A stretch of DNA of 64,000 nucleotides, taken from positions 1,364,001-1,428,000 of the forward strand of contig NZ_CP066203.1 in the NCBI RefSeq assembly GCF_017310545.1. The letters are read 5' to 3'. This DNA is from Methylacidimicrobium sp. B4. Its GTDB lineage: Bacteria > Verrucomicrobiota > Verrucomicrobiia > Methylacidiphilales > Methylacidiphilaceae. Positions 1-64,000 of the stretch are shown in pieces. The stretch's first letter is position 1, and every line of letters starts with the position of its first letter. The translations under genes were made by a program, and so were the position numbers. The notes under the pieces were generated by a model. That model saw nothing but the letters and a program-made list of their open reading frames with translations. It made no database searches and had not been told where the DNA came from.

Positions 1-483
1 CTCAACTTCGGCTACGCCTACATCGCCGCACAAGAGCAGTGGGCCGGACTCCCCCAGGGGCCTTTGGCGGAGCAGCCCTACTCCACCTCCGTGGCCCGTC
101 AATACGGGCTGCCGGTCGATCCGATGGTCAACCTGGCGGCAGCCAACTACCCGTTCATCGGGTTTCCGACCAACTACGGCAACCTGATGGCGACCTACAA
201 GTTCAACAACGGCTTCGGCATATCCCTCTGGGGCATCACCGAGAGCGGCAATTACATCTTCTACACCTATTCGACCCGGATCCCGACCTGGTATACGCTA
301 AACGCCCGCCTCTTCTATGCCGCCAAGCGGTGGGAAGCGAGCCTCTACGTCTACAACCTGACCAACGAGGAGTACTGGCTTCCCGGAGCTCCCGGTTTCA
401 GCAATGCGCGGTTCATGAACTACGACTATATCGTTCCGCAGCTCCCCTTCTGGATCCAGGGCACGGTCCAGATCAACTTCTGA
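1..483 (+). CDS. TonB-dependent receptor, C-terminal end (partial)
   Basis: The reading frame is open from base 1, so only the last 160 residues of a larger protein are present. They look like the final strands of a TonB-dependent outer-membrane beta-barrel. Aromatic and small residues alternate, there is a W-E-A-S-L-Y-V-Y-N-L-T-N-E-E-Y-W stretch like the conserved receptor end motif, and the last residue is phenylalanine, as usual for outer-membrane proteins. Such receptors import iron chelates, vitamins or other solutes using TonB energy. The substrate cannot be read from this piece, since the plug domain lies outside the window. Family confidence is good. Confidence 0.75.
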   Translation, partial: LNFGYAYIAAQEQWAGLPQGPLAEQPYSTSVARQYGLPVDPMVNLAAANYPFIGFPTNYGNLMATYKFNNGFGISLWGITESGNYIFYTYSTRIPTWYTLNARLFYAAKRWEASLYVYNLTNEEYWLPGAPGFSNARFMNYDYIVPQLPFWIQGTVQINF

Positions 484-511
484 CCGCGGCACCTTACCGC
501 TTTACCGCGGT
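483..511. terminator. possible bidirectional terminator hairpin
   Basis: A 7-base inverted repeat (ACCGCGG at 483-489 and CCGCGGT at 505-511) lies between the convergent receptor gene and the following minus-strand gene. No clear T-run follows on either strand, so this is only a candidate transcription stop. Confidence 0.3.
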
Positions 512-538
512 GGCAGAGCTCCGCTCTGTCCGCCAGCG

Positions 539-1099
539 CTACTTGCGGGAGGGGCTCGCCGGAGCATTCACCTCGGCTGCCGCTTCCTCATCCGCCTTCA
601 GGATCAGCTCATCGAGCAGGGGCGCCATGGCAATCTCGAGGCGAAGCAGGGAAGGCTTGCGCGGATCGCCTTCTCCGCAACTCGACGTTCCGGCGAAGAG
701 ATAGGAGGCCAGCTCCTCCCGATCGGTCTCCGAGAGCGTGCGCAGCACTCGCACCGCCAGCTCCGGTTCGGCCGCGACGGCGTAGGCGGCCAGCATGGCC
801 GCTTCCACGTCCTCGATGGCGAGCAGCTCTTTTGCGCCCAGAAGCACGCCCCGCATGGTCGCCTCCGCCCTGGGCCCTCCCTCGATGAGCGAAGCCCGGA
901 CCCGCCGCAGGAGCGGCCGAAGCTTCTGATCGAGGACGCCGGGATACTCGGGAAGAGGGGCTTTCCGAAGGGCACCGCCCACGCTCTGGAACTCCGCTTG
1001 AAAATTCGGCACGCTCTCCGCCGCCCGGAGAGAGCCTCCCGCTCCCGCTATTAAGCCGATCCAGCACAGGCCAATGCTCACCCACCGTTTCTTGCTCAT
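539..1099 (-). CDS. secreted protein of unknown function
   Basis: 186 residues starting at the ATG at 1099, which has a GGAGAG ribosome site just upstream. The first 28 residues form a clear Sec signal peptide (K-K-R-W, hydrophobic core, then L-R-A-A-E). The mature part is helical and charged, with a lone S-S-C-G-E-G-D segment and an alanine/glutamate-rich tail. I recognise no domain. It starts 11 bases after the stop of the squalene-pathway fusion and probably shares its transcript, which may hint at a membrane or envelope role. That link is inference only. Confidence 0.6.
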   Translation of the reverse strand: MSKKRWVSIGLCWIGLIAGAGGSLRAAESVPNFQAEFQSVGGALRKAPLPEYPGVLDQKLRPLLRRVRASLIEGGPRAEATMRGVLLGAKELLAIEDVEAAMLAAYAVAAEPELAVRVLRTLSETDREELASYLFAGTSSCGEGDPRKPSLLRLEIAMAPLLDELILKADEEAAAEVNAPASPSRK

Positions 1100-1110
1100 G
1101 GTACTCTCCG

Positions 1111-3348
1111 CTACCCCCTTGCTTCCGCCATCGCCCATTTTCCGCTGGGAGAGGGCGACAATGCCTTCTCTTCTTCCGCCCGGTGCATCATCCGGACGGC
1201 GGAAATCCCGCTCTGGACCGCTCCCTCGATGGTGGCGGGGAGGCCCGTGTCGGTCCAATCCCCCGCAATCCAGAGATTAGGCCATTGGCTCCGCGGACCC
1301 GGTCGCAACCCGCATTCCGCTGGGCTCAGGGAAGGAGTGCCCCCTTGTGCCCGATAGAGAAAGGAATGGAGGAGCCGAGCCTCGGCCGCTTCCGGCAGCC
1401 GATTCCGAAGCTCTGCCATCACCCGGTCCGCTACGGCCTCCCGTGATAGCTCCTTCCAGGACTGAGCGGCGCTGATGACCACCGCGTATGCATGGCCGCA
1501 AGCCGAGCTCCTCCCCAAGATGCGTTCACGGGAAAAGAGCCAATGGAGGTCCGAGTCGAGGAAGCCGACTACGGTTTCCCGCGTCAGCGGCCGATCGGTC
1601 CAGAGGTAGAGATTGAGGATCGCTTCCTCCCCGATCGATCGGCAGATTGCTTGGAGCCGGCTCTCCGAGGGCAAGAGCGCGCGGAGGGAGTTCCAGGGCA
1701 GAGCGCTCACGACCTGGTCGACCTCCCGACGCTCCCCGGAGGCAAGTTCGATCGCCTCCAGCCGATCGCCAGCAAAGAGGAGCCGCCTCACCGGAGAACG
1801 ACAGACGAGGCTCCCGCCACAGTAACGCACGAGCCGCTCACACTCCTTGGCCAAGAGATCGCCCAGATCCACACCGCAAAAGGCCAGAGCCGAATCCTCC
1901 CGGCCGCCCAGGAGAGCCCGGCGGATGACGACCGTCAGCATCTGGGCCGAAGCTCGGCCGAGCTGCTGGTTGCAAGCGGCCAGGCAAAGAGGTTCCCAAA
2001 GGGCCCGGACGATCCCAGGGGACTGCTTTCTCCGCAGCACCCAGCGCTCCGCCGTTTCCCCCGGGAGAGGCTGTTCTCCGAGAATGAGCGAGCCGATCAG
2101 CCGGATGGCCGCCAGGCGATCTCCCCAGGATATCTCCCGATATCCGAGCAGGGCCCCCAGCAGATGCCAGGGAAAAGGAAGGGGCCAAGCCGCCAGGACA
2201 CTCTCCCCGGCACGACTGCGAAACGGAATCCGGAGGGGATCAATCCAGAGCAGCTTCCGCTCCGCACCCAGGGAACGGAGCAACCGGAGGGTCTCCCGGT
2301 AGCAGCCCATCAGAAGGTGCTGCCCGGTGTCGAGCCTCTCCCCGGTCTTGCCCTCGAGGAAGCTCCCCGCTCGGCCCCCGGCCTCCGCCCGCGCCTCCTG
2401 GAGCGTCACCCGGTCGCCGGAGATCGTCGCCTCCACCGCCGCCGCCATGCCCGCCAGCCCGGCTCCCAAGACAACCAGGTTCCGAGGCGGATTCCAGGAG
2501 AGGCGGCGATCTCGAAAGAAAGCAAGGAGGGCGGCCACCATCCTTCCGGCGCGCTCAAGCTTCCCCATCCGGCCGGCACCAGAGAAGACCTGAAAATCCG
2601 CCTTGCGAATCTTCTCGAGGATTGCCTGATAGACCGCTCGCATCGCCTCGGAAGCGACCAGCTTCCGTTGATCCTCGGGATGGATCCACCGGCGCGAACG
2701 GGCAAAGTAATGCTTGGCGCGAAGGTATTGGAAGAGGCAGAGATCGTGCATCTCCCGGCTCCACTTGCCCTGAAGAATGTCCTCGACGCCGAGCCCGAAC
2801 TCGGCAAGCTCCTCTTCCGGCAGATAGACCCGGCCGATGGCAGCATCCTTCTGGACGTCGCGCAGAATATTCGTGATCTGGAACGCCATGCCCAAGTCTT
2901 CCGCGTAGGAGCGGCTCTCGGGCCTTTGGCAGCCAAAGATTTCGATGCTCACCAAGCCCACCGCGCTGGCGACCCGCCGACAATAGACCTCGAGCTCGGC
3001 GAAGGTCCGGTACCGGCTCTGCCCCAGATCCATCTCGACTCCGTTGACGACCTCATCGAGGGGCTCTCGGGCGACCCGATAGCGACGAAGGACCGACGCC
3101 AGCTCTTTGCCCAGCGGCGAGAGGGGCTCTCCCTGGTATGCCCGATCGATCTCGCCGCGCCAAAACGCAATTCCCTCCTGCTTCTCGGCGAGAGAGAGGG
3201 AAGAGGAATCGGCCAGGTCATCGACGATCCGGCAGAAGCCGTAGAAGACGGCCATGGCTTGCCGTCTTTCCCTCGGGAGGCAAAAGAATGTGGCGGCCAG
3301 ATTTGACCCGCTGCGCGCCGTGAGCGATTGCCCCGTCTCCGTTTCCAT
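1111..3348 (-). CDS. hpnDE: HpnD-HpnE fusion: presqualene/squalene synthase plus FAD-dependent hydroxysqualene dehydroxylase
   Basis: 745 residues from the ATG at 3348, preceded by AAGGAG at 9-base spacing; the frame stays open further upstream but lacks such a site. Residues 1-285 are a trans-isoprenyl diphosphate synthase of the HpnD type, with Asp-rich motifs I-V-D-D-L-A-D-S (41-48) and L-R-D-V-Q-K-D (162-168). From about residue 290 a second enzyme begins with an FAD-binding V-L-G-A-G-L-A-G motif and an HpnE/phytoene-desaturase-like body ending in a typical W-I-A-G-D-W-T-D-T-G-L-P-A-T segment. In the HpnC/D/E route, HpnD makes presqualene diphosphate, HpnC hydroxysqualene and HpnE squalene, the hopanoid precursor. 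HpnC is not in the window. The two enzymes are normally separate genes. Confidence 0.85.
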   Translation of the reverse strand: METETGQSLTARSGSNLAATFFCLPRERRQAMAVFYGFCRIVDDLADSSSLSLAEKQEGIAFWRGEIDRAYQGEPLSPLGKELASVLRRYRVAREPLDEVVNGVEMDLGQSRYRTFAELEVYCRRVASAVGLVSIEIFGCQRPESRSYAEDLGMAFQITNILRDVQKDAAIGRVYLPEEELAEFGLGVEDILQGKWSREMHDLCLFQYLRAKHYFARSRRWIHPEDQRKLVASEAMRAVYQAILEKIRKADFQVFSGAGRMGKLERAGRMVAALLAFFRDRRLSWNPPRNLVVLGAGLAGMAAAVEATISGDRVTLQEARAEAGGRAGSFLEGKTGERLDTGQHLLMGCYRETLRLLRSLGAERKLLWIDPLRIPFRSRAGESVLAAWPLPFPWHLLGALLGYREISWGDRLAAIRLIGSLILGEQPLPGETAERWVLRRKQSPGIVRALWEPLCLAACNQQLGRASAQMLTVVIRRALLGGREDSALAFCGVDLGDLLAKECERLVRYCGGSLVCRSPVRRLLFAGDRLEAIELASGERREVDQVVSALPWNSLRALLPSESRLQAICRSIGEEAILNLYLWTDRPLTRETVVGFLDSDLHWLFSRERILGRSSACGHAYAVVISAAQSWKELSREAVADRVMAELRNRLPEAAEARLLHSFLYRAQGGTPSLSPAECGLRPGPRSQWPNLWIAGDWTDTGLPATIEGAVQSGISAVRMMHRAEEEKALSPSPSGKWAMAEARG

Positions 3349-3532
3349 CGATCGCGTCTCCTTATTAGCGATTCTTGTGGAAATGCCGAGAACGGATTTC
3401 CGTTCGCTTCCCCGCATTCGATCCGGAGGCGGAGAGAGGCCAGCCTCGCTGACGGAAGGCTTGCCTTTCTCGATGCCTGGGAAATAATCGCATCGCTTGC
3501 ACGAGCATCGTGCCGGCGCGAACGCTTTTCCG

Positions 3533-4513
<981 letters not shown>

Positions 4514-4536
4514 AGTCGTCCGCCGCCGCTCGCCCC

Positions 4537-5823
4537 ATGATCGCCGCCCCGGGTCGGGATCTTCGGAATACGGTGTGGCGCATCAACCTGTTCCAGCTCT
4601 TCAACACCGCTTCCTTCACCCTCGTCAACGGGGTCCCCATGATCCTCTTTTTCCGGGAGCTGGGGGCCTCCGACTTTCTGCTCGGGATCGTCGCCTCCCT
4701 CGGCCCCCTGCTTAATCTCCTGCAGATTCCGGCGACCCGCTACCTGCCCCAGATCGGCTACCAGCGCCTTGTGGTTGGAGGATGGTCGCTTCGCACCGGC
4801 TTTATCGCCGGCATGGCGCTGCTCCCATGGGCGGTCCCCCGGATCGGCCACGAAGCCGCAACAGCGACGATGCTCTTCTTGCTCTTGGCCTACAACGCCT
4901 CCCGAGGAGCCTCTCTCTGCGGCTTTCTCCCTTGGATGGCCTCGTTGATTCCGGAAGGTTCGCGTGGATGGTATCTGGCTCGGGATCTTTTTTTCTCAGC
5001 CGCGGCCAACCTGCTCATCCTGGCGAGCTCCTTCCTTCTCTTTCGTGGGCCTTCTTCCCTCACGACCTTTTCCTGGATCTTCTGGGGAAGCTTCGCCGCT
5101 GGGATCTGCAGCCTTTCCCTTCTCCAGAAGGTGCCGGACGTTCCGGTCGCCGTCGCCGACCGGAGTGGGTTCAAGGGTACCCAAAAGCCTTGCGGGAGTC
5201 GTGGGTTGCTCGATCTCCTTGTCTTCAACGCGTTGACCGCAAGCTCCCTCGCGGCGGGCGCGGTCTTCTGGGTTCCTCTGCTGCAAGCCGAGTACCGGTG
5301 GAGCCCTGCCGCTCTCTTCGGGCTCTTGGCCAGTCAGAGCGGAGTAATCCTGCTCTGCCTCGTCTTCTTGCGGAACCGGATCGACCGGTTCGGCAACCGG
5401 CCGGCTCTCTTCGCGTCGGTCTTTGCCATGGTGATCTGCTTTGTCCTCTGGATGGCGATCGCTGCGCGTCAGCTCCCCATCCACCCGATCACCCTGGCGA
5501 TGCTCGTCGGTTCCTGGGGCATCGGGTTCTCCTGCTTTCAAGTCGGGAATGTCCATCTGGCGATGCAGCTCGCTCCTCGGGAAGGCCGCAGCGAATATTT
5601 TGCCCGCTTTAGCGTGGTCAACAGCCTGGCATTGGGAGCGGGTCCCATCCTCTGGGGAGGCTTCCTCGCTTCCTTCCGGGGTGGACATCGCTCGATCGGC
5701 CCCTGGGAAATCGACGCCTACGCCATCCTCTTCCTCTGCTTGAGCCTGCTCATGGCGGCGAGCCTCTTCTTTTTGGCTCGTCTTCCCGGCGAGAAGCCTT
5801 CGGAATCGCCCCCCGCACGATGA
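4537..5823 (+). CDS. MFS-type transporter
   Basis: 428 residues with about twelve hydrophobic segments arranged as two six-helix halves separated by a charged loop near residues 195-215. The family assignment rests on overall shape and an N-terminal pattern (F-N-T-A-S-F-T-L-V-N-G-V-P-M-I-L-F-F) typical of small MFS permeases. The substrate is unknown. I chose the ATG at 4537, after the stop of the upstream gene; an in-frame GTG at 4495 would overlap that gene by 19 bases. Co-location with a polyamine-type enzyme makes a polyamine or related amine a possible cargo, but that is speculation. Confidence 0.7.
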   Translation: MIAAPGRDLRNTVWRINLFQLFNTASFTLVNGVPMILFFRELGASDFLLGIVASLGPLLNLLQIPATRYLPQIGYQRLVVGGWSLRTGFIAGMALLPWAVPRIGHEAATATMLFLLLAYNASRGASLCGFLPWMASLIPEGSRGWYLARDLFFSAAANLLILASSFLLFRGPSSLTTFSWIFWGSFAAGICSLSLLQKVPDVPVAVADRSGFKGTQKPCGSRGLLDLLVFNALTASSLAAGAVFWVPLLQAEYRWSPAALFGLLASQSGVILLCLVFLRNRIDRFGNRPALFASVFAMVICFVLWMAIAARQLPIHPITLAMLVGSWGIGFSCFQVGNVHLAMQLAPREGRSEYFARFSVVNSLALGAGPILWGGFLASFRGGHRSIGPWEIDAYAILFLCLSLLMAASLFFLARLPGEKPSESPPAR

Positions 5824-5917
5824 GCGCCGGCTCGTGGAGCCGACCTCCAGAAGGGTTTGAACAGTTGATTAATTATTTGATCTTTTTCAATCTTTCTTGT
5901 AGATTTCAACTGACCGT

Positions 5918-6066
5918 GGCCGTCCTGGACGGCCCTACGGCGAGTTCCGCCGGAAGTCACGCCTGTGGAGAGGAGGGCTCTGGCTCGGCACGCAAGCGCC
6001 GGGTGAAACCAGCCTCGACGAAGCAGGAAGTCAGCTTTGTTCCTGTTTAGGCAGGAATGAGCAAGT
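5918..6066 (+). mobile_element. solitary right end of an IS200/IS605-type element: tnpB 3' tail and omega-RNA-like region
   Basis: The 340-base gap between the MFS and transhydrogenase genes (5824-6163) holds a relic, not a gene. One frame ending at the TAG at 6048-6050 reads A-C-G-E-E-G-S-G-S-A-R-K-R then V-K-P-A-S-T-K-Q-E, a typical C-terminus of IS605-family TnpB. Its DNA carries CGACGAAGCAGGAAGTC, a phrase that recurs at the ends of such elements. Three compact hairpins are visible: GGCCGTC/GACGGCC (5918-5934), CGGCG/CGCCG (5938-5952) and TTCCTG/CAGGAA (6040-6057). The last fits the element's subterminal hairpin and the set fits an omega-RNA scaffold. No nuclease or TnpA-coding sequence remains upstream. 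Bases 5824-5917 are AT-rich without recognisable coding. Confidence 0.7.
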
Positions 6067-6101
6067 CTGACGGAACGGTTGCGAAAACTCTTTTTGCTCC
6101 C

Positions 6102-6131
6102 TTGATTCCCGAAGAGGCGGCATCCTATAGT
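6102..6131 (+). promoter_or_regulatory. sigma70-like promoter for the transhydrogenase gene
   Basis: TTGATT (6102-6107) and TATAGT (6126-6131) are separated by 18 bases, close to the housekeeping consensus. The predicted start of transcription lies about 25 bases before the ATG at 6164. It sits just downstream of the TnpB relic. Confidence 0.55.
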
Positions 6132-6163
6132 GGGTGCCCTTTTCCAAGGAAAGGACCGACCGC

Positions 6164-7315
6164 ATGATCTTGGCAACTTGTCGCGAAACGCTGCCAGGGG
6201 AAAACCGGGTTTCTTTCATTCCCGAGGGAATCCCCGCCCTGACCAAGCTGGGCTTCGAAGTCATGCTCGAATCGGGTGCGGGGGAGGCCGCCGGATTTTC
6301 CGATCATGCCTATCAGGAAAAAGGCGCACGCCTGGAAAGCCGCGGCGAGGTGCTCCGGCAAGCCCAGATCCTTTGTCAATTCCATGCTCCCTCCTCAGGG
6401 GACATCGAGGCGCTCTCTCCTGGGGCCGTAGTGCTCTCGCTTCTCTACCCCTTATCCCGTCTTCCACTCGTTGAGGAGATGGCCAAGAGGGGGCTCACCG
6501 TCTTTGCCCTCGACCTGCTTCCCAGGATCAGCCGGGCCCAGTCGATGGACGTGCTTAGCTCCCAGAGCACGGTGGCGGGCTATCGTGCCATTGTGCTGGC
6601 TGCCTCTTCCCTGCCCCGTTTCTTTCCCATGCTGATGACTCCCGCCGGAACGATCCCGCCGGCACGTGTCTTTGTCATTGGTGCGGGCGTGGCCGGATTG
6701 CAGGCGATCGCGACGGCGCGACGCCTTGGGGCCGCCGTCGAGGCACACGACGTTCGTCCGGTGGCCAAGGAGCAGGTCGAAAGCCTGGGTGCCAAATTTG
6801 TCGGGCTCGAGATGGAGCGGGAGAAGGCGGAGGACAGATCGGGTTACGCCAAGGCTCAATCGGAAGAGTTCCTCCGGCGCCAGCGCGAGCTGATCGCCAC
6901 CCAATGCCAAAAGGCCGATGTCGTCGTCACGACAGCCCTCATTCCAGGCAGGCGAGCACCCGTTCTCATCTCCAAGGAGGCCGTGGCAAGGATGCGAACA
7001 GGGTCAGTCATCGTCGACCTGGCGGCGGAGCAAGGCGGAAACTGCGAGCTCACCGAGCCCGGGCTGACCGTCGTTCGCTCCGGAGTCACCCTGCATGGCC
7101 CCCTCAATCCGGCATCCGGGCTGGCACCGCAGGCGAGCCTCTTTTATTCCAAGAACCTCCAGGCCTTTCTCGCCCTCCTGGTCAAAGACGGAGCGGTACA
7201 GATTCAGCCGGAGGATCCGATCTTCGAGCAGACGCTCATCTGCCGGGACGGGCAGATCGTTCATGAAGCCGTTCGCAAGGCGCGCGAAGCCGCTCGCCCC
7301 GCATCGGCTGCGTGA
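6164..7315 (+). CDS. pntAA: NAD(P) transhydrogenase subunit alpha part 1 (PntAA-type), standing alone
   Basis: 383 residues of the alanine dehydrogenase/PNT family. The N-terminal domain begins R-E-T-L-P-G-E-N-R-V-S-F-I-P-E, and a Rossmann fold carries V-F-V-I-G-A-G-V-A-G-L-Q-A-I at about residue 165. The Y-A-K-A-Q-S-E-E-F segment and the G-G-N-C-E-L-T-E motif are characteristic of the NAD(H)-binding dI part of proton-translocating transhydrogenase rather than alanine dehydrogenase. The start at 6164 has AAGGA upstream and agrees with the promoter. The membrane parts (PntAB, PntB) normally follow immediately, but here a convergent gene does, so the partners must be elsewhere or the protein acts alone. 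Confidence 0.8.
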   Translation: MILATCRETLPGENRVSFIPEGIPALTKLGFEVMLESGAGEAAGFSDHAYQEKGARLESRGEVLRQAQILCQFHAPSSGDIEALSPGAVVLSLLYPLSRLPLVEEMAKRGLTVFALDLLPRISRAQSMDVLSSQSTVAGYRAIVLAASSLPRFFPMLMTPAGTIPPARVFVIGAGVAGLQAIATARRLGAAVEAHDVRPVAKEQVESLGAKFVGLEMEREKAEDRSGYAKAQSEEFLRRQRELIATQCQKADVVVTTALIPGRRAPVLISKEAVARMRTGSVIVDLAAEQGGNCELTEPGLTVVRSGVTLHGPLNPASGLAPQASLFYSKNLQAFLALLVKDGAVQIQPEDPIFEQTLICRDGQIVHEAVRKAREAARPASAA

Positions 7316-7457
7316 TCGTTCGCCAGTCGGCGAGAGCCTTGCTCCGGGATTTGCGGGCATCGAGAACGTTCTGCCCCCTCTTCCAAAGGCCAGGATGGTC
7401 TTCGGCGACGCGAAAAAGCCTCCACCACCGAGCCCACTGCCCCTTTCTGGCCGTATT

Positions 7458-8420
7458 TCAGGGGATCAGCACGATCTTGCCCAAGGCTCCGGGCTCCATC
7501 ACCCGCCGGTGGGCCAAGGCTGCCCGCTCGAGCGGCAGCTCTTCCCGCACGATCGGCCGGAGGGTCCCGCCCGCGAGCCCCGCTTCGAGTGCCGCACGAA
7601 TGCTCGCCATCTCCCTGTCCGAGGCGCGAAAGAGAGAAACGCCCAGGATGCGGGCCTCCCGGGAGAGAATGGCACGGGGATCGACCTCGACCGAGCCCCG
7701 GGAACCGATCACGACGGCCCGCCCTCCGACCGCGAGAAGATCGAGATCCTTGCCGAGGTTGACGTTCGCAAGCATCTCCAGGATGACGGCGACACCTTCC
7801 CCCTGCGTCCACTCCCGGATCTCTTCTCCGTGCGTCTCCGACCGATGGTCGACGACCGTCTCGGCCCCCTGCTCCCTTGCGAGCTTGCGGCCCTCCTCCG
7901 TTCCTGCGGACGCAGCCACACGACACCCGGCAGCCGTGGCCAGCTGAATCGCTGCGAGGCCCACGGCACCGCTCCCTCCATGAACGAAGACCCTCTCGGA
8001 GGGCAGGGCCCGAGCCGTTTGAAAGAGGGCGCGATAGGCGGTGGCGTACGGAATGAAGACTCCGGCGCCTTCTGCATAGGAAATCGATTCCGGAAGCCTG
8101 CCGATCTGCCCTTCCTCGCAAAGAGCGCACTCGGCGTAGGTTCCGGAGAGGCTGCCCCCGACATAGACCCGGTCGCCCGGCTTCACGCCCAAAACCCCTT
8201 CTCCCACCCTTTCGACCCGGCCTGCGGCATCTCGTCCAGGAGTATAGGGTAGAGAAGGAAGCACGCCGAAACGGCCGGAGCGGATGTAGGCATCGAGCGG
8301 ATTCACCCCTGCGGCCTCAACCCGCAACAGAACCTGGCCGGGAGCCGGCTCCAAGTCCGCCACCTCCTCGAGCACCATCACCTCGGGCTCTCCGAACGCA
8401 TGAACCCGAATCGCCTTCAT
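7458..8420 (-). CDS. zinc-independent medium-chain dehydrogenase/NADPH:quinone oxidoreductase
   Basis: 320 residues of the MDR superfamily, quinone-oxidoreductase (zeta-crystallin-like) branch. An N-terminal GroES-like domain starts [14 protein letters not shown], followed by P-G-R-D-A-A-G-R-V and a nucleotide-binding G-G-S-G-A-V-G-L-A-A-I-Q-L-A. The cysteines that bind structural and catalytic zinc in alcohol dehydrogenases are absent. It probably reduces quinones or unsaturated carbonyls with NADPH. Its ATG overlaps the mogA stop (ATGA), so it is the last gene of the moeA-moaC-mogA transcript; no biochemical link to molybdopterin is evident. Confidence 0.8.
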   Translation of the reverse strand: MKAIRVHAFGEPEVMVLEEVADLEPAPGQVLLRVEAAGVNPLDAYIRSGRFGVLPSLPYTPGRDAAGRVERVGEGVLGVKPGDRVYVGGSLSGTYAECALCEEGQIGRLPESISYAEGAGVFIPYATAYRALFQTARALPSERVFVHGGSGAVGLAAIQLATAAGCRVAASAGTEEGRKLAREQGAETVVDHRSETHGEEIREWTQGEGVAVILEMLANVNLGKDLDLLAVGGRAVVIGSRGSVEVDPRAILSREARILGVSLFRASDREMASIRAALEAGLAGGTLRPIVREELPLERAALAHRRVMEPGALGKIVLIP

Positions 8421-8923
8421 CCTCCCTCCTTCTGCTCCCGCAACCGCGGTCGGAAGCCTTGGATATGGTCGAGGCATTCGGCGATTGCCGGTCCGAGAAG
8501 CGCAAGGCATTCGCGCACCGCGGAAGGTCTCCCCGGCAGGTTGATGATCAGGCAGCGACCGCGAATGCCGGCGGTCGCCCGAGAGAGTATGGCGGTCGGA
8601 ACCCGGGCATACGAGAGAGCGCGCATGATCTCTCCAAACCCGGGCAGCTCCTTGTGCAGGACTTGGCGGGTCGCCTCCGGGGTCACGTCGCGAGGAGCGG
8701 GGCCCGTACCCCCGGTCGTGATGGCCAGGGCGCACTCATCCTGATCGGCAAGGCGGCGGAGTGCGGAGGCGATCCGCTCCTCTTCATCGGGAAGCAGGAT
8801 TCGGACAAACTCGATCGGTTCGGCAAAGAGCTCCTCGACCACCCGCTCGATCTCCGGGCCGCTGCGGTCCTCGTAGATCCCACTGTGCGCGCGATCGCTC
8901 AGGGTAATCCGGCCGACCTTCAT
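8417..8923 (-). CDS. mogA: molybdopterin adenylyltransferase (MogA/MoaB family)
   Basis: 168 residues, normal length for the family. It starts [15 protein letters not shown] and contains the pterin-binding [17 protein letters not shown] motif around residue 70. The enzyme adenylates molybdopterin, preparing it for molybdenum insertion by MoeA. Its start and stop each overlap the neighbouring gene by ATGA, giving tight coupling to moaC upstream and to the oxidoreductase downstream. MogA and MoaB cannot be separated on sequence alone here, but the moeA-moaC setting supports a cofactor role. Confidence 0.88.
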
Positions 8924-9414
8924 TGCCCTTCCCTCCCCGCAACCGGCTCCTTCTCCTTCTTGAGGAGGCGCACCCCCTCGATCGACATGCCCTTGTCGAC
9001 CGCCTTGCACATGTCGTACAAGGTCAATGCCGCAACCGCAACGGCCGTCAGCGCTTCCATTTCGACACCGGTCTTTCCCACCGTCTCCGCTGCGGCGAGA
9101 ATCCGGACCCGATCCGGCTCGACCGCGAACCGAACTTCTACATGGTGGAGAGGCAGCGGATGACAGAGAGGAATGAGGTCCGCCGTCTTCTTTGCCCCCA
9201 GGATCCCGGCTACCTGGGCGACGGTGAGCACGTCCCCTTTGGGGAGGGCCTCCTTCCGGAGCTTTTCGACCGTCTCCGGGGCCAGCCGCAAGATCCCCTC
9301 CGCAACCGCCCGGCGATTCTGGTCCTCCTTCTCAGTCACGCGGACCATGCGTGCGCGCCCAGCGTCATCGAGATGGGAGAAGGAGGCGGAGGAAGGGGTC
9401 GAGGAGGGCTTCAT
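8920..9414 (-). CDS. moaC: cyclic pyranopterin monophosphate synthase MoaC
   Basis: 164 residues, full length. It converts the MoaA product (3',8-cyclo-7,8-dihydro-GTP) to cPMP in molybdenum cofactor synthesis. Diagnostic segments are [24 protein letters not shown], and [10 protein letters not shown], which holds the catalytic Asp/Lys pair. The start at 9414 is chosen because it overlaps the moeA stop (ATGA), like the other junctions of this operon; a longer open frame upstream is the moeA shadow. moaA, moaD and moaE are not in the window. Confidence 0.92.
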
Positions 9415-10595
9415 GAGAAGGAGAAAAAGGAGAGGAGCTCCTTGGCCGCAAAGGGTCCCCTTCCTTTCCGGAGTCGGGCGAACCCTTGCGCGTGAGCCAG
9501 GACCCGTACCGAGGCCGACCCGGTCCAAGGGATGGGCTCAAGCCAGACCGACCCTTCTTGAATCGCTGTCGTGACCGGCCAGAAGGTCTCGCGGAGCAGC
9601 GGGCGGCAAGGAAGATCGACGCGGAGGCGTCCGGTCTGCCAAGGAATGGCGAAGGGCGCCCCGGAAAGAGCGTCGAGCAGGGGCTTCACGAAGAGCCAGA
9701 AAAGCGCCAGATGAGCACCCGGATTGCCGGGCAGACCCAACACCAGCGTCCTTCCCCGAGAAGCGAAGAGAGCAGGCTTCCCCGGGCGAATCTCCACCCC
9801 GTGGAAATGGATCGTGCACCCCAGGGACGCCAGCACCTTCGGCACGAGGTCGGTTTCGCCCGGTCCCAGGCCTCCGGAAAGGATGAGGAGATCGACCTCG
9901 GGAATCCACTCTCCGATCGTCCGTTCCATTGGCTCCGGAAGATCCGGGACCCATCGCTGTACGATCCGATCGACCCCGCTCCGCGCCAAGAGAGCGGCCA
10001 TCATTGGCCCATTGACATCGTAGATCGTACCCGCGGAGAGAGATCCCCCTGCTGGAGCGAGCTCGTCCCCGGAGAGCAGATGCGCCAGGCGCAGTCGCCG
10101 GAAAACGGAGGCTTCGCTTCTCCCCAAGCTTGCCAGGAGGGCGACTTGACCCGCCCCGATCCGGACCCCAGGGCCCAACAAGAGCTCGCCCGTCCTTGCA
10201 TCCTCGCCCTTGGATTGGATATGGGAGGAGCCGGGCGAAGGGCGAACGAAGACCGCTCCATCCGCAGGCTCCACCTCTTCCTGCATCACGACTTGAGTCG
10301 CACCTTCCGGAACCATCGCCCCCGTCAGGATCCGCACCGCCTTCCCCGGAGGGAGCGTTCCAGAGAATGGCCGACCCGCCGCAGAGATCCCGCAGACGGG
10401 GAGCGGGCCAGGCAGATCCTCGGAGCGCACCGCATATCCATCCACCAGCGACCGGGAAAAGGGAGGGAGTGGGGTTTCCGCTCGAATCTCCTCGGCCAGC
10501 ACTCTGCCGGAGAGATTGCCCAGTGGCACCCGTTCGGTCTCGATCGGCTGAGCCCAGCTTCCCAGGATGCGCCATGCTTCTTCCGCCGCTACCAT
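9411..10595 (-). CDS. moeA: molybdopterin molybdenumtransferase MoeA
   Basis: 394 residues, usual for MoeA. The N-terminus [10 protein letters not shown] matches family starts. S-L-V-D-G-Y-A-V-R (49-57) holds the conserved Asp, and the MogA-like domain has [10 protein letters not shown] (240-249) and G-L-P-G-N-P-G-A. The usual S-G-G-V-S-V-G-E sequence is slightly altered to G-L-G-P-G-E. It inserts molybdate into adenylated molybdopterin. The frame stays open far upstream through the antisense of prfB, but the ATG at 10595 fits the family start. It is the first gene of a four-gene operon that diverges from prfB. Confidence 0.9.
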
Positions 10596-10699
10596 CGCTT
10601 CAAGAAAGCCTTTGGTGTCTTCCCCACGCAAGCGGAAAGCATGGCCAGGCTTCCATCCCACACCTTGCGCCACCCAACCGGAGCGCTTATGCTCGCGAC

Positions 10700-11828
10700 A
10701 TGGACGAGAAGAAGAATGGCTCTGGCCAGTGGGTAGTGTTCGAGGCTCGCCTCCGCGAACTGCGGAGGTTTCTTTGACGCTGATCGCCTTCTCGCGGAAC
10801 ATCGGCAGCTCGAGGAGCGCATGGCATCCGTCGGATTCTGGTCCAACCGGGAAGAGGCGGAACGGACGATCGCCCGCAACAAGGAAGTCCGCTCCCGGCT
10901 GCAGGATCTCGGGGGCCTCGAGCGGCGGGTAGCGGATCTCCGAGCGCTTGAGCAGCTGCTGGGCGAGCATCCCGATCTGGCGCTCCAGGATGAGCTCGAC
11001 CGTGAGCTCGCCGCGACCGAATCCCACTTTGCCGAAGCGGAGCTCCGTCTCCTGCTGGCCGGCCCGCTCGATGCCAAGAACGCCATTCTCGGCATTCATG
11101 CCGGCGCCGGGGGGACCGAGGCTTGCGATTGGGCGGGGATGCTCCTTCGCATGTATCAACGCTATGCAGAACGTCACGATTTCCGGTTCGAAATTCTCGA
11201 CCTCCTCGCTGGCGAGGAGGCCGGGGTCAAAGCGGCCACTGTCCTGATCGAAGGCTCCTACGCCTACGGCTACCTGAAAGGCGAGAGAGGGGTCCACCGG
11301 CTGGTTCGCATCTCTCCCTTCAACGCCCAGGGGAAGCGGCAGACGAGCTTCGCTTCCGTCGACATCGTCGCCGAGGTCGACGAGGAGGTCGCGATCGAGA
11401 TTCCTCCTTCGGATTTGCGAATCGACGTCTTCCGATCGGGTGGCCACGGAGGCCAGGGAGTCAACACGACCGACTCCGCCGTGAGGATCACCCATCTGCC
11501 CACCGGGATCGTGGTCACCTGCCAAAACCAGCGCTCCCAGCTCCAAAACCGCGCTACGGCCCTCCGCGTCCTTCACTCCCGTCTTCACGAGGTCGAGCTC
11601 GACCGGCGGCGGGCGGAGCAGGAGCGGATCTACGGGGAAAAGGGAGAAATCGGCTGGGGACGCCAGATCCGCTCCTACGTCCTGCAACCCTATCAGCTCG
11701 TGCGCGACCTGCGCACCGGAGAGGAGAGCTCGGATGTGGAGGGCGTTCTCGATGGAGAGATCGAGCCGTTCCTCTCGGCGTTTCTCAAAGGCAAAAGCCG
11801 CTCCACGGCGGCGGAGGACGCGCCATAG
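10700..11828 (+). CDS. prfB: peptide chain release factor 2, expressed by programmed +1 frameshift
   Basis: The first 25 codons (from ATG 10700) end at an in-frame TGA at 10775-10777. Reading shifts +1 at CTT-TGA-C and continues for 350 codons to 11828, giving about 375 residues. RF2 hallmarks are the stop-codon-reading R-I-S-P-F-N motif and the catalytic loop S-G-G-H-G-G-Q-G-V-N-T-T-D-S-A-V-R. The protein releases peptides at UGA and UAA, and the frameshift gives autoregulation because scarce RF2 favours the shift. The remaining stop is TAG. The gene diverges from moeA, and recN begins 22 bases after it. Confidence 0.93.
10764..10778 (+). promoter_or_regulatory. RF2 programmed frameshift site
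   Basis: A Shine-Dalgarno-like GGAGG (10764-10768) sits three bases before the slippery CTT (10772-10774), followed by TGA and C. This is the arrangement known from Escherichia coli prfB, with the same spacing. The frames before and after match the RF2 N- and C-terminal regions, so it is not a sequencing error. Confidence 0.92.
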
Positions 11829-11850
11829 CCACCATCGTCAGGGGGAGATC

Positions 11851-13548
11851 GTGCTCCGTTTTCTCCGCGTCGAACACCTGCCTCTGATCGGCTGTCTCGA
11901 ATGGGAGCTCGATCCCGGATTTACGGTGGTCACCGGCGAGACCGGCGCCGGAAAATCCCTGTTGATCGGGGCCTTGGGCCTCCTTCTGGGCAATCGGGCA
12001 GACCGATCGCTCTATCTCGATGGCGAGAAGACCTGTTCGGTCGAAGGGGAATTTTTCCTGGAAGAAGGAGCGGCGGAGACCTTGAGCTCTCTTCTGGAAT
12101 CGAGCGGCGCGGACCCCTGCGAGGAAGGGCGGCTGCTGGTGAAACGGAGCCTCCCCGCATCCGGAGCGAGCCGACAGTTCGTCAATGGCTGCTCGACCAC
12201 GCTGACCGTCCTGCGGCAGGTCGGCGACTCCCTCCTCGACCTCCACGGCCCGCATGAGCACCAATCTCTTCTCCAGAGGAGCTCCCAGCTCTTCCTTCTC
12301 GATGCCTTCGGCGGCTTGCAGGCGCTGGTCGCCCATGTTGGGGAGATCTATGAGAAGCTCGAATGGGCACGAAGGCGGGAACAGATGCTCTCCGATCCGG
12401 AGCGCGAACGCCGCCGTCTCCTGCGCATGAACGTCATTCAAGAGATCGGAGACGCGGCCGTTCGCCTGGAAGAAGAGGAAGAGATCCTCCGGGAGCTCGA
12501 GCTTTCCCGTCATGGATGGAAGCTGCTCGAGATGGTGGGTGAGCTTAATGCGCTCCTCTTCACCGAGGAGGGCGCCCTCGAGCGGGTCTCCCGCGCGCGC
12601 CGGGTGCTGGCGGGCTGGTCGAGCCTCGATGCTCCAGGTGCTGCGAAAGCCGAAGAGCTGCTGGAAGCCGCTGCCGTCGGCCTTCGGGAGATGGAGACCC
12701 TCCTCATCGATTACCGGGAACGGCTCGAAGTCGATCCCGAGCGGCTCAATGCCCTGGAACAGCGGAGAAGCGTCCTCGAGGGGTTGAAGCGGAAATATGG
12801 CCCCACTCTCTCCGACGTGCTCCGGACGCTGCGGGCTGCGGAACGGGAGCGCTCCGAAGAGGAGGAGGAGCTCCGGCACCATCGCCAGCTCGCGGAAGAG
12901 CGGCCCGGGCTCGAGCGTCTCTTCGAGGAAGCGTATCGCCAGCTCAGCGAAGCAAGGCGGCGCGTAGGGGAAACGCTCACCCAAAAGGTTTCCCACGAGC
13001 TTGCCGAGCTCGGGTTTCCTCGGGCGGAGTTTTGTGTCGACTGGATCACCCGACCCCATCCGGGAAGAAGAGGTGCGGAAGAAGTGGAGTTTCTTTTTGC
13101 GCCCAACCCTGGTCGGCCGCCCCTCCCTCTCCGGGAGGCCGCATCGAGTGGCGAAATGGCCCGGTTCATGCTTGCCCTCAAGACCGTCCTCGCCGCGGTC
13201 GATCACGTTCCGATCCTCGTCTTCGACGAGATCGACGCGAACGTGGCGGGCGAAACCGCATGGAAGGTGGGTGCCCATCTCCGGAACCTGGGCAGGCAGC
13301 ATCAAGTCATCTGCGTGACTCATCTCGCCCCAGTCGCGGCTCAGGGCGACTCGCATTTTCGCGTGAGAAAAGAGCACTCGGCTGAGGGGACCTCAGTCTC
13401 GTTCGAACGCTTGAGCCTCCTCCAAAGAAAAGAGGAGCTGGCGCGCATGCTAGGAGGCAAAAGCGAGGAATCGCTCGCCTTGGCCGAGCGCATGCTTTCG
13501 GGAGGTCCGCGTCCGGCATCCTCCTCTATTCGGCGGCAGGAGGACTGA
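11851..13548 (+). CDS. recN: DNA repair ATPase RecN
   Basis: 565 residues from a GTG at 11851 with a strong AGGGGGAG site. It is an SMC-like protein: N-terminal Walker A G-E-T-G-A-G-K-S (about 28-35), the RecN-type L-D-L-H-G-P-H-E-H-Q-S-L-L, a long central charged coiled coil (about 150-380), then S-S-G-E-M-A-R-F-M-L-A signature and Walker B L-V-F-D-E-I-D-A-N-V-A. RecN tethers DNA ends in double-strand break repair. No LexA box was recognised upstream, and its short distance to prfB suggests read-through from that gene. Confidence 0.92.
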   Translation: MLRFLRVEHLPLIGCLEWELDPGFTVVTGETGAGKSLLIGALGLLLGNRADRSLYLDGEKTCSVEGEFFLEEGAAETLSSLLESSGADPCEEGRLLVKRSLPASGASRQFVNGCSTTLTVLRQVGDSLLDLHGPHEHQSLLQRSSQLFLLDAFGGLQALVAHVGEIYEKLEWARRREQMLSDPERERRRLLRMNVIQEIGDAAVRLEEEEEILRELELSRHGWKLLEMVGELNALLFTEEGALERVSRARRVLAGWSSLDAPGAAKAEELLEAAAVGLREMETLLIDYRERLEVDPERLNALEQRRSVLEGLKRKYGPTLSDVLRTLRAAERERSEEEEELRHHRQLAEERPGLERLFEEAYRQLSEARRRVGETLTQKVSHELAELGFPRAEFCVDWITRPHPGRRGAEEVEFLFAPNPGRPPLPLREAASSGEMARFMLALKTVLAAVDHVPILVFDEIDANVAGETAWKVGAHLRNLGRQHQVICVTHLAPVAAQGDSHFRVRKEHSAEGTSVSFERLSLLQRKEELARMLGGKSEESLALAERMLSGGPRPASSSIRRQED

Positions 13549-13562
13549 GAGGTTCCCGGCGG

Positions 13563-14687
13563 CTACGCATGGACACGAAAGAGAAGGCCCAGCATGTACG
13601 TCGCGACCGCCTCCAACACACCCACCGCCGTCATCTCGAGCCCGGAGGACCACCATGGGCGAGTCGTGATCCAGGATTTGGCCGCACCGACGAGGAAGTG
13701 AGCGATCAGGCTGATGGCAAACGAGAGCGAGATCGCCCAAAGTCCGCCGCAAAAAAAGAAGGGAAGGAGCGGAACCAAGGCGCCGATCCCCGTGGAGATC
13801 GATGCGGAAAGGCAGGCGGTCGCCGGGCGGGGAAACGATTCCTCGGCAAGCCCCAGCTCCGACCGAGACATCGCTGCCAGAAACTGGTCGGGACGGGCAA
13901 AGAGCTTCCCCGACATGGCTTGCGCTTCTTCCCGATCGAAGCCCTGGAGCTCATAAAAGAGCGCCATCTCTTCCCTTTCTTCCTCAGGGTGTCGTGCAAT
14001 CTCTTCGGCTTCCCGGGCCATTTCCGCCTCGTAGACCTCCCGTTCGCTCTTTGCCGCGAGATAGGCGCCCGCACCCATCGAAAGAGCTGAGGCGAGCATG
14101 CCCGCTAACCCGGAAAGGAGTACATAGTGGGTCTGGTTCTCCGTGGCGCTCGCCACTCCGGAGACGATCCCGAAGACCGCACCCAAACCGTCGTTGACGC
14201 CATAGATCGCGTCGGCCACCCATCCGCCGCCCCGCTTGTGCCAACGTTCCCGGGCGAGAATCCCCTCGGCGACGCTCTTGGGTCGGCTGGACGTGCCGAG
14301 TGCCTGCAGGGCCTGGGCGTGGGCGCGCTCTTCGGCCGCCATCTCTCCGTAGGCGGCGCTCAACTCCTCGGGGATCAGGCCAGCCTTCCGGTGCCCCAGG
14401 TATTGCTCTTCTTGTCGATCCTCGGCCCTCTCCAGATTCCGGATGATCAGGGTCGGATCGACCGCCCGCCGCCACCAGCGGCGCCACTGCCGTCGCCAGC
14501 CTCCCGAGAGGTCGGGAGGCGGGACTCCCCGTGCGTGCAGCTCTTCCTCCCACCGGGCCGCGTGTCTCTCCTCGGCTTCCGCCAGGCGGAGGAAGACCTC
14601 CCTTCGGCGGAGGTCGTTCTCCCGCTCGGCCAGATCCCGATAGGCCTCCGCACTTCTCTTTTCGGCAAGGCAGTACTTCCGCAGCAT
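13563..14687 (-). CDS. MbfA-like membrane ferritin: N-terminal erythrin domain fused to VIT1/CCC1 iron transporter
   Basis: 374 residues. The N-terminal about 140 residues are a ferritin-like (rubrerythrin/erythrin) four-helix domain with metal-ligand patterns such as A-E-E-R-H-A-A-R-W-E and A-A-E-E-R-A-H-A-Q. The rest is a VIT1/CCC1 domain with D-A-I-Y-G-V-N-D-G-L-G-A-V-F-G-I-V-S-G and further membrane helices. This architecture matches MbfA, an iron exporter protecting alpha-proteobacteria from iron and peroxide stress; iron or manganese efflux is the likely role. A GTG at 14717 is an alternative start. It is the last of five same-strand genes. Confidence 0.82.
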   Translation of the reverse strand: MLRKYCLAEKRSAEAYRDLAERENDLRRREVFLRLAEAEERHAARWEEELHARGVPPPDLSGGWRRQWRRWWRRAVDPTLIIRNLERAEDRQEEQYLGHRKAGLIPEELSAAYGEMAAEERAHAQALQALGTSSRPKSVAEGILARERWHKRGGGWVADAIYGVNDGLGAVFGIVSGVASATENQTHYVLLSGLAGMLASALSMGAGAYLAAKSEREVYEAEMAREAEEIARHPEEEREEMALFYELQGFDREEAQAMSGKLFARPDQFLAAMSRSELGLAEESFPRPATACLSASISTGIGALVPLLPFFFCGGLWAISLSFAISLIAHFLVGAAKSWITTRPWWSSGLEMTAVGVLEAVATYMLGLLFRVHA

Positions 14688-14713
14688 GCCGGTGTCGTCC
14701 CGCTTTCCGCTCT

Positions 14714-15250
14714 TCACGGTCCATAGCCTAAGCGGCCAAACTCCCGCGGGAGCATGCCCAGTTCCCGATACGCCGCCAACTGCCATGTAGTCATCAGGGA
14801 AGGCCGGGAAAACCACATGCGCGCCCAGTCTCGATCCTTGAACTCGCTCTTTTCGAATCGCGCAAAGACAAGGGCGATCGTCCGCTTTTCCCCGTCGCTC
14901 AGCCGAAAGCGATCCGGGATGCGATAGGGCAGATCGTCGAGGAAGAGGAACCGCGCATCGGTCTCTGTCGTTTCGAAGACCATGACCCCGCAACTCGATT
15001 CGGTCGTCAGCTCGATCTCGAGGATCGACTTCCCGGTCGTGTCCGGAATGGCGCCACTCCCGATCAGATCATAGGAGAGCTCGGCGCGAAAGCGCCGCGC
15101 AATCTCCTGCTGCGCTTTCAGGGGCAGCTGCTGCAAATACCGCGCCAGCCGAGGGCTCGTATTGGGCAGGAGAATGGACGACTCATCGGCCAGAGCTTGG
15201 CGACAAAAGGCTGAAAAGAGGAGGGCGGCGGCAATCCAAAAGACTCTCAC
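14714..15250 (-). CDS. secreted protein of unknown function
   Basis: 178 residues from a GTG at 15250 with an excellent AAGGAG site seven bases upstream. The first 22 residues are a signal peptide (M-R-V-F-W-I-A-A-A-L-L-F-S, then A-L-A-D). The mature part is mixed alpha/beta with one cysteine (S-S-C-G-V-M-V-F-E) and no domain I recognise. The gene begins inside the 3' end of the upstream cysteine-hydrolase-like gene, an overlap of 68 bases, and ends 27 bases before the MbfA-like start. Operon membership is therefore likely; function is unknown. Confidence 0.65.
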   Translation of the reverse strand: MRVFWIAAALLFSAFCRQALADESSILLPNTSPRLARYLQQLPLKAQQEIARRFRAELSYDLIGSGAIPDTTGKSILEIELTTESSCGVMVFETTETDARFLFLDDLPYRIPDRFRLSDGEKRTIALVFARFEKSEFKDRDWARMWFSRPSLMTTWQLAAYRELGMLPREFGRLGYGP

Positions 15251-15866
15251 GGGTTTCTCCTTGTTCCTTCTCCGGGCTGCGAATCACGCGAAAAAAGACG
15301 ACGTCGAGCCCCAATCGGGTTTCGAAATACTGTCTCCACTTCCGGAGAGACCAGCTCGGGACAAAAAGATGATTCTGCGCCCAGTTTGCATAGATCTCGA
15401 AATCGGGATGGTTGCTGATTTTTCTTCCGATGATTCCCGCTTGGCCCGAGACGGTGAGCGAATGGGGCGAGAGGATCAGATCGCCCGGTCGCAATTGGCG
15501 CATGTCTGTAATCCGCTTTCCATTCGCTTCCAGCCAATGCTCGAGCTCCGAGAGATAGGGACTTACCTTGGGCGAGCCGAGAACCCGGTTCAGCACGAAG
15601 CAGACCGCCGACGCACACGAAAAAGTCCCGCCCCCGGGCAAGCTCCCCGTGTCCATGCCCGCACTATAGATGGCCTCCCGATAGATCCGTGCGCTGAAAT
15701 CCCCTCCCGGCCCCACCCCGTCTTCCGGCCCCGGAAGCTGGGCTCCGGGAACCACAGGCGGTGCCTGCTCGGGCAAAATGTCCGCGCGGCTCGCCGGCAT
15801 CCCGAGCGCGAAAATCGAGAAGCCTACGCTCCAGGTCCATAGCAGATAGATCAACGGCTGCAGCAT
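15183..15866 (-). CDS. secreted NlpC/P60-like (cysteine peptidase fold) protein
   Basis: 227 residues with an N-terminal signal peptide (hydrophobic 4-24, then M-P-A-S-R-A-D). A candidate catalytic segment G-G-G-T-F-S-C-A-S-A-V-C-F-V-L-N-R-V resembles the C-A-x-F-V motif of NlpC/P60-type wall hydrolases. It is followed by L-R-P-G-D-L-I-L-S-P-H-S and a glycine-rich G-Q-A-G-I-I-G, in the place of the usual G-D-L and H-x-G-I elements. A peptidoglycan or amide hydrolase outside the inner membrane is plausible, but the family call is moderate. Its 3' end overlaps the next gene by 68 bases. The start at 15866 lacks a strong ribosome site. Confidence 0.55.
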   Translation of the reverse strand: MLQPLIYLLWTWSVGFSIFALGMPASRADILPEQAPPVVPGAQLPGPEDGVGPGGDFSARIYREAIYSAGMDTGSLPGGGTFSCASAVCFVLNRVLGSPKVSPYLSELEHWLEANGKRITDMRQLRPGDLILSPHSLTVSGQAGIIGRKISNHPDFEIYANWAQNHLFVPSWSLRKWRQYFETRLGLDVVFFRVIRSPEKEQGETRESLLDCRRPPLFSLLSPSSGR

Positions 15867-15919
15867 AAACGGCCATCACCATACGAGGTCGCCCTCCCGA
15901 CCGCAACCCGAAGGGAGCC

Positions 15920-16696
15920 TCACCAGCCGAAAAGCGGCTCCTCCGGGGCAATCCGTCGGGCCACCTCTTCCAAGGCCGGTAGGGAGACCTCTGGCGGTTC
16001 CGGCAGAGGCCGTACTTCGACTCTTCCGAGAAGGGAGGCCCGCCCGACCAACCGAATTTGCGGAGTGAGAATGCGCGCCGCCCGAAGGCTCCCTCCGTCC
16101 TCTACCTCCAGGCCGCGCACCGCCACGATCCGATTGCTTTCGAGTCGACCCGCCACCCGCAGGGCACAGGCAACGATGGCAGCGGAGGAAGCACTCGTCC
16201 GAGAACAGACCTCCACATCGGGAGCAACGACTCCTCCCTTGACGTCTCCCTCCTTCCGGAACTGCACGGCTTGGCTTCCCCGCACCTCCGCGTCGATCCG
16301 GCCACTGATCCACACCTGGCGCGCCTCCACTCGTGGCCCATGATACTCACAACCCGGATGAAATTCGACGTCCCCGAGCGTCTTCAGCCGCTCCGAAGCC
16401 CTGCCGCGAACCTGGTAATTGACCAGGTTCAGGTCGATCCCGCAGGCAATGCATCCCGAGGAGAGCGCGGCGGAGTAGACATACTGACCCGCCCCGCAAT
16501 CGGGACAGCGGACGAACCGGTCCCGCACCGGGCGGCGTTTTCGAGAGGAATCGCTCCCTCTCTTCGGGGAAAGAGGAACATATTGATGGCACTTCCGACA
16601 AATCGTCGAGAGCGCGGCGGGCGCCTCCCACTGCTCGTGTCCGCAATGAGGACAGCAGATCTGCTTTTGACCGATCCGAATTCTCCTGTCGGTCAT
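15920..16696 (-). CDS. bactofilin-like protein with two N-terminal zinc ribbons
   Basis: 258 residues. Residues 1-95 contain two Cys4 zinc-ribbon patterns (C-C-P-H-C with C-R-K-C, then C-P-D-C-G with C-I-A-C-G). The remaining part has repeating short beta-turn units (W-I-S-G-R-I-D-A-E-V, G-D-V-K-G-G-V-V-A-P-D-V) typical of bactofilin/DUF583 beta-helices. Bactofilins polymerise into cytoskeletal scaffolds that position wall enzymes. A zinc-ribbon front is uncommon in the bactofilins I know. Its ATG overlaps the stop of the small bactofilin-like gene, so the two are likely made together. Confidence 0.65.
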   Translation of the reverse strand: MTDRRIRIGQKQICCPHCGHEQWEAPAALSTICRKCHQYVPLSPKRGSDSSRKRRPVRDRFVRCPDCGAGQYVYSAALSSGCIACGIDLNLVNYQVRGRASERLKTLGDVEFHPGCEYHGPRVEARQVWISGRIDAEVRGSQAVQFRKEGDVKGGVVAPDVEVCSRTSASSAAIVACALRVAGRLESNRIVAVRGLEVEDGGSLRAARILTPQIRLVGRASLLGRVEVRPLPEPPEVSLPALEEVARRIAPEEPLFGW

Positions 16697-16965
16697 TCGG
16701 GCCCCTCCGCTTGCCGGTACCGCCTCCATTCCTCGACCCCATGAGGACCGACGAAGCACACACCCTCAACGCGAGCGCCTCGCTCGACGTCCATGCTACC
16801 CGCGACGAGCACTCCGCGCACCTCGGCCGACTGGGAAACCACAAGCCTCCCGGCGACCACCAGAGTCCCGGAGAACTTCCCGCCGACCCAGCCATCTCGA
16901 TTGGCAAAGATCTCACCCTGGAGATCGGACCCCGGCATGAGGCTCATTCTCTCCGCGCCGTCCAT
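16693..16965 (-). CDS. small bactofilin-like protein
   Basis: 90 residues from the ATG at 16965, with AAGGAG nine bases upstream; a TTG at 17001 is a weaker alternative. The sequence is essentially a few beta-helix rungs (L-Q-G-E-I-F-A, V-G-G-K-F-S-G-T-L-V-V-A-G-R-L-V-V, V-R-G-V-L-V-A-G-S-M) like a truncated bactofilin core. It overlaps the larger zinc-ribbon bactofilin gene by four bases and opens the five-gene minus-strand cluster, divergent from luxE. Co-assembly of the two is an inference. Confidence 0.6.
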   Translation of the reverse strand: MDGAERMSLMPGSDLQGEIFANRDGWVGGKFSGTLVVAGRLVVSQSAEVRGVLVAGSMDVERGARVEGVCFVGPHGVEEWRRYRQAEGPE

Positions 16966-17029
16966 TGCCAGAAACTCCTTCTCTGCGTCGCTCGGAAGCA
17001 AATTTCCCCACTCCGTAGGGCGGATGCCT

Positions 17030-17038
17030 TGCTATGAT
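17030..17038 (+). promoter_or_regulatory. extended -10 promoter element before luxE-like gene
   Basis: TGCTATGAT provides an extended -10 box (TG-n-TATGAT), 17 bases before the ATG at 17056. No good -35 box is seen. A start here would give a leader of only about ten bases. Confidence 0.4.
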
Positions 17039-17055
17039 CGCCGAGAGAACGAAGA

Positions 17056-18138
17056 ATGGCAAAAGAGAAAAACGGACCGATCGCGCTCCAGGATCTCCTT
17101 GGCCTCCCGGAGGGCCGAAGGCGCTGGGGCGAGCTCCTTTTGGGCCTTGGGCCGGGTGAGGAGAACCGTTTTCGTCGGCTGGCGCTCACCCTCTGCAAGG
17201 TGCAGGCGAGGCACGTTACGCCTCTGGAGCGGCTGTTGCGGGCCCAGGGCGGCGACCCCCGCGATTGGCGTGAGATTCCTCCTCTCCCCCAAGAGCTCTT
17301 CAAGAGGGCGTCCTTGTTTGCCCATGAGCCCCGGACTCCCCAACGAGTCTTCGAAACGAGCGGAACGACCGCTCGAGAGCGCGGACGCCACTCCCTCCTT
17401 GAGGTCGATCTCTATCGGGTCGTGAGCACCGAAGGAGCCAGGAGAGCGGGCGTCCCCTGGGAGGCGGTTGAGCTCCACTTCCTCGTCGCTTCCCCCGAAG
17501 AAGCTCCTCGCTCTTCGCTATCGGCGATGTTCGGATTCTGGGCGGAAGCCAACCCCCGGCCGTCCCATTTCTGGATTCGCCAGGGTCTGCTCGATGAGAC
17601 GGGGCTACGAGCCGCGCTCGCGCGCGCCGTTCGCGAGAACCGACCGGTGGGACTCTGCGGGACCGCCTTTGCGTTCGTCCCTCTTCTCGATTGCGAAAGG
17701 GGGGCACCCCTGCCGCTGCCTCGGGGAAGCTTCCTTTTGGAGACGGGCGGCTTCAAGGGACGGACCCGCGAGATCTCCAAGCGCGACTTTTATCACGCCC
17801 TGGAGACGACGTTCGGCATTCCGACAAGTCAGATCTGGAGCGAATACGGGATGACCGAGCTCTCGAGCCAAGCCTACGCGCAAGGCGTAGAAGGAACCCA
17901 CCGGACTCCACCCTGGACACGCGTTCGGGTCCTCGACCCGCTCACTGGCCTGGAATCCCCGATTGGAGCCAGAGGCTTGGCGGCCTGGATCGACCTCGCC
18001 AACATCGATTCGGTTCTCGGGATCCAGACCCAGGACGAAGCGATTGCGACAGGAGACGGATTCCGCCTCCTCGGTCGATCCCGTGCGGCCCCCTTGCGCG
18101 GCTGCTCCCTCACCGTCGAGGACCTTCGATCGCAATGA
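17056..18138 (+). CDS. luxE: LuxE-like acyl-protein synthetase
   Basis: 360 residues of the LuxE/acyl-protein synthetase family, within the adenylate-forming superfamily. Seen features are the phosphate-binding F-E-T-S-G-T-T motif (99-105), L-E-T-G-G-F-K-G-R-T-R-E-I-S, the S-E-Y-G-M-T-E-L motif, and a cysteine near the C-terminus (residue 350, in L-R-G-C-S-L-T-V-E-D) at the place of the acyl-carrying cysteine. In luminous bacteria LuxE activates a fatty acid as acyl-AMP and passes it to LuxC for reduction to aldehyde. The stop overlaps the next start (ATGA), so the pair is translationally coupled. There is no luciferase gene nearby. Confidence 0.85.
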   Translation: MAKEKNGPIALQDLLGLPEGRRRWGELLLGLGPGEENRFRRLALTLCKVQARHVTPLERLLRAQGGDPRDWREIPPLPQELFKRASLFAHEPRTPQRVFETSGTTARERGRHSLLEVDLYRVVSTEGARRAGVPWEAVELHFLVASPEEAPRSSLSAMFGFWAEANPRPSHFWIRQGLLDETGLRAALARAVRENRPVGLCGTAFAFVPLLDCERGAPLPLPRGSFLLETGGFKGRTREISKRDFYHALETTFGIPTSQIWSEYGMTELSSQAYAQGVEGTHRTPPWTRVRVLDPLTGLESPIGARGLAAWIDLANIDSVLGIQTQDEAIATGDGFRLLGRSRAAPLRGCSLTVEDLRSQ

Positions 18139-19217
18139 CGGCGGCGGATCGCATCGAGCAGCTGGCTCCGACCTGCCGTCTCTTCCCCGAGCTCGGGATC
18201 TCGGGTCCCGACGATCTCCGCACGCTCCTGGAGATCGCCTTGGGAAGCCCGAAAGCCCTCGATGGCTTCGTGCCATACGGCGGCATCTGGAGCCACGCGG
18301 TCGCACCGCGACGGATTTACCACGTCTTGGCGAGCACCCTTCCCGTTTCGGGATGGCGCTCTCTCCTGGAAGGCCTGCTTCTGGGATCGGAGAATCTTCT
18401 CCAGTGTCCCGAGGAACAGCGGGATGCGATGGCCCGTTTTCGCGCGGCTCTGCCGCCGGCTCTCCGGAAGCTGACCCGGATATTGCCATCGTATTCCGAG
18501 GAGATCCTCGCCTCGGCTGACGCCGTCGTGGTCTTTGGGAGGGACGAGACCATCGATCACTTCCGGTCGCGCTGCCGGAACGGGCAGATCTTCGTCGGCT
18601 ACGGACATCGAGCGAGCCTGCTCTGGCTCGGGGGGATCCGCCAGCCGACGCAGGTCCTGGCGCAAGCCCTCGCTCGAGACCTGACGGCCTATGATCAGCT
18701 GGGCTGCCTCTCCCCGCAGTGCCTCATCGTCGAGCCCGGAGCCGCGGTCCTCTCCTTGGCAAAGCTCTTGATCCGTGCGCTTTCCGAGGAGGCTCGGGCT
18801 CGACCCGTTCGCCGCCGCGCCGAGGAGGCCGCTCGGATCCGCGAAGCCCGCACGGTCGCTCGCGCGCTCGGCTGGCCCACCTGGGACGACGGGGAGGAGC
18901 TCCAATGGACCCTCGCGGTCCGCGATCTCCCCCAATTTGCGCCCACCTGCGGCCATCGGGTTCTCTACCTCGACCCGGTTCCGAGAAAACGGCTCGCGGA
19001 TTGGCTGGCTCCGCTCCAGGGTCATCTCTCCTCGGTCGGAGTCGGAGCAGCATTACCGGCTTCCCTCCGCAAGCTCTTTTGCCGTCTTGGAGCGAGCCGC
19101 TTCTGCCCGGCGGGAACGATGCAGTCCCCCTCTCCCCTCTGGCATCACGACGGAAGGCCACCGCTGACCGACCTGATCCGCTGGATCGATTGGGAAGGAC
19201 CGTTCCTAAAACCATAG
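18135..19217 (+). CDS. luxC: LuxC-like long-chain acyl-CoA/acyl-protein reductase
   Basis: 360 residues; the ATG at 18135 overlaps the luxE stop. It resembles the aldehyde-dehydrogenase-like LuxC family, with an N-terminal substrate region, a central nucleotide-binding part (A-V-V-V-F-G-R-D-E-T), and L-G-C-L-S-P-Q-C-L-I-V-E, where Cys191 matches the acyl-accepting cysteine. Its end (W-H-H-D-G-R-P-P-L-T-D-L) is typical, so it appears full length. Length is shorter than the roughly 480 residues of Vibrio LuxC. It would reduce the LuxE-bound acyl group to a fatty aldehyde with NADPH. The decayed IS607 element abuts its stop codon. Confidence 0.85.
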   Translation: MTAADRIEQLAPTCRLFPELGISGPDDLRTLLEIALGSPKALDGFVPYGGIWSHAVAPRRIYHVLASTLPVSGWRSLLEGLLLGSENLLQCPEEQRDAMARFRAALPPALRKLTRILPSYSEEILASADAVVVFGRDETIDHFRSRCRNGQIFVGYGHRASLLWLGGIRQPTQVLAQALARDLTAYDQLGCLSPQCLIVEPGAAVLSLAKLLIRALSEEARARPVRRRAEEAARIREARTVARALGWPTWDDGEELQWTLAVRDLPQFAPTCGHRVLYLDPVPRKRLADWLAPLQGHLSSVGVGAALPASLRKLFCRLGASRFCPAGTMQSPSPLWHHDGRPPLTDLIRWIDWEGPFLKP

Positions 19218-19231
19218 ACAACCATCCCCCC

Positions 19232-20863
19232 CTAGCAGGGAAGGTCGTCGATGACGTCGGCCGAACAGTTCTGCCGACGGTTCGCGTGCCGGGATTCCGC
19301 CGGCAATGCCCAGGTGGCGCCCAATGCCCGCGTTTCCGGGAGCAAAGGCGCGGGCGGCTCTCGCAAGCCTCCCGACCCGGCATGCGCTGCATGCGCCGCT
19401 TTGAGCCTCCTCCGAACCTCCGACCAGAACGACCACACAGGCTTCGCCCGATTCCTCGCGGGTAGGGCAAAGGTGAGGTGGCCGCCATTGCGGGCCGGCG
19501 CGGGCGGCCTCCCGCACGGTCGGACGCTTGGGAGAGGCCCAAGCCTCTCCTGGCCACGGCATAGGCCGCGCCCTGGTGAGACCTCATACCGTGATGACGC
19601 GCGTGGTTCATGGCACCCATCACGGAAGTATAGGCCGGATCGACTTCGATCCCCTCGATTCCGGCTCGAAAACAGGCCGCCTTGAGCAGGGAAATGGTCT
19701 TGGAGTAGCCAAACGACGAGATCTTCCTGGCGGCGGATGGACTTGCCACCTCAAGCTCAGCCCTCCTTTTCTTGAGATCCAGCCGCTCAAGGACCAGGGG
19801 AAGACCACGCTCCCGGGCCATCTCCACAATCATCCTCGCCGCGTCGCCGATGATCGCCTTGGCTTGATCTTCGGTCTTGCCGTAGAGGTTGAGATCCACC
19901 CGAAGGGCCCGCCGCAGGTTGCCGAACCGGTCCGTCTCCGCCACGGCCAGATGGTCGTGGTTGATGTCGATCCCAACCGCTCCCGCCAGACGGCTCGTTG
20001 CAACGGGAACGGGCTTGGCCGGGACGCTCGCGAAGACCCGCCAGCCCTTCCGGTCCCTTAAAAAGCGGTAGCTTACCGCCACTCCCTCCCGCTTCCGGAC
20101 AGGCTTGCCCGTCTTGGTTTGCGAAAAGACAACCCGGCTCGCGGCAAGCGCCTGAAGGATCTCCTCCTGGCCATAGGCGAATCGCACGCCGGGAATGACC
20201 AGAAGCTTGCCATCCGTGGCCAGCGCATCGGGAAGACGTAGACGCAGCGTGAGACTGCCGTCTTCCTCGACCGAAGCCTGGCAGGACTGGTTGCCCGCGG
20301 TCTCGTCCTTCGATCCGATCACGAAGAACTGGCCGCTCCGCGCCGCCTGCCACTCCTTTTTCCACTCCGCATGGCTGGCATAACCGTTCTCCTTGAGGGC
20401 AAACTGCTTGCGGAAGAGGCGGCGGGAGCCGAAGCAGAGGCGGACGCGACCCGAGTCCCGGTCGGCGATCCGTGCCGCAAGCCTGGCGCGAAGGCTTCCA
20501 AGCCGCCGCTTCTTCTGGTGCAGCTTCTCGGAGCCCGGCTCCCTCGCCTCGAGAATGCGGACGACGCTTTCGGCTCTCTGGATGCGGGACTCGGCCTCGA
20601 CGATCCACTCCGGAAGACGCTCCCGGATCGAGGCGATCTTGCCCTCGAGGCCCACGCGAATCGCGTGGAACTGCCGGGCGGTGATCCCAAAGCGCCGCAG
20701 GAACTCACACTTGAGATCGCCCATCGGAATCCCCACCCGCATCCTGGCAAAGAGGGCCCGCTTGGGCTCGCCCGTAGAGATTTGCATAGGCGTCCAGAGC
20801 CGCGACCTGCTCTGGCGCCAGCCTCAAGCGCGTCTGGTAGGTGAAGACCGGACGATCACTCAT
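19232..20863 (-). pseudogene. tnpB: tnpB-related RNA-guided nuclease gene, frameshifted
   Basis: The original start is probably the ATG at 20863, reading S-D-R-P-V-F-T-Y-Q-T-R-L-R-L-A-P-E-Q. Near 20765 an extra C in a CCC run shifts the frame. The long frame then carries RuvC-I A-V-G-I-D-I-N (first Asp), V-L-E-R-L-D-L (Glu) and the R-S-H-Q-G-A-A-Y-A-V-A-R-R-G-L-G region. Around 19530 the expected sequence moves to a second frame (P-K-R-P-T-V-R-E-A-A), and by about 19490 to a third (N-G-G-H-L-T-F-A-L-P-A-R-N-R-A-K), which ends C-S-A-D-V-I-D-D-L-P-C at 19232. Without correction, a truncated or aberrant product results. Frame comparisons rest on remembered IS607 TnpB sequences. Confidence 0.8.
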
Positions 20864-21257
20864 GGAGAGCCTCGAGCGCCTTTTTCGCCCGCATCAACCG
20901 GTCCCGATGCTCGAGCAGAATGACGCCGACCTTTGGATCGCGCAAGAGCCGCAAGAGCCCCTTGCGATGGCCGGTCATCCCAGAGCCAACCTCCTTGAGC
21001 GCATCGACGATCGGCAACCGCTTGGCGAGCGCCCACTCCGCCAGCCCCGCCAACTGCCTGTCCAGATCGGCCTTCTGGTCGGCGCTGGAGACGCGCGCGT
21101 AAAGGGCAACTCCGCCGGGCTGCCTCTCCTCCGCATGCACGATCACCGTCCCAATCGGCAACTGCTCGATCGGCGCGGGCAGCTTGCCGTCCTTCCCCAT
21201 CCGCCAAGCCGTCTTGGAGCCAATCCCCTGCCGCCTTGCCCAGACGCTCAGCTTCAT
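20856..21257 (-). pseudogene. tnpA: IS607 serine recombinase TnpA, internally deleted
   Basis: 133 residues; intact relatives have about 190-215. The N-terminus M-K-L-S-V-W-A-R-R-Q-G-I is the usual MerR-like DNA-binding start. The resolvase core follows with the catalytic serine in L-Y-A-R-V-S-S-A-D-Q and with V-G-S-G-M-T-G-H-R-K-G-L and E-H-R-D-R-L-M-R. Directly after this the sequence jumps to A-K-K-A-L-E-A-L-H-E, which belongs at the C-terminus. About 50-60 residues, including the long dimer-forming helix region, therefore seem missing in frame. The protein could still fold partly, but normal synapsis is doubtful. Confidence 0.75.
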
Positions 21258-21434
21258 GGGAAAAGAATGCCATGCAACGTGAGTTATGTCTATTGATTAG
21301 TCAACTGTTGGCAACCCCGCCCGCCGGATGGCGGAGAAGCAAGAGTCGGAAGTGGCCGCTAACCGCGCTCTTCCCAGGCGCTCTTCCAACGCACTCTTCA
21401 AAACGCGGAACGGAAGCCCGAGCCGCCTTTCCGC

Positions 21435-21860
21435 TCAGGAGCCTTGTCGGTAGACCTTCTTGGGATCGAAGACCTTTGCGGCTTCGACGAATTCAAGATC
21501 ACCCGAAGGGCCCGGCTTGAGCCGTCGATAGAAGCAGCTCCGATAGCCCACATGACAAGAGGCCCCGCCCTTCACGGAAACCTTCAGCAAAAGGCAATCC
21601 TGGTCACAGTCGACCCGCAGCTCTTGGACCCGCTGGACGAAGCCCGACTCTTCCCCTTTCACCCAGAGCTTCCGGCGCGAGCGGCTATAGTAGGTGGCCA
21701 AGCCCGTGCGAATCGTCTGGTCGAGCGCCTCCCGGTTCATGTAGGCAACCATGAGCACCTCGCCTGTCTCGGCGTCCACGGTGATGCAAGGGATCGTTCC
21801 GGCCGCATCAAACCGGGGTTGGAGACGGGTGCCCTCCTCGATTTCCGAACCCACGCTCAT
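21435..21860 (-). CDS. hisI: phosphoribosyl-AMP cyclohydrolase
   Basis: 141 residues, the stand-alone HisI form without a HisE pyrophosphatase domain. Signature segments are [29 protein letters not shown] and the metal ligands D-C-D-Q-D-C, with [13 protein letters not shown]. It opens the adenine ring of PR-AMP in histidine synthesis. It follows mutS on the same strand after an 80-base gap. The 174 bases between it and tnpA hold no gene; they contain the element's left end. Confidence 0.93.
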
Positions 21861-21940
21861 ACGTTACGGCATCCTCGCATCGGCTCCGAACCGGGACAAG
21901 GAGAAAGCCGTGCGGGGCCGCTCCAGAGGAGCGGGCGGCC

Positions 21941-24505
21941 TCATCCGACGCGATCTCCCTCCTTCCCGTTCTGCCGCTGCCAGCCGGGGAAGAGGGGGAG
22001 ATCTTCGGCCTCCTCGCGGCGCCGGCGACGGCGAGCCTCTACCGCCTTGCTCCCCGGATCCTCCTCCTCGGCTTCGAGCCCCGATAGCACCTCCGCCGCT
22101 CGGGCGATCGTCCGCTCGGGCAAGCCCGCTAGCCGGGCCACCTGGAGCCCATAGCTCTTGTCGATGACCCCTTCGACGACCTTTCGCAAGTAGACCGCCT
22201 CCCCATCGATCTCTCGAACGGCCAGGGAGAGATTGCGTACCGCACTCCGGTTCCGGGCCAGCTCGGCCAGCTCGTGGTAGTGGGTGGCAAAGAGGGTGAG
22301 GCAGCGGTTTCGGTCGCAGAGCTCCTCGGCCACCGCCCAGGCGATGGAGAGGCCGTCGAAGGTGCTTGTCCCGCGGCCCACCTCGTCCAGGATCACCAGG
22401 CTCCTTTCGGTGGAGTGGCGGAGAAGATTGGCCGTCTCCTGCATTTCGACCAGGAAGGTGCTCTGGCCGCTCGCAAGGTCATCGCTGGCCCCGATCCTCG
22501 TGAAGATCCGGTCAAGGATTCCGATCTTTGCTCGCGCTGCGGGCACGAAGGAGCCGATATGCGCGAGCAGGCAGATGAGGGCGATCTGCCGCAAGTAGGT
22601 GCTCTTGCCGGCCATGTTCGGCCCAGTAAGGATGGCCAAGCGCGCATGGCGGCCATCGAGGTAGGTGTCGTTGGGAACGAAACGTTCGCCAACCAGAGCC
22701 TGCTCGACAACCGGATGGCGGCCACCGACGATTTCGACGATCGGTTCTTCCACCATCTCGGGACGAACATACCCCCTCTCCCGAGCGAGCTCGGCCAGAG
22801 CTGCGGCGACGTCGATCTCGTTGAGCGCCCGCGCAGCCCTCTGAAGAGCGGGGAGCCGCGCGCAAAGAAGTTGCTGCAGGGATCGGAAGAGCTCCCGCTC
22901 GAGCTCGCGCGCACGACCCTCCGCACCGAGGATCTTCTGTTCCATCTCCTGCAGCTCCGGCCGCGTGAATCGTTCCGCATTCGCCAAGGTCTGCCGCCGG
23001 ACATAGTCCGAGGGAACATGAGAGAGCTGGCCGCGAGGCACTTCCAACAGGTAGCCGAAGACCGGATGGTAGCGGAGCTTGAGCGACCGGAGGCCCGTTC
23101 GCTCCCGCTCGCTCCGCTCAAAGGCCAGGAGCCACTCTTTCCCGCTCTCGGCCGCTTCGCGCAGGGCGTCCAAGGCAGGGTCGAAACCCGATTGAAAGAT
23201 GCCTCCTTCCCGGCAGGAGAGAGGGAGGTCGGCCACAAGGGCCCGCTCGATCTCCGCTACCAGGTCCTCCTGCGGCTCGAGATCGCCCCGCCGGCTTGCC
23301 CACTCTCCGGAAAGAGCCAGAAGATCGCGGATCTTCGAGAGCGGCTTGAGAGAATCCTTGATCGCTCCAATCTCCCGGGGGCTCGCCGATCCCTGCGCAA
23401 CCTTCGCAAGCAGCCGCTCCAAATCCCGGATGGTCCGAAGAAGCTCCCGAAGCTCCCGCCGGCTCCGATCTCGCTCCGCCCAAAACGCGATGCCATCCTG
23501 GCGGGCCTGAATCCTCGTCCGGTCGCCGAGAGGCTCGCAGACCCACTGGCGCAAGAGCCTTCCCCCTCCGGGCGTCAGTGTCCGATCGATGGCCTCCAGA
23601 AAGCTCTTTCCTTGGCCCAGGGCGGAGAGAAGCTCCAGGGTACGCTGCGCCACGGCGTCCAGGACGAGCAGGTCGGCCCGGCAGATCGGGGCGATGTCCC
23701 GCACGTGAGAGAGATCTTGCCGGAGCTCCTCCCGCAGGTAGTGAAAGAGCCCCCCCGCGGCCGATAGAGCCAGCGGGGCCGCAGCCAGCCCGAATCCCGC
23801 CAGGGATTTCGTTCCGAAATGAGAGAGCAAGAGCGTCGAAGCATGCTCCTCTGTGAAGGCCCACTTCTTGTGCCGGGTCAGCACGGGCTTGGCGCAGGCT
23901 CCGAGAAGGGCTTGGAGCCCCTTGTCCCGAGTCCGGCACGTCCGCGGATCGGCCGCCTCTTCCGGCAGGAGGATCTCGCTCGGCCGCAGGCGGCAGAGCA
24001 GGTCGGCCAGCTCCCCCTCTCCTCCCAGCTCCCCCGCGCGAAACTCGCCCGTTCCCAAGTCGATAGCCGCCGCGCCCATCTGATTTCGACCAGGAACCAG
24101 AGCCAGGCAGAAGTTATTCTCCTTCGAGCGGAGCGAGCTCGGGTCGAGCAGGCTGCCCGGGCTGATGACCCGGGTGATCTCTCGCCGAACCAGCCGTCCG
24201 GGCTTCGGGGCTTCCACCTGCTCGCAGACCGCTACCCGCCTCCCCGCCTCGACGAGCCGGGCGATGTAGCCGTCGGCCGAATCGACCGGCATTCCGCACA
24301 TCGGCATCCCCTGCCTGTGGGTCAGAGCCAGCCCCAGAAGGCTCGCCCCCGCCTGGGCGTCTTCCCCGAAAAGCTCGTAGAAATCCCCCAGCCGGAAAAG
24401 GAGCAGGACATCTGCGGGCAGCTCGGCTTTCCTTTCACGGTACTGCGCCATCATCGGCGTCTCGGGCGAAGCCTTGACCTCTGGTTGGGATTGTGACGAC
24501 TTCAT
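21941..24505 (-). CDS. mutS: DNA mismatch repair protein MutS
   Basis: 854 residues, full length MutS1. The mismatch-reading F-Y-E motif is present (L-G-D-F-Y-E-L-F, about 40-47). The C-terminal ATPase has Walker A G-P-N-M-A-G-K-S-T-Y-L and Walker B L-V-I-L-D-E-V-G-R-G-T-S-T-F-D-G. It recognises mispairs and recruits MutL, which is encoded 34 kb away in this window. The start at 24505 leaves only 29 bases to the divergent thyA start, so the two promoters must overlap the coding ends. The C-terminus has a basic R-R-R-R-R-E-E-A-E-D stretch. Confidence 0.95.
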   Translation of the reverse strand: MKSSQSQPEVKASPETPMMAQYRERKAELPADVLLLFRLGDFYELFGEDAQAGASLLGLALTHRQGMPMCGMPVDSADGYIARLVEAGRRVAVCEQVEAPKPGRLVRREITRVISPGSLLDPSSLRSKENNFCLALVPGRNQMGAAAIDLGTGEFRAGELGGEGELADLLCRLRPSEILLPEEAADPRTCRTRDKGLQALLGACAKPVLTRHKKWAFTEEHASTLLLSHFGTKSLAGFGLAAAPLALSAAGGLFHYLREELRQDLSHVRDIAPICRADLLVLDAVAQRTLELLSALGQGKSFLEAIDRTLTPGGGRLLRQWVCEPLGDRTRIQARQDGIAFWAERDRSRRELRELLRTIRDLERLLAKVAQGSASPREIGAIKDSLKPLSKIRDLLALSGEWASRRGDLEPQEDLVAEIERALVADLPLSCREGGIFQSGFDPALDALREAAESGKEWLLAFERSERERTGLRSLKLRYHPVFGYLLEVPRGQLSHVPSDYVRRQTLANAERFTRPELQEMEQKILGAEGRARELERELFRSLQQLLCARLPALQRAARALNEIDVAAALAELARERGYVRPEMVEEPIVEIVGGRHPVVEQALVGERFVPNDTYLDGRHARLAILTGPNMAGKSTYLRQIALICLLAHIGSFVPAARAKIGILDRIFTRIGASDDLASGQSTFLVEMQETANLLRHSTERSLVILDEVGRGTSTFDGLSIAWAVAEELCDRNRCLTLFATHYHELAELARNRSAVRNLSLAVREIDGEAVYLRKVVEGVIDKSYGLQVARLAGLPERTIARAAEVLSGLEAEEEDPGSKAVEARRRRRREEAEDLPLFPGWQRQNGKEGDRVG

Positions 24506-24534
24506 TCTTCTCCTACAGTCGGTCCTGACCCGGC

Positions 24535-25329
24535 ATGAGAAATTACCTCGAGCTGCTGAAAACCGTTCTCCGCGACGGCGCCTATCGCCCGGATCGCACG
24601 GGAACCGGCACCTATTCTCTTTTCGGCGCCCAGCTTCGATTCGACCTAACCACCCACTTCCCTCTCCTGACCACCAAGAGAATCCATTGGAAGTCGGTCG
24701 TCCATGAACTTCTCTGGTTCCTCCGCGGGGAAACCAACGTAGCGAGCCTGCGAGCGAACGGGGTCACGATCTGGGATGAATGGGCCGATGCCAAAGGGGA
24801 TTTGGGTCGGATCTACGGGGCGCAATGGCGCGACTGGCGCGGCGCCGACGGAAGCGCGATCGATCAGATCCACGAGCTCCTGGAGCAGATCCGCGGCAAT
24901 CCGTCCAGCCGGCGTCTCCTGGTCACCGCCTGGAATCCCGCCGAGCTCACCCAGATGGCGCTTGCCCCGTGTCATGTCCTCTTTCAATTCTATGTGCAGG
25001 AGGGCTTTCTCTCCTGCCAGCTTTATCAACGGAGCGCCGATCTTTTCCTCGGCGTGCCGTTCAACATCGCCTCCTATTCCCTGCTCACCATCCTGATTGC
25101 GCACGTCTGCGGCCTCCGACCCAAGGAGTTCGTCCATACCCTCGGCGACGTCCACCTCTATGCCAACCACTTGGAACAGGCTCGAATCCAGCTCACCCGC
25201 TCCCCGCGGCCCCTGCCTCGCGTGGAGATCGATCCCAAGATCTGCCGGCTCGAGGACATCCATTACGAAAACATTTCGCTGATCGGCTACGATCCCGCGC
25301 CCTCGATCCGCGCTCCGGTCGCCGTATAG
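24535..25329 (+). CDS. thyA: thymidylate synthase ThyA
   Basis: 264 residues, the same length as Escherichia coli ThyA. The catalytic cysteine lies in [10 protein letters not shown] at residue 146. Other hallmarks are [19 protein letters not shown] and [17 protein letters not shown]. It methylates dUMP to dTMP using methylene-tetrahydrofolate. It diverges from mutS; no folA follows. Confidence 0.96.
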
Positions 25330-25388
25330 CACAGGGCCTTCTCTTTTTCCGCCAAGGCCCAAAGCGAGGAGAAGCAGGGATCCTCCGC

Positions 25389-26510
25389 CTAGATGGTCTG
25401 CAGGAAACGGATGAGCTCCTCGCGGGTCGGGCTTGCCGCATGCCGGACATAGAAGCCAGCGCAGGCGATTCCCAGCTGCAGGCAGTAGTCGGCCTTCCAG
25501 CCGAGAAGCCGGCCGGCGGAAAATCCGGCATTGAAATGGTCTCCGGCTTGAGATACGATTTTCGGCCTTGCCGTATGGAGGCATTCCAACCCCTCCTCGC
25601 TTTCCCCGTCCGCGGCGACGGCAAACCTGGGACAGTGGATCACGACGGTAGAGATGCCGACCTTTTCCCGGATGGCCGCAGCCAAGGAGAGCGCACTCGC
25701 AAGATCGAGGTCGGTCCTGGGCAGATGGAGCACGCGGGCAACCGTTTCGCTTTCTTGATCGTTCAAGCTCAAGATTGCGTCGTGGCGTGCCTGGAACTCC
25801 TCAAGAATCTTGAGCGCCGACAGGAGGTCGGCATCGGTGGGGTGGCGAAGATCCCCGAGGTCGAAGAGGAGGAGCTTTCGCGGCGCACCGGACGCATGGC
25901 AAAGCTCGGAAAGCAGTCGTCTCCAGAGGAGAGAAAGATGGGTGAGCCGTGACCAGTTCAGGAACGCGCCAAGATCCGCCTTGGCCCAGAGATCGCGCAG
26001 CGCCGCCTCCCCGACACGCTCCTCCACGAGCTCCCAGGTGATCTCCTCCAAGGGGCGGTAGTCGCCAAAGGAGATGCGCTCGTCGCCGAATTCCAGGACC
26101 CGCTCATAGGCGGGGGGAGCCACGGGATGAACCGAGGCCCGCTTCTCGACCTCGGCAAACGCCCCATGGACGCATCCCTGCTTTCCGCAGGCACCGACGA
26201 AATGGACTTGAGCTCCCAAGGCGCCGAGGGCCGACGAGAGCCAGGGAGCACTCCCGCTCATGCGGGCACGGCCCTCGACCAGCTCGAAAGCCGGATCGGC
26301 TCCTCCTTGCTCCTCGCCACGGAGCCGCGCCAAGAACTGTCCGACCGAAGCAAGAACGGAGTATTGCGCCTGCGATCGGCGATGGTCGATCACTCGAAAC
26401 GACTCCTCCACAAGCCCGTCAAAGCCCACCAGGCAAAGCCGCTTGAGGAGTTGCGCCCGAGCTCCCAAGAGCCGTTCCCGGGTCTGTCGGGCGATCTGCC
26501 GCTGGGACAT
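25389..26510 (-). CDS. PfkB-family sugar kinase-like protein
   Basis: 373 residues. The C-terminal A-G-D-H-F-N-A-G-F-S-A-G-R-L-L-G matches the PfkB/ribokinase signature (G-x-G-D-x-F-x-A-G) with the catalytic Asp kept, though the usual first glycine is changed to S-Q-A-G-D. The middle part (L-N-W-S-R-L-T-H-L, L-L-F-D-L-G-D-L-R) resembles the sugar- and phosphate-binding lobes. The N-terminus is unusually long and charged. The substrate is unknown; the divergence from common fructokinase or ribokinase forms leaves open a special substrate or a non-enzymatic role. A good promoter lies directly upstream at 26525-26553. Confidence 0.65.
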   Translation of the reverse strand: MSQRQIARQTRERLLGARAQLLKRLCLVGFDGLVEESFRVIDHRRSQAQYSVLASVGQFLARLRGEEQGGADPAFELVEGRARMSGSAPWLSSALGALGAQVHFVGACGKQGCVHGAFAEVEKRASVHPVAPPAYERVLEFGDERISFGDYRPLEEITWELVEERVGEAALRDLWAKADLGAFLNWSRLTHLSLLWRRLLSELCHASGAPRKLLLFDLGDLRHPTDADLLSALKILEEFQARHDAILSLNDQESETVARVLHLPRTDLDLASALSLAAAIREKVGISTVVIHCPRFAVAADGESEEGLECLHTARPKIVSQAGDHFNAGFSAGRLLGWKADYCLQLGIACAGFYVRHAASPTREELIRFLQTI

Positions 26511-26524
26511 GGCGATTCTGTTCT

Positions 26525-26553
26525 GCTATACGCCTTTACCGATTTCTTGACAA
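26525..26553 (-). promoter_or_regulatory. sigma70-like promoter for the PfkB-like gene
   Basis: Read on the minus strand, TTGTCA (26553-26548) and TATAGC (26530-26525) are separated by exactly 17 bases. The ATG at 26510 lies 14 bases past the -10 box, implying a very short leader. Confidence 0.5.
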
Positions 26554-26662
26554 TGCTGCGGCGGAAGGAAATGGCTCGGTCTTCGCCCTTGGGCTCGGAG
26601 AGTGCAAAATCGGCTCGACAGGCAGGGGCAATCTCACGGACAAATCTCGCAACAGGCATCCG

Positions 26663-27037
26663 ATGAATCGTCTTCGGGGAGTCGCTGCCGGGCTGCTCGG
26701 GTTTCTGGGGATCGCCGCGGCGACCTACGGCGCCCATCGGCTCTCCGTCTCTCCCCTGCTGCCCCACGCCCAGGAAACCTGGAAAACGGCCGTCCTCTAC
26801 CAGTTCGTCCACACGCTCGCCCTGCTCTCCCTGAGCCGATATCCGAAAGGCTTTGTCCTCGCCTCCCTCTGCTTCCTGATCGGCGTCCTCCTCTTTTCGG
26901 GGAGCCTCTACGCATGGGTCCTCACCGGAAACGGCGGATGGACCCGGGCAACCCCGTTTGGCGGCGGTCTCCTGGGCATCGGCTGGCTCGCTCTCTCCCT
27001 CGAGACGCTCTTTCGCAAGCCTGACTCGGCGGGTTAG
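26663..27037 (+). CDS. DUF423-family small membrane protein
   Basis: 124 residues with four hydrophobic helices. The pattern G-A-A-T-Y-G-A-H-R-type start ([10 protein letters not shown]), [16 protein letters not shown] and L-F-S-G-S-L-Y-A is characteristic of DUF423 (YwdK/YgdD-type) proteins. The family is widespread and its function is unsettled. The start follows C-C-G at 26663 with no strong ribosome site. It precedes clpB by 77 bases. Confidence 0.8.
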
Positions 27038-27114
27038 CGACCTGGACGGGATTGCAAAAGCTTTGCGCTTTCCCATCGGCCTCCGCTAACTTGCCGGAGC
27101 GGGCCTATTATCCT

Positions 27115-29721
27115 ATGAATCGATTTACAGAAAAAGCGCAGGCGGCGATCGCCGAGGCGCAAAATCTAGCCGTTCGCCACTCACACCAGTCGGTGGACGT
27201 CGAGCATCTCTGCGAAGCCCTCCTGGCGGAAGGGCAGGGGCTCGTTCCCCGCTTGCTCGAGGGCGCGGGAGTCGATGTCGGCGGGCTGCGGGAACGGCTC
27301 GGTCAGGAGCTGCTCCGGCTGCCCCGCGTGACCGGGGCCAACACCGGCGCCTATGTCACCCAGCGTCTTCGCGAGGCCTTGGTCAAAGCGCAAGAGGAGG
27401 CGAAGCGGTTAAAGGACGAATTTGTCAGCGTCGAGCACCTGATGCTCGCTCTCCTGGACGAACCCTCTTCGACGGTCACGGGCCGTCTTCTGCGCGAAGC
27501 CGGGATCAACCGGGAGACCTTTCTCCAGGCGTTGACAGAGGTGCGGGGTCACCAGCGGGTGACCAGCCCCAACCCCGAGGAGACCTACGAGGCTCTCAAA
27601 AAGTATGGGCGGGACCTGACCGAGCTCGCGCAAAAGGGAAAGCTCGATCCGGTGATCGGGAGGGATGCCGAGGTCCGGCGTACGATCCAGGTCCTTTCCC
27701 GGCGGACGAAAAACAACCCCGTCCTGATCGGAGAGCCGGGGGTCGGCAAGACCGCCATCGTCGAAGGGTTGGCGCAGCGCATCGTGGCGAGCGACGTTCC
27801 GGACAGCTTGAAGAGCAAACGGATCGTGCAGCTCGACATGGGGGCGCTGATCGCGGGAGCCAAGTACCGGGGCGAGTTCGAGGAGAGGCTCAAGGCGGTC
27901 CTCAAGGAAGTGACGGCGTCCGAAGGACAGATCATCCTCTTCATCGACGAGATCCATACGATGGTGGGCGCCGGGAAGGCGGAAGGGGCGATCGACGCGG
28001 GCAACATGCTCAAGCCCCTCCTGGCGCGGGGCGAGCTCCACTGCATCGGAGCCACGACCCTCGACGAGTACCGGAAGCATGTGGAAAAGGACGCCGCTCT
28101 CGAGCGCCGCTTCCAGCCCGTCCTCGTCTCCGAGCCGTCGATGGAGGATACGATTTCGATTCTCCGCGGGCTGCGCCAGCGGTACGAGCTCCACCATGGG
28201 GTGAGGATTCAGGACAGCGCCCTGGTGGCGGCGGCGATGCTCTCCCACCGGTACATCACCGATCGCTTTCTTCCCGACAAGGCGATCGATCTGATGGATG
28301 AGGCGGCAGCCAAGCTGAAGGCCGAGATGGAAAGCATGCCGGAGGAGCTCGAAGGACTCGAGCGGCGCGTGCTCCAGCTGGAGATCGAAAAGGAAGCTCT
28401 CCGGAAGGAGCGCGATGAGGCCTCTCGAAAACGGCTCGAGATCCTCGACGGAGAGCTCGCCAACCTGCGAAGCGAGAGGGATCGGATCCGTGCCCAATGG
28501 CAAGAAGAGAAGGGATCGATCGGCGGGCTACAGAAGGTGCGCGAAGAGCTCCAGGCCGCCGAGCACGAGATGGAGATCGCCCAGCGCGCGTACGATCTCA
28601 ACCGCGTGGCCGAAATCCAGTACGGAAAAATTCCCGAGCTCAAACGGCGCCTCCAGGAACAAGAGGAAAAGCTCGCCAAGGGACAGGCGGGCGGAGGGCT
28701 GCTTCGCGAGGAAGTGACCCCTGAGGAAATTGCGGAGGTCGTCGCGCGATGGACCGGGGTTCCTGTTTCCAAGCTCCTGGAAGGCGAAAAGGAGAAGCTG
28801 CTCCGGCTCGATTCGATTCTCCACGAGCGGGTGATCGGTCAAGACGAGGCGGTCGCCGCCGTCGCCGACGCCGTGATTCGTGCTCGCTCCGGTCTCAAGG
28901 ACCCCAAGCGGCCGATCGGCTCCTTCTTCTTCCTGGGACCCACGGGCGTCGGAAAGACCGAGCTCGCCCGAGCTCTGGCGGAAGCGCTCTTCGACAGCGA
29001 GGAGAACATGATCCGCCTCGACATGAGCGAGTACATGGAAAAGCACCAGGTCGCCCGCCTTATTGGGGCCCCACCGGGCTATGTCGGATTCGAAGAGGGA
29101 GGGCAGCTGACCGAGGCAGCCAGGCGCAAGCCCTACAGCGTCATCCTGGTCGACGAGGTGGAGAAGGCCCATGCCGATGTCTTCAACGTCTTCCTCCAGA
29201 TTCTCGATGACGGCCGGCTCACCGACAGCCAGGGCCGCACGGTCGACTTTCGCAACACGATCATCATCATGACCTCCAACATTGGGAGCGTCTACCTGAC
29301 CGAAGGCATCGGTCCCTCGGGAGAGATCCCGGAATCGGTACGGGACCGTGTGATGGAGGAGCTCCGAGCCCATTTCCGTCCGGAGTTTCTGAACCGTCTG
29401 GATGAGATCGTGCTCTTCAAGCCCTTGCAGATGCCCCAGCTCCAGAAGATCGTCGATTTGCAGCTCGAGGAGTTGCGCAAGCGACTGGCGGAACGATCGA
29501 TCACCGTGGAGCTGACCGCCGCTGCCAAGGAGCATCTCGCCCGTATCGGCTATAGCCCGGTTTACGGCGCACGCCCACTCAAGCGCGTCATCCAGAAGGA
29601 GATCGAGACCCCGCTCTCCCGCAAGATCGTCTCGGGAGAGATCCTGGAGAAGAGTGCGCTCGCCATCGATTATGCCGGTGGACAGCTCATCTTCCGGGCA
29701 GAGCCGGAGGCTGCCGGATGA
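27115..29721 (+). CDS. clpB: disaggregase chaperone ClpB
   Basis: 868 residues, normal length. It has an N-domain of the Clp repeat type ([12 protein letters not shown]), a first AAA+ module with Walker A G-E-P-G-V-G-K-T near residue 206, and the middle coiled coil (about 400-540) that separates ClpB from ClpA/C. The second module has G-P-T-G-V-G-K-T near residue 608. With DnaK it rescues aggregated proteins. The frame extends upstream, but the start at 27115 is the family start. I see no CIRCE operator in the 77-base upstream gap. Its stop overlaps the next gene by ATGA. Confidence 0.95.
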
Positions 29722-30068
29722 AACGGTTTCCCCGGTTGCTTGCGCGGCCGAGCGGATCGAGCGAAGTGGAGCAAGGCCTGGCCTCCCTCTCCTTCCTGCT
29801 CGAGGAGACCGCCGCGCACTACGTGGCACGCCTGCAGCGAGAAATCCGTCAGCTCATCCTGATCGCCCGCGACCTGGAGCGCTCCGAGGGCCCGCCGGGG
29901 AAGCGAGGGCAGAGGCTCTTGGCCAAGGTCGCCGCCAAGCTCGAGTCCTTGCCGATCGCCTCGGAAAAGGGCCGCAGGAAGGACTTGCGAAAGATCGACC
30001 AATTGATCGGCGAGCTCGAGGAGCTGCTCGAAGAAGCCTCTCAGGAAGGAGGAGCCAGATCGTCGTGA
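29718..30068 (+). CDS. small charged helical protein of unknown function
   Basis: 116 residues. After a basic start the sequence is largely amphipathic helix with high Lys, Arg, Glu and Leu ([17 protein letters not shown], then [15 protein letters not shown]), suggesting coiled coil. No family is recognised. It is translationally locked between clpB (ATGA overlap) and the ppx/gppA-like gene (GTGA overlap), which argues that it is a real gene and hints at a stress-related role. Confidence 0.6.
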
Positions 30069-31069
30069 CGATCGAGCCACTCCTCCCCGCTTGCGAAGGA
30101 GGCTGGCAAGAGCTTCCTCGGACGCCTCTTCCCCTGCAGACGGCATCGGCTTCGCCCCGTTGCGCGGTCTTCGACATCGGGAGCAATTCGGTCAAGTTCC
30201 TCGTCGCCGAATGGGAAGGAGGCGATCTTCGGGCCCTCGATCATTGCAGCTTTACGACCCGGCTGGTCGAAGGAGTCCTCACCACGGGCGAGCTCGCGCA
30301 AGACGCCGTGGAACGGACCGAGGCAGCGCTCCGAACGCTCCGAGCGGCTGCCGACCGGTGGCGGGCCGAGCGCCGCATCGCGGCAGCGACCAGCGCTGTT
30401 CGCGACAGCCGAAACCGAAAGAGCTTTCTGAGAAGGGTCGGCCAGATCCTCGACTGCCCGGTTCTTTTGCTTTCCGGCGAGGAAGAAGCAGAGATCACCT
30501 TTCAGGGCGTTGCGGCCGACCGTGCCTTCCACCACCAAGAGCTTCTGGTCACGGATGTCGGGGGTGGGAGCTCGCAATGGACGCAAGGCCGGGACGCGAC
30601 CATCGGTGCCCGGTTGAGCCTTCCTCTGGGGTGCATTCGCGTCCGCGACCGATTCGTTTCCGGATTTCCGATTGGCGGGAAGATCCTGGCTTCGATGCTC
30701 CTCACCCTGGAGAGGCAGATCCGGGAAGCGCTCCGCGACTTTTCCGCTCGCAATCGCACCCTGATCGCCGTCGGGGGAACCGCAACCGCCCTCGCCGCAC
30801 TGGTGCAGGAGCTCCCGCGATTCGACGCGGAGAAGATCCATGGGTTCTCCCTCCCCGCCGACAGCCTGGAGTGCATCCTGGAAGACCTCGCGCGGCTTGA
30901 CCTTTCGCGATTGCAAGGTCTCCCCGGGGTTCCCGCCAGGCGGGCGGACATCTTCATCCCGGGAGTCGCCGTTCTCTTTTCCACGCTCGCAGCCTTGAGC
31001 ACGGATCGCTTGACCGTCAGCGTACGCGGTCTTCGCCATGGCCTGGTCGAGCGACTTCGGAACGCCTGA
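30065..31069 (+). CDS. exopolyphosphatase / pppGpp phosphatase family protein (Ppx/GppA)
   Basis: 334 residues from a GTG at 30065, preceded by a GGAGG site and overlapping the previous stop. An ASKHA-fold ATPase core is visible: phosphate-1 V-F-D-I-G-S-N-S-V-K-F-L, A-A-A-T-S-A-V-R-D-S-R-N, L-S-G-E-E-E-A-E-I-T-F-Q-G-V, and phosphate-2 V-T-D-V-G-G-G-S-S-Q. It lacks the extra C-terminal domains of long Ppx, so it is the short form. It degrades polyphosphate or converts pppGpp to ppGpp; sequence alone does not decide. The clpB context favours a stress role. Confidence 0.82.
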   Translation: MTIEPLLPACEGGWQELPRTPLPLQTASASPRCAVFDIGSNSVKFLVAEWEGGDLRALDHCSFTTRLVEGVLTTGELAQDAVERTEAALRTLRAAADRWRAERRIAAATSAVRDSRNRKSFLRRVGQILDCPVLLLSGEEEAEITFQGVAADRAFHHQELLVTDVGGGSSQWTQGRDATIGARLSLPLGCIRVRDRFVSGFPIGGKILASMLLTLERQIREALRDFSARNRTLIAVGGTATALAALVQELPRFDAEKIHGFSLPADSLECILEDLARLDLSRLQGLPGVPARRADIFIPGVAVLFSTLAALSTDRLTVSVRGLRHGLVERLRNA

Positions 31070-31093
31070 CCGCCAACCAAGAGGTTCATCCCG

Positions 31094-32485
31094 ATGCACA
31101 AGGTCATTTTCCACCCTCAGGACGCCCCGGAATCCTTCCTTTCCCCGGCTTACGCGCGGAGAGCCATGAGCCAGCCCGCGCCAAGCCATCGCCTGCCGGA
31201 AGGAGAGATGCCCCCTGAGGTTGCCTATCAGCTGATCCACGACGAGCTCTTGCTGGACGGGCAGGAGCGGCTCAACCTCGCCACCTTTGTCACGACCTGG
31301 ATGGAGAAGGAAGCCCGCGATCTCATGATGGAGAGCTTCCCCAAGAACCTGGTCGACAAGGACGAATACCCCCAGACCGCGGAAATCGAGCAGCGCTGCG
31401 TCAGCATCCTCGCCCATCTCTTCCACGCCCCCGCTTCCGAGGAGCCGATGGGGACCTCGACCATCGGCTCCTCGGAAGCGGCGATGCTGGCTGGCTTGGC
31501 GCTCAAATGGCGCTGGCGGCAGCGGCGGCGGGCGGCCGGATTGCCGACCGATCGACCGAATCTCGTGATGGGTGCGAACGTCCAGGTTGTCTGGGAAAAG
31601 TTCTGTCGCTACTTCGAGGTCGAGCCGCGGTTGATCCCCATGACCCCCGGCTGTTACGTCACGACTCCGGCCGGGATCTCCACGTACATCGACGAAAGCT
31701 CGATCGGCGTGATCGGCATTCTGGGCACGACCATGAGCGGAGAGTACGAGCCCATTGAGGAGATCCACGATGCCCTGGTCGCCTTAGCGAGAACCCATGG
31801 GTGGGAAGTACCTCTTCACATCGACGCGGCCAGTGGAGGGTTCGTCGCTCCCTTTCTCGATCCGCACCTCCGCTGGGACTTCCGTCTCCCCCTCGTCCAG
31901 TCGATCAACGTATCGGGGCACAAATACGGCTTCGTCTACCCCGGCGTCGGATGGGTGCTCTGGCGCTCCCAGGAAGCGGTGCCCGAAGAGTTGATCTTTC
32001 GCGTCAACTATCTCGGAGGAGAGATGCCAACCTTCGGCCTCAACTTCTCGCGGCCCGGCGCTCCGGTCATCGGCCAGTATTACAACTTTCTGCGCCTCGG
32101 CCGCGCCGGATATACCCGAATCTTAAAGGCGATGCGCGAAACGGCCCTCTTCCTTTCCGATCGAATCGCCAGGATGGGCCCCTTCGAGCTGGTCAGTGAT
32201 GGCTCACAGTTGCCGGCCTTCGCCTTCCAGCTCAAAGAACCAGAGCCAATGTCTGCGTTTGTCCTCTCGGAGCGCCTCCACGAGCGGGGCTGGCAAGTGC
32301 CGGCGTATACGATGCCCCCCGATGCCCAGATGGTTTCCGTTCTCCGCATCGTTGTCCGTGAAGGATTTTCCCGAGATATGGCGGACCATTTCCTCAGAGA
32401 TCTCCACTGGGCCAGCCAAACCGGCGAGGGCAAGCCCGCCACGCATCCGGGAAGGCGAAAGCGGGCGAACCGCTTTTACCACTAG
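31094..32485 (+). CDS. gadB: glutamate decarboxylase
   Basis: 463 residues, typical of GadB. The PLP lysine lies in S-I-N-V-S-G-H-K-Y-G; upstream are G-T-S-T-I-G-S-S-E-A and the L-H-I-D-A-A-S-G-G-F motif with the PLP-contacting Asp. Decarboxylation of glutamate to GABA consumes a cytoplasmic proton, a known acid-resistance mechanism. No glutamate/GABA antiporter gene adjoins it. The C-terminus ends in a basic tail (R-K-R-A-N-R-F-Y-H), a region that in Escherichia coli GadB closes the active site at neutral pH. Confidence 0.93.
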   Translation: MHKVIFHPQDAPESFLSPAYARRAMSQPAPSHRLPEGEMPPEVAYQLIHDELLLDGQERLNLATFVTTWMEKEARDLMMESFPKNLVDKDEYPQTAEIEQRCVSILAHLFHAPASEEPMGTSTIGSSEAAMLAGLALKWRWRQRRRAAGLPTDRPNLVMGANVQVVWEKFCRYFEVEPRLIPMTPGCYVTTPAGISTYIDESSIGVIGILGTTMSGEYEPIEEIHDALVALARTHGWEVPLHIDAASGGFVAPFLDPHLRWDFRLPLVQSINVSGHKYGFVYPGVGWVLWRSQEAVPEELIFRVNYLGGEMPTFGLNFSRPGAPVIGQYYNFLRLGRAGYTRILKAMRETALFLSDRIARMGPFELVSDGSQLPAFAFQLKEPEPMSAFVLSERLHERGWQVPAYTMPPDAQMVSVLRIVVREGFSRDMADHFLRDLHWASQTGEGKPATHPGRRKRANRFYH

Positions 32486-32552
32486 GCTTTAGTCACTCGG
32501 CGGTGGGATGCGATCGGGCCGCGTCGGCTCTTCGCACCGCGCTCGCGCGGAG

Positions 32553-32623
32553 AGCGGGTGAAGGGAATCGAACCCTCGCATGCAGCTTGGAAGGCTGCCG
32601 TTCTACCATTGAACTACACCCGC
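32553..32623 (-). tRNA. tRNA-Gly(TCC)
   Basis: A complete cloverleaf on the minus strand: acceptor GCGGGTG pairs CACCCGC, the D arm contains GTTCAATGGTAGAAC, the anticodon loop is CTTCCAA with anticodon TCC, and the T arm contains GGTTCGATTCC. CCA is not encoded. Confidence 0.95.
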
Positions 32624-32636
32624 AGCATCTCCCGCC

Positions 32637-32710
32637 TGGGCCCTGTAGGATTTGAACCTACGACCTTCTGATCCGTAGTCAGACGCTCTAATCCGCTGAG
32701 CTAAGGGCCC
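32637..32710 (-). tRNA. tRNA-Arg(ACG)
   Basis: A complete cloverleaf on the minus strand: acceptor GGGCCCT pairs AGGGCCC, the anticodon stem TCTGA/TCAGA closes the loop CTACGGA with anticodon ACG, and the T loop is GTTCAAATCC. The A34 is expected to be edited to inosine by TadA. It lies 13 bases from tRNA-Gly, probably in one transcript. Confidence 0.95.
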
Positions 32711-32726
32711 TGCGGCCGATGCTCCA

Positions 32727-33440
32727 TCATGCACCGGGCAGCGAGCTTGGCAACCCGATTTTCTCGTTTCCGCTCTGTCCCGGAAAGGGAACGCTCCCCG
32801 AGAGGCTCTGCGGCTGACCTGCGGCGGCCGATTCCTTCCGTCTTTCCAGGACGCCCATCCGGGAGAAAAGACTCCGGTAAGACCCCCAGGGCAGACGTCC
32901 GCGGTAGATGGCATAGCGGCCGAGGATTTCGCGGACGTACTCCTTCGTCCTCGGAAAATCGATCCGCGCGAGGAAGGCACGGCTGCTTTTCGGGCGAGCC
33001 GGATCGACCCAACGAATGGCGTTCCGGCGACCGGCATTGTATTCAGCAAGGGCGAATACGTAGGGATTGTCGGTCTCCTGCCAGTGGCGAAGCGCTCGTG
33101 CCAGGTACCAGCTGCCGGCCAGGATGCCGATCTGGGGGTCGGTGAGCTGCTCCGGCCGGAAATCGGCTCGCTTCTCGCTGCGGGCCCAATCGAGCGCGGT
33201 CGTCGGACGGACCTGCATGAGACCCACCTCCCCAACACGCCCTATCTTGTTGGGACGAAAATGGGTCTCCTCCCAGATTACCGAGCGGATCAGCAGGGGA
33301 TCGACCCCGTAGCGCATGCTCGCCTCCCGAATCTCCGCGTCATAGCGGCTATCCGTCCGCTCGATGGAGCTTCGCCAAACCCAATAGCCGAGCAGCAACA
33401 GAAAAATGAGGGCGGCGGCCCCTAAGAACGCCCGGCGCAC
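32727..33440 (-). CDS. membrane-anchored lytic transglycosylase (SLT domain)
   Basis: 237 residues if the GTG at 33440 is used, giving R-R followed by a hydrophobic anchor; a TTG at 33479 would add 13 residues. The catalytic glutamate is in S-V-I-W-E-E-T-H-F. G-L-M-Q-V-R-P-T-T-A and A-L-A-E-Y-N-A-G complete the goose-lysozyme-like SLT signature. It cleaves peptidoglycan glycan strands to form anhydro-muropeptides. The last about 45 residues are low-complexity and serine/glycine-rich. It lies directly upstream of the tRNA pair on the same strand. Confidence 0.85.
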   Translation of the reverse strand: MRRAFLGAAALIFLLLLGYWVWRSSIERTDSRYDAEIREASMRYGVDPLLIRSVIWEETHFRPNKIGRVGEVGLMQVRPTTALDWARSEKRADFRPEQLTDPQIGILAGSWYLARALRHWQETDNPYVFALAEYNAGRRNAIRWVDPARPKSSRAFLARIDFPRTKEYVREILGRYAIYRGRLPWGSYRSLFSRMGVLERRKESAAAGQPQSLSGSVPFPGQSGNEKIGLPSSLPGA

Positions 33441-33550
33441 TCCGGCATTTTCCGCCGGCCGCCTTGCCAAGCAAGCCAATTACGGGAAGCGTCGGACTCG
33501 ACAAAAGCTTGCCGCCGCTTTGCCTGCGGGCGGAGAATAGCTTCGCAGCC

Positions 33551-35311
33551 ATGAAACCATCCGAGCGTTCCAGCAAGAAACAGAGTCGACCGAGCCAGAA
33601 GCGAGGAAAGTGGACCGCCGCTCCGGAAAAGGAAGAGGCGGCCCTTCCGACCAAAGCCGAGTTGCAAGCGGTGGCCGACGAGGCGCTTCCAGCCGTGAAG
33701 AAGAAGCCCGCTCGCAGTCGGAAGATCTCTCTCCGCGCGGCCACCCCTCGTCAGGAGCAGCCTCCCCTTCCGCCTGCGGCCATTCGGGGCAAGATCGCCT
33801 TCGTCGCGGCGGAATGCGCGCCCTTGGCCAAGGTCGGGGGGGTGGGCGATGCGGTGGAAGGGCTGGCGCTGGCGCTGGCCCGACGGGGCCACGACGTTCG
33901 CGTCATCCTTCCCTTCTACGCCGGAATCGATCGCGGAAAGGCGGCCGCCTCGCTCTTGGGCTCGTGTTGCGTCCACATGGGAGCCGGCCAAGAGCATTGG
34001 ATCGCCGTCTGGGAAGCCTTTCTCGGTGCGGAACGGGTGCCGGTCTGGCTCGTCGACTATCAGAGCTATTTCGGACGGGCCGGGGTCTACGACGAGCCAA
34101 GCGGGGAGTACGCGGACAATGCGTTCCGTTTCGCCCTCTTGGCGAAGGCGTCCTTGGAAATCTGCAAGTCTTTGGCCTGGATTCCCGACGTCTTTCATGT
34201 CCACGACTGGCCGGCAGCGCTCGTCCCGGTCTTCTTGAAAGCCTGGCCGCATCTTCTCTCTCCGTTCCGGACGAGTGCCAGTGTGCTGACCCTCCATAAC
34301 GTCGGTCATCAAGGGAAGTACGCATCGGTGGTCTTGCCTTATCTCGGATTGGAGTGGGAGCGATTCCGACCGGATTTCATCGAGGACCACAGCCAGGTCA
34401 ACCTCCTCAAGGCGGGGGTGCACGACGCCGACCTTCTGACCACTGTTTCTCCCGCCTACGCCGAAGAGATCCTGGAGCCGGTCGGCGGCTGCGGGCTCGC
34501 CCCGTTTTTCTCCGAACGGAAGGCCCTCCTGCGCGGGATCTTGAACGGCGTCGACGAGTCGCGATGGGACCCCACCTCTGACCCTCTCCTTCCGGCCCAC
34601 TTTTCGGCACAAGACTTGACGGGAAAGGAGCGCTGCAAGGAAGATCTCCAGCGTCATTTTGGCCTGCCAGCCAGATCTGACCTGCCGCTCTTCGCCATGG
34701 TCAGCCGCCTCCACCTGCAAAAGGGAATCCACCTCGTCCGGGAAGCCCTGCCCTCCCTTCTCCGTGAGGAACCGATCCAGTGCATCTTCCTGGGATCGGG
34801 AGAACGGGAGTTCGAGGAGTTTCTCCGCTGGCTCGCCCGCGAGTTTCCCGACCAGGTGGCCGCATCGATTGGTTTCTCAGAAGAGCTCAGCCACCGGATC
34901 TTCGCGGGAAGCGACTTCTTCCTGATGCCCTCCCTCTACGAGCCTTGCGGCCTGAGCCAGCTCTATGCGATGCGCTACGGCTCGATTCCCATTGCACGGG
35001 CTACGGGGGGAATCAAGAATACAGTGATTGACACCGAGGACCCGCGAGGAGAGGGAACCGGGTTCCTGTTCTTCGACCCGACAGGAGAAGGGCTCGGAGC
35101 CGCCTGCCGGCGCGCGCTCCAGCTCTGGAAAGACTCGCCATCGACCCTCGCGGGGCTGCGCGCCGCGGGGATGAGGAGGCTCTTTTCCTGGTCCGAGACC
35201 GCACGGCAGTATGAAGAGATCTACGCAGAAGCGCGGCGCAGTCGCCTGACGGCCGCAGATTCCTTGGCTCACGGCGGGATTCGCTTGGCTCGACCCCATT
35301 CTGGCGCGTGA
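33551..35311 (+). CDS. glgA: glycogen synthase (ADP-glucose type) with basic N-terminal extension
   Basis: 586 residues. About 80 residues rich in Lys, Arg, Pro and Ala precede the GT5 catalytic domain. The domain starts at K-I-A-F-V-A-A-E-C-A-P-L-A-K-V-G-G-V-G-D-A; in classical GlgA this loop is K-T-G-G-L-G-D. H-D-W-P-A-A-L-V-P and the C-terminal P-S-L-Y-E-P-C-G-L-S-Q motif for nucleotide-sugar binding are clear. It elongates alpha-1,4-glucan from ADP-glucose. No other glg gene is adjacent. The start at 33551 is the ATG after a GGCGGAG stretch. Confidence 0.88.
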   Translation: MKPSERSSKKQSRPSQKRGKWTAAPEKEEAALPTKAELQAVADEALPAVKKKPARSRKISLRAATPRQEQPPLPPAAIRGKIAFVAAECAPLAKVGGVGDAVEGLALALARRGHDVRVILPFYAGIDRGKAAASLLGSCCVHMGAGQEHWIAVWEAFLGAERVPVWLVDYQSYFGRAGVYDEPSGEYADNAFRFALLAKASLEICKSLAWIPDVFHVHDWPAALVPVFLKAWPHLLSPFRTSASVLTLHNVGHQGKYASVVLPYLGLEWERFRPDFIEDHSQVNLLKAGVHDADLLTTVSPAYAEEILEPVGGCGLAPFFSERKALLRGILNGVDESRWDPTSDPLLPAHFSAQDLTGKERCKEDLQRHFGLPARSDLPLFAMVSRLHLQKGIHLVREALPSLLREEPIQCIFLGSGEREFEEFLRWLAREFPDQVAASIGFSEELSHRIFAGSDFFLMPSLYEPCGLSQLYAMRYGSIPIARATGGIKNTVIDTEDPRGEGTGFLFFDPTGEGLGAACRRALQLWKDSPSTLAGLRAAGMRRLFSWSETARQYEEIYAEARRSRLTAADSLAHGGIRLARPHSGA

Positions 35312-35401
35312 TGCGCCCATAGCAACGGGTCCCTTGATTCGACGGCTTGTTTGCTTTCTTGTTGTGTCCTAAACCAAGGCTCTACGAAAGGAGACTCCAG
35401 C

Positions 35402-35974
35402 ATGCTGACAGTAGGCGATCATTTTCCCAAGTTTACCCTGAAAGCCGTCCAGGGAGGGCCGGAAGGCCTGGAGCTCGATACGGCGTTCCTGGACATTTCC
35501 GACGAAACGCATAGCGGCAAGTGGAAGATCCTCTTTTTCTGGCCGAAGGACTTCACCTTCGTCTGCCCAACCGAGCTCGTCGGATTCGGCAAGCTGATGA
35601 AGGAGTTCGCGGATCGCCATGCCGTGCTCTACGGCGTCTCGACCGATAGCGAGTTCGTCCATCTCAATTGGCGGCTCCACCATCCGAGCCTCAAAGGGCT
35701 TCCCTTTCCGATGCTTGCCGACATCAAGCGTGAGCTTTCGAGCGCGCTCGGCATTCTGGACCGGGCCGAAGGAGTTGCGCTCCGGGCGACCTTCGTCGTC
35801 GATCCGCACAACGTCATTCGGTTCGTGTCGGTCAACGATCTCTCGGTCGGCCGCAATCCCGCGGAAGTACTGCGGGTGCTCGACGCGCTGCAATCGGGCG
35901 AGCTCTGTCCCTGCGACTGGCAGAAGGGCGAGGAATTCGTTCGGCCGGACGCGGTCTCAAGCGGTCCCCGGTAA
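35402..35974 (+). CDS. ahpC: AhpC-type peroxiredoxin
   Basis: 190 residues from the ATG at 35402, with AAAGGAG at good spacing. The peroxidatic cysteine is in F-T-F-V-C-P-T-E-L. The C-terminal E-L-C-P-C-D-W-Q-K-G-E carries two cysteines like the actinobacterial AhpC, which uses AhpD rather than AhpF as reductant. It removes hydrogen peroxide and organic peroxides. Neither ahpD nor ahpF is nearby. It converges with priA, with 18 bases between the stops. Confidence 0.88.
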   Translation: MLTVGDHFPKFTLKAVQGGPEGLELDTAFLDISDETHSGKWKILFFWPKDFTFVCPTELVGFGKLMKEFADRHAVLYGVSTDSEFVHLNWRLHHPSLKGLPFPMLADIKRELSSALGILDRAEGVALRATFVVDPHNVIRFVSVNDLSVGRNPAEVLRVLDALQSGELCPCDWQKGEEFVRPDAVSSGPR

Positions 35975-35992
35975 TCGCGGGCGACCATCGGG

Positions 35993-38269
35993 CTACAGGA
36001 ACTCGACCGGATCCACGTCTACGACGAGATCGACGTCCGTGCGGCGCCCTCGCTCCTCCGTCCACCGCTTGAGCAGGCGGGTGGCCGCGGCGATCCGAGC
36101 CGTCTTGAGGAGCAGTTGATAGCGGAACGCACCCTGAAGCCGCGCGATCGGAGCGGGCAGGATCTCCCCGGCCTCCGCCACGCCCGCGAGCCTCCGGCGA
36201 ATCTCCTCGGCCTCGACTTCCGCCGCCTGCCGGCAGAGACCCTCGTTCGGACTCTTCCAGACGAGAAGGACTAGCCGGACCGCGGGAGGATAGCCGAGCG
36301 ACGTTCGAAACTCCAGGTCCTGCTCGGCAAAGCCGCGATAGTCGTGATGGCGGGCGAACTGAATCGCCGGGTGAACCGGACAGCGTGTCTGGATCAAGAC
36401 TACTCCCCGCTCTTCCCCGCGCCCGGAACGGCCCGCGACTTGGAGAAGCTGCTGGAAGGCCCTTTCCGCCGAGCGGAAATCGGGCATGTGGAGCAGCCCG
36501 TCGATCTGGACGACCCCGACCAGGGTGACACCAGGAAAGTGGAGCCCCTTGGCGACCATCTGCGTGCCGACCAGGAGATCAAAGCCGCGCTCAGCGAAAG
36601 CCCGCAACGCTTCCGCGAGCGAGCCTTTCCTGGCCATCGAGTCCGAATCCATGCGCAAGATTCGAGCCGTGGGGAAGGCTTCCTCCACCGCCTCGACCAC
36701 CCGTTCGGTTCCGAGCCCGAGTCGATCGAAGCCCGCGCCACCACAAACCGAGCATGCCTGGGGATAGGGCTCGAAATGGCCGCAGAAGTGACAGCGGAGG
36801 GTCTCTCCCGCGCGATGGTAGGTCAAGGCGACGCTGCAGTGCGGACACTCTCTTACGGCACCGCACCCGGCGCATTGGAGGACTCGCGCATATCCCCGCC
36901 GATTCACATAGAGAATGGACTGCTCCCGCCGGGCGAGCCGCTTGCCCAGCTCCTCCCGGAGCTCGCGCGAAAGCCAGGGGCTTTCGCTCGCCGCGCCGGC
37001 CGGAGCCGCCTTCCGCCGCCTCCCCCTCCCGCGGAGATCGACGATGCGGACCCAGGGGAGAGAGCGATCCTCGACGCGGCGGCTCAGCTCAAGGAGACGA
37101 TATTTTCCGGCGAGCGCGTTGGCGTAGGACTCGAGGGATGGGCAGGCGGAGCCCAAGAGCACGGGAATCCCTTCCCGGCGGGCGCGCATCACCGCGACAT
37201 CCCGCGCATGGTACCGCGGAGTCTCCCCTTGCTTGTAGGCCGGCTCGTGCTCCTCGTCGACGACGATGAGCCCGAGGTCCCGCAGCGGGCAGAAGATGGC
37301 GGACCGTGCGCCCACGACGATGCGGGAACGACCCGAGCAGACATCCCGCCACTGGTCATGTCGCTCTCCGGCCGAAAGCCGGCTATGCCAGAGCGCCACC
37401 CTTCCGGGGAGATCGCCGAAACGGCGCTGCACCTGCTCCACCAGCTGCGGGGTCAGGGCGATCTCCGGGACCAGGATTAGGGCGGAGCGATCATGGGCGA
37501 GTGCTTCGGCCGCGCATCGGAGATAGACCTCCGTTTTCCCGCTGCCGGTCACTCCGAAGAGGAGATAGGGTGCAAACCCGCTCTCCCGGATGGCCGTGCG
37601 AACCTCTTCGAAGGCTGCGGCCTGTTCCTCGGTCAAGACCGGAAGCACCGCCCTCTCGGGAAGAAGGTCCCTTAACGGATGCCTCGGTCTCTCCGCTTTC
37701 TGCAAATCGACGAGTTTCCGCTTCGCGAGTCTCTTCCAGACCTGCGGCCCGATTCCGGTGCCGGTGCAAAGCTCGGAGAGCCAAGTCGGCCCGAGCGCGT
37801 GCAGCCGCATCCACGCCTGCTTCTCGCGAGGGGAGCAGCCCAGTCGGTCGAGCTCCTCCTCCTGCTGCGGAAGACAGCTCACCCGCAGCTGCTCCCGCGC
37901 TTGCGCCCGCCTCACCGGCGCGGGCAGAAGGCAACCGAGCGTGGCGGCCAAGGGGGCGCAGTAGTAGCCTGCGACCCATTCGGCAAGTCCCAGGAGCGTC
38001 GCGGGAAGAGGAAAGGGTTCGGAGGGAATCCCGGCAAGCTCGCGCAAGCCCTCGACGGCGGGCTTCTCCGGGAAACCGATCACCCAGCCGGTGGCCTGCC
38101 CTCCCCGCAACGGCACCCGGACGTGGGAGCCGATCCCGATCTGATCTGCGAGCCGTTCGGGAACGCCATAGTCGAGCAGGCAATCCCGCTTTCTCTCCAG
38201 GAGCACCCGGGCGATGGCTCCTCGCCGTTCCGACCGGAACCCCTGACCCTCGAAAAGCTCGCTTGCCAT
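35993..38269 (-). CDS. priA: primosomal replication restart helicase PriA
   Basis: 758 residues from the ATG at 38269; the open frame extends further but would run into the divergent mnmE. A 3'-DNA-binding N-domain is followed by a DEAH-type helicase with G-V-T-G-S-G-K-T-E-V-Y and V-V-D-E-E-H-E-P-A-Y-K-Q. A zinc-binding cluster follows (C-A-G-C, C-P-H-C, C-H-F-C-G, C-S-V-C-G). PriA reloads the replisome at stalled forks. All eight zinc cysteines are present. Confidence 0.95.
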   Translation of the reverse strand: MASELFEGQGFRSERRGAIARVLLERKRDCLLDYGVPERLADQIGIGSHVRVPLRGGQATGWVIGFPEKPAVEGLRELAGIPSEPFPLPATLLGLAEWVAGYYCAPLAATLGCLLPAPVRRAQAREQLRVSCLPQQEEELDRLGCSPREKQAWMRLHALGPTWLSELCTGTGIGPQVWKRLAKRKLVDLQKAERPRHPLRDLLPERAVLPVLTEEQAAAFEEVRTAIRESGFAPYLLFGVTGSGKTEVYLRCAAEALAHDRSALILVPEIALTPQLVEQVQRRFGDLPGRVALWHSRLSAGERHDQWRDVCSGRSRIVVGARSAIFCPLRDLGLIVVDEEHEPAYKQGETPRYHARDVAVMRARREGIPVLLGSACPSLESYANALAGKYRLLELSRRVEDRSLPWVRIVDLRGRGRRRKAAPAGAASESPWLSRELREELGKRLARREQSILYVNRRGYARVLQCAGCGAVRECPHCSVALTYHRAGETLRCHFCGHFEPYPQACSVCGGAGFDRLGLGTERVVEAVEEAFPTARILRMDSDSMARKGSLAEALRAFAERGFDLLVGTQMVAKGLHFPGVTLVGVVQIDGLLHMPDFRSAERAFQQLLQVAGRSGRGEERGVVLIQTRCPVHPAIQFARHHDYRGFAEQDLEFRTSLGYPPAVRLVLLVWKSPNEGLCRQAAEVEAEEIRRRLAGVAEAGEILPAPIARLQGAFRYQLLLKTARIAAATRLLKRWTEERGRRTDVDLVVDVDPVEFL

Positions 38270-38393
38270 GGCCTGGGAGCGGGTATCGTACCCCGCGGGC
38301 AACCCCGCACCAATCTTCTTATCCGCCCGCTCGAGCGCAAAACCGGGAGATGACAGACGGGAGCATAGGCTCCACATTGGACCAGCAAATTCC

Positions 38394-39722
38394 ATGAACG
38401 ACACCATTGCGGCCCTCGCCACCCCGGCAGCACCGGCTGCCCTGGCCGTGATCCGCGTCAGCGGCCCCCGGTCGCGGGAGATCACCGACCTTTTGCTGCG
38501 GAAGCCCGTCCGGTGGCATCCCCAGAAGGCTTGGCATCGGGAGATCTGGGACGGAGCGGAACGATTGGATGACGTGGTCCTCCTCTATTGGCAACAGCCC
38601 CGCTCGTACACCGGAGAAGAGATGATCGAGGTCTCCTGCCATGGGAATCCCCTCCTGGTCGACCGAATCCTGGCCGCCTATTTCACCCGCGGCGCGCGCG
38701 CGGCCCTTCCCGGAGAGTTCACCCAGCGCGCCTTCCTTCACGGCAAGCTCGACCTGACCCAAGCGGAGGCGATCGCGGATCTGATTCACGCCGGAAGCCT
38801 GCGCAGCCTGACAGTCGCCCAAGAGATGAAAGAGGGAAGGCTGGGCCGAGTCCTGGCGGGGGCGCGCACGACACTCCTGGAGCTCGTCGCCCACGCGGAG
38901 GCCTTCCTTGATTTTCCAGAAGAAGATATCGATCCTGAGGTCGGAGCGGGAATGCTGCATCGCATCGACCGGTTGAGGGACGAGCTGCTCGGCTTGGCGG
39001 GCAGCGCGCCGACGGGCCGGCTGCTCCGCGAGGGGATCGTCGTCGTTCTGGCCGGCCGGCCGAATGTCGGCAAGTCGAGCCTTTTCAACGCGATCCTGCG
39101 GCAGAGCCGGGCGATCGTCTCTCCCCATCCGGGAACAACCCGGGATACGATCGAATCCCTCTGCCAGATCCATGGCTTTCCCGTCCGCCTCATCGACACG
39201 GCAGGTCATCGGACCGCCGAACACCCGGTCGAGGCGGAAGGAGTGCGCCGGGCGGAGGAGGCCCTGCGCTCCGCAGACATCATCCTCCATGTGTCGGTTG
39301 CGCCCGAGCCGCCGGAAGCCGATCCAGTCTCCCGCGCCCCCCTTCTTCCCCATCAACGGCTCCTGCTCGTCGCGAACAAGGGCGACTTGGGCATCCATCC
39401 GGAACGCCGGTCGCAGCTCTGTGTCTCGACGCTCACCCGCCAAGGCTTGCCCGAGCTCGATCGTCTCCTCCATCAAGAAATCGCCTCCCTCGCTCCCGAT
39501 GCGTCCACCGGGAGTGCGGTCAATGCCCGGCAGGAAGCTGCCCTCCGGCGAGCCGCAGCGGCATTGGAGCGGGCCTCCGCCGCCTTTCGAGCGGGTCTGG
39601 CGTGCGAGCTCTGGTGCCTGGAGCTTCGCACCGCCCTGCAAGCCGTGGGAGAGGTGATGGGGGCGGTCACCAGCGAAGAAGTTCTCGACGAGGTCTTTCG
39701 GCGCTTTTGCATTGGAAAGTAA
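38394..39722 (+). CDS. mnmE: tRNA modification GTPase MnmE (TrmE)
   Basis: 442 residues. The start M-N-D-T-I-A-A-L-A-T-P is the family start. An N-terminal folate-binding domain and a helical domain surround an inserted GTPase (G-R-P-N-V-G-K-S-S-L; D-T-A-G-H-R-T, where L or I is usual after the glycine). The protein ends in the obligatory C-I-G-K, whose cysteine is essential. With MnmG it installs the carboxymethylaminomethyl group on tRNA wobble uridine. It diverges from priA with a 124-base gap. Confidence 0.95.
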   Translation: MNDTIAALATPAAPAALAVIRVSGPRSREITDLLLRKPVRWHPQKAWHREIWDGAERLDDVVLLYWQQPRSYTGEEMIEVSCHGNPLLVDRILAAYFTRGARAALPGEFTQRAFLHGKLDLTQAEAIADLIHAGSLRSLTVAQEMKEGRLGRVLAGARTTLLELVAHAEAFLDFPEEDIDPEVGAGMLHRIDRLRDELLGLAGSAPTGRLLREGIVVVLAGRPNVGKSSLFNAILRQSRAIVSPHPGTTRDTIESLCQIHGFPVRLIDTAGHRTAEHPVEAEGVRRAEEALRSADIILHVSVAPEPPEADPVSRAPLLPHQRLLLVANKGDLGIHPERRSQLCVSTLTRQGLPELDRLLHQEIASLAPDASTGSAVNARQEAALRRAAAALERASAAFRAGLACELWCLELRTALQAVGEVMGAVTSEEVLDEVFRRFCIGK

Positions 39723-39880
39723 GCCCGGGTCCTCTTTGGCGCTTTCGAGAAGTTCTTCATTTGACCGGTCGGCCGGCCGGATCGGCGAACAACGAGGCCG
39801 ATCGCGCGGCTTTCCTCCCGAACGCTCGCTTCCTGATCCTTTCCAGTCCATAATTTCCTCGAGGACTCCAGCGGGTAACG

Positions 39881-40975
39881 GTGGTTTCAGAGTCAGAAAT
39901 CGGTGCGGCGGTCGCCGAGAAAAAGGCGAAGCGAGAATCCTTCGGCGGCTGGGAATATGCCCGCCTTCTCCACGGTTGGCAGGGATGGCCCCGCGGCACG
40001 ATCCTGGCAGAGGGCCGGGTCATTCCCGGCTATCCGAAGATCGGACGGGTGCACACCCTGGCGGGCATCCCCGCGCTCTTTCACGCCCCGTTCCAGGCCG
40101 AAGAAAAGGTTGACGGCTACAATGCACGCCTTTTTCGAGCAGGGGATTCCCTCTACGCCGCCACCCGAGGCGGTCAAGTCTGCCCCTTTACGACCGACCG
40201 GCTGGCCGACCTGATCGATCCGTCGGTCTTTTCCGCGCACCCGGAGCTGATTCTCTGTGGGGAGGTCACCGGACCCGAAACTCCCTACGTCGAGGGCACT
40301 TCTCCCCTGGTGCCGGAAGGCATCGGCTTCTTTCTCTTCGATCTGATGCGGCAGGGGGCGGAGGGCTTTCTCTCGATCGAGGAGAAGCGCGCGCTCACCC
40401 GCTCCTTCCGCCTTCCTGCGGTCCCGGATCATGGCCGGATCGATCCGAAGGCTCTGAGCACTTTCCGGGAAATCGTGCGCCGGCTCGACGAAGAGGGCCG
40501 AGAAGGCGTTGTCCTCAAGGAGGACTCACCCCGTGGCTTCCGCGCCAAATATGTGACCGGAAGTGCCGAAATCACCGACATCGCGTCGATGGCCCAGCGC
40601 TACCTCGACGTCCCTCCGGAATATTTCACGGAGCGGGTCTTGCGGCTGGCTCTCTTTCTCGAGGAGATGGCGGCGACGGATCGGGAAGGGTGGAGCCGCC
40701 GGTTGGGAGAGGCCTTCCTCACCGCTCTCCAGGATCGAATCGGCTTAGCCCGACGAGGTCAATGCGTCGGCTCCTTCCGCTGCCGCTTCCACTCCCGAGA
40801 AAACGCGCTCCGGCTGCTCGACTCCCTCGGGCAGATCCGCGGCCATGAAGGGGAAACCCGCTTGGTGAACCTCCGGGAGGAAGAGGGATTTTGGGTTCTC
40901 CGATTCGAAAAGCTCTACCGATCAACCACGGGCTTTCTCCGCAGCGCCCTCGGCGGTTCTCTTCGTTTCGATTAG
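39881..40975 (+). CDS. archaeal-type ATP-dependent RNA ligase (Rnl3 family)
   Basis: 364 residues from a GTG at 39881. It is a covalent nucleotidyltransferase: motif I E-K-V-D-G-Y-N with the adenylated lysine at residue 76, motif III region L-I-L-C-G-E-V (123-129), motif IV E-G-V-V-L-K-E-D (208-215) and motif V R-A-K-Y-V (221-225). A helical C-terminal dimerisation domain follows. The layout matches the Methanothermobacter/Pyrococcus RNA ligase family, which seals or circularises RNA ends. The 158-base upstream gap has a GGCCGGCC palindrome and no gene. It converges with its PIN-like partner; the 3' ends overlap by 54 bases. Confidence 0.85.
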   Translation: MVSESEIGAAVAEKKAKRESFGGWEYARLLHGWQGWPRGTILAEGRVIPGYPKIGRVHTLAGIPALFHAPFQAEEKVDGYNARLFRAGDSLYAATRGGQVCPFTTDRLADLIDPSVFSAHPELILCGEVTGPETPYVEGTSPLVPEGIGFFLFDLMRQGAEGFLSIEEKRALTRSFRLPAVPDHGRIDPKALSTFREIVRRLDEEGREGVVLKEDSPRGFRAKYVTGSAEITDIASMAQRYLDVPPEYFTERVLRLALFLEEMAATDREGWSRRLGEAFLTALQDRIGLARRGQCVGSFRCRFHSRENALRLLDSLGQIRGHEGETRLVNLREEEGFWVLRFEKLYRSTTGFLRSALGGSLRFD

Positions 40976-41539
40976 GTGGCAGAGCAGCTCCCGAAAATGG
41001 CGCGCATCGACGACCGCCACCCCCATCCGATCCGCCCACTTGCGCATCCCCTCATCGGCGGCGACCAGGCTGCCGTCAAGCTCAAAGGAAAGCAGCACCA
41101 CGTCGACATCTCCTCGGCTGTCGAGAATTCCCCTCCGCAGCGTTTCCCGGTAGCGCTCCCGGAGCTGGTGCAGCAGCTGCCCGATCTCGGCCGCCTCTCC
41201 CGCCCGCTTGGCATGTTCCTCGGCGATCCGCAGCCCATGGTCGATCCGCTTCCGGACCTCATCGATAAAGTCGTAAAGAAAGTCCCCAGGAATCTGCAGA
41301 TCCGATCTCCGCGGGGAGCGGATCTGAATCACCGACTCGAAGTACCCGATCAGGGAGTCGAGATCGCGCATCTTCCGCAGCTCTTCGTAGACCGAGAGCG
41401 GCATGTAAAACTCCGCGGGGACCCTTCGCGCCAAATCGAGAAAGCTCCCCACCGCCGCCTCGTCTTCTCCGAACTGCGAGGCGACATCCGGATTGGTGAA
41501 GATGCTTGTATCCAGGACGAACCGGTGCATGATCCCCAT
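40922..41539 (-). CDS. RNA ligase partner protein, PIN-like (MJ0950 family)
   Basis: 205 residues. It begins M-H-R-F-V-L-D-T-S-I-F-T-N-P-D-V, a family signature in which the first Asp is a PIN-type metal ligand. A second acidic cluster lies in D-V-D-V-V-L-L-S-F-E-L-D and a third in A-A-D-E-G-M-R-K-W-A-D. This PIN-like family is known for genomic pairing with the archaeal-type RNA ligase, as here. An RNase-like role in creating or trimming ends for the ligase is an inference; no activity is established to my knowledge. The start may be at 41539 or 41530. Confidence 0.85.
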   Translation of the reverse strand: MGIMHRFVLDTSIFTNPDVASQFGEDEAAVGSFLDLARRVPAEFYMPLSVYEELRKMRDLDSLIGYFESVIQIRSPRRSDLQIPGDFLYDFIDEVRKRIDHGLRIAEEHAKRAGEAAEIGQLLHQLRERYRETLRRGILDSRGDVDVVLLSFELDGSLVAADEGMRKWADRMGVAVVDARHFRELLCHLIETKRTAEGAAEKARG

Positions 41540-41648
41540 CCGTTCCTAGACTAGGATGCCCGGCACCGGCAATCCAGCCGTTTGTTGCTCCTTCCGCTTC
41601 TGAGGCTTGCGGATTGTCAACGCTTCCCAACTCCCCGAAACTACCGTT

Positions 41649-42659
41649 GTGCTCTACCGCCTGCTCCTTCGCCGTCTCCTCTTTTTTCTTCCTCCGGAAC
41701 GCGCCCACCACCTCGCCCTCTCCCTCTGCGCAAAGGGCTGGGCGGAACGGCTGCTGCGGCGGCTCTTTCCACCTCTCCCCTCGGGTCTCGAGCGGACCGT
41801 CTGGGGACTCCGTTTCCCGAGTCCGCTCGGGCTCGCCGCCGGATTCGACAAGAACGGAATCGCGCTCGGCGCGTGGGAGGCGCTCGGATTCGGATTTTGC
41901 GAGATCGGCACGGTCACACCTACCCCGCAAGCCGCGAACCCCCCACCCCGCCTGCGCCGGCTCCCGCGGTCGGAGGCCCTCTGGAACCGACTGGGATTCC
42001 CGAGCGAAGGGGCGGAGCAGGTCGCCCGCCGGCTTGCCTTTCTTCGGGCCGAGGGGAGATGGCCAAGCTTCCCTGTTGGAATCAACGTGGGGAAATCCCG
42101 GCAGACGGAGCTCGACCGGGCCGCCGAGGACTACGCACGCGTCTTCTCCCTCCTCCGCGCCTACGGCGACTTTTTCGTGCTCAACTTGAGCTCGCCCAAT
42201 ACCCCCGGCCTCCGCTCGCTCCAGCAGGAAACCCATTTGCGATCGGTGCTCGAGGCGGTTGCCGCGGTCAACCCCCCTCCCGCCAAACCCATCTTGGTCA
42301 AGATCGCTCCCGACCTCGAGGAAAGGGCGCTCGGGCGGATTCTGGAGGTGCTTTTGTCCGGCGGCTGCGACGGCCTGGTCGCCACGAACACGCTGCCGGC
42401 CCCGGACCCAAAGGGCCTCGTGGGAGGGCTGAGCGGCAAGCCGCTGAGCCAGCGGAGCACCGCGGTTGTCCGCTTCCTGGCTCGGGAGAGTGGCGGACGA
42501 CTGCCCATCATCGCCGCTGGAGGAATCTTCGATGGCGCGGATGCCCGAGAAAAGCTCGAGGCGGGTGCCAGCCTGCTCGAGGCCTACACCGGCTTCGTCT
42601 TCCAGGGACCGGGATTTGCCCACGACGTCGGAGGTGCGCTCCTAGGAACGGTTCCGTAG
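41649..42659 (+). CDS. pyrD: dihydroorotate dehydrogenase (quinone), class 2
   Basis: 336 residues from a GTG at 41649 giving M-L-Y-R-L-L-L-R-R, the usual membrane-associating N-terminus; the frame reaches an upstream TTG at 41607. FMN-binding segments are [17 protein letters not shown] and [14 protein letters not shown]; the serine acts as base in class 2 enzymes. It oxidises dihydroorotate to orotate with quinone as acceptor. Its last 18 bases overlap the end of the convergent YyaL-like gene. Confidence 0.92.
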
Positions 42660-44765
42660 GCGCATCCGGAGGATTTCCGGATCGGAAATCGGCTCCGAGC
42701 AGGAAAAGGATTGGCAGAGGTAGGCGACCGGCGTTCCGTCCGGCAAGGGGAGGGAGAGGTAGAACTCCTCCTTCTCCCCCAAAAAGGGGAAGCGTCGGCC
42801 CGGCTCGATTCCCAGGATTAGCCTCCGCCAGGAGAGCACGCTCGCCCCGGCGGCCAGAAGAGCCCGGGCCCGCGGATCGGATCGCGCCCCCACGACGACC
42901 ACGGATGCGGGCGGCCGGGCCGAGTCAAGATAAGCCGCGAGGAGGTGCGGCAGAGCGGTCGGGCCGTGGACGAGCTGGTCCGCCTCCGCACGGAAGAGGG
43001 CATCGAGCCGCCCCGGCCACCGCTCTTCCGGAAGAAGCGCGGAAAAGCGAAGGAGGTTAGTCGCCGCCAGCGAGATGGGTGCTGGCTCCGCACCGTCATG
43101 CTCCTCCCGCAGCCGGAACGGAACGGCGCTCGTCCCCTCTCCGCTCGTCCAGTAGGCGCCGGATTCCGGATCCCGGAACAGGGCTTCCATTCGGTCTTGA
43201 AAAAAGACCGCCCTTTCGACCCAGCCGGCCTCCTGCGTCAGCTCGAAGAGATCGAGGAGCGCTTGTACGAGCATCGCATAGTCTCCCGCAAAGGCCTCGA
43301 CCTCGCCCCGCCCCTCCCGATAGAGGCGAAAGAGCTTTCCCGTTGCCGGATCGAAAAGCGTCGAAAGAAGGAAGTCGACCGTCCGCTCCGCCGCTGCCCA
43401 ATAACGCTCCTCACCCAGGAGCAGGCCCGCGCGGGCGAGAGCCGAGACGGCGAGGGCATTCCAGCCGAGCACCACCTTGTCATCCTTCGCGGGCCTCGGC
43501 CGTTGCCCCCGTGCGCGCAAGAGCTTGGCGGCCGCCGCCTTCCGCTTCCGCTCCATTTCTTCCCGGGGAAGACCGTGCCGGGCGGCGAGCCCCTCGATCG
43601 GCTCCTGCTCGAAAAGAATGTTCCTTCCGGCCAGCTCCTGGTGTGGATCGCTGGCCGCCGGGATGTTTCCTTCCGGCTGCACTCCCCAAAGATCGACGGC
43701 TAAGGCCAATTCTGCAGGGTCGAGGAGCCCCGAGATCTCGCTCTGCCTCCAGAGATAGAAAGCGCCTTCCCGGGCCGGGCCGCCTTCGGGAGGGAGGCTG
43801 TCCGCATCCTCACCAGAGGCAAATCCCCCGCCGGGAAGCTCCAGGTCACGCAAGAGATAGTCGAGGATCTCCCGAACGATTCCCTCCGAGCGGGCGTCCC
43901 CATCGGCTCCAAAGCGTTCCAGGTAGATCGAGGCCAGCTGCGCCTGGTCGTAGAGCATCTTCTCGAAATGAGGCACCCGCCAGAAACGGTCTACCGAATA
44001 CCGGTGGAACCCTCCGCCGATCTGATCCCGGATGCCCCCACGAGCCATCGCTTCCAGGGTTTGCTGGACGATCGACCGAGCACGCTCCCCCTCGGGCCGA
44101 CGGGACCGGCTCGCGCCATAACGCAGGAGGAAGTGGAGGGCCGCGGGGCGCGGAAACTTGGGCTTGGGGCCGAACCCGCCCCACTCGGGATCGAAGGCTC
44201 TCGCAAACTCCTCGAAGGCGCGTTCCACCGCCCGCTCTCCATCCACGATGGCGGGACGGCTTCCAGCCAAGGCCTCTCGGAGCCGCCCCGCGATCTCCTC
44301 GCCGCGACGCACTAGCTCCTCCCGATGGCGCAACCAGAGTTCCTCGATCTGGCCCAAGACGGAAAGGAATCCCACCATCCCCCACCGATCGCTCTTCGGG
44401 AAGTAGGTTCCTCCATAAAACGGCTGAAGATCCGGGGTCAACCAGACGCTCATCGGCCAGCCTCCTTGTCCCGTGGTTGCCTGGACGAAGGCCATGTACG
44501 CCTGGTCTACGTCGGGTCGTTCCTCCCGGTCGACCTTCACCGGCACAAAGGCACGGTTGAGGAGCTCCGCGACTTCGGGATCCTCGAAGGACTCGTGGGC
44601 CATCACATGGCACCAGTGACAGGTGGCGTAACCGACCGAGAGAAAGATCGCCTTCCCCTCGGCCTTGGCCTTGGCGAAGGCTTCGCCCCCCCAGGCATAC
44701 CAGTCGACCGGATTGGCCGCATGCTGCCGGAGGTAGGGGCTCTTGGCCGTCGCCAATCGGTTCAT
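42642..44765 (-). CDS. YyaL/DUF255 thioredoxin-fold protein (spermatogenesis-associated protein 20 family)
   Basis: 707 residues. The N-terminal about 160 residues are the DUF255 thioredoxin-like domain with C-H-W-C-H-V-M in place of C-x-x-C. It opens with the highly conserved [15 protein letters not shown]. The rest is an alpha/alpha-toroid resembling N-acylglucosamine epimerases, with [14 protein letters not shown]. The biochemical role of the family is unresolved. The start overlaps the stop of the upstream UPF0173 hydrolase gene by ATGA, so the two are co-transcribed. Confidence 0.88.
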
Positions 44766-45475
44766 TTCCCCTCCGAGGAGCGGCCGGCTCGCGGAACGAT
44801 CAGCGTTCCCCCGATCGGCAGGAGATGGAGATTGAGCTCCGCCCGCGAAAACGCCTCCAGCGCCGCGCGCCTGTCGATCCGAATGCCCTCAAAGGTGTCG
44901 TAGTGAACGCCCATCACGTTCCGGCAGTCGAGAAGCTCCGCCGCCCGAATCGCCTCCTCCACTCCCATGGTAAAGGTGTCTCCGATCGGCAGAATGGCGA
45001 GAGCGATCGGATGATACATCTCCCCCAGCAGCTTCATGTCTCCGAAAAGAGCGGTGTCCCCGGCATAGTAGACCGTCCCTTCGGCCGCGCGGATCACGAA
45101 GCCCCCCGCCGGGCCGCCGTAGCCGCCGTCCGGAAGGCTGCTGGAATGGAAAGCGGGAACGTAATGGACGACTCCGAACGGCCAGCTCTTCTTCCCACCC
45201 AGATTCATGGCGTAGACACCTTCGACCCCTTGCCGGAGAAGCCACTCCGCCACTTCGAAGCTCGACACGACGAGCGCCCCCGTCCGCTTCGCGATGTCGG
45301 GGCCATCGCCGATATGGTCCGCATGCCCATGAGAAAGAAAGAGATAGTCTGCGGGAATCTCTTCGGCGCGCAGAGTCGACGCGAGGGGGTTACCGGTGAG
45401 AAAGGGATCGAAGAGCAGGCGCGTCCCGCCGATTTCCAGCCCGAAGCAGGAATGTCCGTAGTAGGTGACCTCCAT
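44762..45475 (-). CDS. UPF0173-type metallo-beta-lactamase-fold hydrolase
   Basis: 237 residues from the ATG at 45475. The zinc-binding motif is [11 protein letters not shown], followed by [10 protein letters not shown]. The start [11 protein letters not shown] is typical of the UPF0173 (YtkL-like) group. The substrate is unknown. An IS256-family copy lies about 80 bases upstream of the start and may have separated the gene from its original promoter. Confidence 0.87.
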
Positions 45476-45558
45476 GAAGGGCACTCTACCCGTGAGCCGG
45501 CGTCCAAACAAGGACATGGGCAAGGCTGAGGCTGACCCACGAGTAAGGATGGTGCAAC

Positions 45559-45576
45559 TCCTTTTCTGTAAATTTC
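45559..45576. repeat. left terminal inverted repeat of the IS256-family element
   Basis: CTCCTTTTCTGTAAATTT matches the complement of the opposite end with one extra T and a few mismatches. Confidence 0.7.
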
Positions 45577-45601
45577 CGCGCAGCAGATCATGATGCCTGG
45601 G

Positions 45602-46768
45602 TTACGGGTTGGGGTTGAGATAGACCTTGCCGGTCATCCACTCGTCGTCGAGTTCGGCCAGCAGGGCGGAAATGAGCCGCAGGCACGATTCGGGATTGGG
45701 GAAGATGCTTGCCACCCGGGTGCGGCGTCTGAGTTCCCGGTTGATGCGCTCCAGGCCGTTGGTGGTGCGCAGCCGCACGCGGTGCTCGACAGGGAAGTCG
45801 AAGACGGTCAGGCTTTCTGGTATGGCTTCCTCAGCCCACTCCCCGAGCTTGGGATGCTCCGTGCGCCATTGCGCAAGCGCCTCCCGTAACAGCCGCTGGG
45901 CCTCGCTTCGATCCGGCGCATTGAAGATCGTGCGCAGCTGCCGGGCAACGGTCTTCTTCGCTTCTTGGCGCGTGACAAACTGACCGGCGTTTTGCTGCAG
46001 GTGGAACTGGCAGCGCTGCCAGGGCACGGAAGGCAACACTGCACGGCGCGCGGCCTTCAGTCCCGCGTGGTCGTCGGCAACGATGAGCTTGACCCCCTTC
46101 AATCCACGGGCAAGGAGGCTTTCCAGGAAGCGGCGCCAGTTGATCTCCGCTTCCGATGTAGCCACCTCGCAGCCCAGCACCCGGCGCTTGCCCGTTGCCT
46201 CGATACCCACTGCAATCAGTACCGCGCAATCGACGATCCGTCCTTCCAGGCGCACCTTCTCATAGCGGGCGTCCAGAAAGAGATAAGGCACCTCGCCCAA
46301 CGGGCGTTCCCGCCAGGCCTTGAGCCCTTCATCGAGTCTGGCGGCAGCGCGACTGACCTGGGCTGAAGAAAGCTTGATCTCCGGCCCCAAGAGCCGCTGC
46401 AACACGTCGATCACCCGCCGGGTGGAGACGCCCTGGACGTACATCTCGGCCAAGGCCAGATTCACCGCCTGATCGGTGCGGGTGCCTTTCTCGAGCGCAG
46501 AAGGATAGAAGTCGCCAGAACGCACTTGCGGTACCTCGAAGGTGAGCTCGCCCAGCTTGGTCAGCACCGTCTTGGGCTTATAACCGTTGGCCCAGTCGCG
46601 CCGGGCTGCGGTGCGCTCGTAGGGCCTGGCGCCGAGAAACTCGACCCGTTCAATTTTGGCCGCTTCATTCACCAAAATGCGCAAGGCTTCGCCTGCGCCA
46701 TCCAGCCCATGCTCGAGTAGCACCGCATAGGCTGCTTCCAAAGGGTTTGTTTCGACTCGCATTACCAT
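45602..46768 (-). CDS. IS256-family (mutator-type) transposase
   Basis: 388 residues, full length and uninterrupted. DDE residues are visible: first Asp in Y-L-F-L-D-A-R-Y-E-K-V, second in L-I-V-A-D-D-H-A-G-L, and the Glu in N-G-L-E-R-I-N-R-E-L-R-R-R. The W-Q-R-C-Q-F-H-L-Q-Q-N motif is also typical of the family. The start at 46768 has GGAG ten bases upstream; a second ATG lies two codons further. The protein looks functional. Confidence 0.93.
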   Translation of the reverse strand: MVMRVETNPLEAAYAVLLEHGLDGAGEALRILVNEAAKIERVEFLGARPYERTAARRDWANGYKPKTVLTKLGELTFEVPQVRSGDFYPSALEKGTRTDQAVNLALAEMYVQGVSTRRVIDVLQRLLGPEIKLSSAQVSRAAARLDEGLKAWRERPLGEVPYLFLDARYEKVRLEGRIVDCAVLIAVGIEATGKRRVLGCEVATSEAEINWRRFLESLLARGLKGVKLIVADDHAGLKAARRAVLPSVPWQRCQFHLQQNAGQFVTRQEAKKTVARQLRTIFNAPDRSEAQRLLREALAQWRTEHPKLGEWAEEAIPESLTVFDFPVEHRVRLRTTNGLERINRELRRRTRVASIFPNPESCLRLISALLAELDDEWMTGKVYLNPNP

Positions 46769-46841
46769 GATCGTTACGCTCCTTTGTCAAAGTCATGGCA
46801 TCATGATTGCGCTGGGCAAACCAGCCAGCCAGCGGCTGGAA

Positions 46842-46860
46842 GAGAATTTACAGAAAGGAC
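46842..46860. repeat. right terminal inverted repeat of the IS256-family element
   Basis: GAGAATTTACAGAAAGGAC is the inverted counterpart of the left end. The shared core is ATTTACAGAAAGGA. Confidence 0.7.
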
Positions 46861-46938
46861 GATACACAACTCGAGTAAGCGGCTTCGACGGCCAATCTGC
46901 CGCTTGTCTGCGCTCATCCGCTATGGCTCGTTTCCCTC

Positions 46939-47481
46939 ATGGGCAAACGATACGCACACCTCTCCACGGAGCTGATCGACTTCATCGTCGCGCAGAAGCT
47001 CTTCTTCGTAGCGACCGCGGCCGTGGAAGGCCGGATCAACCTTTCGCCCAAAGGCTTGGACACCTTCCGCGTCCTCTCCCCTTCTCAGGTGCTCTGGCTC
47101 AATCTGACGGGGAGCGGGAACGAGACGGCCGCTCATCTCCGGGAAGACGGACGGATCACGATCCTCTTCTGCGCCTTTGAGGGTCCTCCGCGCATCGTCC
47201 GCCTTTTCGGCCGGGGGCGGGCGATCCATCCACGCGATTCCGAGTGGGTCGCTCTCTCCCGACTCTTCCCCCCGTTTGCAGGGGCGCGTCAGATCATCGA
47301 CGTGAGTGTCGACCTGGTCACGACCTCCTGTGGCTTCGGCATTCCCTTCCTTCGGTATGAACGAGACCGGCCAACGCTTCCGGAGTGGGCGGAAGCCAGG
47401 GGGGAGGAAGGGATCCGCCGCTACTGGCACGAGAAGAACGCGCGCACGCTCGATGGAAAGCCGACGGGCATCGAGCCTTAG
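46939..47481 (+). CDS. pyridoxamine 5'-phosphate oxidase-like flavin-binding protein
   Basis: 180 residues of the split-barrel PNPOx-like superfamily. Its start M-G-K-R-Y-A-H-L-S-T-E-L and segments N-L-S-P-K-G-L-D-T-F-R, W-L-N-L-T-G-S-G-N-E-T-A-A-H and R-L-F-G-R-G-R-A are characteristic of a subgroup of unknown role. It likely binds FMN or a deazaflavin, perhaps F420. It lies 78 bases past the IS256 right end and converges with lptD, with seven bases between the stops. Confidence 0.78.
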   Translation: MGKRYAHLSTELIDFIVAQKLFFVATAAVEGRINLSPKGLDTFRVLSPSQVLWLNLTGSGNETAAHLREDGRITILFCAFEGPPRIVRLFGRGRAIHPRDSEWVALSRLFPPFAGARQIIDVSVDLVTTSCGFGIPFLRYERDRPTLPEWAEARGEEGIRRYWHEKNARTLDGKPTGIEP

Positions 47482-47488
47482 CCTTCGC

Positions 47489-49969
47489 CTACTGGCTGCC
47501 GAAACTGTAATTGGGCTTGAGCGACGGAAACGCCTTCAAGGTCGCCCCGATCGAACCCATGATGATCGACTGGGCTCCCGGAAAACTATAATCCTGGAAA
47601 TTGAACGAAACCATCCAGTCCCCCAGATCCCGATAGATCGAGATCGTCTTCATGATCACCGCGCCAACTTCGCTCATGTACAACAAACTCCCGCTCACCT
47701 GCCAATTCTCATTGATCCTCCAGAAATCCGACAGGTAGATGCTGCTCTGTATGTTGGGAGAAATTTGCGCCAGGATCGGCGGCAAGTTATTGATCGGGAG
47801 ATACCCGCCGCCGATCTGCTGAACCGGAAAAAAGCTGCTCGGAATGGTCACATGATTCAGGTACTGGTAGCCGACCGTGATCATGTTCGATTTGTGAAAG
47901 TTCCAGGACACGCTGTTGTTGATATTGGTAAAGCCTTGGTCATACGTCGGTAGTGCCAGATCGGCGTGGTACATCAACCAGGGGACGGGCCTGAAGTCGA
48001 AGGTGCCATAGACCTCGTTCACCGTATCGGTCGTCGGCATGAGAAGGGTGTTGTATTTCCGGTCCCAGTTCGCATCCGTGAAGAGGGTCAGCTCCGCCAG
48101 ATCGTAGTTCTGGCCGTTGCGCTTGGTCTGAATCCGCTGGGTCATCCCCGCGCGCAGGTAGGTCATGCCAAAAAAAGAGTCGACCGATGGATAGTCGATC
48201 GGATTGATGAGCGAAGGCGTAATCGTCGGCATGAGGCTGTCAAATCCCAGGATGTCGTAGGGATTGCCGTAGGGGTTCGGAATATACTGGAAGGTGGCAA
48301 AGGGCTGAATCACGTGGCGCAAGCCATGGATCCCCAAGGCTTCGTTTTCCACGTCACTCCAGGTCTTCGACAGCTTGAACGATGCATCCAGGCCTGCGAT
48401 GAGCAAGCCACGATCGAAGGTGAGCTGCGATTGGTTCATCAGTGGCATCGGCGCATTGAACGCGTTGCCGTAGACGTTCTGATCCGACCAGTAGGTTCCC
48501 TCGACGCCCAGACGGGGGGTGAGGGAAAGCCAATGGAAATACTCCCTCGGGTAGGAGATCTGCTGCAAGGTGTCCCAGCGCCAGCCCCCATAGTTGCTGA
48601 GGAGGTAGGCGTTCCCCAGCCCCTGCTGCTGATAAAACCGATTCAGCGGGAACCAGGGGTAGTACATCCCGAAGAGATTCCCGGTCAGCGGATTCAAGTT
48701 GGAGAACTGCTGTTCGAAGTTGACCATGCTCCAGCGGCTTTCGTAAGCGATCGGGCTATGGAAGATCTTCGCGCGATTCGTTTCGAAGTCGAGCTCTGGC
48801 AGACGGTTGAGCCCGTTGAAGAAGGACATCAGGTTATCTTGGACGAGGAGGTCGAGCGTGAAGCCGGTATGATAGTAGTTGAGCCAGACTACGTCGTTTG
48901 GCTGCCGATTGTAGGGATAGAGTCCGTAAAAAAAGTCCTCCATGATATAAGGATCAGTCCAATAGTTTAAATCGGTTGTCAGCGTGAGATCCTGGCCGAG
49001 CTCGTACCGCTGCTGCAGGCTCGCCATCAGTCGATTGGGGCCCACGTCGTAGCGAGGGAGCGAGGAGTAGTTGAGCAGATAGCCGTAGTCGTAAGGCAAG
49101 CCGAAGAAGCGCAAATCCGCATAGCCGTTCTTGGGCCGAAACCGAGCGAGGCCGCCGAGCCCGATGCCACGGTCTTGATAGTAGGTCAAGTTGAACCGCG
49201 CGGAGAGCTCCTGGTTAAATTTCCACGTGTATAGGATGGAGGCAAACCAGCCCCAGTAGGCATTGTCTCCGGCCGTAAAAAAGATGGTTTCCGAGTCGCT
49301 GTCGAGCGATTGGCTGACGGCGGGAAGCCAGAGGATCGGAACATGGCTTACGTAAATGACGACGTCACGCATGACAACCCGGTCCCCGGAATAGATATCC
49401 ATCGTCCGGGACTTTACCTGGAGCGAGGGATGCTCTCGATTCTGCACCGTGTACATGCCGTGATCGACGTGATAATGATCGGCTTCCGGTGTCGTGAGCT
49501 TTTCCCCACTCGCCAGAAGCGGAAGGTCGACCGAGCCCCAGTCGTTCGCCGTAATCGCCTTGGTATCGATGTTGAAAACCATGTGTGCGGCTCGGAAGAT
49601 CTTTTCGCCCGTGTAGACACGGACGTTCCCGTCGGCGAAGATGTTGCGCGTCCGGTTATCGAAGCTGACCCGATCGGCGTAGAGAGTGGTCTCTCCGTAA
49701 TGGACGACCGCATTCCCCACCGCGGTCGCAATTCCCCCGACAAAGTGGGTCTCCTGGGCGTTGATTTCGACCGGCACCTGGCCGGGAGGGCTGTTCGGAT
49801 CGGTCGCCGGGAGAGCCGGGGCAGAGCAGGGGAGCTCCCCGAGCCAGATCGAGAGGAGAAGAAGGAGCCAAGCCGACGCGGTCCGGAGAGAAATTCCTCG
49901 CCAGAACGGGGAAGAATGGATTCCACCCCGCTCCACGGGCGATTGCCTCTGGGCTCGCATGGCTGCCAT
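47489..49969 (-). CDS. lptD: LptD-like LPS assembly outer-membrane protein
   Basis: 826 residues from the ATG at 49969. A signal or anchor segment (about residues 30-50) is followed by an OstA/LptA-like beta-jellyroll (V-E-I-N-A-Q-E-T-H-F, L-Y-A-D-R-V-S-F-D, A-D-G-N-V-R-V). The remaining about 650 residues are an aromatic-rich beta-barrel. LptD inserts LPS into the outer leaflet. Few cysteines occur, so the LptD disulfide bridges of Escherichia coli are not conserved. The final residues are F-G-S-Q, without a terminal aromatic. It is last in a deoxysugar operon. Confidence 0.82.
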   Translation of the reverse strand: MAAMRAQRQSPVERGGIHSSPFWRGISLRTASAWLLLLLSIWLGELPCSAPALPATDPNSPPGQVPVEINAQETHFVGGIATAVGNAVVHYGETTLYADRVSFDNRTRNIFADGNVRVYTGEKIFRAAHMVFNIDTKAITANDWGSVDLPLLASGEKLTTPEADHYHVDHGMYTVQNREHPSLQVKSRTMDIYSGDRVVMRDVVIYVSHVPILWLPAVSQSLDSDSETIFFTAGDNAYWGWFASILYTWKFNQELSARFNLTYYQDRGIGLGGLARFRPKNGYADLRFFGLPYDYGYLLNYSSLPRYDVGPNRLMASLQQRYELGQDLTLTTDLNYWTDPYIMEDFFYGLYPYNRQPNDVVWLNYYHTGFTLDLLVQDNLMSFFNGLNRLPELDFETNRAKIFHSPIAYESRWSMVNFEQQFSNLNPLTGNLFGMYYPWFPLNRFYQQQGLGNAYLLSNYGGWRWDTLQQISYPREYFHWLSLTPRLGVEGTYWSDQNVYGNAFNAPMPLMNQSQLTFDRGLLIAGLDASFKLSKTWSDVENEALGIHGLRHVIQPFATFQYIPNPYGNPYDILGFDSLMPTITPSLINPIDYPSVDSFFGMTYLRAGMTQRIQTKRNGQNYDLAELTLFTDANWDRKYNTLLMPTTDTVNEVYGTFDFRPVPWLMYHADLALPTYDQGFTNINNSVSWNFHKSNMITVGYQYLNHVTIPSSFFPVQQIGGGYLPINNLPPILAQISPNIQSSIYLSDFWRINENWQVSGSLLYMSEVGAVIMKTISIYRDLGDWMVSFNFQDYSFPGAQSIIMGSIGATLKAFPSLKPNYSFGSQ

Positions 49970-50021
49970 CGGTGCTCTTCCCTCTCGCGAAAGGCCGGAA
50001 GCGACGGGCGCCACTCCGCTT

Positions 50022-51215
50022 CTACGCCGTCCTGACCGGGCGCAAGGCAAAACGAACGATGAGATCGACCACGCGGCGGATCTCGTCGGGCGTCAGGCCG
50101 GGAAAGATCGGAAGGGCGAGCGACTCACGGGCGAGAAGCTCGGCCACCGGAAGCTCCTCGACTTCTCGCTCCTTGTCAAGAAAACAGGGCTGCCGATGGA
50201 GCGGCAAGGGATAGTAGACCTCCGTCTGCACCCCTTCTTCCGAGAGGAACTGGCGAAGGCCGTCCCGGTCCGCCGGATAGCGGATCACGTATTGGTTCCA
50301 GGTGTGCTCGCCCCGAGCGTTGCGCGGTAAGAGAACCGGGTATCCACCCCTCGGGGCCGCCGTCTCCTCCTCGTGGCAGCAGCAGGGATCGGGACAAGGG
50401 GCGGCCGCACCGCTCCTCAGAAACGCCTCCTCATAAAGGGCGGCATTCCTCCGGCGCATCTCCAGCGCAGCGCCGACGTTCGGCAGTCGCGCCCGAAGAA
50501 ACGCCGCTTGCAAGGCATCGATGCGAAAGTTCCCTCCGATCCATTCGTGCCGATACTTGACGCGGGAGCCGTGAACGCGGAGGGCGCGGATCTTTTCGGC
50601 GAGCGCTTCGTCCCGCGTCGTGACAAGGCCCGCGTCGCCCAAGGCCCCCAGGTTTTTCGTCGGAAAGAACGAAAAGCAGCCCAAGAGTCCTCTTCCGCCC
50701 ACCGGTGCGCCTTCGGAGCGGGCCCCAAAGGCTTGCGCCGCATCCTCGATCAGCGCCATGCCGGTTTCCTGGCTCAGCCCAAGCAGCGGGTTCATCGCCG
50801 CCGGCTGGCCGAAAAGATGGACCGGAATCATCGCCCGGGTCTTCGGAGTCCGCTTCCGCACGACCTCCTGCGGAGAGAGATTCCAGCAGCCAGGGCAGGA
50901 GTCGGCAAAGACAGGCTTCGCCCCCGTCCGGGCGATCGAGCCCGCCGTGGCAAAAAAGGTGTAGGCCGGACAGATGACCTCATCGCCGGGACCAATCCCC
51001 AGAGCCGCGAGCGAGAGGAGCAGCGCGTCAGTGCCAGAGGAGACCCCGATCGCATGTGTCACGCCCAGAAAATCCGCGCACTCCCTCTCAAAGGAGGCCA
51101 CCTCCTCTCCCAGGATGAACTGTCCGCTTCCGAGCACGCGGTGAAAGGCTTCTGCCAGCCGCGCTCTTTCTTCCGGAGCGGTCCGTCCGAAGTCGAGCAA
51201 AGGAATTCTCCTCAT
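50022..51215 (-). CDS. DegT/DnrJ/EryC1 sugar aminotransferase
   Basis: 397 residues. The PLP lysine is in F-F-P-T-K-N-L-G-A-L-G-D-A-G, with E-D-A-A-Q-A-F-G and G-T-D-A-L-L-L-S-L upstream. It transfers an amino group to a keto-sugar nucleotide for LPS or polysaccharide. An odd insertion P-C-P-D-P-C-C-C-H-E-E-E sits around residue 275, where relatives have a short loop; the clustered Cys and His could bind metal. The start overlaps the rmlA stop (ATGA), and lptD follows after 52 bases. Confidence 0.88.
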   Translation of the reverse strand: MRRIPLLDFGRTAPEERARLAEAFHRVLGSGQFILGEEVASFERECADFLGVTHAIGVSSGTDALLLSLAALGIGPGDEVICPAYTFFATAGSIARTGAKPVFADSCPGCWNLSPQEVVRKRTPKTRAMIPVHLFGQPAAMNPLLGLSQETGMALIEDAAQAFGARSEGAPVGGRGLLGCFSFFPTKNLGALGDAGLVTTRDEALAEKIRALRVHGSRVKYRHEWIGGNFRIDALQAAFLRARLPNVGAALEMRRRNAALYEEAFLRSGAAAPCPDPCCCHEEETAAPRGGYPVLLPRNARGEHTWNQYVIRYPADRDGLRQFLSEEGVQTEVYYPLPLHRQPCFLDKEREVEELPVAELLARESLALPIFPGLTPDEIRRVVDLIVRFALRPVRTA

Positions 51216-52114
51216 AAAGACCCCGCAGCTGTCCGATCTTCTTCCTCCACGAGCTTCCGGAGATAGTCCCCGTAGGCCGAGCTCCCCATCCGCCCGGCTT
51301 GGGCAAGCACGGCTTCGCGGTCAATCCACCCCTTGCTCCAAGCGATCTCCTCCAGGCAGGCGATCTTCAATCCCTGCCGGTGCTCGATCGCCCGGACGAA
51401 GGCGCTCGCATCGGCGAGCGCATCGTGGGTTCCCGTGTCGAGCCAGGCGATCCCTCGGCCCAGTTGCTCCACCCGGAGGGTTCCTTCCGCCAGGTAGCGG
51501 CGGTTGAGATCCGTGATCTCGAGCTCCCCCCGAGCCGAAGGGAGAAGGGAGCGGGCAAATTCCGACGCTCTTCCGTCATAAAAGTAGAGGCCGGGAATCG
51601 CATAGGCCGACTTGGGCCGCTTGGGCTTTTCCTCCAGCGAGAGCACCCGGCCGCTCTCGTCGAACTCGACGACGCCATAAGCGGTGGGATCCGAAACCCG
51701 ATAGGCGAAGATCGTCGCTCCCTCGGAAGCCGCAGAGATCCGGCCAAGGGTCCCGCTCAGGCTGTGCCCATAGAGAAGATTGTCTCCGAGCACGAGGCAG
51801 GAGGGTCGCCCTGCCAGGAACTTCTCCCCGATCACAAAGGCCTGCGCCAGCCCTTCCGGGCGCGGCTGCTCCGCGTAGGAGAAGCGGAGGCCGAGCGCCG
51901 CTCCGTCCCCCAGGAGCCGCTCAAAGAGAGGCCGATCGTGCGGAGTCGAGATGATCAAGATCTCGCGAATGTCGGCGAGCAGGAGAACCGACAGGGCATA
52001 GTGGATCATCGGCTTGTCGTAGATCGTCAAGAGCTGCTTGCTTACGGAAAGGGTGGCTGGATAGAGACGCGTCCCGAGCCCCCCGGCGAGTACGATGCCT
52101 CTTCGCTCTCCCAT
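51212..52114 (-). CDS. rmlA: glucose-1-phosphate thymidylyltransferase
   Basis: 300 residues. Nucleotide-binding G-G-L-G-T-R-L-Y-P-A-T, Y-D-K-P-M-I-H-Y and L-G-D-N-L-L-Y-G are diagnostic of RmlA. It makes dTDP-glucose, the first step to dTDP-rhamnose and amino-deoxysugars. The start at 52114 is one base after the rmlB stop, and its stop overlaps the DegT gene. Long open frame upstream of the start is a shadow of rmlB. Confidence 0.93.
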   Translation of the reverse strand: MGERRGIVLAGGLGTRLYPATLSVSKQLLTIYDKPMIHYALSVLLLADIREILIISTPHDRPLFERLLGDGAALGLRFSYAEQPRPEGLAQAFVIGEKFLAGRPSCLVLGDNLLYGHSLSGTLGRISAASEGATIFAYRVSDPTAYGVVEFDESGRVLSLEEKPKRPKSAYAIPGLYFYDGRASEFARSLLPSARGELEITDLNRRYLAEGTLRVEQLGRGIAWLDTGTHDALADASAFVRAIEHRQGLKIACLEEIAWSKGWIDREAVLAQAGRMGSSAYGDYLRKLVEEEDRTAAGSL

Positions 52115-52115
52115 A

Positions 52116-53192
52116 TCAGCCTCGAAGGACTCCCAGCCGCTCCCGCCCAAAACCGTCCCTCCGGACCCCCTCGCACCAAGCCCCATTCTCCCGGTACCAT
52201 GCGATCGTTTTGCGAAGCCCGTCTTCCAGGGTTTCTTGCGGCTTCCAGCCCAGCTGTTGCCGGATCTTGCTCGAATCGACCTCGTAGCGGAAGTCATGTC
52301 CAGGACGGTCGCTCACGTAGGTGATCCGGTCGCGGTAGGATCGATCCGAGCGGAGGGGCTGGATCTCGCCCATCAGATCGCAGAGCTGTTCCACGAGCTC
52401 CCGGTTCGAGCAGCTGGCGCCGCTGCCGATATGGTAGGTTTCTCCGGGCTTTCCCCGGAGGAGCACCTCGCGGAGAGCCCGGCAGTGATCCTCGACGTAG
52501 AGCCAGTCCCGCCGATTGCGGCCATCCCCGTAGACCGGAAGCGGCTTTTCCTCCAAGAGGTTGAGGATCATGAGCGGAATCATCTTCTCCGGGAACTGCC
52601 GGGGCCCGTAGTTGTTCGAGCAGTGGGTCACCATGGCGGGGAAGCCGAAGGTCTTGGCGTAGGCCCGCACGAAATGGTCCGACGCCGCCTTCGACGCGGA
52701 GTAAGGGCTCGATGGGTCGTATGGGGCTCCCTCCCGGGTCGGCGCTTCCTCCCGATCGAGCGACCCGTAGACTTCGTCGGTGGAGACATGGAGAAAGCGA
52801 AAGCGCTCCCGTTCTTTCCCTCGGAGCTCCCGCCAGTAGCTCCACGCCGATTCGAGGAGGCGCCAGGATCCGACGACATTGGTGTCGACGAAGGGCTCTG
52901 CGCTCTCGATCGACCGATCGACATGGGTTTCGGCCGCAAAGTGGACGATGGCTTCGATCCGATTCTCCCGCAAGAGATGGCCGACGAGCGCTCGATCCCC
53001 AATCTCGCCCTGCACGAACTCATGGCTTGCATCGGGGAGACCGGTCAGGTTCTCCCTTCTTCCCGCGTAAGCGAGCTTGTCGAGCGTCACCGCCCTCTCC
53101 GGTCGCGGTCCCTCCTGAAAAAGAAGATGGAGGAAGTTCGACCCGATGAATCCGGCCCCACCCGTTACCAGCCAACGACCCGTTTGCTCCAT
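52116..53192 (-). CDS. rmlB: dTDP-glucose 4,6-dehydratase
   Basis: 358 residues of the extended SDR family. NAD-binding G-G-A-G-F-I-G-S-N, H-F-A-A-E-T-H-V-D-R-S-I, and the catalytic S-T-D-E-V-Y-G and Y-S-A-S-K motifs are all present. It converts dTDP-glucose to the 4-keto-6-deoxy intermediate. The start at 53192 leaves 16 bases after the stop of the epimerase/reductase gene. Confidence 0.95.
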   Translation of the reverse strand: MEQTGRWLVTGGAGFIGSNFLHLLFQEGPRPERAVTLDKLAYAGRRENLTGLPDASHEFVQGEIGDRALVGHLLRENRIEAIVHFAAETHVDRSIESAEPFVDTNVVGSWRLLESAWSYWRELRGKERERFRFLHVSTDEVYGSLDREEAPTREGAPYDPSSPYSASKAASDHFVRAYAKTFGFPAMVTHCSNNYGPRQFPEKMIPLMILNLLEEKPLPVYGDGRNRRDWLYVEDHCRALREVLLRGKPGETYHIGSGASCSNRELVEQLCDLMGEIQPLRSDRSYRDRITYVSDRPGHDFRYEVDSSKIRQQLGWKPQETLEDGLRKTIAWYRENGAWCEGVRRDGFGRERLGVLRG

Positions 53193-53208
53193 CACCGGTC
53201 TTTTCTCC

Positions 53209-54123
53209 CTACGTCGCCGCCTCGGGCTGCCACTGGTTCCACGCGCGCGCCACCGCTTCGTGAACCTCTTCCAGAACAATCCCGAGGCTCAGGAGCTTCG
53301 CGCTATCGAGCACGCAATTGGAGCGCGGGGCGCGCGTCACCTTTCGGAACTCTTCCTCACCCGAAAAAAAGACGAAGCGCTTGCCCGCGGCGACCAGCTT
53401 CCGGCCGAAGGGAGAGTCCTTCAGCAGTTCGATGACCTCGCGCGTCGTCACCGACCCCGGGTTGACGACATTGTAGATCCCGAAGGGGGCGCGCCTCTCC
53501 CAGCATTCGAAGGCCGCCCGAACGAAGTCGTCGAGCTGCGAGAGCGAGTTGCGGGCGTCGAGGAGCCGGTCGTAGCGCAGTAGCTTGGTCAGATAGTTCT
53601 TGGATGAATCTACCTCGCTAAAAGGAATGCGGAGCCTCCAGAGATAGCAGCTCCCGGCGTCCGCCAGGATTTCTTCCCCAAGCGCCTTGGTTCCGCTGTA
53701 GAAGCTGCCGTTGTTGGTTCGGAAGCAGAAGTTGGGGGGATCCTCTTCCCGGAAACCGAGCCGCTCCCCATTCGGCCCGGCCCCCCGATCGCCCGTGTAG
53801 AGACAGCCCGAGGAGACATGGCCCCAGGGAAGCCCCCGCTCCGCGCAAACGCGCGCCAGAACTCCGGGAAGAACCGCGTTCCCCAGGAGACATTCGTCCT
53901 TATGGTCCTCGCACGCATCGACATTGGGTCGGCCCGTATATCCGGCTGCGTTGATGAGGAAGGTCGGCTTGACCTCGTCGAGAAGGCGGGCGATGGATTC
54001 GGGGTGCAGCAGGCCGACTTCCTTGCGGGAAGGTGCGACGCAGGGGAGCTCCCGGCGGCGAAGATACCGCTGGAAGGCGCTTCCCACATATCCCGAACCA
54101 CCAAAGAGCACGATCCGGTCCAA
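53209..54123 (-). CDS. NRS/ER-like 4-keto-rhamnose 3,5-epimerase/4-reductase (RmlD-type SDR)
   Basis: 304 residues from a TTG at 54123 with a strong AGGAGG site ten bases upstream. It is an SDR protein with G-G-S-G-Y-V-G-S and Y-S-G-T-K. Its detailed pattern (I-N-A-A-G-Y-T-G-R-P-N-V-D-A-C-E, G-F-R-E-E-D-P-P-N-F, G-S-F-Y-S-G-T-K, A-P-R-S-N-C-V-L-D) is closer to the plant and mimivirus bifunctional NRS/ER enzyme than to ordinary RmlD. That enzyme performs both 3,5-epimerisation and reduction, which would explain why no rmlC is found in this operon. It is the first gene of the five-gene minus-strand operon. Confidence 0.75.
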   Translation of the reverse strand: MDRIVLFGGSGYVGSAFQRYLRRRELPCVAPSRKEVGLLHPESIARLLDEVKPTFLINAAGYTGRPNVDACEDHKDECLLGNAVLPGVLARVCAERGLPWGHVSSGCLYTGDRGAGPNGERLGFREEDPPNFCFRTNNGSFYSGTKALGEEILADAGSCYLWRLRIPFSEVDSSKNYLTKLLRYDRLLDARNSLSQLDDFVRAAFECWERRAPFGIYNVVNPGSVTTREVIELLKDSPFGRKLVAAGKRFVFFSGEEEFRKVTRAPRSNCVLDSAKLLSLGIVLEEVHEAVARAWNQWQPEAAT

Positions 54124-54233
54124 TGTCGTCTTTCCTCCTGATCTTCCGGCAGCCTGAGCCAGGCCGCCATCGACGGCGGATCATTCTCTCCAAGAGCGCT
54201 CCTCCACGCAAGCAGCCATCGCTGAGGAAGGAA

Positions 54234-54262
54234 TTGCCTCCTCTGGCTAAATCGCTTATCTC
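54234..54262 (+). promoter_or_regulatory. possible ychF promoter
   Basis: TTGCCT (54234-54239) and TATCTC (54257-54262) are 17 bases apart, 17 bases before the ATG at 54280. The -10 box is imperfect. Confidence 0.35.
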
Positions 54263-54279
54263 ATAGAGCAGCAAACGGT

Positions 54280-55383
54280 ATGTTGCGCGCCGGAATCGTC
54301 GGACTGCCCAACGTGGGGAAGAGCACGCTCTTCAACGCCCTCACGAAAAGCCACAAGGCGGAAGCGGCCAACTACCCCTTCTGCACCATCGCTCCCAACG
54401 TCGGCGTCGTCGAGGTGCCCGATCCTCGGCTCGATCGGCTCGCCGAGCTCTTCCGCTCGCAACGCGTGATCCCGGCCGTGATCGAGCTCGTCGATATCGC
54501 AGGGCTCGTGGCGGGTGCCAGCAAGGGAGAGGGCTTGGGAAATCAGTTCCTCGCGCATATCCGCGAGGTCGACGCCGTCATCCACTTGGTCCGCTGCTTC
54601 GTGGGTGCGGAGGTCCATCACGTGGCGGGCTCGATCGATCCGGTCCGTGATGTCGAGGTCATTCACACGGAGCTCGCTCTGGCCGATCTGGCCACCCTGG
54701 ACCGTCAGCGGGAGAAGAGCCGGAAAGGCCCACCCCGCACGGACGCACGCGCCTCACTTCGGAATGAGCTGCTGGAGAGGGCGATGGAGATCCTCAACCG
54801 GGGCGCCCCGCTTTTCTCCGAGAGATGGACGGCCGAAGAAAGGGACGCTCTGCGGCCCTTCACCCTTCTCACGATGAAGCCCACGCTCTACGCATGCAAC
54901 GTGGGAGAGGAGGAGCTTGCCCAAGGAGTCAAGAACCCTCGAGTCGAGGCCATCGCGCGGTTCCTGGGAGGCCGGAGCGATTCCGAGCTCGTGGTTCTCT
55001 CCTCTCAGCTCGAGGCCGAGCTCCCCAACCTCCTTCCGGATGAGCGACGCTCCTACCTCAAGACTCTCGGCGTTTCCGAAAGCGGCGTGGAAAGCCTGAT
55101 CCGCGCGACCTACCATCTGCTCGGCCTTCGCACCTACTTTACCGCAGGCGAAAAGGAAGCGAGGGCCTGGACGATCCGCGCCGGGGATCGAGCCCCACAA
55201 GCGGCCGGGGTGATCCATTCCGACTTCGAGCGCGGATTCATCGCGGCCGAATGCGCCTCGTTCGAGGACATGGACCGGTACGGTTCCTTTCCCCGGCTCC
55301 GGGAAGCGGGGAAGCTCCGCGTCGAGGGCAAGGACTACGTCGTCGCGGACGGCGATGTGATCGAGTTTCGTTTCAACGTCTAG
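54280..55383 (+). CDS. ychF: redox-regulated ATPase YchF (OLA1 family)
   Basis: 367 residues, an Obg-family P-loop protein. G-L-P-N-V-G-K-S-T-L-F-N-A, D-I-A-G-L-V-A-G-A-S-K-G-E-G-L-G-N-Q-F and a C-terminal TGS domain (G-D-V-I-E-F-R-F-N-V end) are clear. The specificity motif is N-V-G-E-E, as in ATP-preferring YchF. It binds ribosomes and participates in stress responses. The L,D-transpeptidase gene starts 11 bases downstream. Confidence 0.95.
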   Translation: MLRAGIVGLPNVGKSTLFNALTKSHKAEAANYPFCTIAPNVGVVEVPDPRLDRLAELFRSQRVIPAVIELVDIAGLVAGASKGEGLGNQFLAHIREVDAVIHLVRCFVGAEVHHVAGSIDPVRDVEVIHTELALADLATLDRQREKSRKGPPRTDARASLRNELLERAMEILNRGAPLFSERWTAEERDALRPFTLLTMKPTLYACNVGEEELAQGVKNPRVEAIARFLGGRSDSELVVLSSQLEAELPNLLPDERRSYLKTLGVSESGVESLIRATYHLLGLRTYFTAGEKEARAWTIRAGDRAPQAAGVIHSDFERGFIAAECASFEDMDRYGSFPRLREAGKLRVEGKDYVVADGDVIEFRFNV

Positions 55384-55394
55384 CCCTGCTCCCC

Positions 55395-56222
55395 ATGTCC
55401 GCCTTCCGTGTTTCCCGCCGGTGCAGGGTGCCCCTCGCCCTCGTCCTGACACTCTCCCTTCAGGCGCTGGCGAGCACGGTCCTCGCCGATCCCCCTCTCC
55501 CCTCGGCCGCCCCGATGGAGAGCGACGGGGTCGACGCCGAGACGCTCCGCAGGCTGGAAAAGCGGGCCGAGCAAGAGAAGGCGCGGCAGGAGAAAGAGAT
55601 GCGGAAGATCGCGGAGCGCGAGCGAAAGCGCTTGGAGGTGGAACGCCGGGATCAGGAGCGGGAGATGCGGCTCCATCCGAAGCCACCCTCCGCTGGCCAG
55701 CTACCGGTTCGGGTCGCGATCCCGGTGCGGCCCGTAGCGCCGCAAGCCTCTCCCCGGATCCTCGCGGCAATCTGGTCGCAGCTGATTCCCTCAGAGAAGA
55801 TCACCTCCCTGGTTGTCCATGTGCGAGCGCAGAAGCTCTACGTCTACCAAGGGAAGAAGCTCGCCGCCATCGCTCCCATCTGCACCGGGAATGCCACCCA
55901 TCCGACACCCATGGGTCGATTCACCGTCATTCAGAAGGACCGCAACCACCTTTCGAGCCGTTACGGCTGCTTCGTCGACAATACCACGGGCCGAATCGTC
56001 GACGGCAACGCGGTGATCGGGCAGCGTCCGCCTCCAGGCACGCACTATGAAGCGGCCGAAATGCCCAACTTCTTGCGGATCACCTCGGACGGTGTGGGGC
56101 TTCATGGCGGCTACCTTCCCGGGTTCGCCGCTTCGCATGGTTGCGTCCGTCTGCCCAAGAGCTTCGCCTCCGAGATCTTCGAGCTCGTTCAGGACGGCAC
56201 TCCCGTTACCGTCGTCGAGTAG
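55395..56222 (+). CDS. L,D-transpeptidase (YkuD domain), secreted
   Basis: 275 residues. There is an N-terminal signal peptide (basic start, hydrophobic 13-31). A highly charged helical linker (about 45-95, rich in Arg, Glu and Lys) precedes the YkuD domain at about 130-275. The catalytic cysteine is in F-A-A-S-H-G-C-V-R-L, preceded by G-L-H-G-G-Y. Such enzymes form 3-3 peptidoglycan cross-links or attach proteins to the wall. The long charged linker may span the periplasm. It converges with mutL. Confidence 0.9.
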   Translation: MSAFRVSRRCRVPLALVLTLSLQALASTVLADPPLPSAAPMESDGVDAETLRRLEKRAEQEKARQEKEMRKIAERERKRLEVERRDQEREMRLHPKPPSAGQLPVRVAIPVRPVAPQASPRILAAIWSQLIPSEKITSLVVHVRAQKLYVYQGKKLAAIAPICTGNATHPTPMGRFTVIQKDRNHLSSRYGCFVDNTTGRIVDGNAVIGQRPPPGTHYEAAEMPNFLRITSDGVGLHGGYLPGFAASHGCVRLPKSFASEIFELVQDGTPVTVVE

Positions 56223-56226
56223 GCGG

Positions 56227-58017
56227 CTATCCGAGAAAACCGCAGCCGCCGGGGGAGCCGGCTCTCCCGAATCGACGCTCCAGCTCTCCGTAGGAGAGCT
56301 CGATCCAGGTCGGGCGCCCATGGGGACAGGTATCGGGGTTCCGGCAGGCAAAGAGGTCCGCGAGCAGCCGCTCCACCTCCTCGGAGGAGAGCCGGTCATG
56401 GGCCTTCACCGCCCTTCGGCAGACGATCCCGGCCAGTGTCTCCGCCTCCGCTCTTCCGATTGCGCAGGGTCCCTTTCGAGACGCCAGATCGGCGGCCAAC
56501 CGTTGCACGAAGGGGACCCAGTCAAGGGTGGACAACCGGGCCGGGACCGACTCCACCGAAAAGGCACCCCCACCCATCTCATTCATCTCCAACCCCAGGC
56601 GATGCAGAACCGGAAGCTCCTCGCACAAAGCTGCGGCATCCCGCGCCGGCAGAGTCACGACGACCGGGTGAAGAAGGGGCTGCATGCCGCCCGCACCGCT
56701 CTCCCAGGCAGAGAGCAGCCTCTCGAAGAGAACCCGTTCGTGGGCGGCGTGCTGATCGACCAGCATCAGTCCCCCACCCGTTTCCACCAGGAGGTAGAGC
56801 GAGCCCAGGACGCCGAGGGGACGCCTTCCCTTCCTCGGATCGTCCGCCCCTTCTTGACGACCGGGTCCGACCAGCGGAGGCAACTCCTCCTGGATCGCAT
56901 GCGCAGGGGGGGCTTCGTCTTCCCGGAACCGGGGGGAGACCCCCCGATCTGCGAACCGGTAGATCGCAGGGGCCCTCTCGGTCACAGCTTCGGGGAAAGC
57001 GGGTGCGGGGAAAGCGACTGAAGGCCACCGGCCCAGGCTCTGGCCGACCGCGTCGACGACCAGGCTCCAAACTTCCCGTTCCTCGCAAAAGCGAACCTCC
57101 CGCTTGGCCGGATGAACATTGGGATCGATCCGGGCGGGATCAATCTCGAGCCAGAGGACAGCCGTCGGGTAGAGGCCCCGCAGGAGCGAGTGGCGGTAGC
57201 CCTCCTGGAGAGCTGACGAGAGCATCCGGCTTTCCACGGGCCTCCGGTTGACGAAGAAGAACTGCTCTTCCCGGCTCGGCCGTCCGATGCCCGGACGGCT
57301 CAGGAAGCCGGAAAGAGCGAGGCCGGGCCGATCCCCATGCACAGGCAGGAGCGCTTCGATCCATTCGGTCCCGAAGATGGAGGCCAATCGATCTTCTCGG
57401 GCGGCCGCCGCCGGCCAGACCGTCCCCTCTCCGCGGCTCCCGTGTCGGAAGCGAAACGTGGTTGCCGGCTGCGCGATCGCTGCGAGGACGAGCTGCCGCT
57501 GCAGGTGCACCTGCTCCCGAGAGGGGGAGCGGAGAAAGCGGCGGCGGGCGGGGAGATGGGAAAACAGAGAGCGGACTTGAACGGTCGTGCCCCGATCTCT
57601 CCCCATCTCCCGCACCGAGAGCAACTTTCCGGCTTCGACCCTCACCTCGGTCCCGACCGGTTCCTCCTCTTCTCGGGTCTGGAGGAGAAAGGAGCTGACC
57701 GATGCGATCGTCGGAATGGCCTCCCCGCGAAAGCCGTACGAATGCAGCCGCGTCAGGTCCTCGAAGCGCGCCAGCTTGCTCGTCGCGTAGCGCTCCAGGC
57801 AGAGAAGCGCATCCTCCCTTCCCATGCCGCAACCGTTATCCGAGACCTGGATCAGGGCGGAGCCGCCGCCTTGGGTGACCAGATCGATCTCGGTCGCGCC
57901 GGCATCGAGCGCATTTTCCAGGAGCTCCTTGACCACCGATGCGGGCCGCTCAACCACCTCTCCGGCGGCGATCTGAGAGGCGAGAGCCTCGGGCAGAACG
58001 CGAATCTTCCTTGCCAT
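56227..58017 (-). CDS. mutL: DNA mismatch repair protein MutL, endonuclease type
   Basis: 596 residues. The GHKL ATPase has E-L-L-E-N-A-L-D-A-G-A-T, D-N-G-C-G-M and G-F-R-G-E-A. The C-terminal domain carries D-Q-H-A-A-H-E-R-V-L-F-E, which fits the metal-dependent nicking motif DQHA-x2-E-x4-E. A-C-R-N-P-D-T-C-P-H-G-R-P near the end supplies zinc ligands. This is the nuclease form used by bacteria without MutH, and it pairs with the mutS in this window. The variable linker is short. Confidence 0.95.
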   Translation of the reverse strand: MARKIRVLPEALASQIAAGEVVERPASVVKELLENALDAGATEIDLVTQGGGSALIQVSDNGCGMGREDALLCLERYATSKLARFEDLTRLHSYGFRGEAIPTIASVSSFLLQTREEEEPVGTEVRVEAGKLLSVREMGRDRGTTVQVRSLFSHLPARRRFLRSPSREQVHLQRQLVLAAIAQPATTFRFRHGSRGEGTVWPAAAAREDRLASIFGTEWIEALLPVHGDRPGLALSGFLSRPGIGRPSREEQFFFVNRRPVESRMLSSALQEGYRHSLLRGLYPTAVLWLEIDPARIDPNVHPAKREVRFCEEREVWSLVVDAVGQSLGRWPSVAFPAPAFPEAVTERAPAIYRFADRGVSPRFREDEAPPAHAIQEELPPLVGPGRQEGADDPRKGRRPLGVLGSLYLLVETGGGLMLVDQHAAHERVLFERLLSAWESGAGGMQPLLHPVVVTLPARDAAALCEELPVLHRLGLEMNEMGGGAFSVESVPARLSTLDWVPFVQRLAADLASRKGPCAIGRAEAETLAGIVCRRAVKAHDRLSSEEVERLLADLFACRNPDTCPHGRPTWIELSYGELERRFGRAGSPGGCGFLG

Positions 58018-58091
58018 GCTTTCTTTCTTCCTCAGCTTCGCGCGGCCGCTCGACTTGTGCGATCCGTTTTTTTTCGCTTCTCTTCTCCTCG

Positions 58092-58625
58092 ATGCCCCGC
58101 TTCCTTCGGCGATTGCTGCTTACGGCGGCAGCCATGCTTCTGCTTGCGCCTCGGGGCTCGCCCGGAGCCGCCCCCTCCTCCGATCTTCCTTCGTTCCGCG
58201 AAGCATTGCTGGCCCGGATCAACCAGTTTCGTGTGGCGCACGACCGGGCGCGCCTGGAGGTCGATTCCCGGCTCGAAGCCGCCAGCCAGGAGTGGGCCGA
58301 GCGCCTTGCGGTCCTCCGCCGCTTGCAGCACCGCTCAGACGACTCCCTCTCTTCCCTCCTCGAAGCGGGAGGCTGGGAGACGATCAATGAGAACCTCTAC
58401 TACAGCTCCTCCTCTCCGGATCCGGAACGGATCCTCGCGGATTGGGAGAAGAGCCCTTTCCACAGAAAGAACCTGTTGAATCCAGTCCTCCGGTTCGCCG
58501 GACTCGGGCGGGCGAGCGCCAGCGGTGGGGCCACCTACGTCGTCTTCAACGGGGCCGGAGGCGAGCGGCGAAAGGGCTGGGAGGACCTTTGGAAGCATCT
58601 GCCGCTCCTCCATCGAGGAGAATAG
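58092..58625 (+). CDS. secreted CAP/SCP-domain protein
   Basis: 177 residues from the ATG at 58092. Signal peptide about 1-26 (R-R-L-L-L-T-A-A-A-M-L-L-L-A). The CAP fold is recognised from I-N-Q-F-R-V-A-H-D-R-A-R-L, A-A-S-Q-E-W-A-E-R-L-A, I-N-E-N-L-Y-Y, and W-E-K-S-P-F-H-R-K-N-L-L-N-P, which corresponds to the family's W-x-x-S-x-x-H-x-x-N-x-L. Bacterial members are secreted, with largely undefined roles. It diverges from mutL with a 74-base gap. Confidence 0.82.
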   Translation: MPRFLRRLLLTAAAMLLLAPRGSPGAAPSSDLPSFREALLARINQFRVAHDRARLEVDSRLEAASQEWAERLAVLRRLQHRSDDSLSSLLEAGGWETINENLYYSSSSPDPERILADWEKSPFHRKNLLNPVLRFAGLGRASASGGATYVVFNGAGGERRKGWEDLWKHLPLLHRGE

Positions 58626-58628
58626 CCG

Positions 58629-59501
58629 CTAGGCGAGCCCGAGAGAGCGGAGCAGCCGGTCGAGCTCCTCTGCGGAACCATAGCGGATCTCGATCTTTCC
58701 CTTCTCCGCCTTCCCGCGCACTCGCACGCGCGTGCCGAGCCGCTCTCGCAGCCTTCTTTCCAAATCCCGCCAAGCCGCGGTCGCTTCCCGCCCCTGCTCC
58801 TGCTCGGTCGGCTCCCGATGGCTCTCCCGGCGGATCTTCTCGACCAGCGCCTCTGCCTGCCGAACGCTCAGCCCCTGGCGCGCGATCTGTCGGGCCGCAC
58901 GCAGTCGATCGGATGGGACGGCCAGGCCGAGGATCGCCTTACCGTGGCCGCCCGCCAGCTTGCCGCTCGCCAAGAGCTCCTGCACTTCCTTCTCCAAGGA
59001 AAGGAGCCGAAGCGCGTTGGCCACCGTACTCCGGTCCTTCCCCACCTTCCGGGCGATCGCTTCCTGGGTGAGGGCGAACTTTTCCTGGAGCAGCGCATAC
59101 CCCTGCGCCTCCTCGAGAATCGGCAGATCGCTGCGCTGGAGATTTTCCACGAGCGCGAGCTCGAGCATCTCCTGATCACTTGCCGAGCGGACGATTGCGG
59201 GCACCTCGGAAAGCCCGGCGCGCACGGCCGCGCGCCACCGGCGCTCGCCGGCGATGATTTCGTACTTCTCGTCACCTCGCCGGACGATGAGCGGCTGCAG
59301 GATCCCCCGCTCCCGGATCGAGCTGGCCAACTCTTCGAGCGCTTCCTCGGCGAAGGTCTTTCTCGGCTGAAACGGGCTGCTGACCAACCGGGCGACGGGA
59401 AGATTCTCGATGCGCTCCCCGCTCTCTCGATCTGGTTGCGGGCTGGAGACGCCACGCGCGAGAAGCGCCTCTAGTCCACGGCCAAGCCCTCTCTGTGCCA
59501 T
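58629..59501 (-). CDS. parB: chromosome partitioning protein ParB
   Basis: 290 residues starting M-A-Q-R-G-L-G-R-G-L-E-A-L-L, the usual ParA-interaction end. It has the CTP-binding ParB/Srx domain with G-E-R-R-W-R-A-A, the E-N-L-Q-R-S-D-L motif, a helix-turn-helix and a C-terminal dimer domain. parA normally precedes it but is not here; the upstream side has a tRNA gene on the other strand. No TGTTTCACGTGAAACA-type parS site was recognised nearby. It converges with the CAP gene, three bases apart. Confidence 0.93.
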   Translation of the reverse strand: MAQRGLGRGLEALLARGVSSPQPDRESGERIENLPVARLVSSPFQPRKTFAEEALEELASSIRERGILQPLIVRRGDEKYEIIAGERRWRAAVRAGLSEVPAIVRSASDQEMLELALVENLQRSDLPILEEAQGYALLQEKFALTQEAIARKVGKDRSTVANALRLLSLEKEVQELLASGKLAGGHGKAILGLAVPSDRLRAARQIARQGLSVRQAEALVEKIRRESHREPTEQEQGREATAAWRDLERRLRERLGTRVRVRGKAEKGKIEIRYGSAEELDRLLRSLGLA

Positions 59502-59658
59502 ATTTCCCGCTGCTTCTCCGCGCTCTGGACTCGGAAGTGTGCGCGGGAAAGCTCCTCGTGGCAAGGCAAGAGGAGGCGCCTGCGCATCCTCCCCCGAGCC
59601 TCGCGCCCTCGGATTCACCCTTGCCCACGCACCGGAGCTATGGCATCAAGGGAGGGAG

Positions 59659-59730
59659 GCGCGGTTAGCTTAGTGGTAGAGCGCTCGCTTCACACGCGAG
59701 AGGTCATAGGTTCGAACCCTATACCGCGCA
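59659..59730 (+). tRNA. tRNA-Val(CAC)
   Basis: A complete cloverleaf: acceptor GCGCGGT pairs ACCGCGC, the D arm reads TAGCTTAGTGGTAGAGC, the anticodon stem CTCGC/GCGAG encloses TTCACAC with anticodon CAC, and the T arm is AGGTTCGAACCCT. CCA is not encoded; the discriminator is A. Confidence 0.95.
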
Positions 59731-59750
59731 AGGAGCAGGTCCCGAGGCGC

Positions 59751-60281
59751 TCACTCCCGCTCCTGCCCGCCGATCTCGTATTCTTCCTCCCGCATCTCCC
59801 GGATCGAGCCGCTTACCGCGTCGATCTCGACTTCGCGCTCGCCGCCGCCACCTCGTGGGACGATCTCCACCTCGTAAACGGGTGTCCCCTCGCTCTCGAG
59901 CTTCCGCTCCACCTCCTTCACCTTCCCCGGAACTCTTTCGAGCGCGATTCGACGCGCCTCGTCCAGGGAAATCTTCGCACCGCTCTCGAATGCCGGATTG
60001 CCCCGATCGACATCCTCCTCGGTCTCGAGCAGGCGGCCGGACCGGGCCTGGACGAGCAGCTTCCACTCCTTCCCTTCCCGATCCTCGACCTCGAACTTGT
60101 AGAGCTTCGTTCCCCGTTCGTCTCGCTCGATCTCTACCTCTCGGACCTTCCCTGGCTTCACAGCCAACGCGGTCTTCAAGCAGGCCTCGAAATCGCTCGC
60201 CGCTGCCGGCAAGGAGGAGCCGGAGCCGCCCACGACTCCGAGGAGGATCGCCCCGATCGCGACTTTCTCTCGAACTTTCAT
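59751..60281 (-). CDS. secreted PepSY-domain protein
   Basis: 176 residues with a signal peptide (about 1-28, ending A-A-A-S). Two PepSY repeats follow. The second is clear: I-S-L-D-E-A-R-R-I-A-L-E-R-V-P-G, V-Y-E-V-E-I-V and V-E-I-D-A-V-S-G-S-I. PepSY domains are thought to inhibit or modulate peptidases and other enzymes outside the cell. The ATG overlaps the stop of the Pat-like gene. The protein is strongly acidic and charged. Confidence 0.8.
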   Translation of the reverse strand: MKVREKVAIGAILLGVVGGSGSSLPAAASDFEACLKTALAVKPGKVREVEIERDERGTKLYKFEVEDREGKEWKLLVQARSGRLLETEEDVDRGNPAFESGAKISLDEARRIALERVPGKVKEVERKLESEGTPVYEVEIVPRGGGGEREVEIDAVSGSIREMREEEYEIGGQERE

Positions 60282-63073
60282 CGCTCCTCTTGTGATTCTG
60301 TCTTTCTCCCCTCTCCCGGCAACCGCAAGGCAAGAATCGCTTCGTTCTCCCCCGTTTCCTCGTTCCTCCGGACCCGGTAGCCCAGGCCGAGGCAGATCCG
60401 TTTCATCCGCTCATTTTCGGGCCGGAGCCGGCCGAGGATCCAGCGAAGGCCTTCCCGTCGGCCGATCGCGGTCAGCCGATCCAGGAGCATCCGTCCGATG
60501 CCCTTTCCTTGCCACCGGTCAACCACCAGAAGGGCGAACTCCGCGCCCGAGAATCCATGCAGCTTCCCCAGGCGCCCGACCGCGACGATCTCCCCCGCTT
60601 CTGGATGGGGAGGAAGAACCTCCGCCACCAGCACCGTCTCGATATTGTAGTCGGCCAGGCAGATTCGGGCGAGGCGCTCATGCGCGATCCTCTGCTCGAG
60701 CTTCAGATGCTCGAAATAGCGGGAGAAGACGCTCTCTTCGGAAAGCCCCCGATGAAAGGCGATCATCTGCGGCTCATCCTCGCCCCGGATCGGTCGGAAT
60801 CGGAGCGGGGTTCCGTCGCCCAATCGGATCGTCGCGATCTGGTCAACGGGATAGGGCCGAATCGCCGGACGCGGAAGGTCGCGTGCGGGAACGCGGCCAG
60901 GGAAAAGCACCATTCGCGCGTCGAGCGCGCGGATCTGGCCGCCGCCGGAAGCCAAGAGGGGATTGATGTCGATCTCTCGGAGCCGGGGAAGGGCGAGCGT
61001 CAGGGCGCTGAACCGAATCAAGATCTCCTCGAGAACCGCCTGGTCTACCGGGGGAATCCCCCGCATCCCGCGCAGGGCGCGTGCGACGCGCGTCTCCTCG
61101 ATCATCCGGCGCGCCGAGGTGGTGTTGAGCGGGGGCAGGCCGCTCGCCCGATCTTGCAGGAGGTCGACGAAAATCCCGCCTGCGCCAAAGACCAGAAGGG
61201 GTCCTAGCTGGGCGTCAGCGGCACTACCCAGGATCAGCTCGATCCCCCGGTCCGCGGCCATGGCCTGGACCGTCACCCCGAGGAACGCGTCAGCTCCCGA
61301 GTGTGCGACGACGGCCGCTCGGATCTCCCGGAAGGCGTCGCGTACGCTCGTTTCCTCCACAAGCCCGAGGCGTACTCCCCCGATGTCGCTCTTGTGGGAG
61401 AGCTTGTGGGAACGGAGCTTCACGGCTACGGGAAACCCGAGCGCCCGCGCTTGCGCGACCGCCTCCTCCTCGGTCTCCGCGAGTCGGGTGGCGATCACGG
61501 GAATCCCGAACGCGCGGAGAATCTCCTTCGACTCCCACTCGTCGAGCAAGACGCGGTCCTCCCGTTCCGCCCGACCGAGGATCTCCTCGCTGCGGCGGAT
61601 CGCCTCGCCCAGGGTCTCCGGATCCACCTGCAGGCGAGGGGTCTCGTAGAGAAGCTCGAGATTGCGACGATGTTGCCAGATGAGCGAGAAAGCGCGTGCG
61701 GGGGCCTCCGGATAGCCGAAGCAGGGGATTCTGGCTCGATGAAAGACCTCTCTTCCCCCCTCGACCGCCTCCCCACCCATCCAGGCCGCGAGCACAGGCT
61801 TCCCGTAATCTTTCACCGCCTCGCAGAGGAGCTCTGCTGTCTGCGTGGGTTGGGTCATCGCCTGCGGACAGAGGAGAACGAGCATCCCGTCGCTCTGCGG
61901 CTCCTGCATGAGCAGCTCCGCCGCTAGCCGGTAGCGACCCGCATCCGCGTCTCCGAGGATGTCCACCGGGTCGTTGCGGCTCCAGCTCGGGGGCAGGATC
62001 CGATCGAGCTCCTGCCGGGTCGGCTCGGAAAGGGGGGCGAGCTCTCCACCGGAAAGAAGCAGGGCGTCGGTCGCCAAGACACCGGCCCCGCCGGCGTTCG
62101 TCAGGATGGAGAGGCGGGGACCGGCGGGCCGGGCGTTGCCGCCCAGAGCCTCCGCCAAGGAAAAGAGCTCCTCCACCGTCTGGACGCGGATCACGCCGAC
62201 CCGCCGGAAGGCCGCATCGAGTGCTTCGTCACTGCCGGCGAGCGACCCGGTATGCGAGAGAGCCGCCTGGGCCGCCGCCTTCGTCCTGCCGACCTTGAGG
62301 ACGACGATCGGCTTTTGTCGGCCCATCGCCCGGGCGGCCGAAAGGAAGGAGGCCGGATCGCCAATCGACTCCATGTAGAGGACGACGCTGCGGGTCCTCG
62401 GATCGTCCGCCAGGAAAAAGAGGACATCCCCCCAATCGACATCCGCCATCGAACCGAGGGAGAAGAAGGCGCTGAAGCCGATCTTTTCCTGAAGGCTCCA
62501 ATCGAGGATGGCCGTCCCCACGGCACCGCTCTGGCTCAGGAAGGCGATGCTTCCGGGCAGAGCCGTCTTCGCGGCAAAGGTCGCGTTGAAATGCGCATGC
62601 GGGAGCATGAGTCCCAGGCAGTTGGGTCCGATGAGCCGCATTCCCCTGGCTCGGGCGGTCGCGACCATTCGCTCTTCCCGCTCTTTCCCGGCCGGGCCCG
62701 TCTCCTTGAAGCCCGCGGAAAGGATCAAGGCCGCCTTCACCCCCGATTCCGCGCACTCCTCGACGATTCCGGGAACGGTCGGTGCCGGAGTGGCGATGAC
62801 GGCCAGGTCGGGAGCGGGCGAGAGATCCCGGACGCTCGGGTAAGCGGGGATGCCCAACACCTGGGTATGCCGGGGATTGACCGGAACCACCTTCGCGGCG
62901 CCCTCCGACAGATTCTCCAGCACAGCCCGGCCGACACTCCCCGGTCGCTCGCTTGCTCCAATGACCGCCACCCGCTGGGGCGGAAGGAAGGCGGCCAACC
63001 CGTACGCACCCGCAGAGAGTTCTGAGGCCAGCCTCTCCTCTGCCCCGTCTTCTCCTTCTCCTCCCGCCGCCAT
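60278..63073 (-). CDS. pat: ADP-forming acyl-CoA synthetase-like protein fused to GNAT acetyltransferase (Pat family)
   Basis: 931 residues. Order: CoA-binding Rossmann domain (V-A-V-I-G-A-S-E-R-P-G-S-V-G), succinyl-CoA-ligase-like domains (G-P-N-C-L-G-L, F-L-S-Q-S-G-A-V-G, L-S-H-T-G-S-L-A-G-S), an ATP-grasp domain around 510-720, and a C-terminal GNAT domain with D-R-W-Q-G-K-G-I-G-R-M-L. This is the layout of Pat/PatZ protein lysine acetyltransferases, which silence acetyl-CoA synthetase and other metabolic enzymes. The ATG follows the ppsA stop without a gap. Whether the synthetase part is active is not known; the catalytic His region should be checked. Confidence 0.85.
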   Translation of the reverse strand: MAAGGEGEDGAEERLASELSAGAYGLAAFLPPQRVAVIGASERPGSVGRAVLENLSEGAAKVVPVNPRHTQVLGIPAYPSVRDLSPAPDLAVIATPAPTVPGIVEECAESGVKAALILSAGFKETGPAGKEREERMVATARARGMRLIGPNCLGLMLPHAHFNATFAAKTALPGSIAFLSQSGAVGTAILDWSLQEKIGFSAFFSLGSMADVDWGDVLFFLADDPRTRSVVLYMESIGDPASFLSAARAMGRQKPIVVLKVGRTKAAAQAALSHTGSLAGSDEALDAAFRRVGVIRVQTVEELFSLAEALGGNARPAGPRLSILTNAGGAGVLATDALLLSGGELAPLSEPTRQELDRILPPSWSRNDPVDILGDADAGRYRLAAELLMQEPQSDGMLVLLCPQAMTQPTQTAELLCEAVKDYGKPVLAAWMGGEAVEGGREVFHRARIPCFGYPEAPARAFSLIWQHRRNLELLYETPRLQVDPETLGEAIRRSEEILGRAEREDRVLLDEWESKEILRAFGIPVIATRLAETEEEAVAQARALGFPVAVKLRSHKLSHKSDIGGVRLGLVEETSVRDAFREIRAAVVAHSGADAFLGVTVQAMAADRGIELILGSAADAQLGPLLVFGAGGIFVDLLQDRASGLPPLNTTSARRMIEETRVARALRGMRGIPPVDQAVLEEILIRFSALTLALPRLREIDINPLLASGGGQIRALDARMVLFPGRVPARDLPRPAIRPYPVDQIATIRLGDGTPLRFRPIRGEDEPQMIAFHRGLSEESVFSRYFEHLKLEQRIAHERLARICLADYNIETVLVAEVLPPHPEAGEIVAVGRLGKLHGFSGAEFALLVVDRWQGKGIGRMLLDRLTAIGRREGLRWILGRLRPENERMKRICLGLGYRVRRNEETGENEAILALRLPGEGRKTESQEER

Positions 63074-64000
63074 CTATCCTCGCCCCTGCAGAAGCTCTTT
63101 CTCTTTCTGGAGAACCAGCAGAGTGGTCTTGACCACCGTGTCGGGATTCAAGGAGATGCTATCGATCCCCTGCTCGACCAGGAACTCCGCGAATTCGGGA
63201 TAATCGCTCGGCGCCTGTCCGCAAATCCCGATCTTCCGCCCCTTTGCCTTGGCGGTCTGGATCACCTGCGCGATCATTCGTTTCACCGCTTCATTCCGCT
63301 CATCGAAGATGGGTGCAACGATCTCCGAATCCCGATCCACCCCGAGGACGAGCTGAGTGAGGTCATTGGAACCGATCGAGAACCCATCGAAGATCTCGGC
63401 AAACCGTTCCGCCAGGATGACGTTGCTCGGGACCTCGCACATCATGTAGACCTCGAGCCCGCGCTCCCCTCGCACCAGCCCGTTCTTCTCCATCTCGGAG
63501 AGGACCCGTCGTCCCTCCTCGACGGTTCGCACGACCGGCACCATGAGCTTGAGATTGGCCAGCCCCATCTCCTCGCGCACTCGCTTGGCGGCGGCACATT
63601 CGAGCGCAAAGCCTTCCTGGTAGCGGGGATTGTAGTATCGGGAGGCGCCCCGGAAGCCGACCATGGGATTGCGCTCCACGGGTTCAAACTGCTTGCCTCC
63701 GATCAGATTGGCGTACTCGTTGGTCTTGAAGTCCGAAAGCCGGAAGATGACGTCCTTGGGATAAAAGGCCGCGGTGATCATCCCGATCCCCTGGGCGAGC
63801 TTCTCGATGAAAAACTCCCGCTTGTCCCTGTAGCCGGCCGTCAGCCGCTCGATCTCGGCCCTCGCCTCCCGATCCTCCAGCCGATCGAAGTGGATCAGCG
63901 CCAAGGGATGGACCCGGACATAGGTTGTCAGGATGAACTCCATCCTCGCTAGCCCGACGCCATCGTTCGGAATGAAGGAGAGCGAAAATGCCTGCTCGGG
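63074..64000 (-). CDS. ppsA: phosphoenolpyruvate synthase, C-terminal part (cut by window edge)
   Basis: The frame is open to base 64000, so about 308 C-terminal residues are visible. The visible start reads P-E-Q-A-F-S-L-S-F-I-P-N-D-G-V-G-L-A-R-M, followed by the PEP-binding TIM barrel: F-R-L-S-D-F-K-T-N-E-Y, N-P-M-V-G-F-R-G-A, and F-S-I-G-S-N-D-L-T-Q-L. The catalytic cysteine lies in G-I-C-G-Q-A-P-S-D-Y. It converts pyruvate to PEP for gluconeogenesis. It heads the operon with the Pat-like enzyme and PepSY protein, a plausible link between PEP/acetyl metabolism and acetylation. Confidence 0.93.
   Translation of the reverse strand, partial: PEQAFSLSFIPNDGVGLARMEFILTTYVRVHPLALIHFDRLEDREARAEIERLTAGYRDKREFFIEKLAQGIGMITAAFYPKDVIFRLSDFKTNEYANLIGGKQFEPVERNPMVGFRGASRYYNPRYQEGFALECAAAKRVREEMGLANLKLMVPVVRTVEEGRRVLSEMEKNGLVRGERGLEVYMMCEVPSNVILAERFAEIFDGFSIGSNDLTQLVLGVDRDSEIVAPIFDERNEAVKRMIAQVIQTAKAKGRKIGICGQAPSDYPEFAEFLVEQGIDSISLNPDTVVKTTLLVLQKEKELLQGRG

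Follow-up and report, generated by a model that had tools for sequence, protein, structure and literature searches.

HARP, a protein-only RNase P, and the RNA ligase Rnl3 are associated with each other, and in bacteria their genes are tightly linked; both points have already been published (Seshadri and Gopalan 2025, mBio, PMC12153264). As described in the main text of that survey, HARPs number 573 in archaea and 178 in bacteria, and 89% of them occur with Rnl3; the ligase was never found without HARP, and HARP was sometimes found without the ligase. According to the same text, no growth phenotype was seen for HARP knockouts in two archaea or for a ligase knockout in Thermococcus. RNase P yields a tRNA with a 5'-phosphate and a leader with a 3'-OH (PMC10652100), and the Rnl of Methanothermobacter is reported to ligate a 5'-phosphate to a 3'-OH in single-stranded RNA (PMC5599603). 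Roles have been assigned to the catalytic, tRNA-elbow and cleavage-site residues of HARP (PMC8266387, PMC9051087), which has been classed in the VapC-like PIN group (PMC10941002).

The question addressed here is the retention of a protein-only RNase P beside the ribozyme in some prokaryotes. Methylacidimicrobium species are acidophilic methanotrophs of the Verrucomicrobiota. We analyzed a 64,000-nucleotide stretch of a Methylacidimicrobium genome (the window), in which a HARP gene and an Rnl3 gene lie tail to tail. This pair adds one case to the published HARP-Rnl3 pairing. To the published account we add the convergent bacterial as opposed to the divergent haloarchaeal arrangement of the genes, a mirror-tree correlation between the two proteins, a census of the ribonucleoprotein (RNP) form of RNase P in HARP-bearing genomes, and the finding that the Methylacidimicrobium host has neither fibrillarin nor odd tRNAs.

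Results

The ligase gene occupies positions 39881-40975 of the window on the forward strand, starts with GTG and encodes 364 amino acids. A sequence-only reading of this DNA had described a complete Rnl3-type ligase with motifs I, III, IV and V, and profile searches and PDB matches bore this out. The protein matched TIGR01209, the Rnl3/Pab1020 type of ATP-dependent RNA ligase, over its full length with 288 bits (cut-off 136.9), which places it apart from DNA ligases and ordinary bacterial ligases. It contains an RNA_ligase domain (PF09414, 79 bits) and a Lig_C domain (PF18330, 55 bits). The motif residues are intact, namely K76 (EEKVDGYN), F153-D154 (FFLFD), E208, G209 and K213 (EGVVLK), and R221 and K223 (RAKYVT), and in the alignment columns the residues of motifs I, III, IV and V were invariant in essentially all bacterial relatives. 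The nearest relatives in the PDB were 3qwu (305 bits), the 8uce group and Pyrococcus PAB1020 (2vug); the depositors' name for the 3qwu chain is DNA ligase. The final residue of the ligase (40970-40972) was Asp in all 69 aligned bacterial ligases, including those from non-overlapping pairs. The invariance of this residue in the alignment suggests a structural or catalytic role for C-terminal carboxylates.

The partner gene lies on the reverse strand at 40922-41539 and encodes 205 amino acids. It had been called a PIN-like "RNA ligase partner", and its similarity to the PIN fold is clear from the matches to PF08745 (PIN_5, 202 bits; cut-off 27), TIGR03875 (209 bits; cut-off 95) and NF003344 (279 bits). 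In the text of PMC12153264 the Pfam identifier of HARP is given as PF09745, probably a typing error for PF08745, the family matched here. The best solved relatives (7f3e, 8kd9, 7og5 and 8ssf; E values of approximately 1e-65 to 1e-63) are all RNA-free RNase P enzymes, and we therefore identify the partner as HARP. It was too strong to say, as the sequence-only reading did, that the activity is unknown in bacteria, since HARPs elsewhere have structures and measured pre-tRNA cleavage.

The catalytic residues D10, E53, D140, D144, D146 and D162 were invariant in 87 aligned HARPs, and the arginines of the elbow and cleavage site were nearly so (R96, R127, R131 and R135 in 87 of 87; R104 in 86 of 87). 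The counterparts of PbHARP R108, R116, R123, R138, R142 and R146 are R96, R104, K111/R112, R127, R131 and R135, an equivalence drawn by spacing, with the PbHARP sequence outside the alignment and with K111/R112 a conservative replacement for R123. The C-terminal helix region was also present in the alignment. HARP of this host is predicted to cleave structured RNA with a tRNA-like elbow.

The 54-bp overlap that had been claimed for the two genes spans 40922-40975, counting the stop codons of both open reading frames, and encodes ligase residues STTGFLRSALGGSLRFD and HARP residues LIETKRTAEGAAEKARG. The final 17 ligase residues, which are encoded there, are conserved, and those of the HARP tail (residues 189-205) are poorly conserved. 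Transcription of both genes through their stop codons would make the 3' ends of the two mRNAs antisense to each other. We considered and rejected a special constraint on the overlap: 80% of its positions were invariant, compared to 76% of the other HARP positions and 63% of the ligase positions, and this is not distinctive. No intrinsic-terminator-like site was found within the overlap, and the scan for promoters and terminators was otherwise uninformative.

The flanking genes lie outside the module. Upstream is mnmE, encoding the tRNA modification GTPase (38394-39722, forward strand; start inferred from the TrmE_N match), and on the other side is pyrD, encoding a quinone-dependent dihydroorotate dehydrogenase (41607-42659, forward strand), which is divergent from the HARP gene across a gap of 67 bp. 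The GC content at third codon positions of the ligase and HARP genes (0.73 and 0.77) resembles that of the neighbors (0.76-0.78). Composition thus gives no sign of a recent foreign acquisition, and any acquisition would be old. Farther along the window, approximately 4 kb from the HARP gene, an open reading frame of 388 amino acids on the reverse strand (45602-46768) reads as a mutator-type (IS256-like) transposase. A large outer-membrane-protein-like reading frame, LptD-like by eye, follows on the same strand (47489-50050) in the window's lowest-GC stretch (0.58-0.60), at a change of sign in GC skew.

Of 388 Verrucomicrobiota genomes, the same 7 carried HARP and the ligase, and no others had either gene; all 7 belong to the family of the host. 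These genomes form one clade, so they represent one evolutionary event and not seven independent ones. The pairing extends to the relatives of the host: in all seven family members searched, the genes converge and overlap, by 39, 42 or 54 bp. The pair is not there by chance, as the full-length matches lie far above curated cut-offs and the pair is conserved in all seven of these family members.

In the bacterial genomes of the GTDB collection, the ligase was present in 77 of the 80 genomes with HARP, adjacent to it in 62 and elsewhere in 15. The three genomes that lacked it are all metagenome-assembled (MAGs) and possibly incomplete. All 62 linked loci were convergent, with the genes within 100 bp of each other in 61 and overlapping in 29. 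The length of the overlap was a multiple of three in 23 of these 29, placing the codons of both genes in one register. Flanking genes were seldom common to different phyla. The flanks in Methylacidiphilum sp. Yel are nadA and a UDP-sugar dehydrogenase gene, near dnaA and dnaN, and those in Methylacidimicrobium are mnmE and pyrD. The pair is convergent with changed flanks, indicating that it survives relocation as a unit.

Two haloarchaeal plasmids (L103 and L104) carry both genes in a divergent, head-to-head arrangement with approximately 100-120 bp between the annotated starts. HARP was found without the ligase on three further haloarchaeal plasmids and in Haloferax volcanii, a control genome; the ligase without HARP was not seen in any genome searched. 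This asymmetry suggests that HARP supplies the substrate of the ligase. In the plasmid collection the two genes were confined to haloarchaeal megaplasmids. Carriage by phages or viruses was rejected, as none of 50,697 phage records had the ligase and IMG/VR contained no HARP.

Comparing the phylogenies of the two proteins had been proposed as a check on co-transfer. The trees mirror each other: pairwise HARP and ligase distances were correlated over 65 bacterial pairs (r = 0.94), a value reached in 0 of 2000 permutations, and the correlation inside groups ranged from 0.90 to 0.99. The matching distances support co-inheritance and co-transfer of HARP and the ligase. Both trees, which were made quickly and have several long branches, an unreliable deep branching order and a thin archaeal sample (5 HARPs and 4 ligases), placed the bacterial proteins apart from the sampled archaeal ones. 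Groups common to both were the Methylacidiphilaceae, gammaproteobacteria resembling Ectothiorhodospiraceae, and Aquificota with Tectomicrobia. To describe the pair as best known from archaea, as had been done, understates its spread; many bacteria carry it, and the bacterial proteins form a clade of their own.

The host genome is a single contig of 2.37 Mb, and the nearest relatives of its HARP are in Methylacidimicrobium species and strain LP2A (97% HARP identity). RNP RNase P is present in this genome: rnpB scored 183.6 bits with intact catalytic-core segments, and rnpA was also found. This rules out HARP as the sole RNase P of the host, and HARP would not be needed for ordinary tRNA maturation. 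Decay of rnpB after the gain of HARP was also rejected, as the scores in the family (184-235 bits) fall within the range for the class (166-239 bits). The rnpA scores of the family are at the low end, and that of a HARP-free member of the same order (G078) is lower still.

A census of host tRNA genes gave 47 contiguous canonical genes, which together serve all 20 amino acids, and a tmRNA. In at least 30 of these tRNA genes the CCA end is not encoded. One ARAGORN call, 87 nt long, is a second tRNA-Arg(cct) (contig C1 of G000, 1746967-1747053), unlike the canonical copy at 834496-834569; this call may be spurious or may represent an odd tRNA. A search of the complete host genome for fibrillarin gave nothing over the cut-off of 27 (best match 19.6 bits), and all four archaeal control genomes were positive. 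C/D box RNPs are, to our knowledge, not known from bacteria. RtcB, an RNA ligase that is likewise common in bacteria and acts on different end groups, was found in the host.

We sampled 33 HARP-bearing genomes for RNP RNase P. The 20 genomes outside the Aquificota group all had both rnpB and rnpA, including one (G409) with rnpB only as a contig-end fragment below the cut-off, and neither gene was convincingly found in any of the 13 genomes of the Aquificota group. Because rnpB and rnpA are kept in all of the non-Aquificota genomes sampled, HARP is accessory in the present host. The 13 include a MAG labeled "Acidobacteria bacterium J001" (L093), without rnpA and rnpB, whose HARP-ligase pair nests in Aquificota in both trees; it is probably a mislabeled Aquificaceae genome.

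Discussion

We propose, with moderate confidence, that HARP and Rnl3 form an accessory RNA module of the cut-and-seal type. Their genes are a compact convergent pair, which would be inherited and transferred as one. HARP would cut an elbow-bearing structured RNA so that the upstream product ends in a 3'-OH and the downstream product begins with a 5'-phosphate, and Rnl3 would join 3'-OH to 5'-phosphate, sealing or circularizing RNAs with HARP-made 5' ends. Bulk 5' maturation of tRNA would be carried out by the RNA-based RNase P, whose presence makes the module accessory, and the module would be a device for RNA end processing or for repair or circularization. By analogy with characterized enzymes, the end chemistries of HARP and Rnl3 fit together with no need for a kinase or phosphatase. 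These matching chemistries, the coupled phylogenies and the occurrence of the ligase only with HARP lead us to the cut-and-seal hypothesis. We infer that the two enzymes act on the same RNA, that the product would be a circular or repaired RNA, and that the two genes could be co-regulated through their overlapping 3' ends. Three observations count against the proposal: the archaeal knockouts of HARP and of the ligase had no growth phenotype, three MAGs have HARP without the ligase, and Aquificota keep the ligase even though HARP is their only RNase P, which uncouples the ligase from any accessory role of HARP.

The strongest alternative is that there is no direct cooperation: HARP would back up the RNP RNase P and Rnl3 would repair RNA on its own, both being kept because of RNA damage in hot, acidic or saline habitats and linked by joint transfer. 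Coupled trees and linkage can also arise from joint transfer without joint action, the two genes are unlinked in 15 of the 80 bacterial loci, the hosts live in extreme habitats according to the text of PMC12153264, and with RNP RNase P intact HARP could be a spare. However, the ligase is never seen without HARP, and the pair is adjacent and convergent even where the flanks change completely. Neutral linkage should decay, and no operon holds convergent genes together. We therefore consider independence somewhat unlikely.

The cut-and-seal proposal can also be put in a stronger form, which we think doubtful. Bacterial HARP and Rnl3 would be one obligate unit, co-regulated via conserved 3'-3' overlapping transcripts, that circularizes or repairs an RNA that is neither C/D box RNA nor bulk tRNA, and the 5' processing of tRNA in Aquificaceae would be a later take-over.

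A third possibility, proposed in PMC12153264, is that Rnl3 adenylates pre-tRNA 5' ends under stress as a protective cap, and that HARP later removes the capped leader. This would need this same gene pair, and according to the text of that paper Palaeococcus Rnl3 reportedly adenylates strongly and ligates weakly. It seems improbable for the present family, as recombinant HARP of Methylacidiphilum infernorum reportedly did not process pre-tRNA (cited in PMC12153264). The M. infernorum result, which also counts against our main proposal, would be explained either by another substrate or by an assay that failed in vitro, and the RNase P activity of this HARP may be weak, lost or directed at another RNA.

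It is very unlikely that the pair is a toxin-antitoxin system, with the PIN nuclease as toxin and the ligase as antidote by repair or binding. The genes are adjacent and HARP is in the VapC-like PIN group (PMC10941002), but HARP occurs without the ligase in H. volcanii, three haloarchaeal plasmids and three MAGs, and it serves Aquificaceae as their housekeeping RNase P. The PADLOC models match neither protein, which also rules out a defense system. Maturation of split, permuted or intron-bearing tRNAs, which need cutting and joining, is less probable again. A circular permuted pre-tRNA would need a ligase plus RNase P; missing, split or permuted tRNAs are largely refuted in this host by its complete set of 47 contiguous canonical tRNA genes and a tmRNA. 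The archaeal model, in which C/D box guide RNAs are trimmed by HARP and circularized by Rnl3 (the ligase circularizes such RNAs in Pyrococcus and Thermococcus, according to the text of PMC12153264), is hardly credible here, since the missing fibrillarin (best match of 19.6 bits, below the cut-off of 27, with four positive archaeal controls) refutes it for this host, barring another guide-RNA system.

A methanotroph with an intact ribozyme, without fibrillarin and with an ordinary full set of tRNAs narrows the possible job of HARP-Rnl3. The role of the pair can be tested in such a methanotroph by sequencing RNA ends and circular RNAs, and the conserved convergent overlap is a concrete regulatory feature open to testing.

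Among known systems, Aquifex aeolicus Aq880 and the other solved HARPs share with the HARP described here the catalytic aspartates, the spike-helix arginines and the C-terminal helix region, and one of them is approximately 55% identical to it. It differs in that its C-terminal tail is encoded within the overlap, and in that the host has intact rnpB and rnpA, whereas HARP is the only RNase P in Aquificota. The ligase resembles Pab1020 and MthRnl as a full-length TIGR01209 protein with RNA_ligase and Lig_C domains and all of the nucleotidyl-transferase motif residues. It belongs to a bacterial clade apart from the sampled archaeal ligases, and the C/D box substrates are absent from its host. 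The pairing is that of PMC12153264, with the same families, co-occurrence, tight bacterial linkage and mostly extremophile hosts, although the C/D box substrate model of that paper does not fit Methylacidimicrobium. Its main text describes the arrangement as "typically bidirectional" without telling convergent pairs from divergent ones (supplementary tables may record orientation), whereas in our data every one of the 62 linked bacterial loci is convergent, with overlap in 29, and the two haloarchaeal pairs are divergent.
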